A stretch of DNA of 64,000 nucleotides from Gloeobacter kilaueensis JS1 (GTDB taxonomy: Bacteria; Cyanobacteriota; Cyanobacteriia; Gloeobacterales; Gloeobacteraceae), in NCBI RefSeq assembly GCF_000484535.1, contig NC_022600.1:4580234-4644233 (forward strand), given 5' to 3'. Positions 1 through 64,000 of the stretch are shown here, piece after piece; positions within the stretch are counted from its first letter, which is position 1, and every line of letters starts with the position of its first letter. The position numbers and the translations under genes were made by a program. Under the pieces are notes generated by a model. That model was not told where the DNA came from and ran no database searches. It was given only the letters and a program-made list of their open reading frames with translations.

Positions 1-485
1 TTCACCCCGTCCACCGACTCGGTGTTCCAGACGCCGTGGAGGCGCTGGTGCTCGCGGATATCTGTCGCACAGGTGCGAATTTGAGCGGGGCTTCCAAAAA
101 GTCCGACGAGCTGCACGGCGTTGAGGTGCCCCTCGTAGATCCGACCGACTGCCAGGTTGCCGTAGCCGATCTGTCTGAGCAGTTCCAGCAGAGGCCAACT
201 GCGGCCCACCTCGATGCCGAATCCCAAGCCGCCTCGATCGCAGGGGAGCGCAACCGATAGCAGACCTGCCTCTTTGATCCGGCGGAACTCCTCGACAGGA
301 AAGCAGCCTTCCTCGTCGATGGCGGCAGCGTTGGCTGCACAAAAGCCGGCGATCCCCTCGGCACTCCGCAGAACTTCTGCTACGGCCAGTCTGTCGCGGT
401 CCCGGTCCGCGATGTCAGCAAGAAATTGCGAAATAATATCTATGCGCTTATCCCAGCCAGACAGTTGTGGTTTCGTACAGATCAT
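1..485 (-). CDS. Acyl-CoA dehydrogenase-like flavoprotein, N-terminal part (cut by window edge)
   Basis: An open frame on the minus strand starts at ATG 485 and runs off the left edge, so only about 161 residues are seen. The frame has a stop (TGA) shortly upstream of this ATG, which makes 485 the first possible ATG. Residues 45-115 read like the N-terminal alpha domain of acyl-CoA dehydrogenases (IDEEGCFPVEEFRRIKEAGL, then a hydrophobic PCDRGGLG segment and IYEGHLNAVQLVGLFGSP). Such enzymes oxidise or hydroxylate substrates with flavin. DszC-like flavin monooxygenases share this fold, so the reaction is not set. No strong ribosome binding site is visible. The C-terminal FAD-binding and catalytic parts lie outside the window. 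Confidence 0.72.
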   Translation of the reverse strand, partial: MICTKPQLSGWDKRIDIISQFLADIADRDRDRLAVAEVLRSAEGIAGFCAANAAAIDEEGCFPVEEFRRIKEAGLLSVALPCDRGGLGFGIEVGRSWPLLELLRQIGYGNLAVGRIYEGHLNAVQLVGLFGSPAQIRTCATDIREHQRLHGVWNTESVDGV

Positions 486-614
486 CCGAGTAGAGGTGCT
501 TCGCCGTCCTCAGCCTCCAGGAGGAGTTCCCCTTGCGAAACACAGCGCCAGTGATCGTCTAAAAGGGCACGGACGTGCTAGCAAAGAGCAAGCAGGCAAT
601 CCCCGAGCTTGAAG

Positions 615-1103
615 ATGACGACCGACTGGCTGGTGAGCGCTGCAATTCTGGCCGCCCTGGGTTCCGGGCTGATTGGGGGAGTGTTCTTTGCTTTTTCGAC
701 GTTCGTGATGGCGGCCCTTGCCCAGCTTCCGCCCCCCCAGGGAATCGCAGCGATGCAGTTCGTCAACATCAAAGTGATCAACCCGCTGTTTCTGGGCGTG
801 TTTCTGGGAACAGCTCTGCTTTCGCTCGTCCTGCTCATCGCTGCTTTGACACACTGGCAGCAGGCCACCGCTTTGTATCTTTTGCTCGGCGCTCTACTTT
901 ATCTGGTTGGCACCCTGTTTGTGACCATTGCCTTCAACATTCCGCGAAACAACGCCCTCGCCGCCGTCGCTCCCGAAAGTGAGGAAGGTGCGCGCCTGTG
1001 GAAGCGCTATCTTCGGGAGTGGACCCTCTGGAATCATGTGCGCGGGGCAGCAGCTCTACTTGCGGCAGCAGCTTTTATACTTGCGGTACGCGGCTCTTTC
1101 TAA
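615..1103 (+). CDS. DUF1772 (anthrone oxygenase-like) membrane protein
   Basis: A 162-residue integral membrane protein with about four hydrophobic segments (roughly residues 7-30, 53-78, 82-105 and 138-158). The pattern FSTFVMAALA near the first segment, followed by INPLFLG and IAFNIPRNNAL, matches the DUF1772 family, which includes fungal anthrone oxygenases and many bacterial members of unknown role. I chose ATG 615. A TTG at 609 in the same frame would add two residues. It is divergent from the dehydrogenase-like gene to its left and convergent with the Uma2 gene to its right. Function is not known. Confidence 0.75.
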   Translation: MTTDWLVSAAILAALGSGLIGGVFFAFSTFVMAALAQLPPPQGIAAMQFVNIKVINPLFLGVFLGTALLSLVLLIAALTHWQQATALYLLLGALLYLVGTLFVTIAFNIPRNNALAAVAPESEEGARLWKRYLREWTLWNHVRGAAALLAAAAFILAVRGSF

Positions 1104-1225
1104 AAGACCTGTAGGACGCTGGGACGAGGCCAGTACCGTTGAAAAAATTTTTGATTGATAGTTAGATTGAAACTTAAGATTGAAATCTGTAAAAGAGCGT
1201 CTCGAATGCATTCAACGAAGCAATA

Positions 1226-1879
1226 TTACAACGAGCTTTTAGGAGCCGTTTCCTCGTCCCCTAGATGAAGTCGAAATTCCTTTGCGGCTGAAAGTGGGTT
1301 TGGGTTGCGAACGCAAGCTGACAGCAGACGCATATCCAGGCCAGGCAGAAGTTCACTGCCCTCGATCGCTTCGTAGCCGGAAGTTTGAATCCATCGAACC
1401 GGCGACTCCTCGCGCAGATGATAAATTGAAAACTGGCTATTTTGCCAGGACCAGACTTCCTGGACCCCTAACCGTCGATAGAGTTCCAGATGATTGATGC
1501 TACCGCTAGTTACGACTACTTCGATTGCTAGATCTGGACAATCTTTATCCGAGCCGATGCAGTAGCTTTCATCCGGTTCTATGCCTGCTTGTTGTTCTTC
1601 GTTGCGAAGCGTAGTGGAGCCTGCAGGAAAATATTCGGTGTTCGTTTCGAGAAAGTAGACTTCCAGCAACGTACCGATCCGGGTCTTTGCGCTCTCGTGC
1701 CGACGACTGGGGGACACAATCTCCAACACTCCATCTAAGTAAGCGACCCGATAGTGAGCTGTTTCTCCTAGATCGCAAAGCAACACTTCGTATTGTGCCC
1801 AACGAACGTTGCTGATCGTCCGCCGTTCTTCAGGATCGTCGATTTGTAGGCGCTGGATTAAATCACCGGAGAGTACCAT
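1226..1879 (-). CDS. Uma2 family (DUF820) putative restriction-like endonuclease
   Basis: The 217-residue protein has the Uma2/DUF820 layout of the PD-(D/E)XK superfamily: YLDGVLEIVSPSRRHE near residues 48-63, a central ESYCIGSDKDCPDLAIEVV stretch that supplies acidic active-site residues, and RLGVQEVWSW after it. Uma2 proteins are very abundant in cyanobacteria and lack a firmly established role. This copy is closely similar along its whole length to the Uma2 protein at 48929-49555, including the C-terminal NPNPLSAAKEFR-type tail. The gene is clearly more AT-rich than its surroundings, in keeping with lateral or copy-based spread (inference). Confidence 0.88.
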   Translation of the reverse strand: MVLSGDLIQRLQIDDPEERRTISNVRWAQYEVLLCDLGETAHYRVAYLDGVLEIVSPSRRHESAKTRIGTLLEVYFLETNTEYFPAGSTTLRNEEQQAGIEPDESYCIGSDKDCPDLAIEVVVTSGSINHLELYRRLGVQEVWSWQNSQFSIYHLREESPVRWIQTSGYEAIEGSELLPGLDMRLLSACVRNPNPLSAAKEFRLHLGDEETAPKSSL

Positions 1880-2092
1880 CTGAGCGCAATTTCTGGGTTT
1901 GAGCCTATTGTAGGGCGATCAAAATGCGACTTTACCCATAAAACTGCCGAAACGGCAGCTTTATGCTTCCAAATTTGGATGACATTTCCCGCTGCACTGA
2001 CCGAATAGCCGGAGCAATCATACGCGTTACAGCGCCAATACCGAAGCCCTCGCGGCGGCTGCCCGGTGAACTCCCCCTCATTTCACTGGCAT
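1880..2092. other. Intergenic region with one short repeat copy
   Basis: No gene is supported here. It holds the left member of an inverted repeat pair (1926-1970, listed separately). The rest shows no recognisable element. It would contain the upstream region of the minus-strand Uma2 gene and the downstream region of the GloVer gene. Confidence 0.5.
1926..1970 (+). repeat. Short repeat, left copy of an inverted pair flanking the GloVer gene
   Basis: GCGACTTTACCCATAAA at 1926-1942 reappears, exactly inverted, at 4890-4906. It runs into a hairpin at 1937-1965 whose arms are CATAAAACTGCCG and CGGCAGCTTTATG (one mismatch, AAA loop). The following AACGGCAGCTTTATGCTTCC (1951-1970) has an 18/20 direct match at 4858-4877. 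The two copies look like one ~48 bp sequence in inverted orientation, the left one having lost ~21 bp between two ATAAA boxes. It could be the ends of a mobile element or a dispersed small repeat. I see no target-site duplication. Confidence 0.6.
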
Positions 2093-4363
2093 CTACGGAA
2101 CACTCAGCTTGAAGATTGTCCCGCTTCCCTTCCTTCCGTATGCGGAAGTGGTGCCGTAGAAGCTGCCGTCGCTGCCCTGCACTAGACCGCCTGTGGGTTG
2201 CGCACCGTTGGCCGAGTTGAAGTTGACCAGGGTGGTGAGTTTACCCTCCGGCGTCACTTGGAACACCGTGCCACTGTCTGCGGTCCCACCGTAGCTGGTC
2301 GTGCCATAAAAGTTGCCATCGCTGCCCTGCACCAAGCCAGCATAAGCACGGTAGCCGTTAGAGCCGTTGAAATTGACCAGGACGGTGAGTTGGCCATCGG
2401 GTGTCACTCGGTACAGCGTGCCCCCATCTGAACTCCCACCCTGACTGGTCGTGCCATAGAAGTTGCCGTCGCTGCCCTGCACCAAGCCAGCATAAGGATA
2501 CGCTCCCTTGGAGCTTTTGAAGCTCAGCAAGGTCGTCAGTTGGCCGTTGGGTGTGACACGAAAGACCGTGCCTGTGCCTGAAGCACCACCACCGTAGAAG
2601 GTCGTGCCGTAGAAGTTGCCGTCACTGGCCTGGATCAAAGTTCCCTTCGGCTGACCACCATTGTCGAAGTTGAAATTGACCAGGGTGGTGAGTTGGCCAT
2701 CGGACGTAACTCGGAACATCGTGCCCCCATCTGCACTCCCACCTTCCGAGGCTGTGCCATAGAAGTTGCCATCGCTACCCTGCACCAAGCCAGCATAAGG
2801 ATACGCTCCGTTAGAGCCGTCGAAGTTGACCAGGGTGGTGAATTTGCCGTTGCGCGTCAGCCGGAAGACTGTGCCTTTGCTTGCTGTCCCACCGTAGTAG
2901 GTCGTACCGTAGAAGCTGCCGTCACTGCCCTGCACCACACCAGAATCGGGGTGCGCTCCGTTAGAGCCTTTGAAGTCGAACAGAGTGGAGAGCTTGCCCT
3001 CGGGTGTGATCCGAAATACTGTGCCCTTGTCTGCAGTCCCACCATAGTAGGTCGTGCCGTAGAAGTTGCCGTCTCTCGACTGAACTAGAGTTGCAAAGGG
3101 GGTCTGCCCACTTCTTTTGTTGAACTGGCTCAGAGTGGTGAGTTGGCCATCAGGTGTCAGCCGGAACATAGTGCCCGTGTCTGCGGCTCCACCGCCGACG
3201 GTCGTACCGTAGAGGTTACCGTCCTTGGCCTGGATCAAATCACACTGGGGGTCAACACCATTGCTGCCGTTGAAACTAAGCAGGGAGGTGAGTTGGCCAT
3301 CGGGCGTCACTCGGAAGGCCGTGCCCTTATCATCTATTCCACCAAAGCGAGTTACACCATAGAAGTTGCCGTCGCTGCCCTGCACGAGACCGGCCCTGGG
3401 TTCCCCACCATTGCTGCGGTTGAAGTTAACTAAGGTGGTGAACTCGCCATCGGGTGTTAGCCGGAAGATCGTGCCATCGTCAGTGGTCCCGCCATTGGTG
3501 GTGGTGCCATAGAAGTTGCCATCGCTGCCTTGCACTAGAGCAGCGTTGGCATCCCTACCATTGCTACGGTTGAAGTTGACTAGAGTGGTAAGTCCGCCCT
3601 CGGGTGTGATCCGGAATACTGTACCATCGTCATCGGTCCCACCGTAATTTGTAGGGCCATAGAAGTTACCGTCGCTGCCCTGCACCAGCTCAGTTCGGGG
3701 CCGCCGACCATTGCTGCCTGTAAAGCTGACCAGGGTGGTAAGTTGGCCATCGGGCGTCAGCCGGAACACAGTGCCCTCATCTGCGCTCCCACCTCTCAAG
3801 GTCGTGCCGTAGAAGTTACCGTCGCTGCCCTGCACTACTCCAGCGTTGGGGTCCGCTCCGTTAGAGCCTTTGAAGTTGACCAGGGTGGTGAGTTGGCCAC
3901 CAGGCGTCAGCCGGAACACAGTGCCCTTATCTGCGCTCCCACCGGAGCTGGTCGTGCCGTAGAAATTGCCGTCGCCAGCCTGTATCAGTTCGGAACTGGA
4001 GTACGCACCGTTGTTACCGTTGAAGTTGACCAAGGTGGTGAGTTGGCCATCGGGCGTCAGCCGGTATACCGTGCCGTAGTTTCTAGACCCACCGTAGCTG
4101 GACCCGCCATAGAAGTTGCCGTCGCTGCCCTGCAGTAGCCCGCAAGGAGTAATGGGCGGTCGGAGGAAATCGAACAGGGTGCTCAGTCGCTGCGCCTGTG
4201 CTGGGCTCGATAGCGACCAACACACCAGTACCAGCAGCACCGACCACCACTTCAAGCTACCAAAGCACCGATTCTGCCGTGAGAAGGGCCGGTCTCGATA
4301 GCCGCGTTCGTCCGCAGAACCGACAGGGAAAGTGCAATCACGAAAAAGGTAAGAGTACATCAT
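2093..4363 (-). CDS. Exported protein of 14 tandem GloVer (TIGR03803) repeats
   Basis: A 756-residue protein made of 14 tandem ~50-residue units from about residue 58 to the end. Each unit has the skeleton LTTLVNF.GSNG...GLVQGSDGNFYGTT..GG..D.GTVFR.TPDGQ. This is the GloVer repeat described from Gloeobacter and Verrucomicrobia. Units of this length with a hydrophobic strand pattern suggest a beta-propeller-like surface or extracellular protein. A hydrophobic signal (WWSVLLVLVCWSL, then SSPAQAQ) ends near residue 57. The ATG at 4363 gives a long charged leader before the signal and has no clear ribosome site. A TTG at 4255, just before KWWSVLL, would give a classical signal peptide. The gene stands alone. 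Its ligand or role is unknown. Confidence 0.85.
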   Translation of the reverse strand: MMYSYLFRDCTFPVGSADERGYRDRPFSRQNRCFGSLKWWSVLLVLVCWSLSSPAQAQRLSTLFDFLRPPITPCGLLQGSDGNFYGGSSYGGSRNYGTVYRLTPDGQLTTLVNFNGNNGAYSSSELIQAGDGNFYGTTSSGGSADKGTVFRLTPGGQLTTLVNFKGSNGADPNAGVVQGSDGNFYGTTLRGGSADEGTVFRLTPDGQLTTLVSFTGSNGRRPRTELVQGSDGNFYGPTNYGGTDDDGTVFRITPEGGLTTLVNFNRSNGRDANAALVQGSDGNFYGTTTNGGTTDDGTIFRLTPDGEFTTLVNFNRSNGGEPRAGLVQGSDGNFYGVTRFGGIDDKGTAFRVTPDGQLTSLLSFNGSNGVDPQCDLIQAKDGNLYGTTVGGGAADTGTMFRLTPDGQLTTLSQFNKRSGQTPFATLVQSRDGNFYGTTYYGGTADKGTVFRITPEGKLSTLFDFKGSNGAHPDSGVVQGSDGSFYGTTYYGGTASKGTVFRLTRNGKFTTLVNFDGSNGAYPYAGLVQGSDGNFYGTASEGGSADGGTMFRVTSDGQLTTLVNFNFDNGGQPKGTLIQASDGNFYGTTFYGGGASGTGTVFRVTPNGQLTTLLSFKSSKGAYPYAGLVQGSDGNFYGTTSQGGSSDGGTLYRVTPDGQLTVLVNFNGSNGYRAYAGLVQGSDGNFYGTTSYGGTADSGTVFQVTPEGKLTTLVNFNSANGAQPTGGLVQGSDGSFYGTTSAYGRKGSGTIFKLSVP
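2096..4198 (-). repeat. Fourteen in-frame ~150 bp tandem repeats (GloVer units)
   Basis: The coding DNA is a chain of about 14 units of ~150 bp, each carrying a near-identical block for QGSDGNFYGTT. Sequence divergence between units is concentrated in the segment after GSNG and in the GG linker. Such arrays can gain or lose units by recombination. No unit is broken. Confidence 0.85.
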
Positions 4364-4676
4364 TATTTATCGTGGCAAGGTGACAGGAGTTAGTATAAAC
4401 GAGTAATGCCAGCGCAAGCTTGTCCAGGAAAAGAGTGCTCAGTCCTGCGAGAGTGCGGGTATCCAGGGCGAGCAACTGCTGAATGCTCCTGTCCTGAGCG
4501 TCTGTTGTTAGCCCCAGCAGCTGCTGTGCCAGTTCCAGCAGTGCTCGGCCATCGCTGCTACTGCCGCTGCAACTGGTTGCCGTGCTGTTGGACCTCTGCC
4601 AGTTGCTCCTCCAACTCCTTGACCCGTGCGGGCAATCGGGTCGCCGCCTGCCGCACGTCTCCTAGTTGTTGGTGCA
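4338..4676 (-). pseudogene. Decayed coding stretch, possible DUF4351-like tail
   Basis: A minus-strand frame from ATG 4676 encodes MHQQLGDVRQAATRLPAR followed by a coiled-coil-like KELEEQLAEVQQ segment and stops at 4558. The neighbouring frame continues with GRALLELAQQLLGL and RSIQQLLALDTRTLAGLSTL to a stop at 4338. The two pieces together resemble the C-terminal end of Rpn/PD-(D/E)XK transposase-like proteins (DUF4351 type), with a frameshift between them. This is a weak call from composition and pattern. It may instead be a chance open stretch. Confidence 0.3.
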
Positions 4677-4912
4677 TGGGGATTGCTTGGCCTGTGGGTG
4701 GTGATGGTCCTCTGAAAAATAGCTAAAGGTGGGCGCTGTCCCAGCTGAGTGTCAGCAGCTTTATGGTGCGAGTTTCAACTTTCTGCAGAGATATGCTTTC
4801 AAAGTGTAGACAGTGGACAAACAGCCAGAAGCTGAAAGGCTGATTCTCTCGTAGGTTAACGGCAGGTTTATGCTTTCAGTCGCGGTGAATTTATGGGTAA
4901 AGTCGCGCTGCT
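4677..4912. other. Non-coding stretch with repeated ATGCTTTCA-type motifs
   Basis: No gene is supported. The stretch holds CAGCTTTATG near 4755, ATATGCTTTCA near 4791, and the right-hand repeat copy at 4858-4906 with TTATGCTTTCA. These repeated motifs sit inside one side of the inverted pair that encloses the GloVer gene and look like subterminal repeats of an element. I see no transposase gene between the two ends. Confidence 0.35.
4858..4906 (-). repeat. Short repeat, right copy of the inverted pair
   Basis: TTTATGGGTAAAGTCGC (4890-4906) is the exact reverse complement of 1926-1942, and 4858-4877 is an 18/20 direct match to 1951-1970. Read inward from 4906 on the minus strand, it begins GCGACTTTACCCATAAA, as the left copy does from 1926. 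The pair spans 2.98 kb including the GloVer gene and the decayed stretch. Confidence 0.6.
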
Positions 4913-5794
4913 TCAAGAAAAGGGATGATCGAACACGCGGGCCAGTTCGCCTTTGCAGCGGTGACAGTTCAGGCTGCCGGGGAGCACCTTGGCGTTGCAG
5001 TGGGGACAGAGGGTGTAGATGTGCTGGGCGAGGGAGCTGCCGCACTGCCGACAGTGGGAGGTGTCGGGCAGATTGGGCGCAAAGCAGTCCGGACACTCGC
5101 CCGCCTCCAGGTGGGGCGTCTGACCGACCAGAAAGGTGAGGCGGCGGTTCGCGAGCCAGACCAGACCCGCCAGTAGCGGAATCACGAACAAGGCGATCCA
5201 GGTGCGCGGAAAGAGGAAAAAGTCGTAGGCAGCGTGGGCGATCCCACCCAGAAATACAGTCACGATCAAAAGCCGGTAGCGCCCCGGCCCGCTACCGAAG
5301 CGGGCTCTAGCGAGGCCATAGCCCCAGAGGGCTGCGAAGGTGAGGTGCCCCGGCACAGTCAGGAGCGAGCGCAGGACGATCACGCCGGGGCCGTAATGAA
5401 TCATATAAAGAATGTTCTCAAAGGCAGCGAAGCCAAGAGCGACGCTCATCGCGTAGATCATCGGGTCGATCGGTTCGTCCACCTCCGGCTGCCGGTGGGT
5501 GAGCCAGAGCGTCGCCATCAGCTTGCAGCTTTCTTCATTCAGACCAGCGAACAACGCGGGGACCAGGGCCGACACCCAGGGCAGCACCGGCGCATCGAAG
5601 GTAATGCCAAGCCAGCTAAAGAGTCTGTCGTTGAGAAATCCGGCGACAAGGGCACTGACGAGGCCACCGACGAGGCCAGTGCGCAGCAGCAGACCAAGGG
5701 GCTCAGGTTCGATACGATCGAAGCGGCGCAGCACCCAGAGCCAGGCTCCAGCGCTCAACAGCGAAGCAAAAATAGCGAGGGCAAGTTGTTCCAC
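4913..5794 (-). CDS. PrsW-type intramembrane metalloprotease with C-terminal zinc ribbons
   Basis: The 293-residue protein has about seven hydrophobic segments in its first 220 residues and the PrsW motifs: EExxK at 87-91 (EESCK), FENILY at 125-130, PGH at 148-150 and HAAYD at 187-191. The Glu and His residues are the expected metal ligands. PrsW (site-1 protease of anti-sigma factors) belongs to the CPBP-related glutamic/metalloprotease group. After residue 230 come eight cysteines in four CxxC pairs (234/237, 248/251, 263/266, 277/280), which would form two zinc ribbons on the cytosolic side. Such tails occur in a subset of PrsW-like proteins. The substrate is unknown and no anti-sigma gene is adjacent. 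Confidence 0.85.
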   Translation of the reverse strand: MEQLALAIFASLLSAGAWLWVLRRFDRIEPEPLGLLLRTGLVGGLVSALVAGFLNDRLFSWLGITFDAPVLPWVSALVPALFAGLNEESCKLMATLWLTHRQPEVDEPIDPMIYAMSVALGFAAFENILYMIHYGPGVIVLRSLLTVPGHLTFAALWGYGLARARFGSGPGRYRLLIVTVFLGGIAHAAYDFFLFPRTWIALFVIPLLAGLVWLANRRLTFLVGQTPHLEAGECPDCFAPNLPDTSHCRQCGSSLAQHIYTLCPHCNAKVLPGSLNCHRCKGELARVFDHPFS

Positions 5795-5900
5795 CGGGGA
5801 GCCTGTCTAGAACCGTCCGAGGCTGCCATCTGCATTATCGACCGGGCAGCATTGCTCAGCAATCGCTATTAGCCGGAAGCGTCCAGGGCTATGCAGGCTT

Positions 5901-7427
5901 TTAGTAGCTGCCGGCAAAGCTGGCAAGTTGCTGGTTGGCGACCCACTCCAGGAGCAGGCCGACGGCGCTCTGGTGCTGGCGGGCAGATTCCTCCAGGCCC
6001 AGATCCCGGCAGAATTGCTCGATCTGCTCGTCGGCGACGGCAAGCAGCGCCTCGTCGGGCACCAGGGCCGTGATTGCCGCGTAATCGCCGGAAGCGGGGC
6101 CGATCCCTTCGATGTGCTCATAGACGAAGTTCAACGGCACCTGCTGTCCAAAACCGTGCCAGCGGGTCTGAACGGTGGCGACCACCGGCACCGCCAGCTG
6201 GTGAAAGCGGGCCAGAAACGCACCGTGTACGAGGGGGCTTACGGCCTCCTCGACGAGGCGGTGGCTGATGCCGGGGCCATAATCGCGGCGGGCCAGTTCG
6301 TAGCTGACCTGGCCCGCTGCCTCCCGGCGGCGCAGGCGCAGGTACTGGTGGGGACCGAGGACTTCGAGGTAGTGATCGCTCAGTTGGGCTACCGCTTCGC
6401 TGCGAAAGCCCTGCGCCACAATCTGTGCCTCCAGTTCAGCGCGCTGCCCCGGCTGCAGACGATAGCGCCGCTCCAACTCCAGCGCTCCGGTGGGCCGCTT
6501 GTTGGCCTCAAATAGCTCCCGGTCGTCTATGCTCCCCGGCCAACTTACCCAGGCAGCGAGGGCGCTCTGGGTAGATTCAGCCAGCAGTCGGGCTTTGAGC
6601 CGCCGGAAGCGGCGCAGGGCGTTGCGCCGATCGGCGCGCACGAGGGCAGCGAGCCGGGGAAAGGGCTGCTGCCAGGGGGTAGGTTCCCCCAGGGGTTCAC
6701 TGTGCAGTTGCGCCAGCAGCACGTCGCAGTCGTGGATGATCCCCAGTTCTTCCTGCACGCGCTTCAATTCAGAGTGGATCGAGCGCACCGCCCGACCGTA
6801 GCAACTCAAGAAAAACTCGAAGCTGTAGCGCACCCGTTTGACGGCGATGCGCAGGTCGTGCAGGGTTTCGCTGTCGGGTTCCGACCAGCCAGGATGGAGC
6901 CACAACCCGGCGAGGGCGCTCTTCAAAAAGGCCGGCAGCAGGTGATAGAGGCTCTCCTCCGTCCCCCGCCGGTACTTTGGCTGCGCCAAAAATTCGGCGT
7001 ACCCCGCCTTGAAGCGCTCGTAGTCCGGTCCATCGAGGTAGCGCAGCATCGCCGTGCGCGCCGATTTGCGCTGGTTTTCGAGGTAAGCGAGCAGGCGGTC
7101 GAGGGCGGCCTGCTCGTTTTCAGGCAGGTTGCGATAGCAGCGCTCGCGCAGCCATTCGATCTGCACGTCGAGGTCGCGCACGACTCCCAGCACCGCCGCC
7201 AAAGGTGCCAGGGCCCGGCGGCGGGCCGACTTTGGCAGCTTGAGGGCAGGCTCGAAAATACGCAGTGCAGATCGCAGGCGTCTGAGGCCAACGCGCATCT
7301 GGTGGAGCTGTTCGAGGTCGCTGCCCTCGCGGGTACCGGCCTCGTGCTTGAGGATGCGCCGCACCTCTTCGCTGAGAACCTGTCGTGCCGCCTCGCTCCA
7401 GGGAGCGCTCGCTTGAAGTTTTGGCAT
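5901..7427 (-). CDS. CHAD domain protein with C-terminal CYTH-like domain
   Basis: A 508-residue cytosolic protein. Residues ~10-285 form a CHAD domain, with two helical repeats carrying the conserved His and basic residues (LHQMRVGLRRLRS near 42 and LHDLRIAVKRVRYS near 190). CHAD domains bind polyphosphate. From ~315 the sequence becomes a CYTH/triphosphate tunnel domain starting ELERRYRL, where the ExExK signature reads ExExR. Most CHAD-CYTH fusions have CYTH first, so this order (CHAD then CYTH) is notable. I chose ATG 7427. A TTG at 7496 would add 23 residues of low-complexity sequence lying in the divergent promoter region. It is divergent from the PspA gene. Confidence 0.85.
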   Translation of the reverse strand: MPKLQASAPWSEAARQVLSEEVRRILKHEAGTREGSDLEQLHQMRVGLRRLRSALRIFEPALKLPKSARRRALAPLAAVLGVVRDLDVQIEWLRERCYRNLPENEQAALDRLLAYLENQRKSARTAMLRYLDGPDYERFKAGYAEFLAQPKYRRGTEESLYHLLPAFLKSALAGLWLHPGWSEPDSETLHDLRIAVKRVRYSFEFFLSCYGRAVRSIHSELKRVQEELGIIHDCDVLLAQLHSEPLGEPTPWQQPFPRLAALVRADRRNALRRFRRLKARLLAESTQSALAAWVSWPGSIDDRELFEANKRPTGALELERRYRLQPGQRAELEAQIVAQGFRSEAVAQLSDHYLEVLGPHQYLRLRRREAAGQVSYELARRDYGPGISHRLVEEAVSPLVHGAFLARFHQLAVPVVATVQTRWHGFGQQVPLNFVYEHIEGIGPASGDYAAITALVPDEALLAVADEQIEQFCRDLGLEESARQHQSAVGLLLEWVANQQLASFAGSY

Positions 7428-7500
7428 AGAAGTCGGTTTGAGCCTGGGAGTGTCTAATAAAATAGTTAAGTCAGGCTGGCGAACGGTACTCGCCAATCGC

Positions 7501-7506
7501 TACAAT
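7501..7506 (+). promoter_or_regulatory. Probable -10 box of the pspA gene
   Basis: TACAAT lies 35 bp upstream of the pspA start in the 113 bp divergent gap. No good -35 box sits 16-18 bp before it, so regulation or a weak promoter is likely. The call rests on a six-base match only. Confidence 0.35.
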
Positions 7507-7540
7507 ACGACACATTGACGGACATCCACTGGAGAGCGCT

Positions 7541-8236
7541 ATGGGACTATTCGATCGGATCACGGCAGTTCTCAAGTCGAATCTGAACAGCGTGGTCACC
7601 AAGGCCGAAGACCCTGAGAAAATGCTGAATCAGACGGTCAACGACATGCAAGAAGACCTCGTTCAGCTGCGGCAGGCCGTTGCCCAGGCGATCGCCAGTG
7701 AAAAACGTATAGAGCAGCAATACCTCCAGGCCCAGGCCCAGGCCGACGAGTGGCAGCGCCGCGCCGCCCTGGCCGTCTCCAAAGACAACGACGATCTGGC
7801 CCGCGAGGCGCTGCAGCGGCGCAAATCCTTTGCCGAGAGCGCCGTCGGTCTCAAAAACCAGCTCGACCAGCAGCGCCAGACCGTCGCCAAGCTCAAGACC
7901 AACCTGACCGCCCTCGAAGGCAAAATTTCCGAAGCCAAGGCCAAAAAAGATCTGCTCGTGGCCCGCGCCCGCTCCGCCAAGGCAACCGAGCAGATCAACC
8001 AGACCCTCGGCAAGGTCAATACCAGTGGCTCCTTCGCCACGTTTGAGCGGATGGAAGAAAAGGTCAACGAGCTGGAGGCCCGCTCCCAGGCAGTGGCCGA
8101 GTTGAGCACCGACTCCCTCGAAGACCAGTTCAAGGCTCTCGAATCCGGCGGTGGAGTCGAAGACGAACTGCTCGCCCTCAAATCCCAACTTGGCACCCAA
8201 AAGTCGCTGCCTGCTGCCGAGACCGACAAGCCCTGA
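7541..8236 (+). CDS. pspA: PspA/IM30 (Vipp1) family membrane-maintenance protein
   Basis: The 231-residue protein starts MGLFDRITAVLKSNLNSVV, the amphipathic membrane-binding helix of the family, and continues with long coiled-coil helices (LRQAVAQAIASEKRIEQQYL to about 140), then a short acidic C-terminus. PspA and Vipp1/IM30 are ESCRT-III-like proteins that form rings or rods on the inner membrane and protect it under stress. Length and the short tail after helix 6 (about residue 215 on) are closer to bacterial PspA than to Vipp1 of thylakoid-bearing cyanobacteria, which have an added C-terminal helix. No pspBC or pspF homologue is adjacent. Confidence 0.92.
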   Translation: MGLFDRITAVLKSNLNSVVTKAEDPEKMLNQTVNDMQEDLVQLRQAVAQAIASEKRIEQQYLQAQAQADEWQRRAALAVSKDNDDLAREALQRRKSFAESAVGLKNQLDQQRQTVAKLKTNLTALEGKISEAKAKKDLLVARARSAKATEQINQTLGKVNTSGSFATFERMEEKVNELEARSQAVAELSTDSLEDQFKALESGGGVEDELLALKSQLGTQKSLPAAETDKP

Positions 8237-8343
8237 GTTGCCGCACAAAACTCTACGGTTGGCACCAGGAACAAAGCCGATCATCGCTGCCTTCCCTTGG
8301 TCTATACTCGGTAAAATGTTCGTCCAGGTGAAATACTGGAGCG

Positions 8344-8683
8344 ATGAATGCCGCGACGACTGGATTGATTGCTCTGGAGGCATTTTTGAAGCTTCCAGAA
8401 ACAAAACCTGCCAGCGAATACATAGACGGCGAGATCATCCAGAAACCGATGCCCAAAGGCAGACACAGTCGTTTGCAGGCCAGGCTCTGTACCGTCGTCA
8501 ACGCAGGGGCAGAAGGACAGAAGATTGCTTACGCTTTTCCTGAACGGCGCTGCAGCTTCGGGGGACGCTCGATTGTCCCTGATATTTCGGTATTGGGGCA
8601 AGGAGGTTCTGCCGGTCCTGCCGGAAATCGGACTTGCTCTCACCGCTAGCCAGGTGTTCGGTTGGCTTAAGCTGAACAGTTGA
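8344..8683 (+). pseudogene. Broken Uma2 family gene (internal deletion with frameshift)
   Basis: From ATG 8344 a frame encodes a normal Uma2 N-terminal half (FLKLPETKPASEYIDGEIIQ, KGRHSRLQARL, then SFGGRSIVPDISVL) and then goes out of frame and stops at 8649. The next frame supplies a typical Uma2 C-terminus (VLPVLPEIGLALTASQVFGW, then LKLNS) ending with TGA 8681-8683. The ~65 residues that normally lie between PDISV and the VLPV segment, including the second half of the nuclease core, are absent. A deletion near 8600-8615 plus a one-base shift explains both features. The gene is therefore not expected to give an active nuclease. Confidence 0.8.
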
Positions 8684-8692
8684 GGAGCAAGC

Positions 8693-9529
8693 ATGGCCGA
8701 ATCCTACAAGCAGCAGGTAGCCCAGCTGTACAGTCGCCGCAGCGAGAGCTACGGCATAGACGACTGGCATCGGCCTATGGCCCGCAAACTGGTCGATTGT
8801 GCCGGTTTGCAGCCGGGCTGGCGCGTGCTCGATGTGGCCACCGGCACGGGACTTGCGGCCTTTGCCGCAGCGGAGCGCGTTGGAGCCGGTGGTTCGGTGC
8901 TGGGTGTCGATATTTCGGAGGGAATGCTCGCTGTCGCCCGCAGGCAGATTCCTCAACCGGGCAGTGCGCCCTGCCAGTTTGAGTTGATGGACATCGAAAT
9001 AGCGGTATTTGCAGACGCTGCCTTCGATGCTGTCCTCTGCTCATCGGCAATCGTCTGGCTCGCCGATATTCCCGCTGCTTTGCGCCGCTGGCACCGCTGG
9101 CTTGCCCCCGGCGGTGTGCTCGCTTTTCACGCCTTTTCGGAACGATCTTTCGTCACCGGTTGGGTGCTTCAGCAACTGGCGGTCCGCCACGGTGTCCCGT
9201 TAAAGGGCTTTCACGCCCTCACCGGCAGTCCGGAGCGCTGCATCGCCCTCGTCGAAGCGGCAGGATTTGAGGATGCTGTCGTCACAATCGAGGACCGCAG
9301 CAGCTATCTCAGCCTCGCCGAGGCTCAAAATCAGTACGGCCGCATTCTCACTGGTCCGTTTCCCCAGGCTCCCGTCGCCGGTTCGCCCTTCGACAGTTTG
9401 AATCCAGCGGAGCGCGCCGCTCTGCAGGCAGATTACGAGGCAGAACTGACGGCCCTGGCAGGCGATCGGGGCGTCTGGAACGAGAACGTCACCTACTACG
9501 TTGTCTGCCGCAGACCACCCGTCAGTTGA
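8693..9529 (+). CDS. Class I SAM-dependent methyltransferase
   Basis: A 278-residue Rossmann-fold methyltransferase of the UbiE/Methyltransf_11 type. Motif I is VLDVATGTG at 45-53, the acidic residue after strand 2 is in GVDIS near 77, and LAPGGVLAFHAF near 135 is the post-III region. The C-terminal third (residues ~160-278) is a variable substrate-binding part with no recognised signature. The ATG at 8693 follows GAGGAGC at a good distance. It ends in an 8 bp convergent overlap with the dioxygenase gene. The substrate is not predictable from the sequence. Confidence 0.85.
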   Translation: MAESYKQQVAQLYSRRSESYGIDDWHRPMARKLVDCAGLQPGWRVLDVATGTGLAAFAAAERVGAGGSVLGVDISEGMLAVARRQIPQPGSAPCQFELMDIEIAVFADAAFDAVLCSSAIVWLADIPAALRRWHRWLAPGGVLAFHAFSERSFVTGWVLQQLAVRHGVPLKGFHALTGSPERCIALVEAAGFEDAVVTIEDRSSYLSLAEAQNQYGRILTGPFPQAPVAGSPFDSLNPAERAALQADYEAELTALAGDRGVWNENVTYYVVCRRPPVS

Positions 9530-10535
9530 CAGTTAATGGTTGCCGCTGCTCGTCGATGATCGGTTCCTCGAAGAAGACCGGGCCCTCGTCGCGGACCCAG
9601 AGGCGGATGAGCAGGCGCTTGCGCTCCGGTTCGGGGGCATCGACAAAATCTGTGCGGGCGTGGCCGGTCTCAAAGTTGTTGACGAACTGGACCTGACCGC
9701 GTTCGAGGCGATACTCGCACCACAGTTGGGGCCGAGAAGTTGCTTCTTTGAGGGCAACGAGGGCTGCTTCGGTCTCAGGGTCGATGGGTTCGCCGGTTAT
9801 CGCGTAGCCCCGGCGGATGAGGGTGACGTAGCAGCGCACCTGCAGGCGGCCCTCGTAGGCAAAGACCGGATAGTAGCTCACTCGCGGGGCGTCCGGGGCG
9901 TGCTCCATCTGCCGGTTAAACGGAAAGGGCCGGTACAGCCGGGGCAGGTGCTGGGGATACTCGGCCAGCAGCAGATTATAAAGAGACGGATAACTTAAAA
10001 GGCGGCTCAGACCACCGCTTAGAGCCGGTCTCAGGCACAATAGCCCAACATAGCGCGGCGGCCAGTCAGAGAAGATGTTGTCGCTGTGGAAGGTGATATC
10101 GACGCTCGTCACCGAGGCGCGCACGCCGTACTCGTAAGCTGCCCCCGTGTCGGTCACCTCGTAGATCATCGTGCCGTCCCACTTCTGGGGCACCGGGCGG
10201 CCCAACAGCGAAGCGAGGATCCAGTAGAGGACCGTCGCCTCCGGGTCGCTCATCTGCTCGACAGGCAGCCGGTCGATGACCGCGTGCAACGCGCCGTGTT
10301 CGAGAATCCAGCGCACCCGCTCCATCAACTCGCGGGTGTGGGGCATCTCGAAGTGCTCGGGGCGGCGCAAGAGCAGCGGCAGTGGGTGCCTGCGCATAAA
10401 AGCGACGAAATTCAGCATCTCCTCCCGGCAGGCGGTGCTCACCGGCACCCGCCAGTCGCGCTCGTCGATCGTGGCAGCCGTCCAGGCTTTGCGGCCCTCG
10501 AACGGGCGGGTCAAAATCGCAGGACTGTGACTCAC
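9522..10535 (-). CDS. TauD/TfdA-like Fe(II)/2-oxoglutarate dioxygenase
   Basis: A 337-residue protein with the facial triad His150-x-Asp152 (in TFHSDN) and a distal His292 (in TGHART), and Arg309/Arg311 placed to bind 2-oxoglutarate. TauD-type enzymes release sulfite from taurine or other sulfonates, and TfdA-like members cleave other substrates. It is longer than taurine dioxygenase (about 280) and lacks its WHTD form, so the substrate is open. The GTG start overlaps the stop of the ATP-binding gene by 4 bp (GTGA), showing translational coupling as the last gene of the sulfonate-type ABC operon. Confidence 0.8.
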
Positions 10536-11296
10536 GGTATCTCACTCCCCTGGGGTACAGGTCTATCGGTTCTGGCTGGTAGCGGACCGTTGCCGCCCAG
10601 TACCCGATCGAGAATGTCGCCTACCAGTTCGGCAAAGGCGGCGCTGCTGCGCAACCGGGGACGGGGCAGATCGACGCTTTGATCGAGGGCGAGCCGGCCC
10701 TGCTCGATGAGCACGATCCGATCGCACAGGGCAACTGCCTCCTGGACATCGTGGGTGACGAGCAAAGCCGTAAAGCGGCGCTCCAGCCACAGATCTTCGA
10801 TCAGCTTTTGCATCTCCAGGCGGGTGAGGGCGTCGAGGGCACCGAGCGGTTCGTCCAACAACAGCAACTGGGGTTCGCTCGCCAGGGCACGGGCGAGAGC
10901 CACCCGCTGACGCTGGCCGCCCGAGAGCATCCGGGGCCAGTCACCGGCGCGCTCGGCCAGGCCAACCTGTTCGAGCGCCCACCGCGCCCGCTCGCTCGCC
11001 TCGCCTTTGAGGCCCAGGGCAACGTTGTCGATCACCCGCTTCCAGAGCAACAGCCGCTCGTCTTGAAACATCACTCTGACATTCGGATCTGGGGCTTTGA
11101 GGAGGCGACCGTCCAGGTGGATGCTGCCTGTGGTCGGCAGATCGAGGCCCGCCACCAGCTTGAGCAGCGTGCTCTTGCCGCAGCCGCTGCGGCCAATCAC
11201 CGCCACAAATTCGCCCGGCTCCACCTCCAGGTCGATAGCTTCGAGCACTCGGCGGCTGCCGAAGTTTTTGGAGAGGTTGTCGATTTGCACGCGCAT
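10532..11296 (-). CDS. ssuB: Sulfonate/taurine-type ABC transporter ATP-binding protein
   Basis: The 254-residue ATPase has Walker [10 protein letters not shown] at 35-43, signature LSGGQ at 124-128, Walker B LLLLDEP at 144-150, the D-loop SALD-equivalent GALD after it, and the switch His in VTHDVQEA. It is of the SsuB/TauB/NrtD class. It follows the permease gene by 12 bp and is coupled to the dioxygenase gene. With the binding protein and permease it should form an importer for an organosulfonate-like compound. Confidence 0.88.
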
Positions 11297-11308
11297 CGGG
11301 CCTGCTCC

Positions 11309-12085
11309 TCAGTTCTGGTAGTTGGGATGCCACTGGAGCCAGCGCCGCTCCGCCAGCCGCGCCGCTGTGTCGGCGGCTTTGCCCAGTAGTGCGTAGAGCA
11401 GAATGCTGAAGACGACGACATCGGTCTGCATAAATTCGCGGGCGTTCATCGCCATGTAGCCGATCCCGGCGTCGGCGGCGATCGTCTCAGCCACGATCAG
11501 CGTCAGCCACATCACCCCGAGGGCAAAGCGCACCCCCACCAGAATCGAAGGCAACGCCCCCGGCAACAGGATCTGCCAGAAAAGTGCTCCCCGCGTCAGC
11601 CCGTAAATCCTGCCCATCTCCACCAGCCCCGGATCGACGGTGCGAAAACCGTGAAACGTATTGATGTAGATCGGAAAGAAAACCCCCAGGGCGACTAGAA
11701 AGATCTTCGCTTCCTCGCCGATGCCAAACCAGAGGATGACGAGCGGAATCAAGGCCAGATGCGGAATGTTGCGGATCATCTGCACCGAGGTGTCGAGCAA
11801 CTTTTCGCTCAGTCGGGAGGTGCCGTTGAGCAAACCCAGGGCAAAGCCGATGCTGCCGCCGATCAAAAACCCGAGGGCGGCGCGACCAGAACTCACTCCC
11901 AGATTCTGCAACAGCTCACCTTTGCGCGCGAGCTTCAGCGATGCTTCGATCACCGCCAGGGGAGCGGGCAAAATGCGCGCCGCAATAAGCCCATCCTGGG
12001 ACAGCCACTGCCATAGCAGAATAATAAATATTGGCACCAGCCAGTTCACCCAGGGCCAGCGCTTCCAGTCGTTCGCTATTTTCAT
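11309..12085 (-). CDS. ssuC: Sulfonate/taurine-type ABC transporter permease
   Basis: A 258-residue inner-membrane permease (BPD_transp_1) with about six hydrophobic helices. The EAA-type coupling loop is the region around MGRIYGLTRGALFWQILLPG, followed by LPSILVGVRFALGVMW, as in SsuC/TauC. I chose ATG 12085 because GGAGGG sits 6 bp upstream. The ATG at 12091 abuts this site, and a start at 12133 would overlap the binding-protein gene. It lies between the binding protein (25 bp gap) and the ATPase (12 bp gap). Confidence 0.88.
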   Translation of the reverse strand: MKIANDWKRWPWVNWLVPIFIILLWQWLSQDGLIAARILPAPLAVIEASLKLARKGELLQNLGVSSGRAALGFLIGGSIGFALGLLNGTSRLSEKLLDTSVQMIRNIPHLALIPLVILWFGIGEEAKIFLVALGVFFPIYINTFHGFRTVDPGLVEMGRIYGLTRGALFWQILLPGALPSILVGVRFALGVMWLTLIVAETIAADAGIGYMAMNAREFMQTDVVVFSILLYALLGKAADTAARLAERRWLQWHPNYQN

Positions 12086-12110
12086 TGCCATCCCTCCACT
12101 GCGATCGAGC

Positions 12111-13106
12111 TTACTTGCCGCTCCAGACTGCACTCTTGATATCGATCGCCTTCGGAATCAGCCCGAGCCGAAAATAGGTATCCGCCACCTGCTGCTGCTC
12201 GGCGATCACCGGCGCTTTGATGGGCAGGGCACCGTAGCGCTCCTTGCGCTTTTCGGCCAGCTCGACGATGCCAAGGTCGATGCCGTACTCGGGAGCGAGC
12301 AGTTTTGCGACGGCCTGGGGGTTGGTCTGGGCCCAGTCCGCCGTCTTCTGGATCTCTTCGAGAATTGGTTTAATCAGGGCTGGCTGGCTCTGGACGAAGG
12401 CGCGGTTGGCCAGATAAAACTCGCGGAAGGGCGAGAGGTTCTTGCCGGTGGTGAGTACGCGGGCGTCGAGATCTTTTTGGGCCGCTGCGTAGAACGGATC
12501 CCAGATCGACCAGGCATCGACGCTGCCCCGCGCAAAGGCGGCGCGGGCATCGGCGGGCGAGAGGTAGGCCCACTGGATATCCTCGGGTTTGAGCCCGGCA
12601 GCGGTGAGCGCCTGCACCAGCAGATAGTGGCCGCTCGTCGCTTTGCCCACCGCCACTTTTTTGCCCTTGAGATCTGCAATGCGCTTCACCGGCGAATCTT
12701 TGGGTACCAGAATCGCCACACTCTCGGGGCTGGGTTTGGTACTCGCCAGATACACCAGATCCGCTCCAGCGGCCTGCGAGAAGATGGGCGGCGACTCGCC
12801 CGCGTGGCCCAGATCGAGGCTTCCAGCGCGCAGTGCCTCCATCAGGGGCGGCCCGGAGGTAAATTCGATCCACCGGACCGTGACGCCCTGGGGAGCGAGG
12901 CGCTTTTCGAGGTTGCCCCGCTCCTTGAGAATCGTCAGATACCCGGACTTTTGATAGCCGATGCGCAGCGTCACCTCGGCAGAAGCCGAAAAACCACAGG
13001 CAAACAGAAGGCAGACAGTCACGAGAAGCGTTGCAATGTTCAAGCCCAGGGGACGAATGGCAGTACGGCAGAGAAGCTTGAAGCTGTATATGTCAGGGCA
13101 TTTCAT
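12111..13106 (-). CDS. ssuA: Sulfonate-type ABC transporter substrate-binding protein
   Basis: A 331-residue periplasmic protein with a signal peptide (LNIATLLVTVCLLFACGFSA) ending near residue 40. The mature part starts TLRIGYQKSGYL and contains FTSGPPLMEAL, LDLGHAGE and the KKVAVGKATSGHYLL region typical of SsuA/NMT1-like binders of aliphatic sulfonates. I chose ATG 13106, which puts the signal at the N-terminus. Upstream in-frame starts as far as 13283 would add an implausible leader. It is the first gene of the operon ssuA-ssuC-ssuB-dioxygenase. Confidence 0.85.
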   Translation of the reverse strand: MKCPDIYSFKLLCRTAIRPLGLNIATLLVTVCLLFACGFSASAEVTLRIGYQKSGYLTILKERGNLEKRLAPQGVTVRWIEFTSGPPLMEALRAGSLDLGHAGESPPIFSQAAGADLVYLASTKPSPESVAILVPKDSPVKRIADLKGKKVAVGKATSGHYLLVQALTAAGLKPEDIQWAYLSPADARAAFARGSVDAWSIWDPFYAAAQKDLDARVLTTGKNLSPFREFYLANRAFVQSQPALIKPILEEIQKTADWAQTNPQAVAKLLAPEYGIDLGIVELAEKRKERYGALPIKAPVIAEQQQVADTYFRLGLIPKAIDIKSAVWSGK

Positions 13107-13337
13107 AGCTGGGGGAGACACCTGCGGGACAAATGAACAAAAATATGAGCGAAGAGCCCCTTTTGCAAGGAATTCCACGCTCAGCAGCAATATGCCACGG
13201 GCAAAATGATCTGGCAAGTTGCTGGACAACTTGCGTAACCAGGTCCACGTTCTAGTGAAAATGAGTACTTTTTCCTGCTGCACTCGCCTTTAGTGAATCG
13301 GCTTGTTAACCATCCGCAAGCGAGAAGCGCACCACGC

Positions 13338-14600
13338 TCAGCCTGTCGGATCGGCGATCCGGCCCATGAACAACAGTGCTCCTGAAGTGTTGTCGCGGAT
13401 GGCGATGAAGAAGGGCCGATCGACGATCATCTGGAAAGGCGGAACTGGCTGCATCACAGCTGTTGCCCGCATAATCGCCCCCGTGGCTGCCGCCGCCTCG
13501 GTGCCCTCCTCATTGACATCGATGTAGCTCTTGTGGATGACCTCATAAAGAAAGGCCGGCTCACGGCTCATCGCCCGAAAGTCCGCCTTTGAACTGAAGG
13601 CAATGCCCATACCGAGGATTGTCAGCGCCTTTTTGAGGGCGATGGCGTACTCAATCTTGAAGCGGGGCAGGGCCAGACTGCCGGATCGGCTGGCAAACTG
13701 CGTCAGCCATTTTTGGAAAGTCTGGCCATTCAGTTGTTGCTCAAAGGTGGCCAGATCTGGCTTCGGCAAGAAGATGTACATGCCCAGATTGGGATTGGCG
13801 TAGGGCAGGCGCACCGCCTGAAAAGCCTCGTTCTCCAGGTACTCGAAGCGGCCTGTCTGGTTCATGAAGGGCAGATCCTTTTGTGGTCCGGCTGCCAAAT
13901 GAAAAGGACGGTTGCGCGTTGCCTTCGAGTCGAATGTCCGCTGCCAGGCCGCTTTGAAGTAGACGGCGTTGACGAGGACCAGCAGCGCGCTTCTGAGATC
14001 GTCGGGGGCAACGATTTTGGCGATCTTACCGTTGGTCTTTTGCTCGACCCAGCGGTTAATGGTCTGGGCCGCCTCCGGCTGGGCAAAGTTCAACTCCTCC
14101 GCCTGTGCCCGGTAGTACTGGCGCGCCAGGTTCGTAAACTCTGCTTCGATGGCAACTCCTTGTTGCGACCAGAGGGCGTTGGCAATTTGCAACTGCACTT
14201 TGGCCTCGTGGCTTTCGAGGGCGCTCAGCAGGGCGGCACTTTGCTGGTTGAGGGCTGGGCTATCGAGCTTACCCAGGGCGAGAGTCTGGGCGATGGCGGT
14301 GCGGGTCGCCCCGGCAGCTCCGTTTTCGACCATTGTCAGCACCAGGGCGATGCTCAAAGGCGAGAGGAAGACGTTGCGCCCGGCATCCTGCTTGATTGCC
14401 TGGGCAAACAGGTTGAATCCAAATTCAGTTTGGGCCTGGGCGAGGGTCGTGTTCATCGTCGTCTCCTGGGCAAGACTGCGCCGGTGGGGTCCGAGTAGGG
14501 CCAGTAGAAGGCCGGCGCGCAAAACGGTCGAGCGGCGCAGGCGGAGGTTGGCAGATCCTGGAGCTGCAAGCAGAAAGTCGTTTTCAGGCGGGGTTTTCAT
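13338..14600 (-). CDS. Serpin (serine protease inhibitor), exported
   Basis: A 420-residue serpin-fold protein with NVFLSPLSIALVLTMVENGA, the NAVYFKAAWQ strand motif and the C-terminal DRPFFIAIRDN... FMGRIADP signature. The hinge NEEGTEAAAATGA is of the small-residue inhibitory type. Counting from P15 Gly places P1-P1' at Thr-Ala in MRATAVM, which would suit elastase- or subtilisin-like enzymes (inference). A leader with LRLRRSTVL before GLLLALLG may be a Tat-like or Sec signal, ending near RSLAQE. ATG 14600 follows GGGAGAA at a good distance. Serpins are uncommon in cyanobacteria. Confidence 0.92.
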   Translation of the reverse strand: MKTPPENDFLLAAPGSANLRLRRSTVLRAGLLLALLGPHRRSLAQETTMNTTLAQAQTEFGFNLFAQAIKQDAGRNVFLSPLSIALVLTMVENGAAGATRTAIAQTLALGKLDSPALNQQSAALLSALESHEAKVQLQIANALWSQQGVAIEAEFTNLARQYYRAQAEELNFAQPEAAQTINRWVEQKTNGKIAKIVAPDDLRSALLVLVNAVYFKAAWQRTFDSKATRNRPFHLAAGPQKDLPFMNQTGRFEYLENEAFQAVRLPYANPNLGMYIFLPKPDLATFEQQLNGQTFQKWLTQFASRSGSLALPRFKIEYAIALKKALTILGMGIAFSSKADFRAMSREPAFLYEVIHKSYIDVNEEGTEAAAATGAIMRATAVMQPVPPFQMIVDRPFFIAIRDNTSGALLFMGRIADPTG

Positions 14601-14695
14601 TGTCGGTTCTCCCAGCATGGAGCACGTCCTTTAGGCATCGTCCGGCTCGATCTCAAGTGCGCGAAAGCGACAATCTGCCTGCGCAACCGCGCAAG

Positions 14696-15097
14696 CTAGT
14701 ACAGCGCCTTGCAGCTTCCCTGGGCGCGCAGTCTGTCGATCGCCTTGCTGTAGTCGGTGCGGCTCGGGTAGCCCCGCTCGACTTTACCGGCGGCGTCGAT
14801 GATCAAGTAGGGGGTGGTGAGCTTCTCGCAATTTTTTGCCAGATCGAGGTCCACCCGCACCGTCACCTCGTCGATGCCGCCGGTCTTGCGCTCCTGGAGG
14901 GCGTATTTTTTGACCGCAGCGACAATCTGCTCGTCGCTCGCCCGCGCCGGAACGCTGGCGTAGACCAGTTGCCTGGAAGCACTCGTCGTGCTCACGCTGC
15001 GCGCGCGCAGGACGGTAATCGGCACCTCAGCCGCCCAGGCCATCGTCGTCCACAGCGCGCCGACGATGGCAGCAAACACGATTTTGTCAAAGTTCAA
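14696..15097 (-). CDS. Small exported protein of unknown function
   Basis: A 133-residue protein with a signal peptide (IVFAAIVGALWTTMAWAAE) cleaved near residue 23. The mature part has helical segments and two cysteines (about 89 and 129) that could pair. The TTG start at 15097 is supported by AGGAGG five bases upstream. I do not recognise a family. It lies between the serpin gene and the divergent DUF427 gene. Confidence 0.65.
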   Translation of the reverse strand: MNFDKIVFAAIVGALWTTMAWAAEVPITVLRARSVSTTSASRQLVYASVPARASDEQIVAAVKKYALQERKTGGIDEVTVRVDLDLAKNCEKLTTPYLIIDAAGKVERGYPSRTDYSKAIDRLRAQGSCKALY

Positions 15098-15219
15098 AGG
15101 CTCCTCCTGATGGGCCTGCGGGTCGATTGTACTGCTGCGTGCCGTCCAAAATCGGCAGTCTTGATCGCTCGATCTTTTCTAGACTGGATCTGGAGAGGTT
15201 TTCTACAAGAAGGGGCACC

Positions 15220-15504
15220 ATGCCGAAAGCAACCTGGAACGGAGTTGTCCTCGCCGAGGGTGACAAGTACGAAGTGGTCGAAGGAAACATCTACTTCCCG
15301 CCCGAAGCGCTCAACAAGGAGTACTTTCAGCAGAGCAACACCCACACCACCTGTCCCTGGAAGGGCGTGGCGAGCTACTACGATGTCGTCGTCAACGGCA
15401 AAGTCAACAAGGACGCCGCCTGGTACTACCCGGCTCCAAAGGACGCCGCCAAGAACATCACTGGATACGTCGCCTTCTGGAAGGGCACAAAGGTCGAATC
15501 GTAG
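15220..15504 (+). CDS. DUF427 domain protein
   Basis: The 94-residue protein is one DUF427 domain: KATWNGVVLAE at the start, then VVEGNIYFPPEAL, the conserved THTTCPWKG block and YYDVVVNG, with AWYYPAPKDAAKNI near the end. This small all-beta family has no established reaction. ATG 15220 follows AAGGGGC; an upstream in-frame start at 15127 would only add unrelated sequence. The stop codon TAG directly abuts the ATG of the M41-like gene, so the two are very likely co-transcribed. Confidence 0.9.
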   Translation: MPKATWNGVVLAEGDKYEVVEGNIYFPPEALNKEYFQQSNTHTTCPWKGVASYYDVVVNGKVNKDAAWYYPAPKDAAKNITGYVAFWKGTKVES

Positions 15505-16161
15505 ATGGCTCATCGCAGCGGCACATTTGCGATCGGCGCTTTGCTACTCACGCTGCTGGCGGGGGTCGGCCCGGCCCTGGGGCTTTCTCCCGCCATCGCT
15601 GCTTTCGCCGTCGTGATGGGCCTCGGGTTTTTCTTTTTCGATCGCATCTTTTTTCAGGGACGGCTGCTGACGCTGGTTGCCGGATTGGTTCAAGAACGCC
15701 AGAAAGGGTGGCGCGAACGGGTGGCCTGCCACGAAGCGGGCCATCTGCTAGTCGCCCACCGGCTCGGTATCGCCGTCGAGGACTACACGCTCGGAGCCTG
15801 GCAGACTTTCCAGCGGGGCTATCCCGGCAGCGGTGGAGTGGTACTCGCTGTACCTGCCCGGCTTGACAGCGATCGAATCGAAGCTTACTGCGCTACCTGG
15901 CTTGCAGGCGGGATGGCTGAGCAGATGGACTACGGCAAATCTATCGGGGCCGAAGAAGATCTCCAAAAAATTCAGCTATTGCTCGCGGCAGCCCAGCGCA
16001 GCGGTATCGCCCCGGCCCGCACCCTGCGCAATCGGGCCGAACGGCTTGCCCGTTCGCTGCTGGTAGCTGAAAAAGACCTGCACAAAAAGCTCACCCAGCA
16101 ACTTCTAGCCGGGCGCGACATCGAGGGGTGCATCCAACTGCTGCAAGCTCAGCAGGCGTAA
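15505..16161 (+). CDS. Lone membrane-anchored M41 (FtsH-type) peptidase domain without AAA ATPase
   Basis: A 218-residue protein: two hydrophobic segments (about 9-30 and 31-50), then RVACHEAGHLLVAHRLG, the HExGH zinc motif of M41 peptidases near residues 75-79, and MAEQMDYGKSIGAEEDLQK, which places a third acidic ligand as in FtsH. The AAA+ module that normally precedes the M41 domain is missing. Similar ATPase-free FtsH-like proteins (FtsHi-like in idea) occur in cyanobacteria. Activity without an ATPase partner is uncertain. It starts immediately after the DUF427 stop. Confidence 0.8.
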   Translation: MAHRSGTFAIGALLLTLLAGVGPALGLSPAIAAFAVVMGLGFFFFDRIFFQGRLLTLVAGLVQERQKGWRERVACHEAGHLLVAHRLGIAVEDYTLGAWQTFQRGYPGSGGVVLAVPARLDSDRIEAYCATWLAGGMAEQMDYGKSIGAEEDLQKIQLLLAAAQRSGIAPARTLRNRAERLARSLLVAEKDLHKKLTQQLLAGRDIEGCIQLLQAQQA

Positions 16162-16167
16162 TGACGA

Positions 16168-16653
16168 TTACTGCAGTCCTCTTGCCAGGTGCTCGAAGTA
16201 CTTGCTCGCCTCACCGGCGGCTTCGGGACCGACCACACCGGCGACCACCTCGCGCAGGGCGTTGATGCCCTTGACGGTGGCGTCGATCGGCACGCCGAGG
16301 GAGGTGTAGGTCTCCTTGAGGCCGCTCAGCACGTACTCGTCGAGCAGGCTGGTGTCACCGGCGACCATCGCAAAGGTGGCGTAGCGCAGGAAGTATTCCA
16401 TGTCGCGGATGCAGGCGGCGAAGCGGCGGGCGTAGTACATATTGCCGCCGGTACGGGTGAGGCTGCTGTAGAGCAAAGCTTTGGCCGCTGCTTCTTTGAT
16501 GATCGACTGGGCGTTGGCGCTGATCGCGGCGGCGGAGCGCACCCGCAGTTCTCCGGTGGCAAAGTAGGCTTTGAGTTGATCGATTGCGCCGGTGTCGAGA
16601 TATTTGCCCTGGGCGTCGTACTTGGCGATGACTGCACTGATGGCGTCTTTCAT
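16168..16653 (-). CDS. apcB: Allophycocyanin beta subunit
   Basis: A 161-residue phycobiliprotein beta chain of normal length. Cys81 ([17 protein letters not shown]) is the phycocyanobilin attachment site and Asn71 (GGNMY) the expected methylated Asn. [23 protein letters not shown] and [18 protein letters not shown] match ApcB better than ApcF or ApcD. Allophycocyanin forms the phycobilisome core and passes energy to photosystem II. There is no apcA beside it, so it may be a second, stand-alone copy. It differs from usual ApcB at the end ([11 protein letters not shown], without the usual Cys). It is convergent with the M41-like gene. Confidence 0.88.
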
Positions 16654-16712
16654 AAAATCCGTCGTGCCAAAAGAGTTCTCCTTCGGTCGAGTGTACCTCT
16701 AAATTACCGATC

Positions 16713-17204
16713 TCAGGACGATTTGCGGCCTATAAATTCGACCTTCAACTGGTCGCCGGGCTTGATCTGCAGTTTGCTCGCGGTACCGGCATTCAATTCG
16801 ATCACCTGATCGATGCGGGCGAAGGGATCGCTGGGGCCGTAGGTCGGGCAGGTCTCGCTTTTGCAGGGAGGAACGTCCCTTGCAACGTCGATTACCCTGC
16901 CCTTAAAAGCGAAGATCATATCGAGGGGGATGAGGGTGTTGCGCATCCAGAAGGCAACCGGTCGGGGCGGGTTGAACAAGAAGATCATCCCCTGATCGGT
17001 GGGTAACTCGGTGCGGAACATCAGGCCCGTCGCCTGCTGCTGGGGTGAACGGGCCACTTCGAGCCTAATTGCCTGGGTGCGAAAAGCGACCTGCGCCTCG
17101 ATCGGCAGCGACTGGGGCCGGCCCATCTCCTGGGCAGCGCAACCGGCGGCGCTCAAAGCGATCACAAGGCCAAGGCCGACAGTTTGATGGCAAAGTCTGA
17201 TCAT
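16713..17204 (-). CDS. DUF192 lipoprotein
   Basis: A 163-residue protein with a lipoprotein signal ([12 protein letters not shown], lipobox Cys near 22). The rest is one DUF192 domain: [45 protein letters not shown] and [17 protein letters not shown]. The family is widespread, small and of unknown reaction. It is divergent from aspS with an 88 bp gap that must hold both promoters. Confidence 0.88.
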
Positions 17205-17292
17205 GCCGCTTATCGTGCCATACTCGCCCGCTCTCCCACCAGATCCGCCCAGTGGGTCGGTCTATGATGGTGAAACTGCGCTCAATTGTTTT

Positions 17293-19077
17293 ATGCGTAC
17301 CGACTATTGCGGCAAGCTCACCGCCGAGCACACTGGCAGCACCGTCACCCTCTACGGCTGGGTCGATCGCCGCCGCGACCACGGCGGTGTGATCTTCCTC
17401 GATCTGCGCGATCACACCGGCATCATCCAGGTGGTCGCCGATCCGGTACGCACCCCTGAAAGTTTCAAGTTGGCTGAATCGCTCAGAAGCGAGTTCGTGC
17501 TCAAGGTCGAGGGCCGGGTGAGCGCCCGCCCCGAAGACAAGGTCAACCCCCGATTGGAGACGGGCGGCCTGGAAGTCTACGCCGATGGGCTCGTCGTGCT
17601 CAACCGGGCCGAGACGCCGCCTTTTTCGATCGCAGAGGACGACGAAGTAGACGAAAAATTGCGCCTGCGCTTTCGCTATCTCGACCTGCGCCGCCCCCAG
17701 ATGCAAAAGAACCTGCGGTTGCGGGCCCGCGTCGTGCAGTTGATGCACAGCTATCTTGACAACCTTGGCTTCGTCGAGGTCGAGACGCCGATGCTCACCA
17801 AATCGACGCCGGAAGGGGCGCGGGACTATCTGGTGCCCTCGCGGGTCAACCCCGGCGACTGGTACGCCCTGCCCCAGTCGCCGCAGCTCTTCAAGCAGCT
17901 GCTCATGGTCTCGGGCTTCGACCGCTACTACCAGATTGCCCGCTGTTTTCGCGACGAGGACCTGCGCGCCGATCGCCAGCCCGAATTTACCCAGCTCGAC
18001 ATGGAGATGAGCTTTCTGTCGCTCGAAGAGATCCTCGAACTCAACGAGGGACTCATCCAGAAGATTCTGGGCGAGACGCTCGGGCTCAAATTGCCCAGTC
18101 CTCTGCCGCGCCTGAGCTATCAGGAGGCGATGAGCCGCTACGGCTCCGACAAGCCCGATACGCGCTTTGGACTGGAACTGGTAGATGTCTCGGATCTGTT
18201 TATCAACTCCAGTTTTCAGGTACTCTCCAGTGCGATAGCTGCCGGTGGCCGCGTCGTCTGTCTGCCGGTGCCGGATGCGGACGGGATCACCAATACCCGC
18301 GTCAAGCCCGAAGGCGATCTGTTTGAATTCGTTCGCCAGTTTGGGGCCAAAGGACTGTTGTTTGCCCGCGTGCGCGAGGGCGGCCAGCTCGATACGATCG
18401 GAGCCTTTGGCAAGAGCCTCACCCCCGAGATCGCCGCTGGTCTCATCGAGCGCACGAGCGCCAAACCGGGCCACCTGCTTCTTTTTGGTGCGGCGGACGG
18501 GGCGACGGTGCTCGATTATCTGGGGCGATTGCGCCTCAAGCTGGGCGAAGAACTCGACCTCATCGATCCCAACCGGCACGATCTGCTCTGGATCACCGAC
18601 TTTCCGATGTTCGAGTGGAACGCCCTTGAAAAGCGCCTCGAAGCGCTGCACCATCCTTTTACGGCCCCCCGGCCCGAGGACGAGCACGATCTCAAGACCG
18701 CCCGCGCCCTCGCCTACGACATCGTCTGGAACGGCGTCGAAATCGGCGGCGGCTCACTGCGCATCTACCGGCGCGAATTGCAGGAACGGGTCTTCGAGAC
18801 GATTGGTCTGAGCGAAGAAGAAGCTCGCGCCCAATTCGGCTTCCTGCTCGATGCCTTCGAGTACGGCACCCCTCCCCACGGCGGCATCGCCTACGGCCTC
18901 GACCGGCTGGTAATGCTGATTGCCGGGGTGGACTCGCTGCGCGAGGTGATCGCTTTTCCAAAAACCCAGCGCGCCCAGGATCTGATGCTCTCAGCGCCGT
19001 CGGCGGTGTCCGAAAAGCAGCTTAAAGAACTGAATGTCCGTTCGACGTTGCCGCCCCAGGGCATGGCAAAAAGCTAA
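17293..19077 (+). CDS. aspS: Aspartyl-tRNA synthetase
   Basis: A 594-residue class IIb synthetase. An N-terminal OB anticodon-binding domain ([20 protein letters not shown]) is followed by the catalytic core with motif 2 ([20 protein letters not shown]), the bacterial GAD insertion domain (about 290-420), and motif 3 ([12 protein letters not shown]) near the end. It charges tRNA-Asp, or tRNA-Asp and tRNA-Asn if non-discriminating. I chose ATG 17293 (MRTDYCGKL). An upstream in-frame start would only add sequence from the promoter region. A 540-residue frame on the opposite strand is a shadow. Confidence 0.97.
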
Positions 19078-19407
19078 CCGGGCGAACGTAATCCAGTTAA
19101 CCGACACAATCCCCCAACGGATCCGACCCTGGTAAGAGCGGGGTTGCATCGGCAGTGCATCGAGGGAATTGTCTGGCTCTGCTTTGCTAAGGTGCGTACA
19201 TTTTTTTACGCACTTAACTCTTTTGGGCCAATGCCGAATCAGTTTTAGGGGTGGCAAGATGAATCTTCCACCTCGCTGCATAAAGTGTCCAGACGTTGTC
19301 TAACCGTCAGGCAGTTCATCCATCTGCTTTTGACAGTGACAGCTCTCCTTGCAAGTGTGTAGTGATTTTCCGGAATCCATCCTCACAATACTAAAAGGAA
19401 TCCGCAC
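19078..19407. other. 330 bp gap with an inverted repeat and the leader of the next gene
   Basis: No gene is supported. An inverted repeat, GTGCGTA (19192-19198) and TACGCAC (19207-19213), has a T-rich 8-base loop. It could act as a hairpin or an operator. The last bases contain AAAAGGA before ATG 19408, the ribosome site of the protease-like gene. Confidence 0.5.
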
Positions 19408-22170
19408 ATGAACCACCGGTTTCTTCGATCTGCGCTGGCTTTAACCCTCGGCCTGCAGATGTGTTTGTCCGTACCAGCCGTCTTTGCTGCACCACGGCAA
19501 TTGAGTGAGAACACTCTCAGGCAGATAGCAGCGCTTATCAAAGAAAAGCGCTCTCGCACCCCGGTGCAGCGCAAGATCGATTCTCAGCTTTTGTACACCG
19601 CCAGAATGCAGCGGAACCTGGCTGTTGCCGATGGCATCCGTACTCTGCGCACCGATGTCAAACTCGACGAGCGGGGCCAGACGCTGGTCGATATCAAAGC
19701 GAAGGTGACGCCCGCCTTGCTTGCCAGGATCGAAAGCCTTGGGGGCAAGATCCAGAACCATTACGCCGAGTACGACGCGATTCGCGCCCTGGTGCCCCTC
19801 GCTCAGATCGAGGCGATTGCCGCCGAGCCGGATGTCATCTTCGTGCGCCGGGCTGTCAGAGCGCAGCTTTCGGGCAGGACCATCTCTCAGGCCAACCGTT
19901 CGGCTGTGCTTGAAGCGCGCCGCGAGCGGGTGAAGGCCCAGTTGCCGACCATCCTGCAAAAGATTGCCCAGGCCGAACCCGAAGTGGCCGGAGGCCCGGT
20001 CACCAACGTCGGTCTGGTTACCTCCGAAGGCGACAAAGCCCACAAGGCCGACCAGGCCCGCAGCACTTACAACGTCAATGGTTCAGGGATCAAAGTCGGT
20101 GTGCTCTCCGATAGTTACAACTGCCTTGGCGGAGCGGCTGCCGATATTGCCAACAACGATCTGCCCTCGACGGGTGTAACTGTTCTCAAAGAAGATCCCG
20201 GTTGCAGCAGTGGTTCCGACGAAGGCCGGGCGATGCTGCAGATCGTCCACGACCTCGCTCCAGGAGCGCAGTTGTACTTTGCCACCGCCTTCGACGGTGA
20301 TGTGGATTTTGCCAACCAGATCAAAGCCCTCGCCAACGCCGGTTGCACGGTGATTATCGACGATGTCGAGTACTTCAACGAGTCGCCCTTTCAAGATGCG
20401 ATTATCGCCCAGGCGGTCAACACCGTCACCTCCCAGGGCGTGAGCTACTTCTCCTCGGCGAGTAACTCCGGAAACTTTAACGACGGTACCTCCGCCACCT
20501 GGGAAGGCAACTACCTCAACTCCGGGCAGGTGCTCGAAGACAGCAGCGGCAACAACCTCGGCACCCTGCACGACTTCAGCGGTGCGGGCGACATCTACAA
20601 CACTCTCGAACCCACAGGCGCAGGACAACAGAACATCACCCTGTTCTGGTCCGACGCCCTGGGCAAATCGGCCAACGACTACGACGTTTTTGAGGTAGAT
20701 TCTTCCTCTGGAAATGTCGTTGCCGGCAGCAACGACACGCAAGATGGCACCCAGGATCCCTACGAGATCTTCGCAGCCAACGAGGGCGACTTCATCGCCG
20801 TCGTGCTCTACAGCGGCTCCCAGCGCTTTTTGCACCTTGAGGGCGGGCGCGGCCTGTTTGAAATAGGCACCTCCGGTCGCACCAAGGGGCACGGCTCGGC
20901 GGTAAACGCCTTTTCGGTAGCTGCCGTCGATGCGGCCACTGCAGGGGGCGGTGTGTTCGTCGGGGGGGCTACCAACCCGGTCGAAACTTTTAGCTCCGAC
21001 GGCCTGCGCCGGATCTTCTACAACGCGGACGGCAGCGCAATTACGCCCGGCAACTTTCTGGCAACCGGCGGCACGGTGCGTCAAAAACCGGATATCGCCG
21101 CCGCCGACGGCGTAGTCACAACCCTTCCCCCCAATAGCGGCCTCAATCCCTTCTTCGGCACTTCGGCGGCGGCTCCCCACGCTGGAGCAATCGCCGCTCT
21201 GCTCAAATCCTTCAAGCCCTCGCTCACCCTCGCTCAGATCCGTACCGCCCTCACCACCACTGCCCTGGATATCGAAGCAGCCGGGGTCGATCGCGACTCT
21301 GGCTATGGCATCGTCATGGCTCTACCAGCTCTGCAGTCCGTTGCCGGGCTTTCCTCGGGCACTCGCGGGGATTTCACGGGAGACGGTAAGGTAGACATTC
21401 TCTGGCGCTACCAGGGCACCGGTTCCAAGCAAGGGATCAATCAAGTCTGGCAGATGAACGGCACCAGCTACGTCACTTCGATCAGCCTCAATCCTGTTTC
21501 CGACCTCAACTGGCAAATTGGCGGAACAGCGGACTTTACGGGAGACGGTAAAACGGATATTGTCTGGCGCTACCAGGGCACCGGTTCCAAACAAGGACTC
21601 AACCAGATCTGGAGGATGAACGGCACCAGCTACGTTGCTTCCGTTTCCCTGCCAAACCTCAGCGATCTCAACTGGCAGGTCGCTGGTACTGGCGACTTCA
21701 CCGGCGACGGCAAGAGCGACATTCTCTGGCGCAACTACGTCACAGGCCAGAACATGGTCTGGAAGATGAACGGCACCAGCTACGTCTCGACGATCAACCT
21801 CAATTCCGTCACCGACCTTAACTGGAGAATCGTCGGCACCGGCGACTTCACCGGCGATGGCAAGAGCGACATTCTCTGGCGCTACCAGGGAGGTGGTTCC
21901 AAGCAGGGCTTCAATCAGGTCTGGCAGATGAACGGCACCAGTTATGTGACCTCCATCTCCTTGAAGACCGAAACGGACCTCAGCTGGCAGATTGGCGGTG
22001 CCGGGGATTATACGGGCGATGGCAAAGTAGATATCCTCTGGCGCTACCAGGGAGGCGGTGCCAAGCAGGGTAACAACCAGATCTGGAGGATGAACGGCAC
22101 CAGCTATGCGTCCTCGGTCGTCCTCAACACGGTGAGCGACCTCAACTGGAGAATCAGAGGGCCGCGCTAG
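19408..22170 (+). CDS. Exported S8/S53-like (subtilase fold) protein with C-terminal FG-GAP repeats
   Basis: A 920-residue protein. Signal peptide 1-27 (SVPAVFAAP); an inhibitor-like propeptide about 95-150; a subtilase-fold domain about 225-645; five FG-GAP/VCBS-like repeats from 654 to the end with the calcium-type pattern DFTGDGKxDI. The catalytic Ser is in GTSAAAPH (Ser586), the Asp in VGVLSDS (Asp235) and the oxyanion Asn in SASNSGN (Asn353). Where subtilisins have HGT, this protein has DEG (Glu272) in SDEGRAMLQ, so the usual His is replaced by Glu, as in sedolisins. The FG-GAP region is near identical in DNA to that of the next gene. Confidence 0.87.
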   Translation: MNHRFLRSALALTLGLQMCLSVPAVFAAPRQLSENTLRQIAALIKEKRSRTPVQRKIDSQLLYTARMQRNLAVADGIRTLRTDVKLDERGQTLVDIKAKVTPALLARIESLGGKIQNHYAEYDAIRALVPLAQIEAIAAEPDVIFVRRAVRAQLSGRTISQANRSAVLEARRERVKAQLPTILQKIAQAEPEVAGGPVTNVGLVTSEGDKAHKADQARSTYNVNGSGIKVGVLSDSYNCLGGAAADIANNDLPSTGVTVLKEDPGCSSGSDEGRAMLQIVHDLAPGAQLYFATAFDGDVDFANQIKALANAGCTVIIDDVEYFNESPFQDAIIAQAVNTVTSQGVSYFSSASNSGNFNDGTSATWEGNYLNSGQVLEDSSGNNLGTLHDFSGAGDIYNTLEPTGAGQQNITLFWSDALGKSANDYDVFEVDSSSGNVVAGSNDTQDGTQDPYEIFAANEGDFIAVVLYSGSQRFLHLEGGRGLFEIGTSGRTKGHGSAVNAFSVAAVDAATAGGGVFVGGATNPVETFSSDGLRRIFYNADGSAITPGNFLATGGTVRQKPDIAAADGVVTTLPPNSGLNPFFGTSAAAPHAGAIAALLKSFKPSLTLAQIRTALTTTALDIEAAGVDRDSGYGIVMALPALQSVAGLSSGTRGDFTGDGKVDILWRYQGTGSKQGINQVWQMNGTSYVTSISLNPVSDLNWQIGGTADFTGDGKTDIVWRYQGTGSKQGLNQIWRMNGTSYVASVSLPNLSDLNWQVAGTGDFTGDGKSDILWRNYVTGQNMVWKMNGTSYVSTINLNSVTDLNWRIVGTGDFTGDGKSDILWRYQGGGSKQGFNQVWQMNGTSYVTSISLKTETDLSWQIGGAGDYTGDGKVDILWRYQGGGAKQGNNQIWRMNGTSYASSVVLNTVSDLNWRIRGPR

Positions 22171-22255
22171 AGCTGTCCAGTTTGCATATACACCGGCAGG
22201 AAGCATCCCCTGCCGGTTTTTTTATGAGTTTTCGATGCCTTCGAGGTACTCCTGC
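21367..22255 (+). repeat. ~890 bp duplication, copy 1 (FG-GAP block, terminator, sigma gene tail)
   Basis: Copy 1 runs from the first FG-GAP unit of the subtilase-like gene through its terminator into 33 bp that match the 3' end of the sigma factor gene. It lines up with copy 2 at an offset of about 2327 bp. The stretch 21895-21999 (105 bp) is identical to 24222-24326. Order and phase of the five FG-GAP units are the same in both. Confidence 0.85.
22192..22223 (+). terminator. Rho-independent terminator after the subtilase-like gene
   Basis: Perfect 9 bp stem ACCGGCAGG (22192-22200) with CCTGCCGGT (22209-22217), 8-base loop, then seven Ts. It lies 22 bp after the stop. The same hairpin, slightly altered, follows the next gene. 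Confidence 0.9.
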
Positions 22256-22257
22256 TC
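22222..22257 (-). pseudogene. Remnant of the 3' end of a sigma factor gene
   Basis: Read on the minus strand, the bases encode [11 protein letters not shown] followed by TAA, the same ending as the intact sigma factor ([13 protein letters not shown] at 24548). Upstream of this on the minus strand the match is lost, so only about 11 codons remain. It marks where the duplication cut a sigma gene. Confidence 0.75.
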
Positions 22258-22469
22258 AGCAATTGTGTGAGGCAAGGAACCACCACTCCTGATAAAAGCG
22301 CGGAGGCAGCCGGTAGCCTTCTGGTGAATGTGATTCTTCTCACGAACCGACTCTGCTACAGATAAAAGTGGAAAACATATCTGCAGTGTGAGTTATACTA
22401 CCGTTCGTTTGTATGTGCAGCTTGTTGCACCCTTGCAACAAGTTGGATTCCCACGCGCAGGTGCTCCCC
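22258..22469. other. Gap before the GloVer/FG-GAP gene
   Basis: No gene is supported. The stretch should hold the promoter of the gene at 22470. I see no clear -35/-10 pair or further repeat. Confidence 0.4.
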
Positions 22470-24497
22470 ATGCCAGATACTCCTTCTACCAGTCCAGCAG
22501 GCTCGGTACTGTCTTTAACGGCCTTAGCAGTTCCGATGGCTCTCTATGCCTGCAGTCTGGTACTTACTCCTTCTGTCTCTGCTCAGACTCTCAATACTGT
22601 AGTCAACTTCACTGGTACTAACGGCGCTTCTCCCGCTGCCACACTGGTGCAAGACAGCGATGGCAGCTTCTACGGCACTACAAAGGCAGGGGGCACCTCG
22701 GCAAACTGTAACTCCGGCTGTGGCACCGTGTTTCGCGTAATGCCCGACGGCACCCTTACTACCCTCGTAGATTTCACTGGCAGCAACGGCTATGGCCCTG
22801 TGGCTGGATTGGTACAGGGCAGCGACGGCAACTTCTATGGCACGACCGTCTACGGAGGTGATGACGGTCTGGGCACTGTGTTTCGCGTAACGCCCGACGG
22901 CACCCTTACTACCCTCGTCAGCTTTACCGGTGCTGGTGGTGACCCGCTTGGTTCCTATCCGGCAGCCCCACTTGTAAGGGGCAGCGACGGCAACTTCTAT
23001 GGCACCACTCAGGCCGGTGGCAGTTCGACCAACTGTAGCTCCGGTTGTGGCACTGTGTTTCGCATGACGCCCGATGGTGCCTTTACCAGCCTCTACAGCT
23101 TCAAAGGCGGCGATGGTGGTCAGCCTGTGGCTGGGTTGGTACAAGGTAACGATGGCAACTTTTACGGCACCACCTCTAGGGGGGGCAGTTATGGATATGG
23201 CACCGTGTATCGAGTATCGACTTTGGGGACTGCCTTTACCACTCTTGTCAATTTTAACCTTAAGAATGGCTCTAATTCCAATGCCGGATTGGTGCAGGGC
23301 AGCGACGGTAACTTTTACGGCACAACCGTCGGCGGCGGTAGTTCGCCAAATTGTCTCACCGGTTGTGGCACCGTGTTTCGCATGACGCCCGATGGCACCC
23401 TTACCACTCTCATCAGCTTCGATGGCATCAACGGCTCTAATCCGAGTACTGCACTGGTGCAAGCGAGAGACGGCAACTTCTATGGCACGACATCCGAAGC
23501 AGGCAGTTCTGATCTTGGTACCGTGTTTCGCGTAACCTCTTCCGGTAGCCTTGCCACTCTCATTAACTTCAATGGAGCCCTTGGTGCTACTCCTGATGCC
23601 GGATTGGTGCAGGCTACTGACGGAATTCTCTACGGTACGACCTCCAAAGGAGGCACAAAGGCCGGTACAGTGTTCCAATTATTAATTACTAAAGGTGACT
23701 TCACCGGCGACGGCAAGAGCGACATTCTCTGGCGCTACCAGGGCACCGGTTCCAAGCAGGGCTACAACCAGGTCTGGCAGATGAACGGCACCAGTTATGT
23801 GACCTCCATCTCCCTCAATACTGTTTCCGACCTCAACTGGCAAATTGGTGGCACTGAAGACTTCACCGGCGACGGCAAAACGGATATTGTCTGGCGCTAC
23901 CAGGGCACTGGCTCCAAGCAGGGCCTTAATCAAGTCTGGCAGATGAACGACACCAGCTACGTTTCTGCGATTTCGCTCCCAACCTTGAGCGATCTTAATT
24001 GGCAGATTGGCGGCACTGGTGACTTCACTGGCGACGGCAAGCCCGACATTCTCTGGCGCAACTACGTCACAGGCCAGAACATGGTCTGGCAGATGAACGG
24101 CACCAGCTATGTTACTTCTATCAGTCTCAATTCCGTCACCGACCTTAACTGGAGAATCGTCGGCACCGGCGACTTCACCGGCGATGGCAAGAGCGACATT
24201 CTCTGGCGCTATCAGGGTACTGGTTCCAAGCAGGGCTTCAATCAGGTCTGGCAGATGAACGGCACCAGTTATGTGACCTCCATCTCCTTGAAGACCGAAA
24301 CGGACCTCAGCTGGCAGATTGGCGGTACAGGAGATTACACAGGTGACGGCAAGCCTGACATTCTCTGGCGCTACAACGGCGGTGGTGCCAAGCAGGGCTT
24401 CGACCAGATCTGGCAGATGAACGGCACCAGCTATGCGTCCTCGGTCTCTCTCAACACCGTCAGCGACCTCAACTGGAAGATCAGAGGGCCGCGCTAG
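22470..24497 (+). CDS. Exported chimera: seven GloVer repeats fused to five FG-GAP repeats
   Basis: A 675-residue protein. A signal region (LSLTALAVPMALYACSLVL, then SVSAQ) ends near residue 38. Seven GloVer units follow (QGSDGNFYGTT-type core; units 1, 3 and 5 carry a Cys-x4-Cys insert, NCNSGCGT-like) to about residue 408, then five FG-GAP units to the end (INxxWQMNGTSYV pattern). The second part equals the C-terminal part of the upstream subtilase-like protein. No protease domain is present. ATG 22470 is chosen so that the signal starts the protein. It is likely a secreted or surface protein. Its ligand is unknown. Confidence 0.85.
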   Translation: MPDTPSTSPAGSVLSLTALAVPMALYACSLVLTPSVSAQTLNTVVNFTGTNGASPAATLVQDSDGSFYGTTKAGGTSANCNSGCGTVFRVMPDGTLTTLVDFTGSNGYGPVAGLVQGSDGNFYGTTVYGGDDGLGTVFRVTPDGTLTTLVSFTGAGGDPLGSYPAAPLVRGSDGNFYGTTQAGGSSTNCSSGCGTVFRMTPDGAFTSLYSFKGGDGGQPVAGLVQGNDGNFYGTTSRGGSYGYGTVYRVSTLGTAFTTLVNFNLKNGSNSNAGLVQGSDGNFYGTTVGGGSSPNCLTGCGTVFRMTPDGTLTTLISFDGINGSNPSTALVQARDGNFYGTTSEAGSSDLGTVFRVTSSGSLATLINFNGALGATPDAGLVQATDGILYGTTSKGGTKAGTVFQLLITKGDFTGDGKSDILWRYQGTGSKQGYNQVWQMNGTSYVTSISLNTVSDLNWQIGGTEDFTGDGKTDIVWRYQGTGSKQGLNQVWQMNDTSYVSAISLPTLSDLNWQIGGTGDFTGDGKPDILWRNYVTGQNMVWQMNGTSYVTSISLNSVTDLNWRIVGTGDFTGDGKSDILWRYQGTGSKQGFNQVWQMNGTSYVTSISLKTETDLSWQIGGTGDYTGDGKPDILWRYNGGGAKQGFDQIWQMNGTSYASSVSLNTVSDLNWKIRGPR

Positions 24498-24581
24498 AGC
24501 TGTCCAGGTTACGTATACGCCAGCAGGGGATGTTTCCTGCCGGTTTTTTATGAGTTTTCGATGCCTTCAAGGTACTCGCGC
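23694..24581 (+). repeat. ~890 bp duplication, copy 2
   Basis: Copy 2 covers the FG-GAP part of the chimera, its terminator and the last ~33 bp of the intact sigma factor gene on the opposite strand. Beyond 24581 the match to copy 1 stops. Confidence 0.85.
24520..24549. terminator. Bidirectional terminator between chimera and sigma genes
   Basis: Stem CCAGCAGG (24520-24527) with CCTGCCGG (24536-24543), one mismatch, followed by six Ts that overlap the sigma gene stop. It serves the plus-strand gene directly. It could also form on the minus transcript. Confidence 0.8.
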
Positions 24582-25594
24582 ACCCGCTGCAGCCGCTGGG
24601 GATGGCGCAGTTTGCGCAGGGCACGCGCTTCGATCTGGCGGATGCGCTCGCGGGTGAGGCTAAATTGCTGGCCCACCTCGTCGAGGGTGCGCGAGCGGCC
24701 ATCGATGAGGCCGTAGCGCAGCCGGAGCACGTCGCGCTCGCGGGGGGTGAGCGTCTGCAGCAGCGATTCGAGATCTTGATTCATCAAGTCGCGTACGACG
24801 CCCTGCTCGGGCTCGTTGCCCTTGGCCTGGATCAGATCCCCCAGGGCCGTATCTTCCTCGCGGCCCACCGGCGTCTCAAGCGAGACGGGCAATTGAATCG
24901 CCTTGCGCACAAAGCGCAATTGATCGGCGTCCATCTCGACAGCCTGGGCGATTTCGTCTTCGGAGGGCGAACGGCCCAACTGCTGCGAGAGCTGACGGGT
25001 AGCCTTTTTGATCCGGTTGACCTTCTCGACGATATGCACCGGCAGGCGAATCGTGCGCGCCTGCATGGCGATGGCACGGGTGATTCCCTGGCGTATCCAC
25101 CAGGTGGCGTAGGTCGAGAACTTAAAGCCGCGCGTGTAGTCAAATTTTTCAGCGGCGCGGATGAGGCCCAGCGTCCCTTCTTGAATCAGATCCAGCAGGT
25201 GCAGGCCACGGCCCTGATATTTTTTGGCCACCGAGACGACGAGGCGGAGGTTGGCCTTGACCAGATGCGCCTTGGCCCGCTCGCCCTCGCGGATCATCAG
25301 CGCCCACTGCTGGGGAGTGAGGTTGACGCTCTCAAGCCACTGCTCGGTGCCCAGGGCAGCCTGCTTGCGCCGCCTGTCCTCGTAGCTCAGCCACGTGGCG
25401 ATGCGGCGGGCCAGCTCGATTTCCTCCGCCGGCTTTAATAGCGGTACCCGACCGATCTCCTGCAGGTACAGCCGCACGAGATCGTCGGTGCTTCCACGGA
25501 CGACTGCGAATTCTTCGGGCGCGAGCACCTCGGTTTCTGCCGCTGCCTCCGCTTCCGCTTGCAACTCCTCCGGCCAGATGTCGTCGCTCGGCAT
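24548..25594 (-). CDS. RpoD-like group 1/2 sigma-70 factor
   Basis: A 348-residue sigma-70 factor. Region 1.2 is near 40-75 ([17 protein letters not shown]), region 2 at 110-180 with [20 protein letters not shown] and [17 protein letters not shown] (2.3/2.4), region 3 near 195-265 and region 4.2 ([19 protein letters not shown]) near 315. It is shorter than the primary SigA of most cyanobacteria and lacks a long basic N-terminus, so a group 2 factor is more likely. It is transcribed away from the Deg gene's stop. It ends inside the duplicated 890 bp block. Confidence 0.92.
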
Positions 25595-25694
25595 GAACGC
25601 TACTTCCCTTCCCGCACTGCGCTCGTGCGATTACTCCCCAGTATGGAGGCGGGAAGTTTGAGGCGAAGACAGTTTAACGTTTTCTTTAGGTAGA

Positions 25695-26906
25695 CTAGCT
25701 GACCGGTGTCTGGCTCAGTTCCACCGTCCGCACCTGGAAGGTCGCTATCTTGTTGTTGCGCTGGACCTTGACGCTGACCACTTCGCCGACTTTGCGGGCA
25801 CTGATCAGATCTTGCACCTGCTTGGCGTCGGTAACGGGTTTATCGTCGATGGCGAGGATGATGTCATCGGCGCGCAACCCGGCGCGGGCAGCAGGCGATC
25901 CTTTGACGACATCGCGGATCCAGACGCCTTTATCGGCATCGGGCAGGCGACCGGAGTTGGGATCGTCTTTGAGCTGCTGCAACAGTTCGGGGGTGAGGGT
26001 CAGCATCGAGACACCGATGTAGGGGCGGATCACCCGGCCATCTTTAAGCAGGCTTGCAGAAATTTCTTTGACCTTATTGATCGGGATGGCGAAGCCGATG
26101 CCCTGTCCGTCGGCGCGGATTGCAGTGTTGATGCCGATCACCCGACCGTAGATATCGACGAGGGGTCCACCGGAATTGCCGGGATTGATCGCCGCGTCGG
26201 TCTGGATGAATTCGAGCCGCCGGTCCTGCACGCCGACCGCGTCGCTGGAGCGGTTGAGGGCGCTAATTATGCCGGCGGTAACGGTGTGATCGAGGCCCAA
26301 GGGATTGCCGACGGCGATCACCCACTCGCCGGGACGCAATTGATCAGAATCACCGAGGGGAACGGTCGGCAGGTTTGCCCCGGCGGGAATCTTGACCACG
26401 GCGATGTCGGTGAGCGGGTCGGTGCCTACAACTTTGCCGGTCACCTTGCGGCCATCGTTGAGGGTGACAGCCACCTTATCGACCCCTTCGACGACGTGGG
26501 CGTTGGTGATTACAGTGCCGTTGCCGTCGAGGATAAAGCCGGAACCGGCGCTGCGCTCGCGAAAATTGCGCGGCAGGCGCAGGCCAAATTCAGGAAAGAA
26601 CTGGTCCAAAGGCGAGCGGCCCACCTCGCGCACTTTTTCGGTGTCGATGCGCACGACTGCCGGTGAAGCTTTTTGGGCAGCGTCGGCGATAAAGTTGGGA
26701 CCCAACACCGAGGCCGGGGAAGGGCGCTCGCTGCTCACACCGGTCGAGAGCGTCTCGGCTGGAGTCGAGGCAGGCGGAATCGGGGCGGCACTCGACGGCA
26801 CACCCGTTACCTGGTGCGTGGCCAGATTGCCGAGGGCAAAACTGGCACCGGCCACCGCACCGATGACGCCTAGCTGGACAACTTTTCCTTTCCAATCGCT
26901 TGCCAT
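25695..26906 (-). CDS. Deg/HtrA family serine protease
   Basis: A 403-residue trypsin-like protease with a membrane anchor at about 10-27, then His137 (TNAHVV), Asp167 (TDIAVV) and Ser245 (NPGNSGGP), followed by one PDZ domain (about 290-395). The single PDZ and N-terminal anchor fit the cyanobacterial HhoA/HhoB/HtrA group that degrades damaged envelope proteins. I chose ATG 26906; a TTG at 26924 would add six residues. It stands upstream of the sigma gene on the same strand, with a 100 bp gap. Confidence 0.95.
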   Translation of the reverse strand: MASDWKGKVVQLGVIGAVAGASFALGNLATHQVTGVPSSAAPIPPASTPAETLSTGVSSERPSPASVLGPNFIADAAQKASPAVVRIDTEKVREVGRSPLDQFFPEFGLRLPRNFRERSAGSGFILDGNGTVITNAHVVEGVDKVAVTLNDGRKVTGKVVGTDPLTDIAVVKIPAGANLPTVPLGDSDQLRPGEWVIAVGNPLGLDHTVTAGIISALNRSSDAVGVQDRRLEFIQTDAAINPGNSGGPLVDIYGRVIGINTAIRADGQGIGFAIPINKVKEISASLLKDGRVIRPYIGVSMLTLTPELLQQLKDDPNSGRLPDADKGVWIRDVVKGSPAARAGLRADDIILAIDDKPVTDAKQVQDLISARKVGEVVSVKVQRNNKIATFQVRTVELSQTPVS

Positions 26907-27001
26907 ACCTGATACTTCCCTCAATCGGTCATCCGATAAGCCTTTTCGTCATCCTAGCACCGCCGCATAGATGGGTTGTGGCTTACTTTTTTATCTAGAC
27001 G

Positions 27002-27643
27002 TCAGGCGCGGGGAGCCTGTTCCAGCTTCAGATGCTGTACCACCCGGCGCAGGACGCCGTTGACAAAGCGACCGGCTGTCTCGCTGCTGTATTTTTTGGC
27101 CAGCTCGATCGCTTCGTCGATGGCGACGCGGTAGGGCACACTCTTGAGGGTGGCCATCTCGGTGAGGGCGAGCCGCAGAATGTCGCGGTCGATGCGGCTC
27201 AGCCGATCGAGCTGCCAGCCTTCCATACAACTGTCGAGCAGGCCATCGATGGTTTCTGCCTCTCGCGCATACGCTCCCAAGAGTTCGAGGGCGTAGGAGC
27301 GCACCTGGAGGTCGTCGGCCAGGCGCACGAACTCCGGCACCTCCAAGGCCGCGCCGACCCGGTTGATCGCCTGCTCGGTCAGCTCGATGGCGCTGTTGGC
27401 TTCGCTGCGGGCCTGATCGAGGTTGCGGGCGGTCAGCTCACTGGTGAGCAGGTGTTGATGAGCTGTCCGCAACTCGGCGCAGGCATGCTTGAGGCTTTCG
27501 TTTGCCTCCTCCTGCAGGGTGCGGACGGCGGTGAGCACCAGTTCCTGGAGATCTCTGGTGCCCGGCGGTTTTTTGGAGCGGTCGGCAGAAAGATGGCCGA
27601 TGTTCATCAAGACCAGTTCGCGGGCGATGCGGCGAGCTTGCAT
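27002..27643 (-). CDS. nusB: Transcription antitermination factor NusB
   Basis: A 213-residue NusB. The RNA-binding arginine-rich start (QARRIARELVLMNIGHL) and the C-terminal core (RIDRDILRLALTEM, then VPYRVAIDEAIELAKKYS and RFVNGVLRRV) are canonical. A long helical insert between them (about 28-125) makes it larger than E. coli NusB (139), as in other cyanobacteria. NusB with NusE supports rRNA antitermination. Confidence 0.95.
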   Translation of the reverse strand: MQARRIARELVLMNIGHLSADRSKKPPGTRDLQELVLTAVRTLQEEANESLKHACAELRTAHQHLLTSELTARNLDQARSEANSAIELTEQAINRVGAALEVPEFVRLADDLQVRSYALELLGAYAREAETIDGLLDSCMEGWQLDRLSRIDRDILRLALTEMATLKSVPYRVAIDEAIELAKKYSSETAGRFVNGVLRRVVQHLKLEQAPRA

Positions 27644-27694
27644 GAAAATATCAAGGAGAGCCCATCCATCTTAAGAGCAGAGGACGGCCCGCCG

Positions 27695-28147
27695 TCAGTG
27701 ATGGTACGGATGGCCTGCCAGGATCGTGACGGCGCGGTAGAGCTGTTCGAGGACGATCACCCGCGCCAGTTCGTGGGGAAAAGTGAGTTTTGAGAGCGAC
27801 CAGAGGGTTTTTGCCCGCTCGCGCACCGCCGAATCGACGCCCCAGCTGGATCCGACGATAAATACGAACGGCTCTGCGCTGTGGGCTTGAAGCCAGTTTG
27901 CCAGACCTGGGCTGTCGAACTGGATGCCGCCGCTGTCGAGCAGGACCGGATGATCGGCGGGCTTTAACTGGGCAAGCAGCGCCTGGGCTTCTTTTTGCCG
28001 GGCGGTTGCTCTGTCGGTAAGCCTGACATCGCGCACCTCCACCTGCTCGAAGCGGACGGAGGCCGCAAGCCGCCGCCCGTACTCGGCTGCCGCCAGTTCA
28101 AAAGGCCGCTGGTGCAACCGCCCAACCGCCAGCAGCTTGAATTTCAA
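27695..28147 (-). CDS. rlmH: 23S rRNA pseudouridine-1915 N3-methyltransferase
   Basis: A 150-residue SPOUT enzyme. The SAM-binding knot is FVFIVGSSWGVDSAVRERA plus LTFPHELARVIVLEQLYRA, ending GHPYHH, which is the RlmH hallmark. It methylates helix 69 of 23S rRNA. The TTG start overlaps the birA stop by 4 bp (TTGA), so translation is coupled to birA. Confidence 0.96.
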   Translation of the reverse strand: MKFKLLAVGRLHQRPFELAAAEYGRRLAASVRFEQVEVRDVRLTDRATARQKEAQALLAQLKPADHPVLLDSGGIQFDSPGLANWLQAHSAEPFVFIVGSSWGVDSAVRERAKTLWSLSKLTFPHELARVIVLEQLYRAVTILAGHPYHH

Positions 28148-28920
28148 CGCCGGTAGCCCAGGCGCAACTGGCGCGAGGAGAGCAATGCCTCGCTGCCGTT
28201 GAGAAACATCACCCTGAGCGCTCCCTGGCCGTCGATGCCGATGATCCGGCCTGGTCCGTCGTGGCCGGGCACCTCGACCGCCTGACCGAGATTGACCAGA
28301 TAGCGCTCGTAGCCGGCGACGATCCGGCTGATGCCACGGGTCTGCCAGAGCTGATAAGCTTCTTCGATTCCCAGCAACACCGCCGCCGCCACCATCGCCA
28401 GATCGAGGGGCCGGCGCGCCAACGGCCTCAGCCGGATACCGCCCTCCGGCACCGGATTGTCCCAGTTAAGGCCGACACCGACGACTGCCCCCACCAGCCG
28501 TCCGCCCTGCACGCGAGTCTCTGTCAGGATACCGCCCGCTTTTGCAAGCCCGCCTTCTGCTTCGACGACCAGATCGTTGGGCCACTTGAGGCGCACCCGA
28601 GTGCCTGTGAGGCGGCAGAGGCTCTGGGCGACACCGAAAGCTGCCACCAGCGTCAACTGAAAGACATCCTCGAGGGCCACCTCGGGAGTGAGCACCACCG
28701 AGAGGTACAGCCCGCCCGGCAGCGACTGCCAGCTGCGGCCATTGCTGCCCCGGCCTCCAGTCTGCTGCTCGGCAAGAATCGTCGTTCCCTCCGGAGCCCC
28801 CTCGCGCAAATATTCCATCGCCAGCCGGTTGGTGGAGTCCACTCGCTCATAAAAGTGGAGCCAGTGACCCAGCGTTTCTGTCTTTAAATGCAGCCGAAAT
28901 TTTTGCGTATCAACAATCAT
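28144..28920 (-). CDS. birA: Biotin-[acetyl-CoA-carboxylase] ligase
   Basis: A 258-residue class I biotin protein ligase without the N-terminal DNA-binding domain. The biotinyl-AMP loop is GRGSNGR at 56-62, KWPND is at 112-116 and the catalytic Lys127 is in KAGGILTE. A small C-terminal SH3-like part follows. It attaches biotin to the carboxyl carrier protein of acetyl-CoA carboxylase. I chose ATG 28920; a TTG at 28953 would add 11 residues. Confidence 0.94.
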   Translation of the reverse strand: MIVDTQKFRLHLKTETLGHWLHFYERVDSTNRLAMEYLREGAPEGTTILAEQQTGGRGSNGRSWQSLPGGLYLSVVLTPEVALEDVFQLTLVAAFGVAQSLCRLTGTRVRLKWPNDLVVEAEGGLAKAGGILTETRVQGGRLVGAVVGVGLNWDNPVPEGGIRLRPLARRPLDLAMVAAAVLLGIEEAYQLWQTRGISRIVAGYERYLVNLGQAVEVPGHDGPGRIIGIDGQGALRVMFLNGSEALLSSRQLRLGYRR

Positions 28921-29146
28921 GGCCGATCGAGCCGGAGTGGAAGCACGAATCAATTACAGACAGGGCCTTCATTTTAGCAGCGGTTTTTTTGAGAACTGCT
29001 ACCGGGAATACAGCTTCAATACCTTAAGCCAGTCTGTCACTCTCTGATTTTCGCAACAGGATTCTAGACGTTTTCCCGGCCTGAGGCATCGGTATCATAG
29101 AAGCTGGGGCAGGGCGGCTGGCCGCCTGCTTCCTCACTGGTTCGCT

Positions 29147-29791
29147 ATGTACACTCTGGTCTCGCCGCAAGAAATTCGGCTCTCGCCTGGAACGCTTGTC
29201 CGTCTGAGGGGTTCCTGGCGAGATTATTGTGCGTTGCGCTCTATTCGCAACGACCGTAGCGTTCCCCGCCTGAAGTTTCGCCCCGGAGAAATCCTGCTGA
29301 TGTCGCCCTTGCCGAAGCATGGGCGGGATGCCCATCTGATTGCCGGTATTGTCACCGCCCTGCTCGATAGCGATGGCCGCAACTACGAAGCCTTCACGCC
29401 GATTACCCTCGAACGTGCCGATGTCGGCGGTATCGAGCCGGACTACAGTTTCTACATCGACCGGTGGCAGGCAGTTGCAGGCAAAGAACGCCTCCAACCG
29501 CCCACCGATCCCTGGCCGGATCTGGTCGTCGAAGTTGACGTGACACTTTACAGCGATGTCAACGACTACCTGCCGTACCGCATTCCAGAAGTCTGGCTGT
29601 GTCGGCAGGGCCGTCTGCTCATCTACCTGCTGGTGGGTGAAGCTTACCAGCTGCAGCCGACGAGCCGCTTTTTTGCGGCTGTGGATGTCGGATTGCTCTT
29701 CGAGAGCTGCCTGCAGGCTGCAGACAGCCTGGGAATGGGTGCGGCCCTCCAGCAATTGCGATCCAGGCTGCGACAGAATCGAGCGCCTTGA
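29147..29791 (+). CDS. Uma2 family (DUF820) putative endonuclease
   Basis: A 214-residue Uma2 protein with PGEILLMSPLPKHGRDAHLI near 46-65, GGIEPDYSFYID near 92-103 and the acidic core PDLVVEVDVT near 125. The Lys of the motif-like region is replaced around DVNDYLPYRIPEVWL, which holds the usual helix. It is distant in sequence from the copies at 1226 and 48929. It is divergent from birA. Confidence 0.85.
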   Translation: MYTLVSPQEIRLSPGTLVRLRGSWRDYCALRSIRNDRSVPRLKFRPGEILLMSPLPKHGRDAHLIAGIVTALLDSDGRNYEAFTPITLERADVGGIEPDYSFYIDRWQAVAGKERLQPPTDPWPDLVVEVDVTLYSDVNDYLPYRIPEVWLCRQGRLLIYLLVGEAYQLQPTSRFFAAVDVGLLFESCLQAADSLGMGAALQQLRSRLRQNRAP

Positions 29792-29903
29792 ACCGGCAGC
29801 CTGAGGCCGTCTGGTTCTGAGGGTGGGCTCGGAGCTTTTTGCTGCAACGGGCGGTTTGACGGCACAATTGATGCAGGCTTGCCCTCGGCGAATAGAAGAC
29901 TTC

Positions 29904-30887
29904 ATGAACAATTTCAGCCTGGACCAGATTCGCATTTTCCGGGCGATCGCCCAGCATGGCAGTTTCAAACGGGCCGCCGAATCGCTCTATATCTCCCAAC
30001 CGGCGGTTTCGCTGCAGGTGCAGAATCTGGAGGCGGCTCTGGGGATGCCGCTTTTTGATCGTTCCGGGCGCAAGGCGGAACTGACCGAGGCGGGCCGGAC
30101 TTTTTTGATCTATGCCGAGCGCATCCTGATGCTGTGCGACGAGTCGCGCCGGGCAATCACCGACTTGCAGAACCTCAAAGGCGGCACCCTCGTCATCGGC
30201 GCTTCCCAGACCACCGGCACCTATCTCATCCCCCGCCTGATCGGCGAATTTCACCGCCGCTATCCGGAAGTCGGCGTACAACTGCACGTCATGTCCACCC
30301 GGCGCACCGCCTACGGCGTAGCCGAGGGCAAGCTCGACCTTGGGATTATCGGTGGCGAGGTGCCCTCAGAACTGCAGGGCCGCCTGCACTCGCAAGTTTA
30401 CGCCGAGGACGAGCTGGCGCTGGTGGTGCCGGAATTTCATCCCCTGGCCGGGGTAGCGGTGATTCCCCGCGAGATGCTCTACGAACTGAAGTTCATCGCC
30501 CTCGATCCAGAATCGACCACCCGCCGCGTCCTCGACAACGTTCTGGGTCGCCACAACATCGATGTATCCTGTCTTGCGATCGAGATGGAGCTGAGCAGCA
30601 TCGAGGCGATCAAGACGGCGGTGCAGGCCGGGCTGGGGGTCGCCTTCATCTCGGCGACAGCGATCGCCAAAGAACTGAAGCTGGGTGTACTGCACCGGGT
30701 CGCCGTCGAGGGACTGGAATTGCGCCGGCCTCTGACGCTGCTGACCCACCCACAGCGCTTTGAGTCGCGAGCCTCCCACGTCTTTCGCGAGCAGATCCTC
30801 CCTTTTAGCAATCACCCGCAAGTGCTCTCACTTCCTGATAGCGCCAGAGAACCAGCTGTACGGGATTTACAAGCAGGACAGGAATAA
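29904..30887 (+). CDS. rbcR: LysR-type regulator RbcR
   Basis: A 327-residue LysR regulator. The helix-turn-helix is at about 6-62 (LDQIRIFRAIAQHGSFKRAA, then LYISQPAVSLQVQNLEA), and the effector domain follows (GGTLVIGASQTTGTYLIPRL; LDLGIIGGEVPSEL; IALDPESTTRRVLD). This core matches RbcR/CbbR proteins of cyanobacteria and red-lineage plastids closely, which control RuBisCO operons. No rbc genes are adjacent, so it acts at a distance. ATG 29904 fits; an upstream start would add 27 residues of noncoding character. Confidence 0.9.
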   Translation: MNNFSLDQIRIFRAIAQHGSFKRAAESLYISQPAVSLQVQNLEAALGMPLFDRSGRKAELTEAGRTFLIYAERILMLCDESRRAITDLQNLKGGTLVIGASQTTGTYLIPRLIGEFHRRYPEVGVQLHVMSTRRTAYGVAEGKLDLGIIGGEVPSELQGRLHSQVYAEDELALVVPEFHPLAGVAVIPREMLYELKFIALDPESTTRRVLDNVLGRHNIDVSCLAIEMELSSIEAIKTAVQAGLGVAFISATAIAKELKLGVLHRVAVEGLELRRPLTLLTHPQRFESRASHVFREQILPFSNHPQVLSLPDSAREPAVRDLQAGQE

Positions 30888-30972
30888 CCGTCTGGGCTTG
30901 CCGGGCCAGTAGCTGGCGTCCCACTGCGGTGGCTTGAGGCATAATTTTTTACGATATAAAGCGGGAAATTTT

Positions 30973-31695
30973 ATGCTGCGCTCAGCGAGGCTCGGAGGCA
31001 TTGCCCTCGTCTTCTGGTTGCAACTGGTCCGGCCTGCGGCGGCCACACTGGCTGAGCGGCTGCGGTCTTTTCCGGCGGTGGGAGAGCCATTGCCCCTTCC
31101 AGCGGCCCAGGGAGCGCTGGTGTACCCGGCCTGGTTCGAGGGGACCTGGCAGGTGCGCACCACCCTCGTAGACCTCGCTGCTCCTCTAGGAAAGAAAGTG
31201 ATCGACTCCCAGGCGTTCGCTGCGAGCCGCCAGCTGCGCGGCAAGCCCATCACCTTCCTGGCCCGCTTTGTGCGCAGCGGCGGGCTGGTGGTGGCGGATC
31301 TGGCCTTCAACGACCGCTCGATTGCCGAGGCGTACTTCGGTCGCCGCAACGTGCTCGGCGTGGAGGTGCGCCCGCAAGATCCCAACCGGCAGGTGCTGCG
31401 GCTGCGGGGCAACCAGCGGGGAGAACTCCTCACCCTGCGCCGCCAGATCGACAAACCTACCCCAGATCGCTTCGATGTGGGCGAGTACTACCAGCAGATA
31501 TTTACCGGCTCCAGAGTGCCCAGCCTGCGGGGTATCGAAACGGTTACCCTCTACAGCCGCACCCGTACCGGGATCGGCGCTGAGCAGATGACGGCGGTGT
31601 ACCTCGATCCGCGTGAACCTGCCTACTTTGAAGCAGGAGGCCGGGCAGTCAGCGCCTATCGCTACCGGCTGGAATTTCGCCGGGTAGGGCGTTAG
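30973..31695 (+). CDS. Exported DUF6816-like protein
   Basis: A 240-residue protein with an N-terminal signal (GGIALVFWLQLVRPAAA). The mature part has YPAWFEGTWQVRTTLVDLAA followed by PLG, a hallmark of a cyanobacterial/plastid family that I recall as DUF6816, and LFYSRTRTG-like strands later. All-beta, probably periplasmic. ATG 30973 follows GCGGGAAAT. The reaction is unknown. Confidence 0.7.
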   Translation: MLRSARLGGIALVFWLQLVRPAAATLAERLRSFPAVGEPLPLPAAQGALVYPAWFEGTWQVRTTLVDLAAPLGKKVIDSQAFAASRQLRGKPITFLARFVRSGGLVVADLAFNDRSIAEAYFGRRNVLGVEVRPQDPNRQVLRLRGNQRGELLTLRRQIDKPTPDRFDVGEYYQQIFTGSRVPSLRGIETVTLYSRTRTGIGAEQMTAVYLDPREPAYFEAGGRAVSAYRYRLEFRRVGR

Positions 31696-31815
31696 AGCGT
31701 GCGGCTTTGCGGTGATCCTGGGCGGTGGGATAAGCAATCGCTAACGGACGCGAAATCGTTCAAAAGCTGTGCCCCAGGATATAAAGGGGTCTGTCTCGAC
31801 AAAGGGTTGCTACCG

Positions 31816-32931
31816 GTGCAAACGTCTAATCGCGCTGTACGACTTCTGCTTGCCTGCCTGCTGGTCCTCACTGGCTTTTTTGGTGTTCAAACTGTCTATG
31901 CTGAAACCAAAACCGAGGCAATTGAGCGCATCGTCCGCCGGTACCACGAAAAAGGCCAGTTCGACGGTGCGCTGCTGGTGGCCGACAGAGGCCGGGTTGT
32001 TTATAAAAGTGCCTACGGCCTGGCCAACCGCAGCTGGAATATCGACAACGGCACCGATACCCGATTTAAGATCGCCTCGATTACCAAGCAGTTCACGGCG
32101 CTACTGGTAATGCAACGGGTGGCCGAGGGCAGGGTCAAACTCGATAGTCCGATTTCGACCTATCTGCCGGATTGTCCTGCAGAAATTGCTGACAAGATCA
32201 CCGTCCGACAGCTGCTTACCCACACCTCCGGCTTGCCAACCCTCGATGACGAGTCGGGCTATTACCAGAACCAGGCTCCGGACCTCCTCAAGCCCGACCG
32301 CCTGCTCAAAACTGTCTGCACCGGCAGCCTGCAGCAGACGCCAGGAACCAAGTTCAACTACAACAACGCCGATTTCATCCTGCTGGGGCTGTTGCTTGAA
32401 AAGGTGACAGGCAAGCCCTACGAGCAGCTGCTCACCGAAAAGATCTTGCAACCGCTGCAACTTAAAAATAGCGGCCTTGCCACCCAGGAGGCGGTGATCG
32501 GCAAGCAAGCCTCCGGCTACCTGTTCGAGAACGGAGTCTACCGCAACGAACCCTACTTTCGCATCCAGAATTTTTATGCTGCCGGTGCGATGTACTCGAC
32601 CGTAGACGATCTTTTTGTCTGGAACCGGGCGCTGGATACCTACAGGTTGCTCTCTAGAGAATACACCGAGGCAATGTTTGCGCCCCTACCGAGCCTGGGT
32701 TTTGTCGCCCTCGGCAGTTGGGCGTACCGGCTGGAGCTGCCGACGGGCGAAAAGCCCCTGCTCATCGAGCGCCAGGGCAGCACCGGCGGCTTTCACAGCC
32801 TCAATATTCGCGTGCCCGAGCGGGAGGCGAGCCTGATTATCCTGAGCAACCTCGACACATCTGAGCTGTACAACACCTATACCAAAACAGGTCTGCCCTA
32901 CGAGCTGCTGGCCGTTCTGCTCGCAAAGTGA
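31816..32931 (+). CDS. Exported class C beta-lactamase-like serine hydrolase
   Basis: A 371-residue protein with a signal peptide (LLLACLLVLTGFFGVQTVYA) ending at 29. The catalytic Ser88-x-x-Lys91 is in ASITKQF, Tyr182-x-Asn184 in FNYNNADF, and HTSGLPTL near 136. This class covers DD-peptidases, esterases and beta-lactamases. The specific substrate is not evident. The GTG start 31816 follows AAAGGG and begins the signal directly; a longer in-frame start at 31699 would add 39 residues. Confidence 0.85.
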   Translation: MQTSNRAVRLLLACLLVLTGFFGVQTVYAETKTEAIERIVRRYHEKGQFDGALLVADRGRVVYKSAYGLANRSWNIDNGTDTRFKIASITKQFTALLVMQRVAEGRVKLDSPISTYLPDCPAEIADKITVRQLLTHTSGLPTLDDESGYYQNQAPDLLKPDRLLKTVCTGSLQQTPGTKFNYNNADFILLGLLLEKVTGKPYEQLLTEKILQPLQLKNSGLATQEAVIGKQASGYLFENGVYRNEPYFRIQNFYAAGAMYSTVDDLFVWNRALDTYRLLSREYTEAMFAPLPSLGFVALGSWAYRLELPTGEKPLLIERQGSTGGFHSLNIRVPEREASLIILSNLDTSELYNTYTKTGLPYELLAVLLAK

Positions 32932-32943
32932 GTGGAGGTGTTC

Positions 32944-33237
32944 TTAAGACGGTTCGTCGTCGAAGGGCACGAAAGGCCGGATGATTAGGTTGGCTGTCAG
33001 ATGACGGGGCAAGAGTTGTGCCACCAGCGTCGTCAGTTCGCAGCGCAGCGCGGCGGTGGCCGGCAGTTCGCCGACGTACACCCGCGTGCGGTCGCGCAGC
33101 AGCTCCAGCTGCAGCCCGCGCCTGTCCTGGGCGACGCCAGTCCCGCCCTGAGCGGACTTGAAGCGGAGTCTGGCAGAAGCGAGAACTTCGACCACACTGC
33201 TGGCAGACGCTTCATCCGGGCAGTACAGAACAATCAT
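32944..33237 (-). CDS. Small hypothetical protein
   Basis: A 97-residue frame with alternating strand/helix pattern (MIVLYCPDEASASSVVEVL, then LELLRDRTRVYVGEL, LVAQLLPRHL) that looks like a real small globular protein. No family recognised. It is convergent with the serine hydrolase gene, 12 bp away. Confidence 0.55.
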   Translation of the reverse strand: MIVLYCPDEASASSVVEVLASARLRFKSAQGGTGVAQDRRGLQLELLRDRTRVYVGELPATAALRCELTTLVAQLLPRHLTANLIIRPFVPFDDEPS

Positions 33238-33337
33238 GCTTTTAGCCTACTTGCTTGTTCTTTCTGGTACCAGGAGCAAAAAATGTAGATTCTTGACGAT
33301 GGGCAGTTACTCAGCCCAGGAGCACCAAAACCAGACA

Positions 33338-33356
33338 GGGAGGCTTTTAGCCTCCC
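33338..33356. terminator. Strong short hairpin
   Basis: GGGAGGCT TTT AGCCTCCC is a perfect 8 bp stem with a 3-base loop, located 31 bp past the stop of the coiled-coil gene on the minus strand. The following T run is poor (GTCTGGTTTTGG), so it may be a weak terminator or only a structural stop. Confidence 0.55.
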
Positions 33357-33386
33357 CGATGGCGAATTTTGATATGAAGAGCAGCT

Positions 33387-33686
33387 TCAGAGGCTGCGGC
33401 GGGCCATCAGCTGGTCTTCGAGCGCAGCGATGCGATTGTAGGCGGCGGTCAGCTGGGCGGTCAGCCTCTGGATCTGGGCCTCGGGCGAGAGCACCTTGCC
33501 GTTGGTCGAGGGCGAGCGGGAGGTCATCTCCTCTTCTTCGGAGAGAACGTCTTTTGTCTGGGTAGAACCACTGCTGCCGTTTGACTTTAGAGCGAGGATC
33601 ATCTGTTCAGGGAGTACTTCTGTCGCAATGCGCAACGCCTCCAGTTTTTCGTACAACCCATCTAGCTTTTCATGTAAACTTTCCAT
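33387..33686 (-). CDS. Small coiled-coil hypothetical protein
   Basis: A 99-residue protein. N-terminal MESLHEKLDGLYEKLEALR and C-terminal AQLTAAYNRIAALEDQLMAR are heptad-rich, joined by an acidic, serine-rich linker (about 35-65). This looks like a dimerising protein found widely in cyanobacteria with no assigned role. ATG 33686 is preferred over 33701. Confidence 0.6.
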   Translation of the reverse strand: MESLHEKLDGLYEKLEALRIATEVLPEQMILALKSNGSSGSTQTKDVLSEEEEMTSRSPSTNGKVLSPEAQIQRLTAQLTAAYNRIAALEDQLMARRSL

Positions 33687-33907
33687 GCCGCACATCCGCA
33701 AAAGATAACCTCATTTTAGAAAGGGCTTTCAATCTGTGTTCAGATTTTTTGATTGTTTTAAGCATGTCCGCCCTGCGGTTGTAGCGGTGGCAAAAAGCCT
33801 GCTGGAGAGAGATTCAGGTTTTTTTTCTGAAGGAAACCTGTAGATCTTCTCAGAATTTTTTTCACAAACGGATACCGCCAGGAACGTTATTTCCTACAAC
33901 AGCTCCC
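33687..33907. other. AT-rich divergent gap with an inverted repeat
   Basis: No gene is supported. CAGGTTT (33815-33821) and AAACCTG (33834-33840) form an inverted repeat 68 bp before tyrA. It may be a leader hairpin or operator. No riboswitch or T-box pattern is seen. Confidence 0.4.
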
Positions 33908-34759
33908 ATGAAAATTGGCATCGTTGGTCTGGGATTGATCGGTGGCTCACTGGCCATCGACTGGCATCCCCATCACCGCATCATTGGGGTTTCCCGCTCA
34001 GCCGAGACGATCCGCCAGGCGCTCGAAGCGGGGATCATTGAGGACGGCGGTGCATCCCTCGCGTTGCTGAGCGGCTGCGAGGTGATCTTTATCTGCACGC
34101 CGATCGATCACGTATTATCTGCGATCGAGGCGCTCGCCGCCGTTGTGCCCACCGGCACCGTTCTTAGCGATGTTGCTTCGGTCAAAGGGGCGATCGTCCC
34201 GGCAGCAGAAGCGCTCTGGCCCACCTTTGTCGGCGGGCATCCAATGGCAGGCAGTGCCGCCCAGGGTCTGGCGGCGGCCCAGGCGCGCCTTTTTGTGGGC
34301 CGCCCCTACGTGTTTACCCCGACTGCTGCCACCCCAAAGGCCGCCCTTGAGGTGGTCGCCGGTCTGGTGGGCCAGCTTGGGGCGCGGATCTACTACTGTG
34401 CTGCTGCTGAACACGACCGGGCCGTAGCCCGGATCAGCCACCTGCCGGTGTTTGTCAGTGCCGCTTTGCTGGCAAATCTGGAGGCGAGCGGCGACGCGCT
34501 GGCAGCCGAGCTGGCAAGCAGCGGTTTTTTTGATACCAGCCGGGTAGGCGGCGGCAATCCGCAGCTGGGAACGGCGATGGCCGCGTGGAACCGCGAAGCC
34601 CTGCTCGCTGAACTGCACCGCTACCGCGAGCAACTTGCGTTCTTTGAACAGCAGATCGCCCTGGGCGAGTGGCAGGCGCTCGAACAGTCTCTGCAGCGCT
34701 GCCAGCAGGTGCGCCGACAGATCTTCGCCCCACCGCCCGCGACAGGTGATTCTGGTTGA
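33908..34759 (+). CDS. tyrA: Prephenate/arogenate dehydrogenase
   Basis: A 283-residue TyrA-type enzyme. NAD(P)-binding GLGLIGGSLA at 7-16, SDVASVKGA near 93, the conserved GGHPMAGS near 113 and HDRAVARISHLP near 177. Cyanobacterial members use arogenate with NADP. It makes the last or next-to-last step to tyrosine. There is no ACT domain. It is followed by the GTPase-like gene after 69 bp. Confidence 0.95.
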   Translation: MKIGIVGLGLIGGSLAIDWHPHHRIIGVSRSAETIRQALEAGIIEDGGASLALLSGCEVIFICTPIDHVLSAIEALAAVVPTGTVLSDVASVKGAIVPAAEALWPTFVGGHPMAGSAAQGLAAAQARLFVGRPYVFTPTAATPKAALEVVAGLVGQLGARIYYCAAAEHDRAVARISHLPVFVSAALLANLEASGDALAAELASSGFFDTSRVGGGNPQLGTAMAAWNREALLAELHRYREQLAFFEQQIALGEWQALEQSLQRCQQVRRQIFAPPPATGDSG

Positions 34760-34828
34760 ACTTGGACCGAGTGGTTGGTAGACTTCAGCTGCTCCTATTG
34801 TGTTGTCATCCCCTCAGGAAACACGGCC

Positions 34829-35749
34829 ATGCCTGCCCGTTCACGCAGTTTCACCCCCGCTTTTAACCTTTTGAGTCTGGGCGGGCGCGGCGTGGGCAAG
34901 ACCGTGTTTCTGGCCGGAGCCTACGCTGAGACCCACCGGGGCATCGCGCCTTTGCCCTCCTCGACGCTCTGGTTTGACTGGGACAGCCGGGCGCAGCAGG
35001 ACGTTGGAAACGCTCTTGCCTATATCGAGCGCACAGGCCATTATCCGTCGGCGACGCTGCGCATCAGCAGCTTTCGCTTTGCCCTCAAACAGCGGCAGTT
35101 CGGATTTTCTCGCACGATCTGCTATCTGCGCTGGCAGGACATTCCTGGCGAAATCTGCTCGCCTGCCAATCCGGCGTTTCGAGAGATGGTACTCGCCTCC
35201 CACGGCTGCTGCGTGTTCGTCGATACCCAGGCACTGCTGGTCGATGACGACTATCTCCAGCAGTTCGAGCAAAAGATCTTTGCCCAACTGCGCACGATTG
35301 CCTCGCTCATCCCCCCCGGCGAGACCTACCCGATCGCCCTTGTGCTGACCAAGTGCGATTTGAGCGCGGCAGTATCTCAGAGCGAAAAGCGGCTGGAAGA
35401 TCTGCTCAGGCCGCTGCTTGAAAGTCTCACCGGCGGCGTGCGCTGTCGGGCGCTGCCGGTGGCGGCAAAGGTCGTCCAGCGGGGTGAAAGTTGGGCTTTG
35501 CAGGCCGTCGGCGCAGCGGCAGCGTTTATCTGGCTGGCCTGGCAGCTCAGCGACATTCACCGGCTCGGCTGGGGGGAGCGGTTGCTGGGTCTATTCGCCC
35601 GCCTGCTGAGCGGTAGCAGGCGACAGCCCGGTTGGGAGGACGGCCTTCTGCGGCGGATCTTAGTGGAGGAGACGCAGACGACCGGGGCGGGGGCAGCCTT
35701 TCGGCCCCAGGCTCCCCGCCGCACGGCCTCAAAGGTAGAGCGCGAGTAG
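34829..35749 (+). CDS. P-loop GTPase-like protein
   Basis: A 306-residue protein with Walker A GGRGVGKT at 18-25, a DxxG-like DIPG at 104-107 and the base-specificity motif TKCD at 174-177, which suit a TRAFAC-class GTPase of the kind grouped as DO-GTPase-like. A hydrophobic stretch near 226-242 (LQAVGAAAAFIWLAW) and a basic C-terminus follow. The role is unknown. ATG 34829 follows AGGAAA. It overlaps nothing and is followed by an S41 protease gene. Confidence 0.7.
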   Translation: MPARSRSFTPAFNLLSLGGRGVGKTVFLAGAYAETHRGIAPLPSSTLWFDWDSRAQQDVGNALAYIERTGHYPSATLRISSFRFALKQRQFGFSRTICYLRWQDIPGEICSPANPAFREMVLASHGCCVFVDTQALLVDDDYLQQFEQKIFAQLRTIASLIPPGETYPIALVLTKCDLSAAVSQSEKRLEDLLRPLLESLTGGVRCRALPVAAKVVQRGESWALQAVGAAAAFIWLAWQLSDIHRLGWGERLLGLFARLLSGSRRQPGWEDGLLRRILVEETQTTGAGAAFRPQAPRRTASKVERE

Positions 35750-35805
35750 CCGGAACTGCAGTAGCCCGCGCATCGTCAGACGATCCGTTCCCTTTTGCGG
35801 TTGCT

Positions 35806-37089
35806 ATGTTCTCAACTGTTGCGCGCCGGCAGCGGCGGGCTGTCGTTGCCGTTGCCCTGTCGCTGGTGTTGCTTGGGGCCGGACCGGCCAGCGCTCAGCC
35901 TCCGAGCGCCAGTTTGTCTACCTTCGAGGAAGTCTGGCAGACTGTCAAGGACCACTTCTACGACCCAAAGCTGGGCGGCATCGACTGGCGGGCGATTCGC
36001 GAAAAGTATCGCGAGCAAGCTGCCCTTGCGGCGAGCGGTGAACAGCTCGCCGGGGCAATCAATCGGATGCTTCTGGAATTGCACGCCTCCCACACCCGCT
36101 ACTACACCCGTCAGGAACCAGCCTTCTACCAGCTTTTGGGCGGCGTTTTCCGCAGTAGCCCCGCCTGGCGCAAGTTCAAAAAGCAGTTTCCGGGCGAAGA
36201 ACTCAGCTACACCGAAATCGGAGTGTTCACCAGCAAGGAGGAAACGGGCACGCTGGTAACGGCGGTGCTCGACGATAGCCCCGCCCGCAAGGCCGGATTG
36301 CAGGTCGGCGATGTGATCGTCGCCGTAGACGGTGAGCCGGGCTTCGAGCCGATCGATTCTTTCAAAGGCAAAGTGGCAAAACCGGTGGTCCTCTCGGTGC
36401 GCCGAACGGGGAAGATCGCGAAGCTGACGGTCGTACCCAAAAACTACGATCCGGCCACGATGTTCCTCGATGCGATGCGCGACAGCGCCGAACTCATCGA
36501 GCAGGACGGAAAGACGATAGGCTACATCCACGTCTGGTCCTACGCCGGTGAGCAGTACCAGCAACTGCTCAAAAAAGAACTCTTCAGCGGCAAACTCCAG
36601 CGCGCCGACGCCTTGATCCTCGATCTGCGCAACGGCTGGGGCGGGGCGAGCCCGGAGTACCTGAACATCTTTACCGCCCAGCAACCGGCGCTTACTATCC
36701 AGTCGCGGGACGGCAAACCGGCCAACCTCACCGAACTCTGGAAAAAACCGGTTGTCCTGCTGGTCAACGAGCAGACCCGCAGCGGCAAAGAAATCCTCGC
36801 CTACGGCTTCAAAAAATACGCCATCGGCCCGGTGATTGGCACCAGGACCGCCGGGGCGGTGCTGGCGGGCAGCCCCTTTTTGCTCAAAGACGGGAGTCTG
36901 CTCTATCTGGCGGTTGCCAACGTCTGGGTGGACGGCGAGCGCCTCGAAGGAACGGGCGTGACGCCGGATATCGAGGTACCGCCGGATTTCGAGCGCGGCG
37001 ATCTGCAAAAACAAAAGGCAATAGAGGTACTTCTTGGAAAGCTGGCCACAGCCGGCCCCGCAGGCGGAAGCTACAATCTTGGGCAGTGA
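35806..37089 (+). CDS. S41 family peptidase with PDZ domain
   Basis: A 427-residue exported protein with a signal peptide (AVALSLVLLGAGPASAQ), an N-terminal helical region, a PDZ domain (about 145-230, VLDDSPARKAGLQVGDVIVAV) and an S41 core (ALILDLRNGWGGASPEYL, then EQTRSGKEILAYGFKKY). The nucleophile is the Ser of TRSGKE. The Lys that Ctp proteases carry in a GxxxFGKG motif is not found; the region reads GTRTAGAVLAG, so the general base differs or activity is low. ATG 35806 is chosen to begin the signal. Confidence 0.8.
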   Translation: MFSTVARRQRRAVVAVALSLVLLGAGPASAQPPSASLSTFEEVWQTVKDHFYDPKLGGIDWRAIREKYREQAALAASGEQLAGAINRMLLELHASHTRYYTRQEPAFYQLLGGVFRSSPAWRKFKKQFPGEELSYTEIGVFTSKEETGTLVTAVLDDSPARKAGLQVGDVIVAVDGEPGFEPIDSFKGKVAKPVVLSVRRTGKIAKLTVVPKNYDPATMFLDAMRDSAELIEQDGKTIGYIHVWSYAGEQYQQLLKKELFSGKLQRADALILDLRNGWGGASPEYLNIFTAQQPALTIQSRDGKPANLTELWKKPVVLLVNEQTRSGKEILAYGFKKYAIGPVIGTRTAGAVLAGSPFLLKDGSLLYLAVANVWVDGERLEGTGVTPDIEVPPDFERGDLQKQKAIEVLLGKLATAGPAGGSYNLGQ

Positions 37090-37102
37090 AGGAGAAATAG
37101 CG

Positions 37103-37765
37103 GTGGCGCGCATCCCAAGCATCGCCCTGGTCGATTATGGTGTCGGCAATCTGCACTCGGCCCGCAAGGGATTGGAGGCGATGGGGGCGCGCGTCGTCGT
37201 GAGTGCCCATCCCGAGACGCTGGCGGCGGCGGATGGCGTCGTGCTCCCAGGGGTCGGTGCCTTCGACGCAGCGATCGAGAAATTAGCAGAGCGGGATCTG
37301 GGGCCGACGCTACAACGGCTGGTAGATCAGGGACAGCCGCTTCTTGGCATCTGTTTGGGCCTGCAGGTGCTCTTTGAATCGTCCGAAGAAGGGCGGCTGC
37401 CGGGGCTCGGGATCCTGCCTGGCCGGGTGCGGCGCTTCGCAAGCGAGCCGGGCCTCACCATTCCCCATATGGGCTGGAACCAGCTGGAGTTCGACCAGCC
37501 CGATTGCCCGCTCTGGCAGGGTCTGGCGGCGGGAAGCTGGGTGTATTTTGTGCATTCTTACTACGTCGAACCAGCCTGCAGCGCCGATCGGGCGGCCACC
37601 GCCGTCCACGGCCACCAGCCTTTTACTGCCGCTATCGCCCGCGACCGGCTGTGGGCGGTGCAGTTCCATCCCGAAAAATCGGCCCGCACCGGCCTGCAGA
37701 TCCTCAAGAACTTTATCGCCCTGACGGTGGGCGATCGCTCCCTCGTCGCTCCGGCAGCGAACTAG
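37103..37765 (+). CDS. hisH: Imidazole glycerol phosphate synthase, glutamine amidotransferase subunit
   Basis: A 220-residue class I amidotransferase. DYGVGNLHSARKGLEAMG at the start, nucleophile Cys84 in GICLGLQ, and His189/Glu191 in FHPEKS complete the triad. With HisF it makes ImGP in histidine synthesis. The GTG start 37103 has AGGAG eight bases upstream; longer starts run back into the S41 gene. It is followed by the glycosyltransferase with no gap to speak of. Confidence 0.95.
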   Translation: MARIPSIALVDYGVGNLHSARKGLEAMGARVVVSAHPETLAAADGVVLPGVGAFDAAIEKLAERDLGPTLQRLVDQGQPLLGICLGLQVLFESSEEGRLPGLGILPGRVRRFASEPGLTIPHMGWNQLEFDQPDCPLWQGLAAGSWVYFVHSYYVEPACSADRAATAVHGHQPFTAAIARDRLWAVQFHPEKSARTGLQILKNFIALTVGDRSLVAPAAN

Positions 37766-37767
37766 CC

Positions 37768-38910
37768 TTGCGGGTGCTGCACATCGCCGCTGAATTTCCG
37801 CCCATTACCTGGGGCGGCATGGGAACGGCGGTGGGTGGGCTGTGCAGAGCCTCCGCCCGCGCCGGGATGACGGCAGCGGTGTTGCTGGTGGGAGGGATTC
37901 TCGTGTTGCCCGAGGAAGCCGGGCCGTTCTCGAACGAGGAAGGCTGGCTCAACGCCGACGGCGTGCGACTTTTTCAGATCGCCCCCTCCGACGGGCCGCA
38001 AAGGACTATCGATCTGGTGCGCCGCTGGCAACCGGATCTTCTGCACCTGCACACGGCCTGGCTCTGGGACACCATCCGGCCTGTGCTGGAGGTGACAGGT
38101 CTGCCCTTTGTCTTTACCGTCCACTCGCTCGATCGGGCCGAGTACGAGATTGGCCGGCTGGTGAGCGCTTGGGAAAACCAGGCCCAGGTTCTCGTCGCCG
38201 CAAACCGGATCGTCGTGCCTTCTAAGAGTGAAGCAGCGCTGCTGGTGCGCTACTACCCCGAGGTGGGCTCCCGCGTCCGCGTCGCCGCTAACGGCATCGA
38301 CGAGCGGCCCATCGCCGTGCGAGAGCGGCGCGGCGAGCCACCGACCGTGCTCTTCAGCGGGCGCTTCGTCGAGCGCAAGGGCATCGGCGAGTTGCTCGCC
38401 GCCATCCCCGAGGTGCTCTCGGTGCGGCCCACCACCCGCTTCGTGCTCGCAGGCGGCTACGGCGGCCCGGCGGAGGTAGATTTTATGGGTCTGCAGCAAC
38501 AGATGGCCCCCTACAGACAGCAGGTCCACTTCACCGGCTGGCTCGCCGCCGAAGAGATGGACGCTTGGTACCGCCGCTCCGACATTCTGGTAGTGCCCAG
38601 CTGGTACGAACCCTTTGGCATGGTAGTGCTCGAAGGGATGTTGCACGGACTCGCCGTCGCAGCCACCGCCGTCGGCGGTCCCGCCGAGATTCTCGATCAT
38701 GGCCGAACCGGCTGGCTGTTTGCCTCCAGGAATGTCGATGCCTTAAAAGCAGCGCTGATCCAGCTTGTAGACAGCGCCGAACTGTGCCTGCAGCTGGGAG
38801 CCGCCGCTCAAGAGGCGGTGCGCCGCCACTGGCTCTGGCCCCAGGTTCTTCAAAAACTCACCTGCGTCTACCGTGAGGCGATTGGCTGTCGAGACAGTTA
38901 CGAAATTTAG
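37768..38910 (+). CDS. GT4-type glycosyltransferase
   Basis: A 380-residue GT-B glycosyltransferase. N-terminal HIAAEFPPITWGGMGTAVGG, as in starch/glycogen-synthase-like GT4/GT5 proteins, and the C-terminal EPFGMVVLEGMLHGLAVAAT with GGPAEIL form the nucleotide-sugar site. The first codon is probably TTG 37768 or GTG 37774, both just after the hisH stop (TAG 37763-37765). No ATG fits. Acceptor and donor unknown. Confidence 0.85.
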   Translation: MRVLHIAAEFPPITWGGMGTAVGGLCRASARAGMTAAVLLVGGILVLPEEAGPFSNEEGWLNADGVRLFQIAPSDGPQRTIDLVRRWQPDLLHLHTAWLWDTIRPVLEVTGLPFVFTVHSLDRAEYEIGRLVSAWENQAQVLVAANRIVVPSKSEAALLVRYYPEVGSRVRVAANGIDERPIAVRERRGEPPTVLFSGRFVERKGIGELLAAIPEVLSVRPTTRFVLAGGYGGPAEVDFMGLQQQMAPYRQQVHFTGWLAAEEMDAWYRRSDILVVPSWYEPFGMVVLEGMLHGLAVAATAVGGPAEILDHGRTGWLFASRNVDALKAALIQLVDSAELCLQLGAAAQEAVRRHWLWPQVLQKLTCVYREAIGCRDSYEI

Positions 38911-39079
38911 CACCTTCCGGGCTGCGTCTGTCTCTTTCGGATGGCGTTGCTGCCCCCGACTGCGTGCATACTGATCGATATTTATGCCTAGAGGGAACTG
39001 CAGTGGGGTCTGCCGACCGCGCTCCCGCAGGTTGCAAAAGCTGAACCCTCCCCGGTGGATGCCGGAAAGCGAAACGATC
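38911..39079. other. Gap before a Uma2-like gene
   Basis: Nothing recognised in this stretch apart from GGAAAGCG before the ATG at 39080. Confidence 0.4.
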
Positions 39080-39556
39080 ATGACTTTCTCTGCTGAAGGA
39101 CTCGCCCCAAAAAATCGACCGCAGGAGCTGTCTGCGGCTGGGGAAAGTGAGGAGAAACGGGCGACGGCGGTGATCGCCCGCTTGAAGCAGAGTTTGCTTG
39201 GCTGGGTCGAACCGCTCGGCCTGGGCGTCGTGCTCGATCGAGGGGGCTGCAACGCCACCGCCCCGGATCTGGCTTTTCTGGCGATGAACCGGCTGAGAAA
39301 TGCTCCTTTCAGGCTGGGCCTGCCCGTTCCGGATCTGGTGGTCAAAGTCGAGTCAGCCCCCTCGCAGCGCGAGGCGCTCACCCGCCAGATCCAGAGTTGG
39401 CTGGACCGGGGAGTGGTGGTCTGCTTGCTGGTCGAGACCTGGGCCAAAACCGTGAGCATCTTCCGCGAGGGCCAGGTGGTGACCCTCGGCCTCGAAGAAG
39501 TGCTGAGTCTGCCGGAGATCCTGCCGGGCTGGGAGTGGAAGCTCGCCGCGTTATAA
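39080..39556 (+). CDS. Short Uma2 family (DUF820) protein
   Basis: A 158-residue protein with the C-terminal half of a Uma2 fold: LDRGGCNATAPDLAFLAMN, VPDLVVKVESAPSQREALT, RQIQSWLDRGVVVCLLVETW and LSLPEILPGWEW. The usual N-terminal part (about 40 residues with the ExxxGEIxxM segment) is not recognisable, though the first ~50 residues are helical. It may be a reduced member or a degraded gene that kept its frame. Upstream starts at 39059 and 38984 exist but add low-complexity sequence. Confidence 0.65.
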   Translation: MTFSAEGLAPKNRPQELSAAGESEEKRATAVIARLKQSLLGWVEPLGLGVVLDRGGCNATAPDLAFLAMNRLRNAPFRLGLPVPDLVVKVESAPSQREALTRQIQSWLDRGVVVCLLVETWAKTVSIFREGQVVTLGLEEVLSLPEILPGWEWKLAAL

Positions 39557-39586
39557 GATCGAGCCCGTACTTTATAAAGAGCAGCT

Positions 39587-40378
39587 ATGGCGACACCCGG
39601 TCCCGACTTGCTGGCGCTGGACTTTGACGGTGTGATCTGCGATGGACTCAAAGAATACTTTCAGACTTCCTGGCTCGCTTACTGTAAGCTCTGGCCCGAC
39701 ACCGACCCGGTGGCACCCGCCGGAGTAGCGGAGCGCTTTTACCAGTTGCGTCCGGTCATCGAGACTGGTTGGGAGATGCCGCTGCTTCTGCGCGCCATCT
39801 TAGAGAAAATCGAATCCGAGCGCATCTTTGCCGAGTGGCCCACTTTATCTCACCAACTGCTGGCGATATCCGGCTTCAGCACCCAGCAGTTGACGACGAC
39901 GGTCGATGGGATGCGCGACGAGTGGATCGAGCGGGATCTACCCGGCTGGCTCGCCGTGCATCGCTTCTATCCAGGGGTGATCGAGAGCCTGCGGCGTTGG
40001 GAGGGCGATGCACAGTTGCGGGCAGTGATCATCACCACCAAGGCGAGCCGATTCGTCCTGGAACTATTGGGGCAGGCGGGCCTGGTCTGGCCTGCTGCCG
40101 ACCTTTTTGGCAAGGATATCAGACAGCCCAAGTCCCACACCCTGGCCCAGCTTCTGGCGGCGGGCTATCGGCGCATCTGGTTTGTCGAGGACCGCTTCGC
40201 TACTCTCCGAGGCGTGCAGCAGCTACCCGACCTGCAGACGGTGGGTCTGTTTCTGGCCGCCTGGGGCTACAACACCGCGAGCGAGCGCCAGCAAGCAGAA
40301 AACGACAGCCGCATTCGACTGTTGCCCCTGCGGGCCTTTGGCTCCGCTGATTTTGGCGAGTGGCAGGCCGTAGACTAA
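39587..40378 (+). CDS. HAD superfamily hydrolase
   Basis: A 263-residue HAD phosphatase. Motif I is DFDGVICD (Asp12, Asp14), motif II Thr in VIITTKAS near 148, motif III Lys in RQPKSHT near 178 and motif IV Asp in FVEDR near 198. A helical cap lies between I and II. The substrate is unknown. It is 30 bp after the Uma2-like gene and may share its transcript. Confidence 0.85.
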   Translation: MATPGPDLLALDFDGVICDGLKEYFQTSWLAYCKLWPDTDPVAPAGVAERFYQLRPVIETGWEMPLLLRAILEKIESERIFAEWPTLSHQLLAISGFSTQQLTTTVDGMRDEWIERDLPGWLAVHRFYPGVIESLRRWEGDAQLRAVIITTKASRFVLELLGQAGLVWPAADLFGKDIRQPKSHTLAQLLAAGYRRIWFVEDRFATLRGVQQLPDLQTVGLFLAAWGYNTASERQQAENDSRIRLLPLRAFGSADFGEWQAVD

Positions 40379-40432
40379 AGAAAGTGTCCCCGGTCGGGGG
40401 CAATCTGTTCACCTGAATCGAGGCGCGATACG

Positions 40433-41011
40433 ATGGCTCGTCCCCGGATCTTGACTGTGTGTGTGCTCGGCTGTGCTCCCCTGGCGGTCGCCCTTTTCTC
40501 TGTGCGCGCTACGGCTCAGCAACCCGCTGTTGCTCCTGCTACCAGAGAATCGCTGGTCGATCTGCGGGTTGCGCCCTACCTTCAGCGCAGCGACGCGCCC
40601 TACGCTGCCGGGACCAGCCAGAGCAATGCCCAGCTTACCGGTAACTCCGACAGCACCGCCTACGCCCGCCGCGCCCATGCCCGACTGGTAAGCGGCGACT
40701 ACAAGGGGGCCGTAGCCGATGCAACCCAGGCACTCAGCCTCAACCCCATCCCCTCCGAAAACTTTTATAGCCGGGGCCGCCTGGACGCGGACCAGTTCGA
40801 GGCCGTCTTCGTCCGTGGTCGGGCACTGAACGCCCTGGGCGACCGGCTCGGTGCCCAAAACGATCTGACCCTGGCTGAAAACGCCAAACTGCTCGAAGGG
40901 GACAAGCTGGCCTACCAGGCCATCCTCGGCCTGCGCTACCAGTCGGTGGCACCGGGAGCCTGGTTCGGTATCCCGGCTACAGAGGGGACCAGCCCAAAAA
41001 GCACACCCTGA
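40433..41011 (+). CDS. Exported TPR-like protein
   Basis: A 192-residue protein with a signal peptide (LTVCVLGCAPLAVALFSVRATAQ) and tetratricopeptide-like helices (ARRAHARLVSGDYKGAVADA, and FVRGRALNALGDRLGAQNDL). It is likely a periplasmic adaptor-type protein. Just upstream, CCCCGGTCGGGG forms a small hairpin that may end the HAD transcript. Confidence 0.6.
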   Translation: MARPRILTVCVLGCAPLAVALFSVRATAQQPAVAPATRESLVDLRVAPYLQRSDAPYAAGTSQSNAQLTGNSDSTAYARRAHARLVSGDYKGAVADATQALSLNPIPSENFYSRGRLDADQFEAVFVRGRALNALGDRLGAQNDLTLAENAKLLEGDKLAYQAILGLRYQSVAPGAWFGIPATEGTSPKSTP

Positions 41012-41204
41012 TTGCGGCGGCTTGCCTGGGTGGCTCCATTTAAAGCAATGTTGAGCTACGTCAATTCCAGGCTCTCCCGTCAAAAATACCGTTTCACAAG
41101 AAGTGGGGGCCAGTTATTTTGGTCCGCGCCTTCTGTGTATTTTTATATATCTGGCTGGATCTCACTCCTGGGGCGAATGCAGGGTTTTGCCTCCCGTCAT
41201 TAGA

Positions 41205-41233
41205 TTGACAGTGAATCAAGGACCGGGTTCTAC
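41205..41233 (+). promoter_or_regulatory. Sigma-70 type promoter for the glycine-zipper gene
   Basis: TTGACA (41205-41210), a 17 bp spacer and TTCTAC (41228-41233), followed 31 bp later by ATG 41264 with GGAGG at 41251-41255. The -35 is perfect and the -10 is fair. Confidence 0.55.
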
Positions 41234-41263
41234 ACGGTCCAGCGGCGACAGGAGGTAGGAACG

Positions 41264-41878
41264 ATGAACGACGAAAATCAGGTTTCAAATCCGTCTGAAG
41301 ACCAGAAGGGCGAGGGCAGCGAAGCGATTGCCGCCGAGGGCAATCGGGAGAAGCGTGAGCCAGACCAGCAGGGACAACCGGCCCAGCCTCTCAGCAACAC
41401 TGCAGGCGGGGTGATCGGGGCAGCAGTTGGTGGTCTGGTTGGTGGCCGGGTCGGAGCAGTGGTCGGAGCGGCAGTCGGAGCCGTTGCTGCCTCTGCCTTA
41501 AAAGGTGAAAATCCGATAGACAAAGCAAAAGAAACAATCGGCGGAATCAAAGAAGCAATCACTGGTTCCGAAGCCAAGTCCGAAGGGACTTCCGGTGGTC
41601 AGCAAGAAGGGTCCACAAGCTCTCAGCAACCGGCTCAACCCCAGCAGACGACTCCGGCAACCGAGCAGTCCGGCCAGGAAGCAAAAACGGAGCTTCAGCC
41701 AGAGATCCAGCCCGAAGCGTCGGCTCCCGCTGTAGCTCCTGAAGCGACCAGCCCGCTCGATCGCGAGGCAGGCGAAACGGCTCAGAGTGCTTCACCGACC
41801 GTGTCCGAAGCTGTCGAAGCAGCCTATAACCAGGCTGTTGAACTTGAAAAGCCTGCTGAGAATCCGTCGCCCAGTTAA
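41264..41878 (+). CDS. Glycine-zipper protein with disordered acidic tail
   Basis: A 204-residue protein. Residues ~45-75 form a membrane-inserting glycine zipper (GGVIGAAVGGLVGGRVGAVV, then GAAVGAVAAS). The flanks are polar: a charged N-terminus and a long Q/P/E-rich tail (about 105-204). Similar proteins occur in cyanobacterial stress regulons, but no function is proven. GGAGG lies nine bases before ATG 41264. Confidence 0.7.
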   Translation: MNDENQVSNPSEDQKGEGSEAIAAEGNREKREPDQQGQPAQPLSNTAGGVIGAAVGGLVGGRVGAVVGAAVGAVAASALKGENPIDKAKETIGGIKEAITGSEAKSEGTSGGQQEGSTSSQQPAQPQQTTPATEQSGQEAKTELQPEIQPEASAPAVAPEATSPLDREAGETAQSASPTVSEAVEAAYNQAVELEKPAENPSPS

Positions 41879-42133
41879 GGCTACCGGCTCAGGACGTCGG
41901 TCTTCTTTGGCTCGTATTCCACGTCCACTGAGTAGACGAAGCTAAATAAGCATCAGATTTTGGGCTGGAGTGGGGATCTGGTCGTTCTTTTGCTTATGGG
42001 TATTTGCTAAAACCGTCCCCACCCCTCCACACCCCCCCTGCCCCCCGCTCTCCTCCCCTGCCCCGCCGGGCAGAGGAGAAGAGATACGGTATTGAGAGTC
42101 AAGCAGCCTCCTCCTTTCTTCTCTTCCTCCGCC
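41879..42133. other. Gap with C-rich tract and hairpin beside the IS110 gene
   Basis: No gene. A C-rich stretch (about 42016-42066) runs into an imperfect hairpin (about 42048-42083; CTCTCCTCCCCTGCC against GGCAGAGGAGAAGAG). IS110 elements have no long terminal repeats, so this could be an end region of the element or a terminator facing both sides. Confidence 0.45.
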
Positions 42134-43162
42134 CTACTGCAAGCAAACCAACCTGCCGTGCTCTGCATCGAAAGGCGTGTCTGTTTTCACAACCGCCCAG
42201 GCAATGTGTAAGAGTTTGCGAGCCGCAGCGCAAAGCGCTACCTTTGCCGGTTTACCGGCTGCTCGTAGCCGCTGGTAAAAGCTTTTAATCTGCTGATTGC
42301 AGCGGATCGCACTCAAGCTCGCCATATACAGCGCCGTGCGTAAGCGGGCATTGCCTGCATGGCCGATGCGCTCTGGTCTATGAAGGCTGGTGCCGCTACG
42401 GTGGGAGCGGGGAGCGAGACCCGCGTAGGCCACCGCCGCTTCCACCGTTGCACAGCAGCCGAAGTTGAGGGTACTCACCAACACCCACCCAGCGGTGACA
42501 GACCCAATGCCTTTGATAGTGCGCAGCTTGGTTGCAGCTTGATGCCAAAGCGAGTCTTGGGCGAGCAGCGCTTCTAGCTGAGCTTCCATCTGCGCAATCT
42601 GCTCATCGAAGGTGTGGCTCAACTGCTCCAGACTCGCTTGTACCGCCGCCACCACCAACGGAAATTGCCGCAGAGCGTGCAACTGGTTGTGCAGTTGTTG
42701 GCGTTGCTGCAGCAAGGCATCGCGATGCTGCAGGCGCTGTTGGAGTTGGTAATAAATCTCAGGCGGCGGCTGCCAAAGACCAGGTTGCAGGGCGGCAGCG
42801 AGTTGGGCAAGCGTCTGGGCATCAAGCGCATCGCTTTTGGAACGCTTGAGCAGTGCCCTGGCAAAGTAATGAGACTGAGCGGGGTTGACCACACTGACGG
42901 CAAAACCTTTGAGCGCCAGAAATGTGGCCAGTCGCATCCAGTAGGAGCCTGTGGCTTCGATGACCACTAACACCTCAGCGGCGGTGGGACAGACGGCGAG
43001 TAAGCGTTCGGCCAATTGGCAGTGTCCTTCGGGGGTTTGGGGCAGTGTGATGGCAGCGGTAGGCTTTGCGTGGGTGAGCAGCCAGGCGGCAGTGACAGTG
43101 AGTGCCGCCACATCAATACCGACAAATAGCTGATAGTCGTTTTGTGAACCGTCTCGCTGCAT
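42134..43162 (-). CDS. IS110 family transposase
   Basis: A 342-residue transposase. The N-terminal RuvC-like DEDD domain begins FVGIDVAALTV, with VVIEATGSYWMRLATFL near 90 and KRSKSDALDAQTLAQL near 130. The C-terminal Tnp_20 domain has LRTIKGIGSVTAGWVL and AYAGLAPRSHRSG with GHAGNARLR, whose Ser is the proposed nucleophile. It appears intact. The IS boundaries are not set; IS110 transposition leaves no clear TIR. ATG 43162 is preferred over 43249. Confidence 0.92.
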   Translation of the reverse strand: MQRDGSQNDYQLFVGIDVAALTVTAAWLLTHAKPTAAITLPQTPEGHCQLAERLLAVCPTAAEVLVVIEATGSYWMRLATFLALKGFAVSVVNPAQSHYFARALLKRSKSDALDAQTLAQLAAALQPGLWQPPPEIYYQLQQRLQHRDALLQQRQQLHNQLHALRQFPLVVAAVQASLEQLSHTFDEQIAQMEAQLEALLAQDSLWHQAATKLRTIKGIGSVTAGWVLVSTLNFGCCATVEAAVAYAGLAPRSHRSGTSLHRPERIGHAGNARLRTALYMASLSAIRCNQQIKSFYQRLRAAGKPAKVALCAAARKLLHIAWAVVKTDTPFDAEHGRLVCLQ

Positions 43163-43239
43163 GAGTGTCTCCAGTTGAAGCTTCAGAGGAGGTAGGCAAG
43201 TTCCGCAGGACGGCAAAAGTCTAGCCTCGTGATACGTGG

Positions 43240-43600
43240 TCAGTGCCACTCGATACGGTTCAGCTTTGCCGGTCCTTGATAGCGGGGGACAATCTCTTCC
43301 ACGCGGTCAAAGCCGCAAGGGGGGGCACAGTCCTCACCGCTACCTTGGAACCAATAGCAATATACGAGGGGGGGTTCACTGTAACTGGGCTGCAGGCGGG
43401 ATAGGTGGAGTCAGTTGCAGGCTCGTCTTATTTTTCATCTGCTGCAAGGGACGTAGGGCTGCTTGGAGCTGATGTTGAATGACCTTCGGATACTTAGAGC
43501 GATTTTCCAGCGACTGCTACACGCCTTGCTTCCTGAAATGCTTCTTCTGAGTGTATTCCAGGACCGGGGTATGTAGGGTCAGACCGCAGACCGCTCTAGA
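43240..43600 (-). pseudogene. Decayed coding stretch between the IS110 gene and the RND gene
   Basis: Minus-strand fragments look protein-like but are broken: TLHTPVLEYTQKKHFRKQGV, a stop, QSLENRSKYPKVIQHQLQAA (to a stop at 43376), then in another frame YCYWFQGSGEDCAPPCGFDR with VEEIVPRYQGPAKLNRIEWH ending at TGA 43240. In-frame stops and a shift suggest a dead gene that the IS110 copy may border. I do not recognise the family. Confidence 0.4.
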
Positions 43601-43610
43601 AGGCGACGGC

Positions 43611-46600
43611 CTATTGCTGCTGCTGAGAAGGTGAGGGGACAGCCGGGTTGCGGTACGCCTCGGTGAGTTCTCGCGGTTGGCGACGGACGATGCGGGCAAG
43701 CCAGTTCTGCAGATCGTCGATGCAGGTGAAGACCACCGGAATCACGACCAGGGTGAGTAGGGTGGAGGTGACGAGGCCACCGACCACAGCGACGGCCATC
43801 GGAGCGCGCACCTCGGACCCGGCTCCGATACCCAGAGCAATCGGCAACATACCGGCGATCATGGCGATCGTCGTCATCAAGATAGGCCGCATCCGCGCTT
43901 CTCCGGCGGAGAGAATGGCTTCCATGCGCGGCGTGCCCTCCTTCATTGCCATCAAGCCGTACTCGACGAGCAAGATCGCGTTTTTGGTGACCAGGCCCAT
44001 GAGCATGATGATGCCGATGAGGGCGTAGAGACCCAGGGATTTGCCGAAGACGAGCAGACCAATCAGTGCCCCGCCCAGCGACAGCGGCAGCGACATCATG
44101 ATCGTGAGCGGCTGCATAAAGCCACCGAAGAGCAGGACGAGGACGGCGTAGATGAGCAGCACGGCGGTGGCGATGGCGAAGCCGAAGCCGCTGAAGACGT
44201 CGCGCTGGATCTCGGTGTCGCCCGCCGGTTGTTCGCGCACACCGGCAGGCAGGTTGCGGTAGGCGGAGAGCTTGTGAACCGCCTGCAGGGCGGGGCCAAG
44301 TTCGGTGCCGGCTCCGAGGTTGGCATCGATTGAGACCTGGCGGGCCCGATCGTAGCGGTCGATCTGGGCGGCACCGCTGCCGACGCCGATCGAGGCGACG
44401 GATTTGAGCGGCACCAGGCCGTTGTTGCCCACTACCTGCAGGTTGGAGATCGTCTGCAGGTCGTCTCGGAAGCGCGGGTCGAGCTGGACGCGGATATTGA
44501 TCTGGCGGTCGGCCAGGTTGAACTTGGCGAGGTTGGCGTCGATGTCGCCCAGGCTTGCGATAAGCGCGGTGCGGGCGATCGACTGCACCGAGACGCCCTG
44601 ATCGGCGGCGCGGGCAAAGTCGGGTCTGACCAGGATCTCAGGGCGCAGGAGGGCTGCGCTGGAGGTAACATCGATGAGCCCTGGCACAGAGCGGATCTGA
44701 TCGGTGAGGGCGTCGGCGGCCTGCTTGAGGGTGGCCGGATCGTCGCCTGTAAGCACGATCTGCAGCGGTTTACCGCCGCTCACGCCGGTACCGGCGGAGG
44801 AGATGCGCACGCCCGGCACCTGCAGGAGGGGCTTGCGGATCGCCGCCTCGAACTGGGCCTGGCTCAGCTTGCGCTCTTCTTTGGGCTTGAGAACAATGTA
44901 GATACTGGCCTTGTTGACCGCGCCGGAACTGCTGCCGGAGCCGTTGCTACTTGGGGTGCCGAGGGAGGAGAAGACCTTGGCCGCCTCCGGGCGGGACTGG
45001 ACGATGCCGGTAATTTGTTTTACCACCCGCCGGGTGTCGCTCAGCGACGAACCGGGGGGCAACTCGATGCTCAGGACCGTCTCACCCCGGTCCACCGCGT
45101 CGATGAGCGAGGTCGGAATGAGCGGCACCAGAGCGAGGCTCGCGACGAAGAAACCGACGGCGGCGAGGATGGTTGCAAAGCGGTGCCGGAGCGCCCAGAG
45201 CAAGATTCGATCGTAGGTGCGCACCAGCCAGCCCCGCTTGCTCGCGTGGGGCAGGGGCTTCATCAGGTAGGCGGCCATCAGCGGGGTGGCCATGCGGGCC
45301 ACCACCAGCGAGAAGAGCACTGCGGCTGCCACCGTCCAGCCGAACTGTTTGAAGAACTGGCCGGGGATGCCGCCCATAAAGGCGACGGGCAAAAAGACGA
45401 CGACGATCGTCATCGTCGTGGCGACGACCGCCAGGCCAATTTCGTCGGCGGCGTCGAGGGCCGCCTGAAAGGGGCGCTTGCCCATGCCGATGTGGCGGAC
45501 GATATTTTCGATCTCGACGATCGCATCGTCTACCAGGATGCCGACGACAAGGGAGAGGGCGAGCATCGACATGTTGTTGAGCGTAAAGCCCGCCACCTTC
45601 ATCAAGGCAAAAGTAGGAATCGCCGAAAGGGGCATTGCAATCGCCGCAATCGCCGTCGATCGCCAGTCGCGCAGGAAAAACCAGATCACGATGACTGCAA
45701 GGGTAGCCCCCAGTAGCAGCGCCTCGACAGAAGCGTCGTAGGACATATGCACGAACCTGGCTGTCGTGCGAATCATGTCGATGTCGATGTCGGCAGGCAG
45801 GCTGTGGCGCAACTGTTCGATCTGGCGCTGGACGCTCTTCTCGACATCGACGACGTTGCTGCCGGTGGAGCGCACCACCGAGAAGGCGACTGCCGGCTTG
45901 CCATCGATAAACGCAAGCTGCCGCTGCTCGGCTGCCCCATCGCTCACGGTACCAATCGTATCGAGGCGGGCGTAGGTGCCGTTGGGTAAGACAATCTGGG
46001 TAGCGCGCAGTTTCTCGACGCTGGGAGCACTGCCCAGGGTGCGAATCGCCTGCTCGGTGGTCCCTACTTCTCCCCGGCCACCGGGAAGATCGATGTTCAG
46101 GGCGCGAATCTGGGCGTTGACTTGATCGGCTGTGACCCCCAATGCCTGCAGGCGGTTGGGATCGAGGAAGATACGAATCTCACGGTCCACCCCCCCCGAG
46201 CGCTGCACCTGGGAGACGCCGGGAACCGAAAGGAGGGCGCGGGCAATGTCGTTATCGACCAGCCAGCTCAATTCGACCGGCGTGCGCCGATTGGAAGCAA
46301 CCGCGAAAGAGATGAACGGCCCACCGGCAAAGTCGATGCGCTGGACGATGGGCTCGTTGATGCCCTGGGGCAACTGCTGGCGGATCTTGGTCACCGCGTC
46401 GCGCACGTCGTTGACGGCCCGGTCGGTGTTGGTGCCCAGAACGAACTTGATCTGGGTGGTCGAGGCACCGTCGGTGACCGTCGAGATGATGTGCTCGACG
46501 TTGCCGATGCCTGCTACCGAATCTTCGACTTTGCGGGTGACCTGGGTTTCCAGCTCGCTGGGGGCTGCTCCAGTCTGGGTGATGGTCACCGACACCATCG

Positions 46601-46733
46601 GCACGTCGATATTTGGATTTTCGTCGATGCCCAGCGAGAAGAAGGAGACGACTCCAGCCACCGTCAGGACCAGAAAAAGCACGATCGTCGGCACCGGGTT
46701 GCGGATCGACCAGGCGGAGATGTTCCAGTTCAC
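43611..46733 (-). CDS. RND-type efflux transporter (AcrB/MdtB class)
   Basis: A 1040-residue inner-membrane pump with 12 predicted helices and two large periplasmic loops, starting [20 protein letters not shown]. The proton-relay Asp pair lies in [20 protein letters not shown] (TM4, near 405). It exports hydrophobic compounds with the adaptor and an outer-membrane channel. No TolC-type gene is next to it. GTG start; 4 bp overlap with the adaptor stop (GTGA). The exact substrate is not predictable. Confidence 0.95.
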
Positions 46734-48058
46734 GGGCGATTTCCTGCTACTTGTTCGCTCTTAGGAAGGCGCACATAATCGCCGTCCTTGAGATAGCCTG
46801 CCCCAGCCACGATCACCCGCTCGCCGGGTTTGAGGCCACTTTTGACTTCGATGTTGTCGCCGCTGCGCGCACCGGTGACAACTGTGCGGCTGTCGGCCTG
46901 CTCGCCATCGAGGACAAAGACCTGGGCGCTGTCGTCGCTGGTGAGCACCGCCTGGGCAGGCACCACCAGCGCCTGGTAAGAACCGAGTTCTACCCGGCCA
47001 CGCACGAACATACCGGGCCTGAGGCCGCTCACCGAAGGCACATCGATGCGCACGGTACCAAGGCGGGTGCGCTCGTCTACCTGGGGAGTGATCTGGCGAA
47101 CCCGACCGCTGACAGCGATGCGGCTGTCGGCGTCGGAGGTGACAAGGACGGTCTGGCGCGGAGCAACCTTCGGTAGATCGACCTCCGGCACCTGGGCGCG
47201 CAGCTCAAGGCGGTTATCCCGCACGAGCATAAAAAGGGCTGTCCCGGAGGAGACGATCTGGCCCAGGCGGGCGTCGCGTCGGGCAATCAGACCGTCATCC
47301 GGAGCAAGGATGCGAGTCTGGGCCAGTTGGGCTCGAATCTGGGCGATCTGACCGGTGCTTTCCTGGGCTGTGGCCTGGGCAGCGTTCACCGCCAGCCGCG
47401 CCGTGTCGAGATCGGCCTGGGTACTCTGGGCGGTTGTCTGGCGGGCGAGCACTTCTTGAGCGGAGATCGCCCCCTGCTTGCCCAGAGACTGGTAGCGCTC
47501 AAGGTTGGCCTGGGCCTCGCGGGCGGTCGCCTCGGCCTTGATCAAAGCCGCTCGCCGCTGGGCAGTCGTCGCATTGTCTGTAGCGTGGCGCGCTTCAGCC
47601 TGGGCCAGTTGTGCCCGGAGGATCTGATCGTTGAGGACGACGAGGGTCTGGCCGCGCCGCACCCGGTCGCCCTCCTCGACCAGCACCTGATCGATGCGCA
47701 GGCCGCTCGCCTCCGCTCCGATCGAGAGTGGATCCCAGGCAGAAATCGAACCGGTCACCTCGAGGGTGCGATCGAGGGGTACGTAGCGGGCGCGGGCAGT
47801 GGTAACGGTGACTACCGGCTGGGGCTTGCTTGCCACCGGCGTTGCCGGCTTTGTAGGGGGAGCTGTTGTGCGGGCGTGCAATGCCCAGGCTCCACCGCCA
47901 ATCACAAGCAAGCTGATGGCCAGTGCCAGCCACTGGCGGTTGGGGGTTGCCTTTTGCCGGGTGTACTCCGGCATCGGTAGCGACGGCTCGGCGTGACCGG
48001 CAGGATCGACGGTCCGCACGGATTTGTCCTCCGCAGAGGACAGTTCGGGGTTGTTCAT
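46730..48058 (-). CDS. RND efflux periplasmic adaptor (membrane fusion protein)
   Basis: A 442-residue HlyD/AcrA-type adaptor. A signal-anchor (WLALAISLLVIGGGAWAL) near 35-52, the lipoyl half-motif (AWDPLSIGAEASGLRIDQVL with VEEGDRVRRGQTL), a coiled-coil hairpin (about 140-240) and beta-barrel parts (LAPDDGLIARRDARLGQIVS). It is the upstream partner of the RND pump, coupled by a 4 bp overlap. I chose ATG 48058; an ATG at 48115 would add 19 residues. Confidence 0.92.
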   Translation of the reverse strand: MNNPELSSAEDKSVRTVDPAGHAEPSLPMPEYTRQKATPNRQWLALAISLLVIGGGAWALHARTTAPPTKPATPVASKPQPVVTVTTARARYVPLDRTLEVTGSISAWDPLSIGAEASGLRIDQVLVEEGDRVRRGQTLVVLNDQILRAQLAQAEARHATDNATTAQRRAALIKAEATAREAQANLERYQSLGKQGAISAQEVLARQTTAQSTQADLDTARLAVNAAQATAQESTGQIAQIRAQLAQTRILAPDDGLIARRDARLGQIVSSGTALFMLVRDNRLELRAQVPEVDLPKVAPRQTVLVTSDADSRIAVSGRVRQITPQVDERTRLGTVRIDVPSVSGLRPGMFVRGRVELGSYQALVVPAQAVLTSDDSAQVFVLDGEQADSRTVVTGARSGDNIEVKSGLKPGERVIVAGAGYLKDGDYVRLPKSEQVAGNRP

Positions 48059-48142
48059 AAAATGCTGCTCGCCCTTGATGGAATCTGCCTGAAGGCGGGG
48101 TGGCCGGGAATACATCCATCCTACGCTGTCTACATATTAATA

Positions 48143-48153
48143 GTCAACGTGTT
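48143..48153. promoter_or_regulatory. Candidate MarR operator, RND side
   Basis: GTCAACGTGTT lies 28 bp upstream of the longer adaptor start, in the 280 bp divergent gap. The same half-site GTCAACATGTT appears on the other strand beside the MarR gene. Repeated palindromic half-sites near both promoters are typical for MarR binding. Confidence 0.5.
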
Positions 48154-48306
48154 TATTAATTGAGGAGTCGCCCGTCCTGCATCGCCGGACAAGTGTCCCA
48201 ATCTTCTCACAGCCGGAGGTTCCGGGCAGCGGATCCTGCGAAAACCCACAACTTATAACCTCTTCTCACAAAATCAATTCACAAACTCGTGTCCCTGCGC
48301 TACATT

Positions 48307-48320
48307 GTTAACATGTTGAC
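48307..48320. promoter_or_regulatory. Candidate MarR operator, marR side
   Basis: GTTAACATGTTGAC is a near-perfect palindrome (centre AACATGTT) 19 bp before the MarR start. Together with the copy at 48143 it suggests autoregulation and control of the divergent pump operon. Confidence 0.55.
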
Positions 48321-48338
48321 AGTTTCAATGGTTAACTA

Positions 48339-48881
48339 ATGGCTTTGGCCGAGCACCGCCAGATTCCTCCCCAGATCGTGAGCGACTTCGAGCGCGCCCA
48401 GCCGCAGTCGCTGGTGATGCTGATTCACCTGTTGCGGGTAGGAGCACTGCTCGACAAAGAAGTGACCGACTACGTGAGCCGCTATGGCCTGACCGGGCCG
48501 CAGGTCGCGGTGCTGCGCATTCTTCAGTACTTCTACGATCGCGGTCAGGACGGTTTGCCTCTGTCGGAGATTGGCGATTGTCTTTCGGTGACCAAGGCCA
48601 ACATGACCGGCCTCGTCGATCGGCTCGAGCGCGATGGGCTGGTAATCCGCGACAGCGATCCGCTCGATCGGCGCATCAAGCGCGTGCGGCTCACCGACAA
48701 GGCCCACGACCTGCACAACCGGATGAAGCCCGGCTTTATCCAGTACCTGACGGATCTGATGGGTGTGCTCGAACCGGCTGAAAAGGAGCAACTGCTGGTG
48801 AGCTTAGGTAAACTACGCCGGGTACTGGGCGATACGGGCCTCGGTCCCTGTGGGCCACCGACCGAACCCGTCAATCAGTGA
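48339..48881 (+). CDS. MarR family regulator of the RND operon
   Basis: A 180-residue MarR protein. The winged helix-turn-helix lies at about 50-125 (LSEIGDCLSVTKANMTGLVD followed by RLERDGLVIRDSDPLDRRI, with the wing in the last part). It is divergent from the RND operon, which it probably represses. A tiny frame ATG-GTT-AAC-TAA overlaps the start (TAATG). The Cys in GDCL and in GPCG are the only cysteines, so a redox switch is conceivable but not shown. Confidence 0.92.
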   Translation: MALAEHRQIPPQIVSDFERAQPQSLVMLIHLLRVGALLDKEVTDYVSRYGLTGPQVAVLRILQYFYDRGQDGLPLSEIGDCLSVTKANMTGLVDRLERDGLVIRDSDPLDRRIKRVRLTDKAHDLHNRMKPGFIQYLTDLMGVLEPAEKEQLLVSLGKLRRVLGDTGLGPCGPPTEPVNQ

Positions 48882-48928
48882 GTTCTCTCCCGCCTTGGAA
48901 TGAGCGCAAACAAGGGAGGTTACAAATT

Positions 48929-49555
48929 ATGGTGCTGCTGGATGACTTATCGCAACGATTGAAGCTAGATGATCCGGAGGAGCGACGCATCATTGCCGAT
49001 GTTACCTGGTCACAGTACGAGGCGTTGTTGGCAGAACTGGGCGATAGTCTGGCGTATCGGGTGAGTTATCTAGATGGGGTGCTCGAAATCGTGGCACCGA
49101 GTCGTCGGCATGAGACAGGAAAAACGCGCATCGGCGATTTGCTGCTGATTTATTTTCTGGAGACTGACACAGAGTTTTTCCCGACTGGTTCCACAACCTT
49201 TCGCAGCGCCGAACGACAGGTGGGCACTGAACCGGACGAGAGCTACTGCATCGGCATGGACAAGGAGATCCCTGATCTGGTGATTGAAGTCATCCTGACT
49301 AGCGGTGGGATTAACCGCCTGGAGCGCTTTCGCCGCCTGGGAGTACGGGAGGTGTGGTTCTGGCAAAACGATCGATTTTCCATCTACCATTTGCGCGAAG
49401 ACTCGGCTCAGTTGACGGATACTTACGGCTACGAAGCTATTGCCCAGAGTGAACTCTTGCCAGATTTGGATATAAATTTGCTCAGTCAATGTGTGCAAAA
49501 CCCGAATTCACTGGCCGCAGCAAAGGAATTTCGTCAGGGGATTCGAGAGAGGTGA
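48929..49555 (+). CDS. Uma2 family (DUF820) putative endonuclease
   Basis: A 208-residue Uma2 protein, the closest relative in this window of the copy at 1226-1879 (same DDPEERR start, YLDGVLEIV.PSRRHE, ESYCIGMDKEIPDLVIEV, QNDRFSIYHLRED and NPNSLAAAKEFR tail). GGAGGT sits at a good distance before ATG 48929; a longer start at 48878 would add 17 residues. The gene is 47 bp after marR on the same strand. Confidence 0.9.
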   Translation: MVLLDDLSQRLKLDDPEERRIIADVTWSQYEALLAELGDSLAYRVSYLDGVLEIVAPSRRHETGKTRIGDLLLIYFLETDTEFFPTGSTTFRSAERQVGTEPDESYCIGMDKEIPDLVIEVILTSGGINRLERFRRLGVREVWFWQNDRFSIYHLREDSAQLTDTYGYEAIAQSELLPDLDINLLSQCVQNPNSLAAAKEFRQGIRER

Positions 49556-49633
49556 GCAGTGTGCTGGTCTGTGGCGCAGAATATGGGTCAAATTGAACGC
49601 TAACTCATCTATCAGTAAATTTTGCCCCTTGTT

Positions 49634-50698
49634 TCAGTTGCTGTTGGACCAGCGAAAATCAATCGCCAGATCTCGATTCTGCCTGCTCTCGGGCAACACG
49701 CGCAGCGGAAAGATCTTTTTGACCTTGCGCATTACCAGGTTATCGAGCTTTTCGGAACCAAAACTTTTGAGTACAGTTATATTCCGCAAACTTCCATTAC
49801 CGGCGATCGTAAGCAGCAATTGCGCATCAGAATTAAAATTATCTGTATTCATCGAATAAATCAATTCCGAGCGGATGCGATTGATCACCTCGGCCTCATA
49901 GCTTCCGACACCAGTTTCTGTCGTACTGGTTTTCTCAGTGCGGCGGTTCATTATTTTGCGTACAAAAGTGATCTGCTCTCCCTTCAAGCCGATGCAGCGC
50001 TTTTCGATCTGTTTAGCCGGACAGATGTTCGAGCTTACAGTCGCACAGTAGTAGGCTTCGGGAGCCATAAGATTGCAACTTTCTCCCTCAACATGTGACA
50101 ATCCTAGAGCGTGCCCGAGTTCGTGCAGCAGAACATCGCGCAGGTCGGAGTCGGAGTCCTCCTGAGCGCGTTCCCAGAGGGGGCGCTTCCAGTTTAAAGC
50201 CAGTTGGATCTTACCGATTTTGTAGCCTTCATCTGGAGCAAATACACCGATGGCTTTTTCAGAATCCACGCGGTCTGAATCGATGCCCTCGACAACCAGA
50301 TCTGCCATTTCAGGTTTTTCTACGAGAGTAAAAACCTTGACTTTAAAGGTGTCATCGTCCATTGTTACTGCATCTACTTTACGTAGAATACCAACATAAT
50401 CCTCGTCTGCAATTGGCTGTTCTAAAAAATCGGACAACAGCCGGTTCCAATCGCTGACGCCCACTCGTAATACACGCATTATACTCTCAAAAATTTGCCT
50501 TCGATGACGGTTTTTATTCTCGTTTCCATCAAGCTCTTTTGCCAGTGGATCGATGTAGACTTTGATTGGAAAATCTGTCCGATCCAAGGCCCAAGTGGGT
50601 AGCAACCAGCCTGATTGGCAGATCAAAATGGCCAAAGCCGCAGCGAACCACCGCAAGAAAAGGGTAGGAAAATGAGCAGAATTATTAGTCTCTAGCAT
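49634..50698 (-). CDS. Metzincin-like (matrixin type) protease with TonB-C-like tail
   Basis: A 354-residue exported protein with an anchor or signal at about 14-37. The zinc motif HELGHALGLSH (His192, Glu193, His196, His202) and the Met-turn NLMAPE (Met211) mark a metzincin of matrixin/astacin type. The last ~90 residues (SYEAEVINRIRSELIYSMNT, IAGNGSLRNITVLKSFGSEK, LDNLVMRKVKK) match the TonB/TolA C-terminal fold. The gene is much more AT-rich than its neighbours. ATG 50698 overlaps the stop of the upstream TPR gene, so the two are coupled. An unusual domain pair; role unknown. Confidence 0.75.
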   Translation of the reverse strand: MLETNNSAHFPTLFLRWFAAALAILICQSGWLLPTWALDRTDFPIKVYIDPLAKELDGNENKNRHRRQIFESIMRVLRVGVSDWNRLLSDFLEQPIADEDYVGILRKVDAVTMDDDTFKVKVFTLVEKPEMADLVVEGIDSDRVDSEKAIGVFAPDEGYKIGKIQLALNWKRPLWERAQEDSDSDLRDVLLHELGHALGLSHVEGESCNLMAPEAYYCATVSSNICPAKQIEKRCIGLKGEQITFVRKIMNRRTEKTSTTETGVGSYEAEVINRIRSELIYSMNTDNFNSDAQLLLTIAGNGSLRNITVLKSFGSEKLDNLVMRKVKKIFPLRVLPESRQNRDLAIDFRWSNSN

Positions 50699-51926
50699 TG
50701 ATGTCGAAAGTGAAATTGATTGTAACTCTTCGCTTTCCTTCTTCGCGATTTGTGTATTGAACTGGTAATAGATTAAAGGGAGAGGAAGCATTTATCGCTT
50801 CGATTGCTGCAGTATCGCTATCTTTATTGCCCGAACCATCGATGATTCGTAAATTCTGCACTGTGCCAGAGGAGATTACGTCAAACTGGACGACTGTCTT
50901 CGTTGTTACTTGTATTTTTTCAGTGTTCCAATAATTCTTGATCTGCGCTTGCAACTGTTCTATGTAGGGTTGCCAATCTAGCTCACTTTCAAGATCATTT
51001 AGATAGACATACAAGTAGGGCTGATTTAAGAGATATGTTCTCAATGCAGGAGCGTACTTATATGTTATTGAGCGATAGCCCGGACTTGCGATCAGGGGTA
51101 CATTGGCAAAGATTCCAGGGTTATTAGAGTTATCTTGAAAGGCAATATCCAGTGTATTGACACTGACAAGATAGGCTGCCGGGTCAATTTTTAACAGAAC
51201 TCGTCGGTTCTCTATAAAGTCTTTTTCTGGCAGTGTGCGATTTTTATTAAAATCCTGACGGGCGCTCGTGAGTTCCCTCTGCAGCAGCCGAAATACTCCA
51301 CGGTTGTAATAAATTATTGGTTCTTTGGGTGCCAGTTGCACAGCGGCATCAAAATCCCTCTCTACTGGTTGCAGAGCATCAATGTTGGGTCTAATTTGTG
51401 GATATTGCAGTCGGAGAATGGAAAGATTGTTGAGAGCCTGCGCCTTGAGCGAATCACTGGCCTTTTGTTGAGTAATCTTTGCAAAAGTTTCCATCGTCTT
51501 TTGAATCTCTCCAACAGCCAGCAGTGCCAGAGCCTGCTCGAAGTAGACAAAAGGCTGGTTGAATTCTTGATCGATGGCGCGCTGGTAATCTTCGAGGGCA
51601 GCCCGATAATTTTTGAGTGCTGTCTGGATCTGAGCGCGGTGGTAGTAGGTCCGCCCGTCGCTGTCATCGAGGGCAAGGGCGCAAGTGTCCGCCGCCAGTG
51701 CGCCGGTGAGATCGCCCCCATCCTCCCGGTCAAGGGCCAGCCGCTGCCAGTCGATCGAAGTGGCGGCTGGCAGCGCAGCGGAACCGTTTGCTGAGGCAAC
51801 TGTCCGGGTCTTAGGGAGTACTGTCTCACTGCAGGCAGCAGGAGCCGGTTGGGCTGCCGCCGCTCGACCAGAAATTGCCCAAAAAATGGCCACGACAGCA
51901 GCGCAACCGCTTCTACAAAAGTTCAT
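50685..51926 (-). CDS. Exported TPR protein with TonB-C-like tail
   Basis: A 413-residue protein. Signal peptide (AAVVAIFWAISGRAAAAQP), TPR helices about 60-240 (TYYHRAQIQTALKNYRAALE with DYQRAIDQ, then FVYFEQALALLAVGEIQKTM), a middle region, and a TonB/TolA-like C-terminus from about 325 (YIEQLQAQIKNYWNTEKIQV, VQFDVISSGTVQNLRIIDGS). It precedes the metzincin gene, with a 14 bp overlap. GC content falls sharply within the gene near 51,550, so the 3' part seems of different origin from the 5' part. Confidence 0.7.
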   Translation of the reverse strand: MNFCRSGCAAVVAIFWAISGRAAAAQPAPAACSETVLPKTRTVASANGSAALPAATSIDWQRLALDREDGGDLTGALAADTCALALDDSDGRTYYHRAQIQTALKNYRAALEDYQRAIDQEFNQPFVYFEQALALLAVGEIQKTMETFAKITQQKASDSLKAQALNNLSILRLQYPQIRPNIDALQPVERDFDAAVQLAPKEPIIYYNRGVFRLLQRELTSARQDFNKNRTLPEKDFIENRRVLLKIDPAAYLVSVNTLDIAFQDNSNNPGIFANVPLIASPGYRSITYKYAPALRTYLLNQPYLYVYLNDLESELDWQPYIEQLQAQIKNYWNTEKIQVTTKTVVQFDVISSGTVQNLRIIDGSGNKDSDTAAIEAINASSPFNLLPVQYTNREEGKRRVTINFTFDINARD

Positions 51927-52119
51927 GGGTGGGGTCAGACAGGAGGGACATCTTTCGGAGCGCTATGGAGTATATCACCAAAAATACTGCTTAGGGCTGG
52001 TCTTTACTTGCGGCGGGGGCGCGACTGTCAAAAACCCCGACAAAGCGTCGCCAGGGTGGTCAAAACTGCGTATGATGCGGTAGCGTCGGGCGGTACCGTT
52101 GCCGGGCGTACTTGCTGTC
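51927..52119. other. Divergent gap
   Basis: No gene, terminator or strong promoter is recognised in this stretch between the TPR gene and the HpsJ-like gene. Confidence 0.4.
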
Positions 52120-52986
52120 ATGGCGGACGAAGCCAAACACGAAGAAAGGTCGGATGCCCCGCGTCCGGAACTGCCGGAGCGGGTGACGCCCCAACAGATG
52201 GCCGCCGGGGTGATCGAGGCGCGGGCGGCCCGGATGGAGGCCCAGATGGCGGCCGCCGCCGAGCAGGCACCGGAGCCGCCGCCCACTTTTGCACTGCCCC
52301 GCCCGGTGCCGGTGGCGCTCATCGTCGTCGGCATTGCCCTCGTCGTCGGGTTCGTAGCCGATCTGGCCGAACTGTGGCCGCCGGAATTTGCCAACTGGCT
52401 CTGGCAGACGGACCTGCTCGAACGGTTTTTTAATCTGGCGATCACGCCCCTGCTGGGCGGGCTTTTTTTGCTGGTGGGTCTGTGGCTCGCCGACGCGCTG
52501 GAGGGCACCAGAAGCCGCCTGCGCCTGGGTACGATGGGCGGGCTGGCGGTAGGGTTTGGCCTGGGGCTTATCCTCGCCTTTCCGCTCTACCTGCACACCG
52601 TCCACCGCATCGTCGAGTTGAGGACCGCCGAACTCAACCGGATGCGCGTCGAGCAGCGCCTCGACGCTGACCAGCTCGAAGCTGCCCTCAAGCGGCTCAA
52701 GCAGACTACCTTCGGCAAGCAGTTGCGCTACGGAGCAAATGCGGCGGCGATGGGCAGCGCCGCTATCTTGCTCGGGATGTTTGCTATCCGCTCAGCCCGC
52801 CGAAAAGCGGACGTTGCCTTCAACTGCCCCCGCTGTGAGTCCACCGACGTGCGCCTTGCCAAGATGAACCGCGACGAGCGCAGCCTCGCTCTTTTTACCC
52901 GGTTGCACACCTTCAGCTGCAGGCGTTGTGGCAGGCGCTTCGTGCGCTTTTCGCTCACCGGCAAACCCTATACGTTCTTCTTTTGA
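52120..52986 (+). CDS. HpsJ-like membrane protein with C-terminal zinc ribbon
   Basis: A 288-residue protein with four likely membrane segments (VPVALIVVGIALVVGFVADL; LAITPLLGGLFLLVGLWLAD; GLAVGFGLGLILAFPLYL; AAAMGSAAILLGMFAIRSA) and a coiled-coil loop between the third and fourth (ELRTAELNRMRVEQRLDADQ), as in HpsJ of hormogonium polysaccharide loci. The tail has four cysteines (CPRC and CRRC) for a zinc ribbon. HpsJ is a tentative comparison. ATG 52120 is chosen. Confidence 0.55.
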   Translation: MADEAKHEERSDAPRPELPERVTPQQMAAGVIEARAARMEAQMAAAAEQAPEPPPTFALPRPVPVALIVVGIALVVGFVADLAELWPPEFANWLWQTDLLERFFNLAITPLLGGLFLLVGLWLADALEGTRSRLRLGTMGGLAVGFGLGLILAFPLYLHTVHRIVELRTAELNRMRVEQRLDADQLEAALKRLKQTTFGKQLRYGANAAAMGSAAILLGMFAIRSARRKADVAFNCPRCESTDVRLAKMNRDERSLALFTRLHTFSCRRCGRRFVRFSLTGKPYTFFF

Positions 52987-53044
52987 TACTTTAGAGGCGG
53001 TCATTCTTCCCTAGCCGCCTTCACTTCGATTTGGAGTTGGACCC

Positions 53045-53254
53045 GTGCGCCTCAGAGACATCCTCTACAGCCTCGCCCAGGAAGGCCAGCTGGCCCAGGG
53101 CACCTACTGGAAAGACGACATCGAAGACCTGCAGCACGACCTGCCCCATATTCGTGAAATCGCGAGCGACGTTGCCCGCGACCTGGGCATGTTCCCCGAG
53201 GAAGTGCCGGTGCGGATCGTCGATCACGGCCTTGAGATCGAGATCAGCCACTGA
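53045..53254 (+). CDS. Small conserved hypothetical protein
   Basis: A 69-residue protein: LRDILYSLAQEGQLAQGTYW, then DLQHDLPHIREIASDVARDL and a beta end (VPVRIVDHGLEIEIS). It looks like a real small globular protein, convergent and overlapping by 11 bp with the gene at 53244. GTG start. No family named. Confidence 0.55.
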   Translation: MRLRDILYSLAQEGQLAQGTYWKDDIEDLQHDLPHIREIASDVARDLGMFPEEVPVRIVDHGLEIEISH

Positions 53255-53771
53255 GGGCAGCAAGCGGGGCGCGGCGGGGCACCAGCCCCATCAGTTCGAT
53301 GTAGAGCGCTGAGCTGACCAGGCTGCCGATGTAAACCCGCCTGCCGTACTGCGGATGCACGACGACGTGACAGCCGCCCATCGGCTCGATTGGAAAACCG
53401 GTCACCGTCCGCACCGCCCGAATATCGCTCCAGTTGGCTGTGCTCCAGAAGCGGGGGCGGTCCGCCTCATCGTGGCCGGTGGCCACCGGCAGGCCGTCTA
53501 TCGGATCGAAGACCGTGGCGCGGTAGCCCTGGCGGTGGAGCAGGTGAGCGACTTCGAGGGCGCGGGCGATGAACCGGTTGCGCGCCGCATCCTTGGCCTG
53601 CTCCGCCGCCTCGGTGAATTCGCACAGGTCGATGCCTGTGTCCTGAAAAAAAAGGGCCAGAGAGTTGGGCGGATCGGGCCAGCCTGGAAGCAAACCTTTC
53701 CAGTCGCCGCGAAAAAGTCCTGCTGCCGGATACCAGAGAATCTGCACGCCTGCACTGTGCTGTGTACTCAT
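53244..53771 (-). CDS. MMADHC-like protein (cobalamin-handling homologue)
   Basis: A 175-residue protein. Core elements are AEQAKDAARNRFIARALEVA, LLHRQGYRATVFDPIDGLPV, then IRAVRTVTGFPIEPMGGCHV and VVHPQYGRRVYIGSLVSSAL, which correspond to cyanobacterial homologues annotated as methylmalonic aciduria and homocystinuria type D protein. Human MMADHC channels cobalamin to methionine synthase or methylmalonyl-CoA mutase. The Cys in MGGCHV is conserved in the family. It starts 48 bp before the egtD stop, in the same direction. ATG 53771 is preferred. Confidence 0.65.
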   Translation of the reverse strand: MSTQHSAGVQILWYPAAGLFRGDWKGLLPGWPDPPNSLALFFQDTGIDLCEFTEAAEQAKDAARNRFIARALEVAHLLHRQGYRATVFDPIDGLPVATGHDEADRPRFWSTANWSDIRAVRTVTGFPIEPMGGCHVVVHPQYGRRVYIGSLVSSALYIELMGLVPRRAPLAALSG

Positions 53772-53819
53772 GCTTATTCTACCGGCCAGAGTCCGCCTGC
53801 TGCCTGCCACACGGGCAAT

Positions 53820-54836
53820 TCAGCCTTTGCGGGCAAGCAGGAGCGCAAAGTACTGCCGCTCGTCGCACCAGCTCTGGACCGGCAGCAGCTGGTGCGTCGC
53901 CAGGTCGGCCTCCAGCGTCGGCAGGTCGAACTTGCGCGAGATCTCGGTGAGCACCGCCTCGTGGGCAGCGAAGTGAACGTCGATCCCCAACCGTTCTAGC
54001 CGGACAGTTTGCTCGCGGTCGCTCTGGAGGTACATCTCGATCTGCCGGGCCGCTTCGTTGTAGAGGGCGATGTGTCGAAAGTGGGCCGGATCGAAGTTGC
54101 CCCCAAAGCGCCAGTTGAGATGGCTGAGCATGTTGAGGTTAAAGGCAGCTGTCACTCCCTGGCGGTCGTTGTAGGCGGCCTCTAAAGTTGCGGTGTCCTT
54201 GTGCAGATCGACGCCCAATAAAAAATATTCCCCCGTCTTCAAAGCAGCAGCCACGCTCCCAAAAAAGCGCCTGCAATCGTCCGGGGTCAGATTGCCCAGG
54301 GTGCTTCCTAAAAAGCAGAGGATGCGGCCCGGCAGCAGCCTCGCAGGCAGGTGCGCCAGCGCCTGCTCGAAGGTGCCGACCAGGCCATAGACGCCCAGGC
54401 TGGGGTAGTCCGCAAGCAGGGTCCGGGCGCTGCTTTCGAGAATACCGGCGCTCACGTCGATGGGCAGATAGCGCAGCCGGTTGCCGCGCACCCGCTGCGC
54501 GTCGAGCAACAGCCGAATCTTGGTGGCACTGCCGCTACCGAGTTCGACCAGTTCGCTCTCGCCCGTAACTGCCGCGATCGCAGCAGCCCAGCGGTGCAAG
54601 ATCGCTGTTTCGGTGCGCGTCGGGTAGTACTCCTCCAGTTCACAGATCCGCTCAAAAAGCAGCGAACCCGCGTCGTCGTAGAAGTAGCGGGGCGGCAGCG
54701 TTTTGGGCACAGCCAATAGCCCCGCCGCCACATCTGCGCCCGCTTCGGCGGGAGTCAGTTGTTCCGATTCGCTCAGATATTCGATGCGCAGGCGGGAACC
54801 GAGACCGGCAGGAAAGAGAGGCTGGGGTCGAGACAC
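53820..54836 (-). CDS. egtD: L-histidine N-alpha-methyltransferase (ergothioneine)
   Basis: A 338-residue EgtD. It trimethylates histidine to hercynine using SAM. LVELGSGSATKIRLLLDA is motif I, RILCFLGSTLGNLTPDD the conserved core and AYNDRQGVTAAFNLNMLSHL, followed by NWRFGG, the substrate region. GTG 54836 has AAGGAGA seven bases before it; the ATG at 54983 would run into egtB. Gene order is egtB then egtD, 16 bp apart, so one operon. An egtC or egtE gene is not nearby. Confidence 0.93.
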   Translation of the reverse strand: MSRPQPLFPAGLGSRLRIEYLSESEQLTPAEAGADVAAGLLAVPKTLPPRYFYDDAGSLLFERICELEEYYPTRTETAILHRWAAAIAAVTGESELVELGSGSATKIRLLLDAQRVRGNRLRYLPIDVSAGILESSARTLLADYPSLGVYGLVGTFEQALAHLPARLLPGRILCFLGSTLGNLTPDDCRRFFGSVAAALKTGEYFLLGVDLHKDTATLEAAYNDRQGVTAAFNLNMLSHLNWRFGGNFDPAHFRHIALYNEAARQIEMYLQSDREQTVRLERLGIDVHFAAHEAVLTEISRKFDLPTLEADLATHQLLPVQSWCDERQYFALLLARKG

Positions 54837-54852
54837 AGGATTCTCCTTTGTT

Positions 54853-56121
54853 TTACAGGGAGCGGGCACAGCGAAAACCGGCGAAAGGAACGCGCAGGCG
54901 CGGCTCGTACCAGTTGCGGAAACTGGCGCGCAGGACAGAGGAACCCGTCGCCCAACTACCGCCTTTGAGGACGTAGTGAGCATCGTCGAAGTAGGGGGCG
55001 GAGTAGCCGGGGTAGGGATAGCTCACAAATCCCTGGTACGGATAAAAGCAAGTAGCAGTCCATTCCCAGACGTTGCCCAGCATGTCTTCGCAACCGACCG
55101 CACTTTGCCCCCGGGGGTAGCTGCCGACAGCGGTCGTGCCACAGGTCAAGGGCAGGCGGCTCCCATCGGGGAACGCTTCTCCCCAGGGGTAAGTGCGAGA
55201 TTGGCCACTGAGCGGGTCGAAGCGGGCCGCCTTTTCCCACTCCGCCTCGGTGGGCAGGCGCTTACCTGCAAAGCGGGCGTAGGCTTCGGCTTCAAAGAAA
55301 CTGACGCCCATTACCGGTCGGTCGTCAGCCCCGCTCCAGTAGAGCGGCGAGCGCACCGGATGAGAAAGAAGCCACTGCCAGCCTCTGGGCGACCACCAGT
55401 GCCGCTCCCGGTAGCCACCGGCCCGGATGAAGCGCTCGAACTGGCGCTGGGTGACCGGGTAGCGGTCGATCCAGTAGCTATCAACATAGCGGCGGTGGGC
55501 GGGCCGCTCGTTGTCGAGGGCCTCCGGTGCGTCGCTGCCGATGAGCACCTCGCCCGCCTCGACGCGGATCATCTCGTCGGTATCGACCCCAGCAGCGATC
55601 GGCGCTTCCTGCTTTGTCCCGCACAAGAGCTGCCGTACCCAACCCATCGTCTCCGCGTGCTGGCTCTCGTGCTGGATAAGAAACTGCCAGAGACGCGGCT
55701 CGACACTATGGGGATAGCTGGCAAGCCAGGCGAGCACCTGACTGCGGATGGCGCGCACGTAGTCGTAGATGTCGCCAGTCGGGGGCAAAGCGGTGCGCTG
55801 AGCCTTGGGCAGACCGTCCACCGCAAAGAGGCAACCAAATTCGGGGGCGAAGCGCGGCAGACCGGCGCTGTGTTCGAGAATCCACAGGCCCTCGGTAAAC
55901 GCGATGTGGCCCAGATGCCAGCCCACCGGGCTGAAGTCGGGGTCCGCCTGGCAACAGAACTGCTCGCGCCCCAACCCTTCGATGAGCGCAAAGGTAGCAG
56001 CGCGGGTGGTGAACAACTGCTCCTGCAGCCTGTGAACGCCCTGCATCTGCGTGCGGAACGGTTGTTGGACCACGAGCGACTCCGGGGCGGTGGACGATTC
56101 CCAGCTTTCGGATCGTAACAT
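54853..56121 (-). CDS. egtB: Ergothioneine sulfoxide synthase EgtB
   Basis: A 422-residue non-heme iron enzyme joining hercynine to a thiol. The DinB-like N-terminal part carries the iron ligands: WHLGH (His69/His72) and HESQHAE (His151, His155). The C-terminal FGE-sulfatase domain (about 185-420) has VSFFEAEAYARFAGKRLPTE and CEDMLGNVWEWTATCFYP and ends FRCARSL. It starts with ATG 56121. It precedes egtD. Confidence 0.93.
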   Translation of the reverse strand: MLRSESWESSTAPESLVVQQPFRTQMQGVHRLQEQLFTTRAATFALIEGLGREQFCCQADPDFSPVGWHLGHIAFTEGLWILEHSAGLPRFAPEFGCLFAVDGLPKAQRTALPPTGDIYDYVRAIRSQVLAWLASYPHSVEPRLWQFLIQHESQHAETMGWVRQLLCGTKQEAPIAAGVDTDEMIRVEAGEVLIGSDAPEALDNERPAHRRYVDSYWIDRYPVTQRQFERFIRAGGYRERHWWSPRGWQWLLSHPVRSPLYWSGADDRPVMGVSFFEAEAYARFAGKRLPTEAEWEKAARFDPLSGQSRTYPWGEAFPDGSRLPLTCGTTAVGSYPRGQSAVGCEDMLGNVWEWTATCFYPYQGFVSYPYPGYSAPYFDDAHYVLKGGSWATGSSVLRASFRNWYEPRLRVPFAGFRCARSL

Positions 56122-56247
56122 TCGGTATCGTCCCCTTCAGCGGATCTGGGTCACGTTCGCCCCGCCGGCGTCAGCTATCTCGCAGTCGGCGAAACGCGCC
56201 GGTAGGTTCTTCTTGAAGGGGTACGGACAGGCCCAGCGGACGGATGT
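56122..56247. other. Gap between egtB and a membrane protein gene
   Basis: Nothing recognised. A hairpin-like TAGGTTCTTCTTGAAGGGG region and a GCCGGCG/CGCCGGT repeat are present, but no riboswitch class fits. Confidence 0.4.
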
Positions 56248-56640
56248 TCAGAAGCTCGTAAGGGGCCGGACCACATAGAAGGTTGCGATCCCAGCGAGGG
56301 CAGCGATGAGCAGGGTGAGAACCCAGAAGAACAGGCCGGGACCAGGAGCAGCCTGCCGCTGTCGCAGGGGCGGCTCCGTTTCCTCGAAGGGCACTTCGTC
56401 GATTTCGGGCAGCCAGCTACTGGCGCTGCTGCGCCGCTGCTGCGGTAGCGAGACGGCGCGGGGAGCGACGGGCACTTCGGCCTGGCGGCTGAGCCGGCGG
56501 ATTTGCTGTTCGAGGCGCTGGTTGTGCTCGTTCAACTGCTCAAGGGCGGCCTCGACCGCCTCCAGGCGCTCGCTCAGGTGCCGGTAGGCGGAGGCTGCGG
56601 AACTCATGGGCTTTTTGCGCAACATCGAATGCTCGGACAT
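56248..56640 (-). CDS. Single-span membrane protein with coiled coil
   Basis: A 130-residue protein. Coiled-coil at about 15-55 (LSERLEAVEAALEQLNEHNQ), a basic/proline linker, and a C-terminal span (FFWVLTLLIAALAGIATFYV) followed by a short end. Tail-anchored topology. No family recognised. ATG 56640 chosen; 56607 and 56655 are options. It lies downstream of holA on the same strand. Confidence 0.55.
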   Translation of the reverse strand: MSEHSMLRKKPMSSAASAYRHLSERLEAVEAALEQLNEHNQRLEQQIRRLSRQAEVPVAPRAVSLPQQRRSSASSWLPEIDEVPFEETEPPLRQRQAAPGPGLFFWVLTLLIAALAGIATFYVVRPLTSF

Positions 56641-56700
56641 CGCTGCGCCAATCATACGAGGAGCAACGCCGGGCCAGGCGCTCTTCCCCCAAACAGGGGA

Positions 56701-57666
56701 TCAGCGCAGCAGACTCGCGATCTCCAGGGCAGCTACTTCCAGAGCTGGTTGCTCCGGTCGGCCCGTCTTGAGATGCACTTCGAGGTTTAACAGGACCGGT
56801 AGGACACGTCCGAGTCTGGCGGCGCTGGTGCGCTCGACTTCTTTTTGCAAAAAGTAGACCCGCGCCGGGTTGGCAATTTCGGCGGCAGCGGCGATCGCCT
56901 GGGCATCGCGCTCGCCCGCCTCCACCGCCAGGCACACCAGCAGCCAGGTCCGAAACTGGCCCACCAGCACTGCAAGAATTCGCAGCGCCGGTTCGTTGCG
57001 CTGCAGCAGATCGGCAATGAGCTGCAGGGCCTGGCTGCTTTGAGCGGCGAGCAGTGCCCCGGCCAACTGGAAGCTGCTCTGGGCGGTGGTCGGCACCAGC
57101 GCTGCCACTGCGTCTACCTCGACTTTGCAGCCCTGGGCAAACAGCGCCAGCTTCTCCAGTTCGCTGTCGAGGCGGCGCGTATCGTTGCCGACGGCCTCAG
57201 CCAATAGTTGCAGGGCGCTGGCTGTAAGGTCGATCTTGCGCTCGGAGGCGATCTGCTGGATCTGGGCTTTGAGCTTCGCCTCCTGCCAGGGCGGGATCAG
57301 GGCAAACTCGCGCACCTGGGCCAGTCTGGTGAGCAGTTTGGTCGATTTGAGCCGACCGTCGGGTTTGCTCGTCTGGCTAAAAAGCAGATGGTTGCGCTCT
57401 TCGATGTGGGGCAGGGTGCGCGTTAGTTCTGCCAGTTGCCCTTCGCTGCACTGGCTAAAGATCTTTGGCTCATCGACCCAGACGAGCCTGCCGCCGCTGC
57501 CAAAAGGCGGCGTCACTGCCTCGTTGAGCGCATCGATGATTTGCTCGCCGCTGTAGCGCTGAAAGTTAAAGTCCGCCCAGGCCGGATCGAGCACCTGTGA
57601 GCGCAACTGCTCGACCGCCCGCTGGCGGCGGTAGTCGTCTTCTCCCCAAAATAAATAAACCGGCAT
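56701..57666 (-). CDS. holA: DNA polymerase III subunit delta
   Basis: A 321-residue HolA. MPVYLFWGEDDYRRQRAVEQ at the start, LPHIEERNHLLFSQTSKPDG and IPPWQEAKLKAQIQQIASER in the middle, and the C-terminal LVGQFRTWLLVCLAVEAGE with VERTSAARLGRVLPVLLNLE. It is the clamp-loader subunit that opens the sliding clamp. ctp follows on its upstream side with a 6 bp gap. Confidence 0.93.
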   Translation of the reverse strand: MPVYLFWGEDDYRRQRAVEQLRSQVLDPAWADFNFQRYSGEQIIDALNEAVTPPFGSGGRLVWVDEPKIFSQCSEGQLAELTRTLPHIEERNHLLFSQTSKPDGRLKSTKLLTRLAQVREFALIPPWQEAKLKAQIQQIASERKIDLTASALQLLAEAVGNDTRRLDSELEKLALFAQGCKVEVDAVAALVPTTAQSSFQLAGALLAAQSSQALQLIADLLQRNEPALRILAVLVGQFRTWLLVCLAVEAGERDAQAIAAAAEIANPARVYFLQKEVERTSAARLGRVLPVLLNLEVHLKTGRPEQPALEVAALEIASLLR

Positions 57667-57672
57667 CGAGAT

Positions 57673-58902
57673 TTACGATCGGCTCGCCACCGTCTGGCCG
57701 AGGGCTTTGAGGGCAGCGGCGTACTGGGTATCGGCGGTTGTCGTCAGCTCTTCGAGGGTGAGATCTTGGGGGGTCGGCACCTTGATGTCCGGCTGGATGC
57801 CTTTTTTGTGGATGTCGCGGCGGGCAGGCGTCTGGTAGCGGGCGATCGAGACGGCCAGACCGGAGCCGTCCTTGAGGGGGTGAATCGCCTGAATGAGCCC
57901 CTTGCCGAAGGACTTTGCCCCGACCAGCCTCGCTCTATGGTTGTCCTGGAGGGCACCGGCGAGAATTTCGCTCGCCGAGGCGGTGCCGCCGTCGATGAGC
58001 ACCACCAGTGGTTTGGCAGTGAGGGGGCCGCGCTCGGTGCGCGCCTCGTCCCGCTGGCCCTGGCGGTTGACCGTATAGACGATCACCTGGCCGGAGGGCA
58101 AAAAATCGCGGGCGATCTCGACCGCCGCCTGCAGCAGTCCGCCGGGGTTGCTGCGCAGATCGAGGATGTAGCCTGTCACCCCCTCGGCTTCGAGCTTTTC
58201 GAGGGCGCGGTGGACTTCGCTTGCGGCGTTGGCATTGAACTGCGAAAGCCGGATGTAGCCCACCGACTGGCCGTTGAGCGGCTTGCGGCCAAAGGAGACC
58301 GGGTTGACCTCGATCGTCGCCCGCGTCAGGTTGACTTCAAAAGTCTGCGCCTCGCGCTGCAGCTTGACGGTCACCTTCGTGCCGATCTGGCCGCGCAGGT
58401 GGTCGGCCACATCGTCGATCTTCATCCCTTTGGTAGGCTCGCCATCGATGGCGACGATCAGATCCCGCGCCCGGATGCCGCCCCGGGAGGCGGGCGAGCC
58501 TTCGACCGCTGCGATCACGATGGGCAGCTCGCTTTTGGTATCGACCGTGATCTGCAGGCCCACCCCCGTCAGTTCTCCCGTGGTCGTCGTCTGCAGGCTC
58601 TTGAACTGTTTGGGATCTAAAAAGCGCGTGTACGGATCGCCCAGAGTCTTGAGCATCTCGCCTGTCAACTGATAGACCTGTTCGGCGTTGTCGGCGGGCT
58701 TGCCCAAAAACGTCTGGCGCACCTTCCACCAGTCCTGGCCATTGAAGGTGCCGTCTACGTACTCACTTTTGATGTAGCTCCAGACCTCGGTGAGCACTTC
58801 TTTAGAAGTCGGATTGCTGCTGGAGAGAACCTGGCTGGTACAACCGGCAACCGCCATCCCCGCCAGCGCCGCCACTATCCATCTGCTGCCCTGCCTGCCC
58901 AA
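57673..58902 (-). CDS. C-terminal processing protease (CtpA/CtpB class)
   Basis: A 409-residue S41A protease with a lipoprotein signal (LAGMAVAGC, Cys21). PDZ about 110-195 (VEGSPASRGGIRARDLIVAI), S41 core with GTASASEI (Ser309/Ser311) and GAKSFGKG (Lys334), the Ser-Lys dyad. CtpA of cyanobacteria trims the D1 protein. Other members act on envelope proteins. TTG start with AAGGAG eight bases upstream. It is intact, unlike the S41 protein at 35806, which lacks this Lys. Confidence 0.92.
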   Translation of the reverse strand: MGRQGSRWIVAALAGMAVAGCTSQVLSSSNPTSKEVLTEVWSYIKSEYVDGTFNGQDWWKVRQTFLGKPADNAEQVYQLTGEMLKTLGDPYTRFLDPKQFKSLQTTTTGELTGVGLQITVDTKSELPIVIAAVEGSPASRGGIRARDLIVAIDGEPTKGMKIDDVADHLRGQIGTKVTVKLQREAQTFEVNLTRATIEVNPVSFGRKPLNGQSVGYIRLSQFNANAASEVHRALEKLEAEGVTGYILDLRSNPGGLLQAAVEIARDFLPSGQVIVYTVNRQGQRDEARTERGPLTAKPLVVLIDGGTASASEILAGALQDNHRARLVGAKSFGKGLIQAIHPLKDGSGLAVSIARYQTPARRDIHKKGIQPDIKVPTPQDLTLEELTTTADTQYAAALKALGQTVASRS

Positions 58903-58976
58903 GATCCGTCTCCTTGCTGTGCACCTTAACCCATCTTAATACTGCTGCCGTTCGCCAGATCAGCGTCCCAGCAGCC

Positions 58977-59315
58977 CTAAGGCCGCAGCCAGTAGAGCAG
59001 GCTGGTGATGGCAAAGATGGCCATCATGCCGATCGACAGGCCGTACCAGAACTGCAGGGGCCGATCGAGCAGGTGCGATTCTTCTGGGGCAAACCAGCCC
59101 AGTTCGGTAGCCTGGCGCAGGATGCGTCCGCTCAGCCAGCACATTGCCAGCAGCAGCAGGCCGCCGACGACGACACCGCCGGAATCTTGCAGATAAAAAC
59201 TCTGCCAGGCCAGCCTGGGCCAGTGGGTATTGGGGGTGCTCTGCCGCCAGAGCCGCCAGCCTAAAAGCGCGCAGGCCAGCAGCGCACCGCCGCTGTAGAG
59301 TATCCGGTTCAGCAT
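58977..59315 (-). CDS. Small membrane protein of unknown function
   Basis: A 112-residue protein with three likely spans (SGGALLACALLGWRLW; GVVVGGLLLLAMCWLSG; YGLSIGMMAIFAITSLLYW). No family recognised. It overlaps the end of the next upstream gene by 7 bp, so they are probably co-expressed. Confidence 0.55.
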   Translation of the reverse strand: MLNRILYSGGALLACALLGWRLWRQSTPNTHWPRLAWQSFYLQDSGGVVVGGLLLLAMCWLSGRILRQATELGWFAPEESHLLDRPLQFWYGLSIGMMAIFAITSLLYWLRP

Positions 59316-60244
59316 CCTCCGCCTCCGCCCGTGTAGATAACGCGCCAGCCTGCATCCTGGCGCTTGAGGATCTGGTACTGGTAGACTTCGTTGCCCATCC
59401 GCTCAAAAATCAATTCTGGGACACCGTCTCGATCGAGGTCGATCGCGTCGCGAAACAGTTCGCCGACAAAATCCTGGCCGTAGATGTCTTTGAAGCGCTG
59501 GTGGTAGTCGTAGGTGAGCTGCCAGTCGCTGCCCTGCTGTTCGAGTACGACGAGGGCCGTCGCACCGGGACGGCTCACCGAGTCGGCCAGAGCGCTCACG
59601 GTGCCGACGAGCACCGTCCGGCCAGCGATCGTGAGCCGCGCCGCATCGGTGAGCTGGAGGGTGCGCAACCCGGCTGTGTCCAGACCCAGTTTTTGGAGTT
59701 GGGTGCGGGCGGTGCGCTCAAGCAGATTTCGCTGCTCGACACTCAGCGCAAGCGACGGTGCAGGCGCATCGAAGAGCAATGTCGAGCTGGCAAGCCGGTA
59801 GATCGCTCCTTGGGCACTGTAGGCAGCCTCCGCCCGTGGCACGCTCAGCTGCAGGCGGGCGTTGTAGGGACCGGCAGCACAGCCGCCGTAGGGCGAACTG
59901 GCCAGAATCTGCACCCGGCCCACCAGTTGGCCGTGGCTGTAAAGGGGCAGCGGATGGGTCCCCAGGTAAGGCTGCAGCCACTTGCTGTCGCGGGGCGGTT
60001 CGTTTAACCGGCCCCCTTCGACGCGCACCACTGGCTCGATCGTCACCTCGCCGTGGGCCGCATCCTCGGTGACGATAAACAGCACCGTATCGACGAAGCC
60101 AGGAGAAGAACAGGTGGTAAGCAGCAGAGTGCAAAAAATCAGCGCTCGCTTCCAGAATTGCGCACTCCCGGATACTGCAGGCAGGCGGATCGCCGACAGG
60201 AGCCAGGAAGGATCATGACTTTTCAGCGGAGTCTGAATGAGCAT
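59309..60244 (-). CDS. Exported lipoprotein-like hypothetical protein
   Basis: A 311-residue protein. A hydrophobic signal (ALIFCTLLLTTCSSPG) with a lipobox-like Cys near 45 follows a long leader, so the true start may be later. The mature part is beta-rich; LDRDGVPELIFERMGNEVYQ near 270 is FG-GAP-like (calcium-binding DxDxDG). It ends in a Gly-rich C-terminus (TGGGGGC). Role unknown. Confidence 0.55.
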   Translation of the reverse strand: MLIQTPLKSHDPSWLLSAIRLPAVSGSAQFWKRALIFCTLLLTTCSSPGFVDTVLFIVTEDAAHGEVTIEPVVRVEGGRLNEPPRDSKWLQPYLGTHPLPLYSHGQLVGRVQILASSPYGGCAAGPYNARLQLSVPRAEAAYSAQGAIYRLASSTLLFDAPAPSLALSVEQRNLLERTARTQLQKLGLDTAGLRTLQLTDAARLTIAGRTVLVGTVSALADSVSRPGATALVVLEQQGSDWQLTYDYHQRFKDIYGQDFVGELFRDAIDLDRDGVPELIFERMGNEVYQYQILKRQDAGWRVIYTGGGGGC

Positions 60245-60334
60245 GGAGCGAGGCGGCTGCGAGATTCCAGACTAGCGCACCGACGGGCGGGCAGTATCAT
60301 GGTGTGGGTTTTCAGTCCAAGTAAGGAGATATTC

Positions 60335-60772
60335 ATGGCCCTCAACGTCGGTGACAAGGCTCCGGCCTTCAGCGCAAAGGACGCAAACGGCAACACGGTC
60401 TCACTTGCCGGCCTGAGCGGCAAAAAATTCGTGATCTACTTCTATCCCAAGGACGACACTCCCGGTTGCACCAAAGAAGCCTGTTCGTTTCGAGACAACT
60501 GGGGAACTTACCGGGCCCAGGGCATCGAGGTCTACGGCGTCAGCCGCGACGATGCTGCCTCGCACCAGGCGTTTGCCAGCAAGTACGAGCTGCCCTTCTC
60601 GCTGCTGGTAGACACCGACGGCTCCCTCAGTCGGGCCTTCGACGTGGACGGCGGCGGCTACGCCAAGCGCGTCACCTTCATCGTCGGTCCCGACGGTACG
60701 ATCGAGCAGGTCTACACGACGGTCAACACCGCCACCCACGCCACCGACATCTTAGAGACGATCGGGGCTTGA
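60335..60772 (+). CDS. Peroxiredoxin (PrxQ/BCP class), copy 1
   Basis: A 145-residue thioredoxin-fold peroxidase. Peroxidatic Cys45 and resolving Cys50 in PGCTKEAC, with TPGCTK after YFYPKDD. It reduces hydroperoxides with thioredoxin. TAAGGAGAT gives a good ribosome site for ATG 60335. It is followed 3 bp later by a second copy. Confidence 0.95.
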   Translation: MALNVGDKAPAFSAKDANGNTVSLAGLSGKKFVIYFYPKDDTPGCTKEACSFRDNWGTYRAQGIEVYGVSRDDAASHQAFASKYELPFSLLVDTDGSLSRAFDVDGGGYAKRVTFIVGPDGTIEQVYTTVNTATHATDILETIGA

Positions 60773-60775
60773 GCG

Positions 60776-61258
60776 ATGAGCGACGCGGTCCTCGCACCGG
60801 GCGATCCCGCCCCCGCCTTCGAGGCTGAGACGACGAGCGGCGAACGCCTCTCGCTGGCGGACCTGCGGGGCAGGCAGGTGGTGCTCTATTTTTATCCGCG
60901 CGACAACACCCCCGGCTGCACCAAAGAAGCCTGCGGCCTGCGCGACAGCTACGCCGATTTTGCCGCAGCCGGGGTGGTGATCCTCGGGGTGAGCACCGAC
61001 AGCGTCCGCTCGCACCAGAAGTTCACAGAAAAGTTTGCCCTGCCCTTCGCCCTCCTCGCCGACACCGACGGGGCGATCGCCCGAGCCTACGGTGCCTGGG
61101 GAGAAAAAAAATTTATGGGCCGAACGACGATTGGGGTCAAACGGAGCACATTCGTGATCGACCCTGAGGGTAAGATCAGTCACATCTTCGCCAAGGTCAA
61201 ACCCGAGGTTCACGCCCAGCAGTTGCTGGATGCCCTCGGCATTGCCAGGTCCACCTGA
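60776..61258 (+). CDS. Peroxiredoxin (PrxQ/BCP class), copy 2
   Basis: A 160-residue paralogue. Cys48 and Cys53 in PGCTKEAC. It has a short insert near 110 (GAWGEKKFMGRTTIGVKRS) that copy 1 lacks; the longer form is usual for BCP. Only 3 bp separate it from copy 1, so the two are one operon. Confidence 0.95.
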   Translation: MSDAVLAPGDPAPAFEAETTSGERLSLADLRGRQVVLYFYPRDNTPGCTKEACGLRDSYADFAAAGVVILGVSTDSVRSHQKFTEKFALPFALLADTDGAIARAYGAWGEKKFMGRTTIGVKRSTFVIDPEGKISHIFAKVKPEVHAQQLLDALGIARST

Positions 61259-61262
61259 TGTG

Positions 61263-61976
61263 ATGAACGACTACGACGACATCCCGGTTATCCAGCGGCT
61301 CACCGCCGCCGCCCCTGCTCCCGCCGCTGCGCCGGTTGCCGGGCGATCACCGCTTCTTCTGGCGGCGGGCCTTGCCGCCGCCCTCGTCGCCGGGTTGGGG
61401 GGCTATCTGCTCCTTGCGAGATCTGCCCAGCCGGACAAAACTGCTCCGAGCGCTGCCCAGGCGAGCACCACCAATAGCAACACGCTGCTGGGCCACCACC
61501 GCTTCAAGCAGGCCGCCATAGCCGATCTGACCCTCATCGATGGCCACAGAAACATCTACTTGCACCGCAGTGCTGCCGGGCCTTACCGGCAGATGGTGCG
61601 CGCCGCCGCTGCCAGTGGTGTGCATTTAGTCGCCCTCTCGGGCTTTCGCGGCGAGCGCCACCAGCAGGAGCTGTACCTGCGCCAGCTCGGACGGGCCGGT
61701 ACTGCCGACGCCGCCACCCTCATCAATGCCCCGCCCGGCTACTCCGAGCACCACACCGGCTACGCCCTCGACCTGGGCGACGGCGACCAGGCCGGTGCGA
61801 ATGTGCAGCCGCGCTTCGAGCGCACCGCTGCCTTTCGCTGGCTCACCGCCAACGCCCGCAAGTTTGGTTTTGAGCTGTCCTTTCCCCGCCACAATCCGGG
61901 CGGGGTGAGCTATGAGCCCTGGCACTGGCGCTTTGTGGGCGACCGCAAAAGCCTTGAGACCTTCTATAAAAACTGA
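61263..61976 (+). CDS. VanY-type D-alanyl-D-alanine carboxypeptidase, membrane anchored
   Basis: A 237-residue protein with a proline/alanine-rich N-terminus and one span (LLLAAGLAAALVAGLGGYLL). The C-terminal VanY/M15 domain has GYSEHHTGYALDLGDG (His, Asp ligands) and EPWHWRF (His ligand). It trims peptidoglycan side chains. ATG 61263 fits; it follows prx copy 2 by 4 bp, and the next gene starts 1 bp after its stop. Confidence 0.85.
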   Translation: MNDYDDIPVIQRLTAAAPAPAAAPVAGRSPLLLAAGLAAALVAGLGGYLLLARSAQPDKTAPSAAQASTTNSNTLLGHHRFKQAAIADLTLIDGHRNIYLHRSAAGPYRQMVRAAAASGVHLVALSGFRGERHQQELYLRQLGRAGTADAATLINAPPGYSEHHTGYALDLGDGDQAGANVQPRFERTAAFRWLTANARKFGFELSFPRHNPGGVSYEPWHWRFVGDRKSLETFYKN

Positions 61977-61977
61977 C

Positions 61978-62457
61978 GTGATCGCACCTCGGGTCATTGC
62001 CTCCGGAGCAGGAGCATTGCTGGTCACAGCACTACTCGTCGCCTGCAGCGGCCAGACCAGCAAACGCACCCCCGCCCGCGATCCTGAAAGCCGGGCCGTC
62101 TACAGCACCGACGAGCGCCTGCTCATCAAGCTGGTCCGTTCCGAGCGACTGTCGGCCAGCGAGGGGGTGATCACCGTCCGGGTGAGCAACAGCGAGCAGC
62201 AGGTGGCCGGTTCTGCTGTCGTCGATCCGTCCCACTTTTTTATCGCCCCTGAGGGCAGCAACCAGACGCCCCAGGCGGCAGTAGATCTCTCAAAATCGAC
62301 CCTCAAGCGCCAGACCCTCGCGATCCACCAGAGCACCGGGGGCAAAGTCTTCTTCAAGATCAAAGACCAGGGCGTGCAGGACATCGTCTACGGCGACGAT
62401 CCAGTGCTCGCCGTGCGCGTCGGTCGCATCCCCGCCTTTGGCGCTGTGTCACCATAG
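61978..62457 (+). CDS. Lipoprotein of unknown function
   Basis: A 159-residue protein with a lipoprotein signal (GALLVTALLVACSG). The mature part is mostly beta (RLLIKLVRSERLSASEGVIT, VVDPSHFFIAPEGS). The GTG start 61978 is 1 bp after the VanY stop. No family recognised. Confidence 0.55.
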   Translation: MIAPRVIASGAGALLVTALLVACSGQTSKRTPARDPESRAVYSTDERLLIKLVRSERLSASEGVITVRVSNSEQQVAGSAVVDPSHFFIAPEGSNQTPQAAVDLSKSTLKRQTLAIHQSTGGKVFFKIKDQGVQDIVYGDDPVLAVRVGRIPAFGAVSP

Positions 62458-62485
62458 AGTCGGTATCGTCTTGCCGGATCTGTCG

Positions 62486-63949
62486 ATGTCGGAATTTTCG
62501 AGTGCCTCGCGCCTGCGCTTTGCGCCCAGCCCCACCGGTTACCTGCACGTGGGCGGGGCGCGCACGGCACTGTTTAACTGGCTTCTCGCCCGCAAGTACG
62601 GCGGGGCGCTCGTGCTGCGCATCGAGGACACCGACCGGGAGCGCTCCTCGGAGGCGATGATCGAAGGGGTGATAGCCGGACTGCGCTGGCTCGGGATCAC
62701 CTGGGATGAGGGGCCTTTTTTGCAGTCGGGCTTTGTCGAGCGCCACCGCGCCGTCGCCTATGATCTGCTCGATCGGGGCCTGGCCTACCGCGCCTTCGAG
62801 ACGCCTGAGCAACTGGAGGCGATGCGCGCCGAAGCCCAGGCCCGCCAGCAGGCGTACCTCTACAAGGGCGGCATCTGGCGTGCGGCGACAGCTGCGCAGA
62901 TCGAAGCGCAACTCGCGGCGGGTACCCCCTACGTCGTGCGCCTCAAGACGCCTGTATCTGGAGCTTTTCGCTGGCACGACGCGGTTTTTGGCGATCTGAG
63001 CGGCGACTGGTCGGAGATCGAAGATTACGTGCTCCTGCGCTCGGACAGCAACCCGACCTACATGCTCTCGGCAGTGGTCGATGACATCGACATGCGAATT
63101 ACTCACGTCATTCGCGGCGCGGATCACATCAACAACACCCCCAAGCAGATTTTGCTCTACCAGGCGCTCGGGGCGGAGCCGCCCCACTTTGGCCACCTGC
63201 CGCTCATCCTGGGCGCGGATCGATCGCGCCTCTCGAAGCGCCACGGGGCCACCTCGGTGCTCGCCTACCGCGACGAAGGTTTTCTGCCCTGGGCCTTCTG
63301 TAACTTTCTGGCGCTCATCGGCTGGAGCACCAGCGACAATCAAGAGATCTTCGCCACCGCCCAGGAGCTGATCGACCGCTTCAGCCTCGATCGCATCAGC
63401 CGCACCAACGGCGTCTTCGATGTCGAGAAGGCCCGCTGGCTCAACTCCCAGCATCTGGCCCACCACATCGACCTGCAAAGTCTCAAAATCGCACTTCTGC
63501 CCCACCTGCAGGCGCTGGGCATTGCCGAACCGCTGGCCACCAGCTTCGATCTGAGCGTGACGCTGTTGCGCAGCCGCGCCCGCACCCTGGTCGAGCTGGC
63601 CCAGATGCTCGTGCCCTACGTGGGCGACACCTTTGCCTTCGACGAGGCGGCGCTGCAAAAAAATATCCTCAAAAGCGGGGCCGAGCAATTTTTGCCCGCC
63701 CTCATCGAACAGATCCAGGCTCTCGATTTTGGCGATCCAGGGGCGATGGAGGCAGCACTGCGCGAATTTTGCGAGGCGCAGGGCATCGGTACCGGCAAGG
63801 TCTTCAACTGCATCCGCACCGCCCTCACCGGCCAGAAGGTAAGCCCCGGCATCTTCGAGACGCTCCAGGCGATCGGCAAGCCCCGCGCAATTGCCCGGTT
63901 GGAGCGGGCTCTGCAGCTCAGTGAGGCCGCCCGCGTCGCTTCTTCTTGA
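62486..63949 (+). CDS. gltX: Glutamyl-tRNA synthetase
   Basis: A 487-residue class I synthetase. PTGYLHVGGARTALFNWLLA carries the HIGH-like motif, LSKRHGATS the KMSKS-like motif, and FNWTE-like ends follow. Cyanobacterial GltX charges tRNA-Glu and is also the first step of the C5 pathway to tetrapyrroles. ATG 62486 is chosen; an upstream start at 62438 would overlap the lipoprotein gene. Confidence 0.96.
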   Translation: MSEFSSASRLRFAPSPTGYLHVGGARTALFNWLLARKYGGALVLRIEDTDRERSSEAMIEGVIAGLRWLGITWDEGPFLQSGFVERHRAVAYDLLDRGLAYRAFETPEQLEAMRAEAQARQQAYLYKGGIWRAATAAQIEAQLAAGTPYVVRLKTPVSGAFRWHDAVFGDLSGDWSEIEDYVLLRSDSNPTYMLSAVVDDIDMRITHVIRGADHINNTPKQILLYQALGAEPPHFGHLPLILGADRSRLSKRHGATSVLAYRDEGFLPWAFCNFLALIGWSTSDNQEIFATAQELIDRFSLDRISRTNGVFDVEKARWLNSQHLAHHIDLQSLKIALLPHLQALGIAEPLATSFDLSVTLLRSRARTLVELAQMLVPYVGDTFAFDEAALQKNILKSGAEQFLPALIEQIQALDFGDPGAMEAALREFCEAQGIGTGKVFNCIRTALTGQKVSPGIFETLQAIGKPRAIARLERALQLSEAARVASS

Positions 63950-64000
63950 ATTCCCCCAAAGTCAGGAGATAGCTGGAGCCGCCGACCCGTGCGGTACTAT
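63918..64000 (-). CDS. C-terminal end of a gene cut by the right edge
   Basis: On the minus strand a frame enters from the right edge and ends with TGA at 63918-63920, giving STARVGGSSYLLTLGEFKKK and RRGRPH. The composition (strand then basic tail) looks like a real C-terminus, overlapping the gltX stop by about 30 bp. Too short to assign. Confidence 0.35.
   Translation of the reverse strand, partial: STARVGGSSYLLTLGEFKKKRRGRPH

Follow-up and report, generated by a model that had tools for sequence, protein, structure and literature searches.

A predicted exported metzincin and a TPR protein, each ending in a TonB-type domain, are encoded by overlapping genes in Gloeobacter kilaueensis

A C-terminal domain of the TonB type is usually taken for the end of an energy transducer. 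In TonB and TolA, the Ser/His/Leu/Ser motor motif lies in the N-terminal transmembrane helix (PMC12204202), and the C-terminal domains bind their partners by β-strand augmentation, that of TonB to the TonB box of transporters and domain III of TolA to TolB (PMC11658791, PMC7391070). TolA is also bound by the TPR protein CpoB (PMC7391070). Here we describe a two-gene unit of Gloeobacter kilaueensis JS1 in which domains of this kind (PF13103, PF03544) end both a matrixin-like protease and a TPR protein. It was found in a 64,000-nucleotide stretch of DNA (the window; positions 4,580,234–4,644,233 of NC_022600.1) from a genome that forms a single contig of 4,724,791 bases. A literature search found no description of a metzincin–TonB pairing, and the text of the G. 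kilaueensis genome paper mentions neither TonB nor peptidase (PMC3806779).

The features of the unit, in window coordinates and with Pfam matches judged against gathering cut-offs, are as follows; A-type and B-type are defined below.

50685–51926, minus strand: gene of the TPR–TonB_2 protein (TPR protein), ORF of 413 aa, first gene of the unit
51852–51926, minus strand: predicted signal peptide of the TPR protein, MNFCRSGCAAVVAIFWAISGRAAAA, about residues 1–25 (sequence and hydropathy)
51246–51695, minus strand: TPR region, about residues 78–227 (Pfam TPR_1, 38.0 bits against a cut-off of 27.8; also TPR_11 and TPR_17)
50712–50972, minus strand: B-type TonB_2 domain of the TPR protein, residues 319–405 (Pfam TonB_2, 49.5 bits against 22; TonB_C, 28.7 against 24.6)
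49634–50698, minus strand: gene of the metzincin–TonB_2 protein (protease), ORF of 354 aa from the ATG at 50698
49943–50578, minus strand: metzincin catalytic domain (aligned over the Gloeobacterales family, alignments A1 and A3)
50093–50125, minus strand: zinc-binding motif HELGHALGLSH, followed by the Met-turn CNLM (sequence; Peptidase_M10, 26.9 bits against 24)
49664–49903, minus strand: A-type TonB_2 domain of the protease, with KSFG, residues 297–376 of the 385-aa ORF (Pfam TonB_2, 28.8 bits against 22)

Both reading frames are intact at the coordinates of a preliminary description, which had read from the letters two exported proteins with a translational overlap, a metzincin motif with a Met-turn, TPR repeats and TonB/TolA-like ends; the ORF coordinates, signal peptide predictions and HMM scores bear out these readings. 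The TPR gene stop and the protease ATG at 50698 overlap by 14 bp. The longest protease ORF (385 aa) starts at 50791, which would extend the overlap to 107 bp; the start at 50698 was picked from a signal peptide resembling those of relatives and from the family alignment, and it agrees with the earlier His192/Glu193 numbering. AlphaFold models of the protease (pLDDT 43) and the TPR protein (pLDDT 38) were too low in confidence for a fold search.

With matrixins (Peptidase_M10, PF00413; metzincin clan) the protease shares HExxHxxGxxH and the Met-turn, whose Met is nearly invariant across the metzincin–TonB_2 family of Gloeobacterales. The likeness is confined to the catalytic core: the M10 profile match spans only the stretch from the catalytic helix to the Met-turn (positions 96–134 of 159), Val rather than Ser follows the third His, and the best PDB-chain match of the family profile reaches only E = 0.008. 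No more than about 10 residues lie between the signal peptide and the catalytic domain, whose V-x-I-x-P start is invariant in 12 of 12 rows of alignment A3. So are four cysteines, the first in CN[LV][ML] and three more after it, which are probably disulfide-bonded. These family-specific cysteines from the Met-turn on, together with the C-terminal TonB_2 domain, set the protease apart from matrixins.

The two TonB_2 ends belong to different types. A tree of 36 TonB_2 domains resolved two groups, A and B (support 100/99), and leave-one-out HMMs assigned 35 of 35 domains to their own group. In A-type domains, which occur on metzincins plus a two-domain predicted exported protein of this genome (L021), one site reads S/T-F-G; B-type domains, which include those of canonical TonBs, have a residue other than Phe there wherever the motif is readable. 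Tree and HMMs both place the end of the protease in group A and that of the TPR protein in group B, which rejects the possibility that one end was copied from the other within the unit. The TPR protein's domain resembles, at 45% identity, the end of the genome's canonical TonB, an RDD-TM-Pro-rich protein. Another soluble use of TonB_2 was seen in a predicted exported protein (L015:1429-3246), where an N-terminal TonB_2 domain precedes a PDZ domain.

Unlike TonB and TolA, both proteins of the unit lack a transmembrane motif for motor binding and a linker that would span the periplasm, and their TonB-type domain is attached instead to a soluble enzyme or to a TPR domain. Direct reading found no Ser/His/Leu/Ser motor motif in either N-terminal segment: in the protease, which has an N-terminal predicted signal peptide and no hydrophobic segment after it, the only His precedes the hydrophobic core, and in the TPR protein the signal peptide has no His and hence no TonB-type motor motif. 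Hydropathy of the TPR protein peaks at 1.77 at residue 6, with no later hydrophobic segment, and TPRs stand where TonB and TolA have a Pro-rich or helical linker. Because motor motif, linker and hydrophobic segments past the N-terminus are lacking, ExbBD-type energisation of either protein is unlikely, as is the earlier proposal that the TonB-like domains span the envelope; rather than force transducers, both appear to be soluble exported proteins that end in a TonB-type domain. CpoB is a periplasmic TPR protein linked to a TolA-type system (PMC7391070); in the unit, by contrast, it is the TPR protein that bears the TonB-like domain, and its gene accompanies that of a protease instead of tol-pal.

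We tentatively propose, at a little under an even chance, that the unit encodes an envelope protease docked by its TonB-type end, together with a co-translated TPR adaptor. The two genes would yield two co-translated exported proteins. One would be a matrixin-like metzincin whose C-terminal TonB/TolA-like domain, a passive docking module, binds an exposed β-strand of an envelope protein by β-strand augmentation, in the manner of TonB with TonB boxes and TolA with TolB, and so may keep the protease near its substrates. The other would be an adaptor subunit, with TPRs for binding a partner or substrate and a B-type end that may dock to the kind of target recognised by TonB itself. The analysis shows the domains, the export signals, the overlap of the genes, the distribution of the family and the two types of TonB_2, whereas location, docking mode, complex formation and proteolytic activity are what we infer for these proteins.

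The B-type end also allows a different reading, that the TonB_2 ends are unenergised competitors, the soluble TPR protein occupying TonB boxes while the protease clips or regulates TonB-dependent transporters. The resemblance to the canonical TonB fits this, as does the repertoire of Gloeobacter violaceus, with 33 TonB-dependent transporters and three TonB-like genes (PMC2771747). That count, however, is not this genome's, no transporter gene was recognisable among the genes examined near the unit, and the protease's own end is A-type rather than canonical, so that we regard such competition as quite improbable.

By sequence, the protease is a member of a small metzincin family, undescribed so far, that is spread across the order. 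Relatives of any form were found in eight of the nine Gloeobacterales genomes examined, with none in the remaining one, and proteins combining M10 and TonB_2 in five (this genome, G004, G005, G007 and G008). This genome has three M10–TonB_2 genes, namely that of the unit, L057 (whose scores fall just below the Pfam cut-offs) and L058, as well as a predicted exported protein of reversed order in which TonB_2 precedes a degenerate metzincin (QLLGRVLGLAG) that has lost its zinc ligands (L084:7302-8261, minus strand). Because of these two paralogues and the reversed-order dead copy, the TonB_2–metzincin link appears to have been made or kept more than once. Three other Gloeobacter genomes (G001, G002 and G003) have a shorter homologue, of 268 aa in G002. 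In G001 and G003 (L059:8274-9029 and L060:8439-9194) it reads HAxxH, the catalytic Glu being replaced, and has no TonB_2; L057, the relative of these homologues in this genome, retains both. Zinc ligands are also lost in one copy of G007 (L066). With several relatives catalytically dead, proteolysis may be only part of what these proteins do.

Across the phylum, a whole-family model searched against 386 genomes, a draw that lists no other Gloeobacterales, matched at full length only in this genome, and the matches listed elsewhere are TonB_2 ends. Metzincin matches of the catalytic model in this sample were partial and weak, almost all in one family; metzincins L094–L106 were considered as relatives and rejected, matching in the catalytic core only and showing no TonB-like end in their printed C-termini.

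In G004, G005, G007 and G008 the M10 domain is followed by one to five TonB_2 copies (own HMM). Such tandem arrays resemble binding repeats, and L021 is little beyond two A-type repeats, which would suit an alternative in which TonB_2 repeats bind the cell wall or each other, giving an envelope-anchored protease or a self-assembling oligomer that the TPR protein joins by TonB_2–TonB_2 pairing. We consider this unlikely, as the literature consulted supports peptide-strand binding by the C-terminal domains of TonB and TolA and assigns wall binding to ExbD (PMC11658791).

For a docked protease with an adaptor, the best evidence that the gene pair is functional comes from relatives whose single chains combine the same kinds of module: M10-A-A-B (L065) and M10-A-A-A-A-B (L068), in G007 and G008, and the fusion TPR-M10-B of G004 (L063). 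As judged from domain content, the unit's pair splits over two chains the kinds of module that these relatives carry in one. The TPRs of the G004 fusion are of the TPR_12 subtype, unlike those of the unit, so it indicates only a shared kind of combination. Beside this fusion lie two genes for large kelch-repeat proteins (L063:9376-11550 and 14104-16501), the nearer overlapping by 4 bp. The adjacent TPR–protease gene pair, for which the preliminary description had suggested a search in other genomes, was seen only in this genome; the TPR gene is no general partner of the protease.

The unit differs from its genome in composition, as had been noted, and lies between breaks in synteny. Its GC3 is 0.47 in the TPR gene and 0.50 in the protease gene, whereas 177 ORFs sampled from the same genome average 0.71 (sd 0.09). 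The drop inside the TPR gene, earlier placed near 51.55 kb, was located close to that position; the GC-richer 5′ part of the gene is still below the genome mean. Two boundaries, neither assigned to a strand, describe the region.

51518: GC3 change point inside the TPR gene, from 0.61 to 0.40 in the direction of the gene (permutation p = 0.0014)
48837: left end of collinearity with other Gloeobacter genomes, at the end of an RND–MarR block (genome comparison)

From 48837 to about 52.1 kb nothing is collinear with the three other Gloeobacter genomes, in which the genes right of the unit sit elsewhere. The preliminary description had taken the unit for transferred and partly spliced onto a local 5′ end. 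The composition is indeed anomalous and the other Gloeobacter genomes examined lack the locus, but the idea of the protease as a foreign oddity is not supported, its family recurring in the order. For the splice, the composition break stands, whereas no DNA similarity to the 5′ end of the TPR gene, as donor or recipient, was found in this genome, and there is no clean empty site because synteny breaks near both sides of the unit. No DNA copy was found elsewhere in this genome, and plasmid and phage collections gave no match to the protease. In the catalytic-domain tree the branch of the protease is long (3.24) and unplaced, and it therefore points to no donor lineage. Acquisition or rearrangement of the stretch is plausible.

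Other sequences of low GC were observed in this genome. A Uma2-family gene adjoining the unit (48878–49555) is likewise below the genome GC; it has a 75% identical relative at a different location in G001 and, near window positions 1272–1753, a second related copy. A comparable low-GC import consists of two overlapping AT-rich genes with GC3 of 0.34 and 0.40 (L084:9952-11806), apparently for an adenine methyltransferase and a restriction enzyme. Scans for promoters and terminators and a search for repeats yielded no result that exceeded chance or had an evident meaning.

An acquired or rearranged AT-rich stretch could also have brought together two unrelated exported proteins that do not cooperate. 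In favour of this, the pair occurs in no other genome examined, synteny is lost close by on either side, the two TonB_2 ends fall into different groups and TPRs are promiscuous. Yet the genes overlap in translation and share their low GC, both products have an export signal and the same kind of C-terminal domain, and a relative carries the TPR-M10-TonB_2 fusion; we therefore give chance neighbourhood a low probability.

The docked protease with its adaptor may be one version of something broader. A wider reading, which we hold to be doubtful, is that these deepest-branching cyanobacteria have an undescribed system of envelope proteolysis. In it, unenergised TonB-type domains of two types, one nearly confined to metzincins, would serve as interchangeable docking modules, on one chain or over two genes; dead paralogues would act as regulators, and a metalloprotease would be directed to TonB-dependent transporters or other TonB targets.

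What is new here is an order-level metzincin family with TonB-type domains and one two-gene version of it, the component parts being of known kinds. TonB-type domains recur on soluble predicted exported proteins, above all in this order-wide family, sometimes as tandem arrays and in either domain order. Ton systems may therefore be overcounted if TonB proteins are tallied by their C-terminal domain alone, and the TonB-type domain becomes a candidate general docking module, for which this family offers a test case of a TonB domain without a motor.
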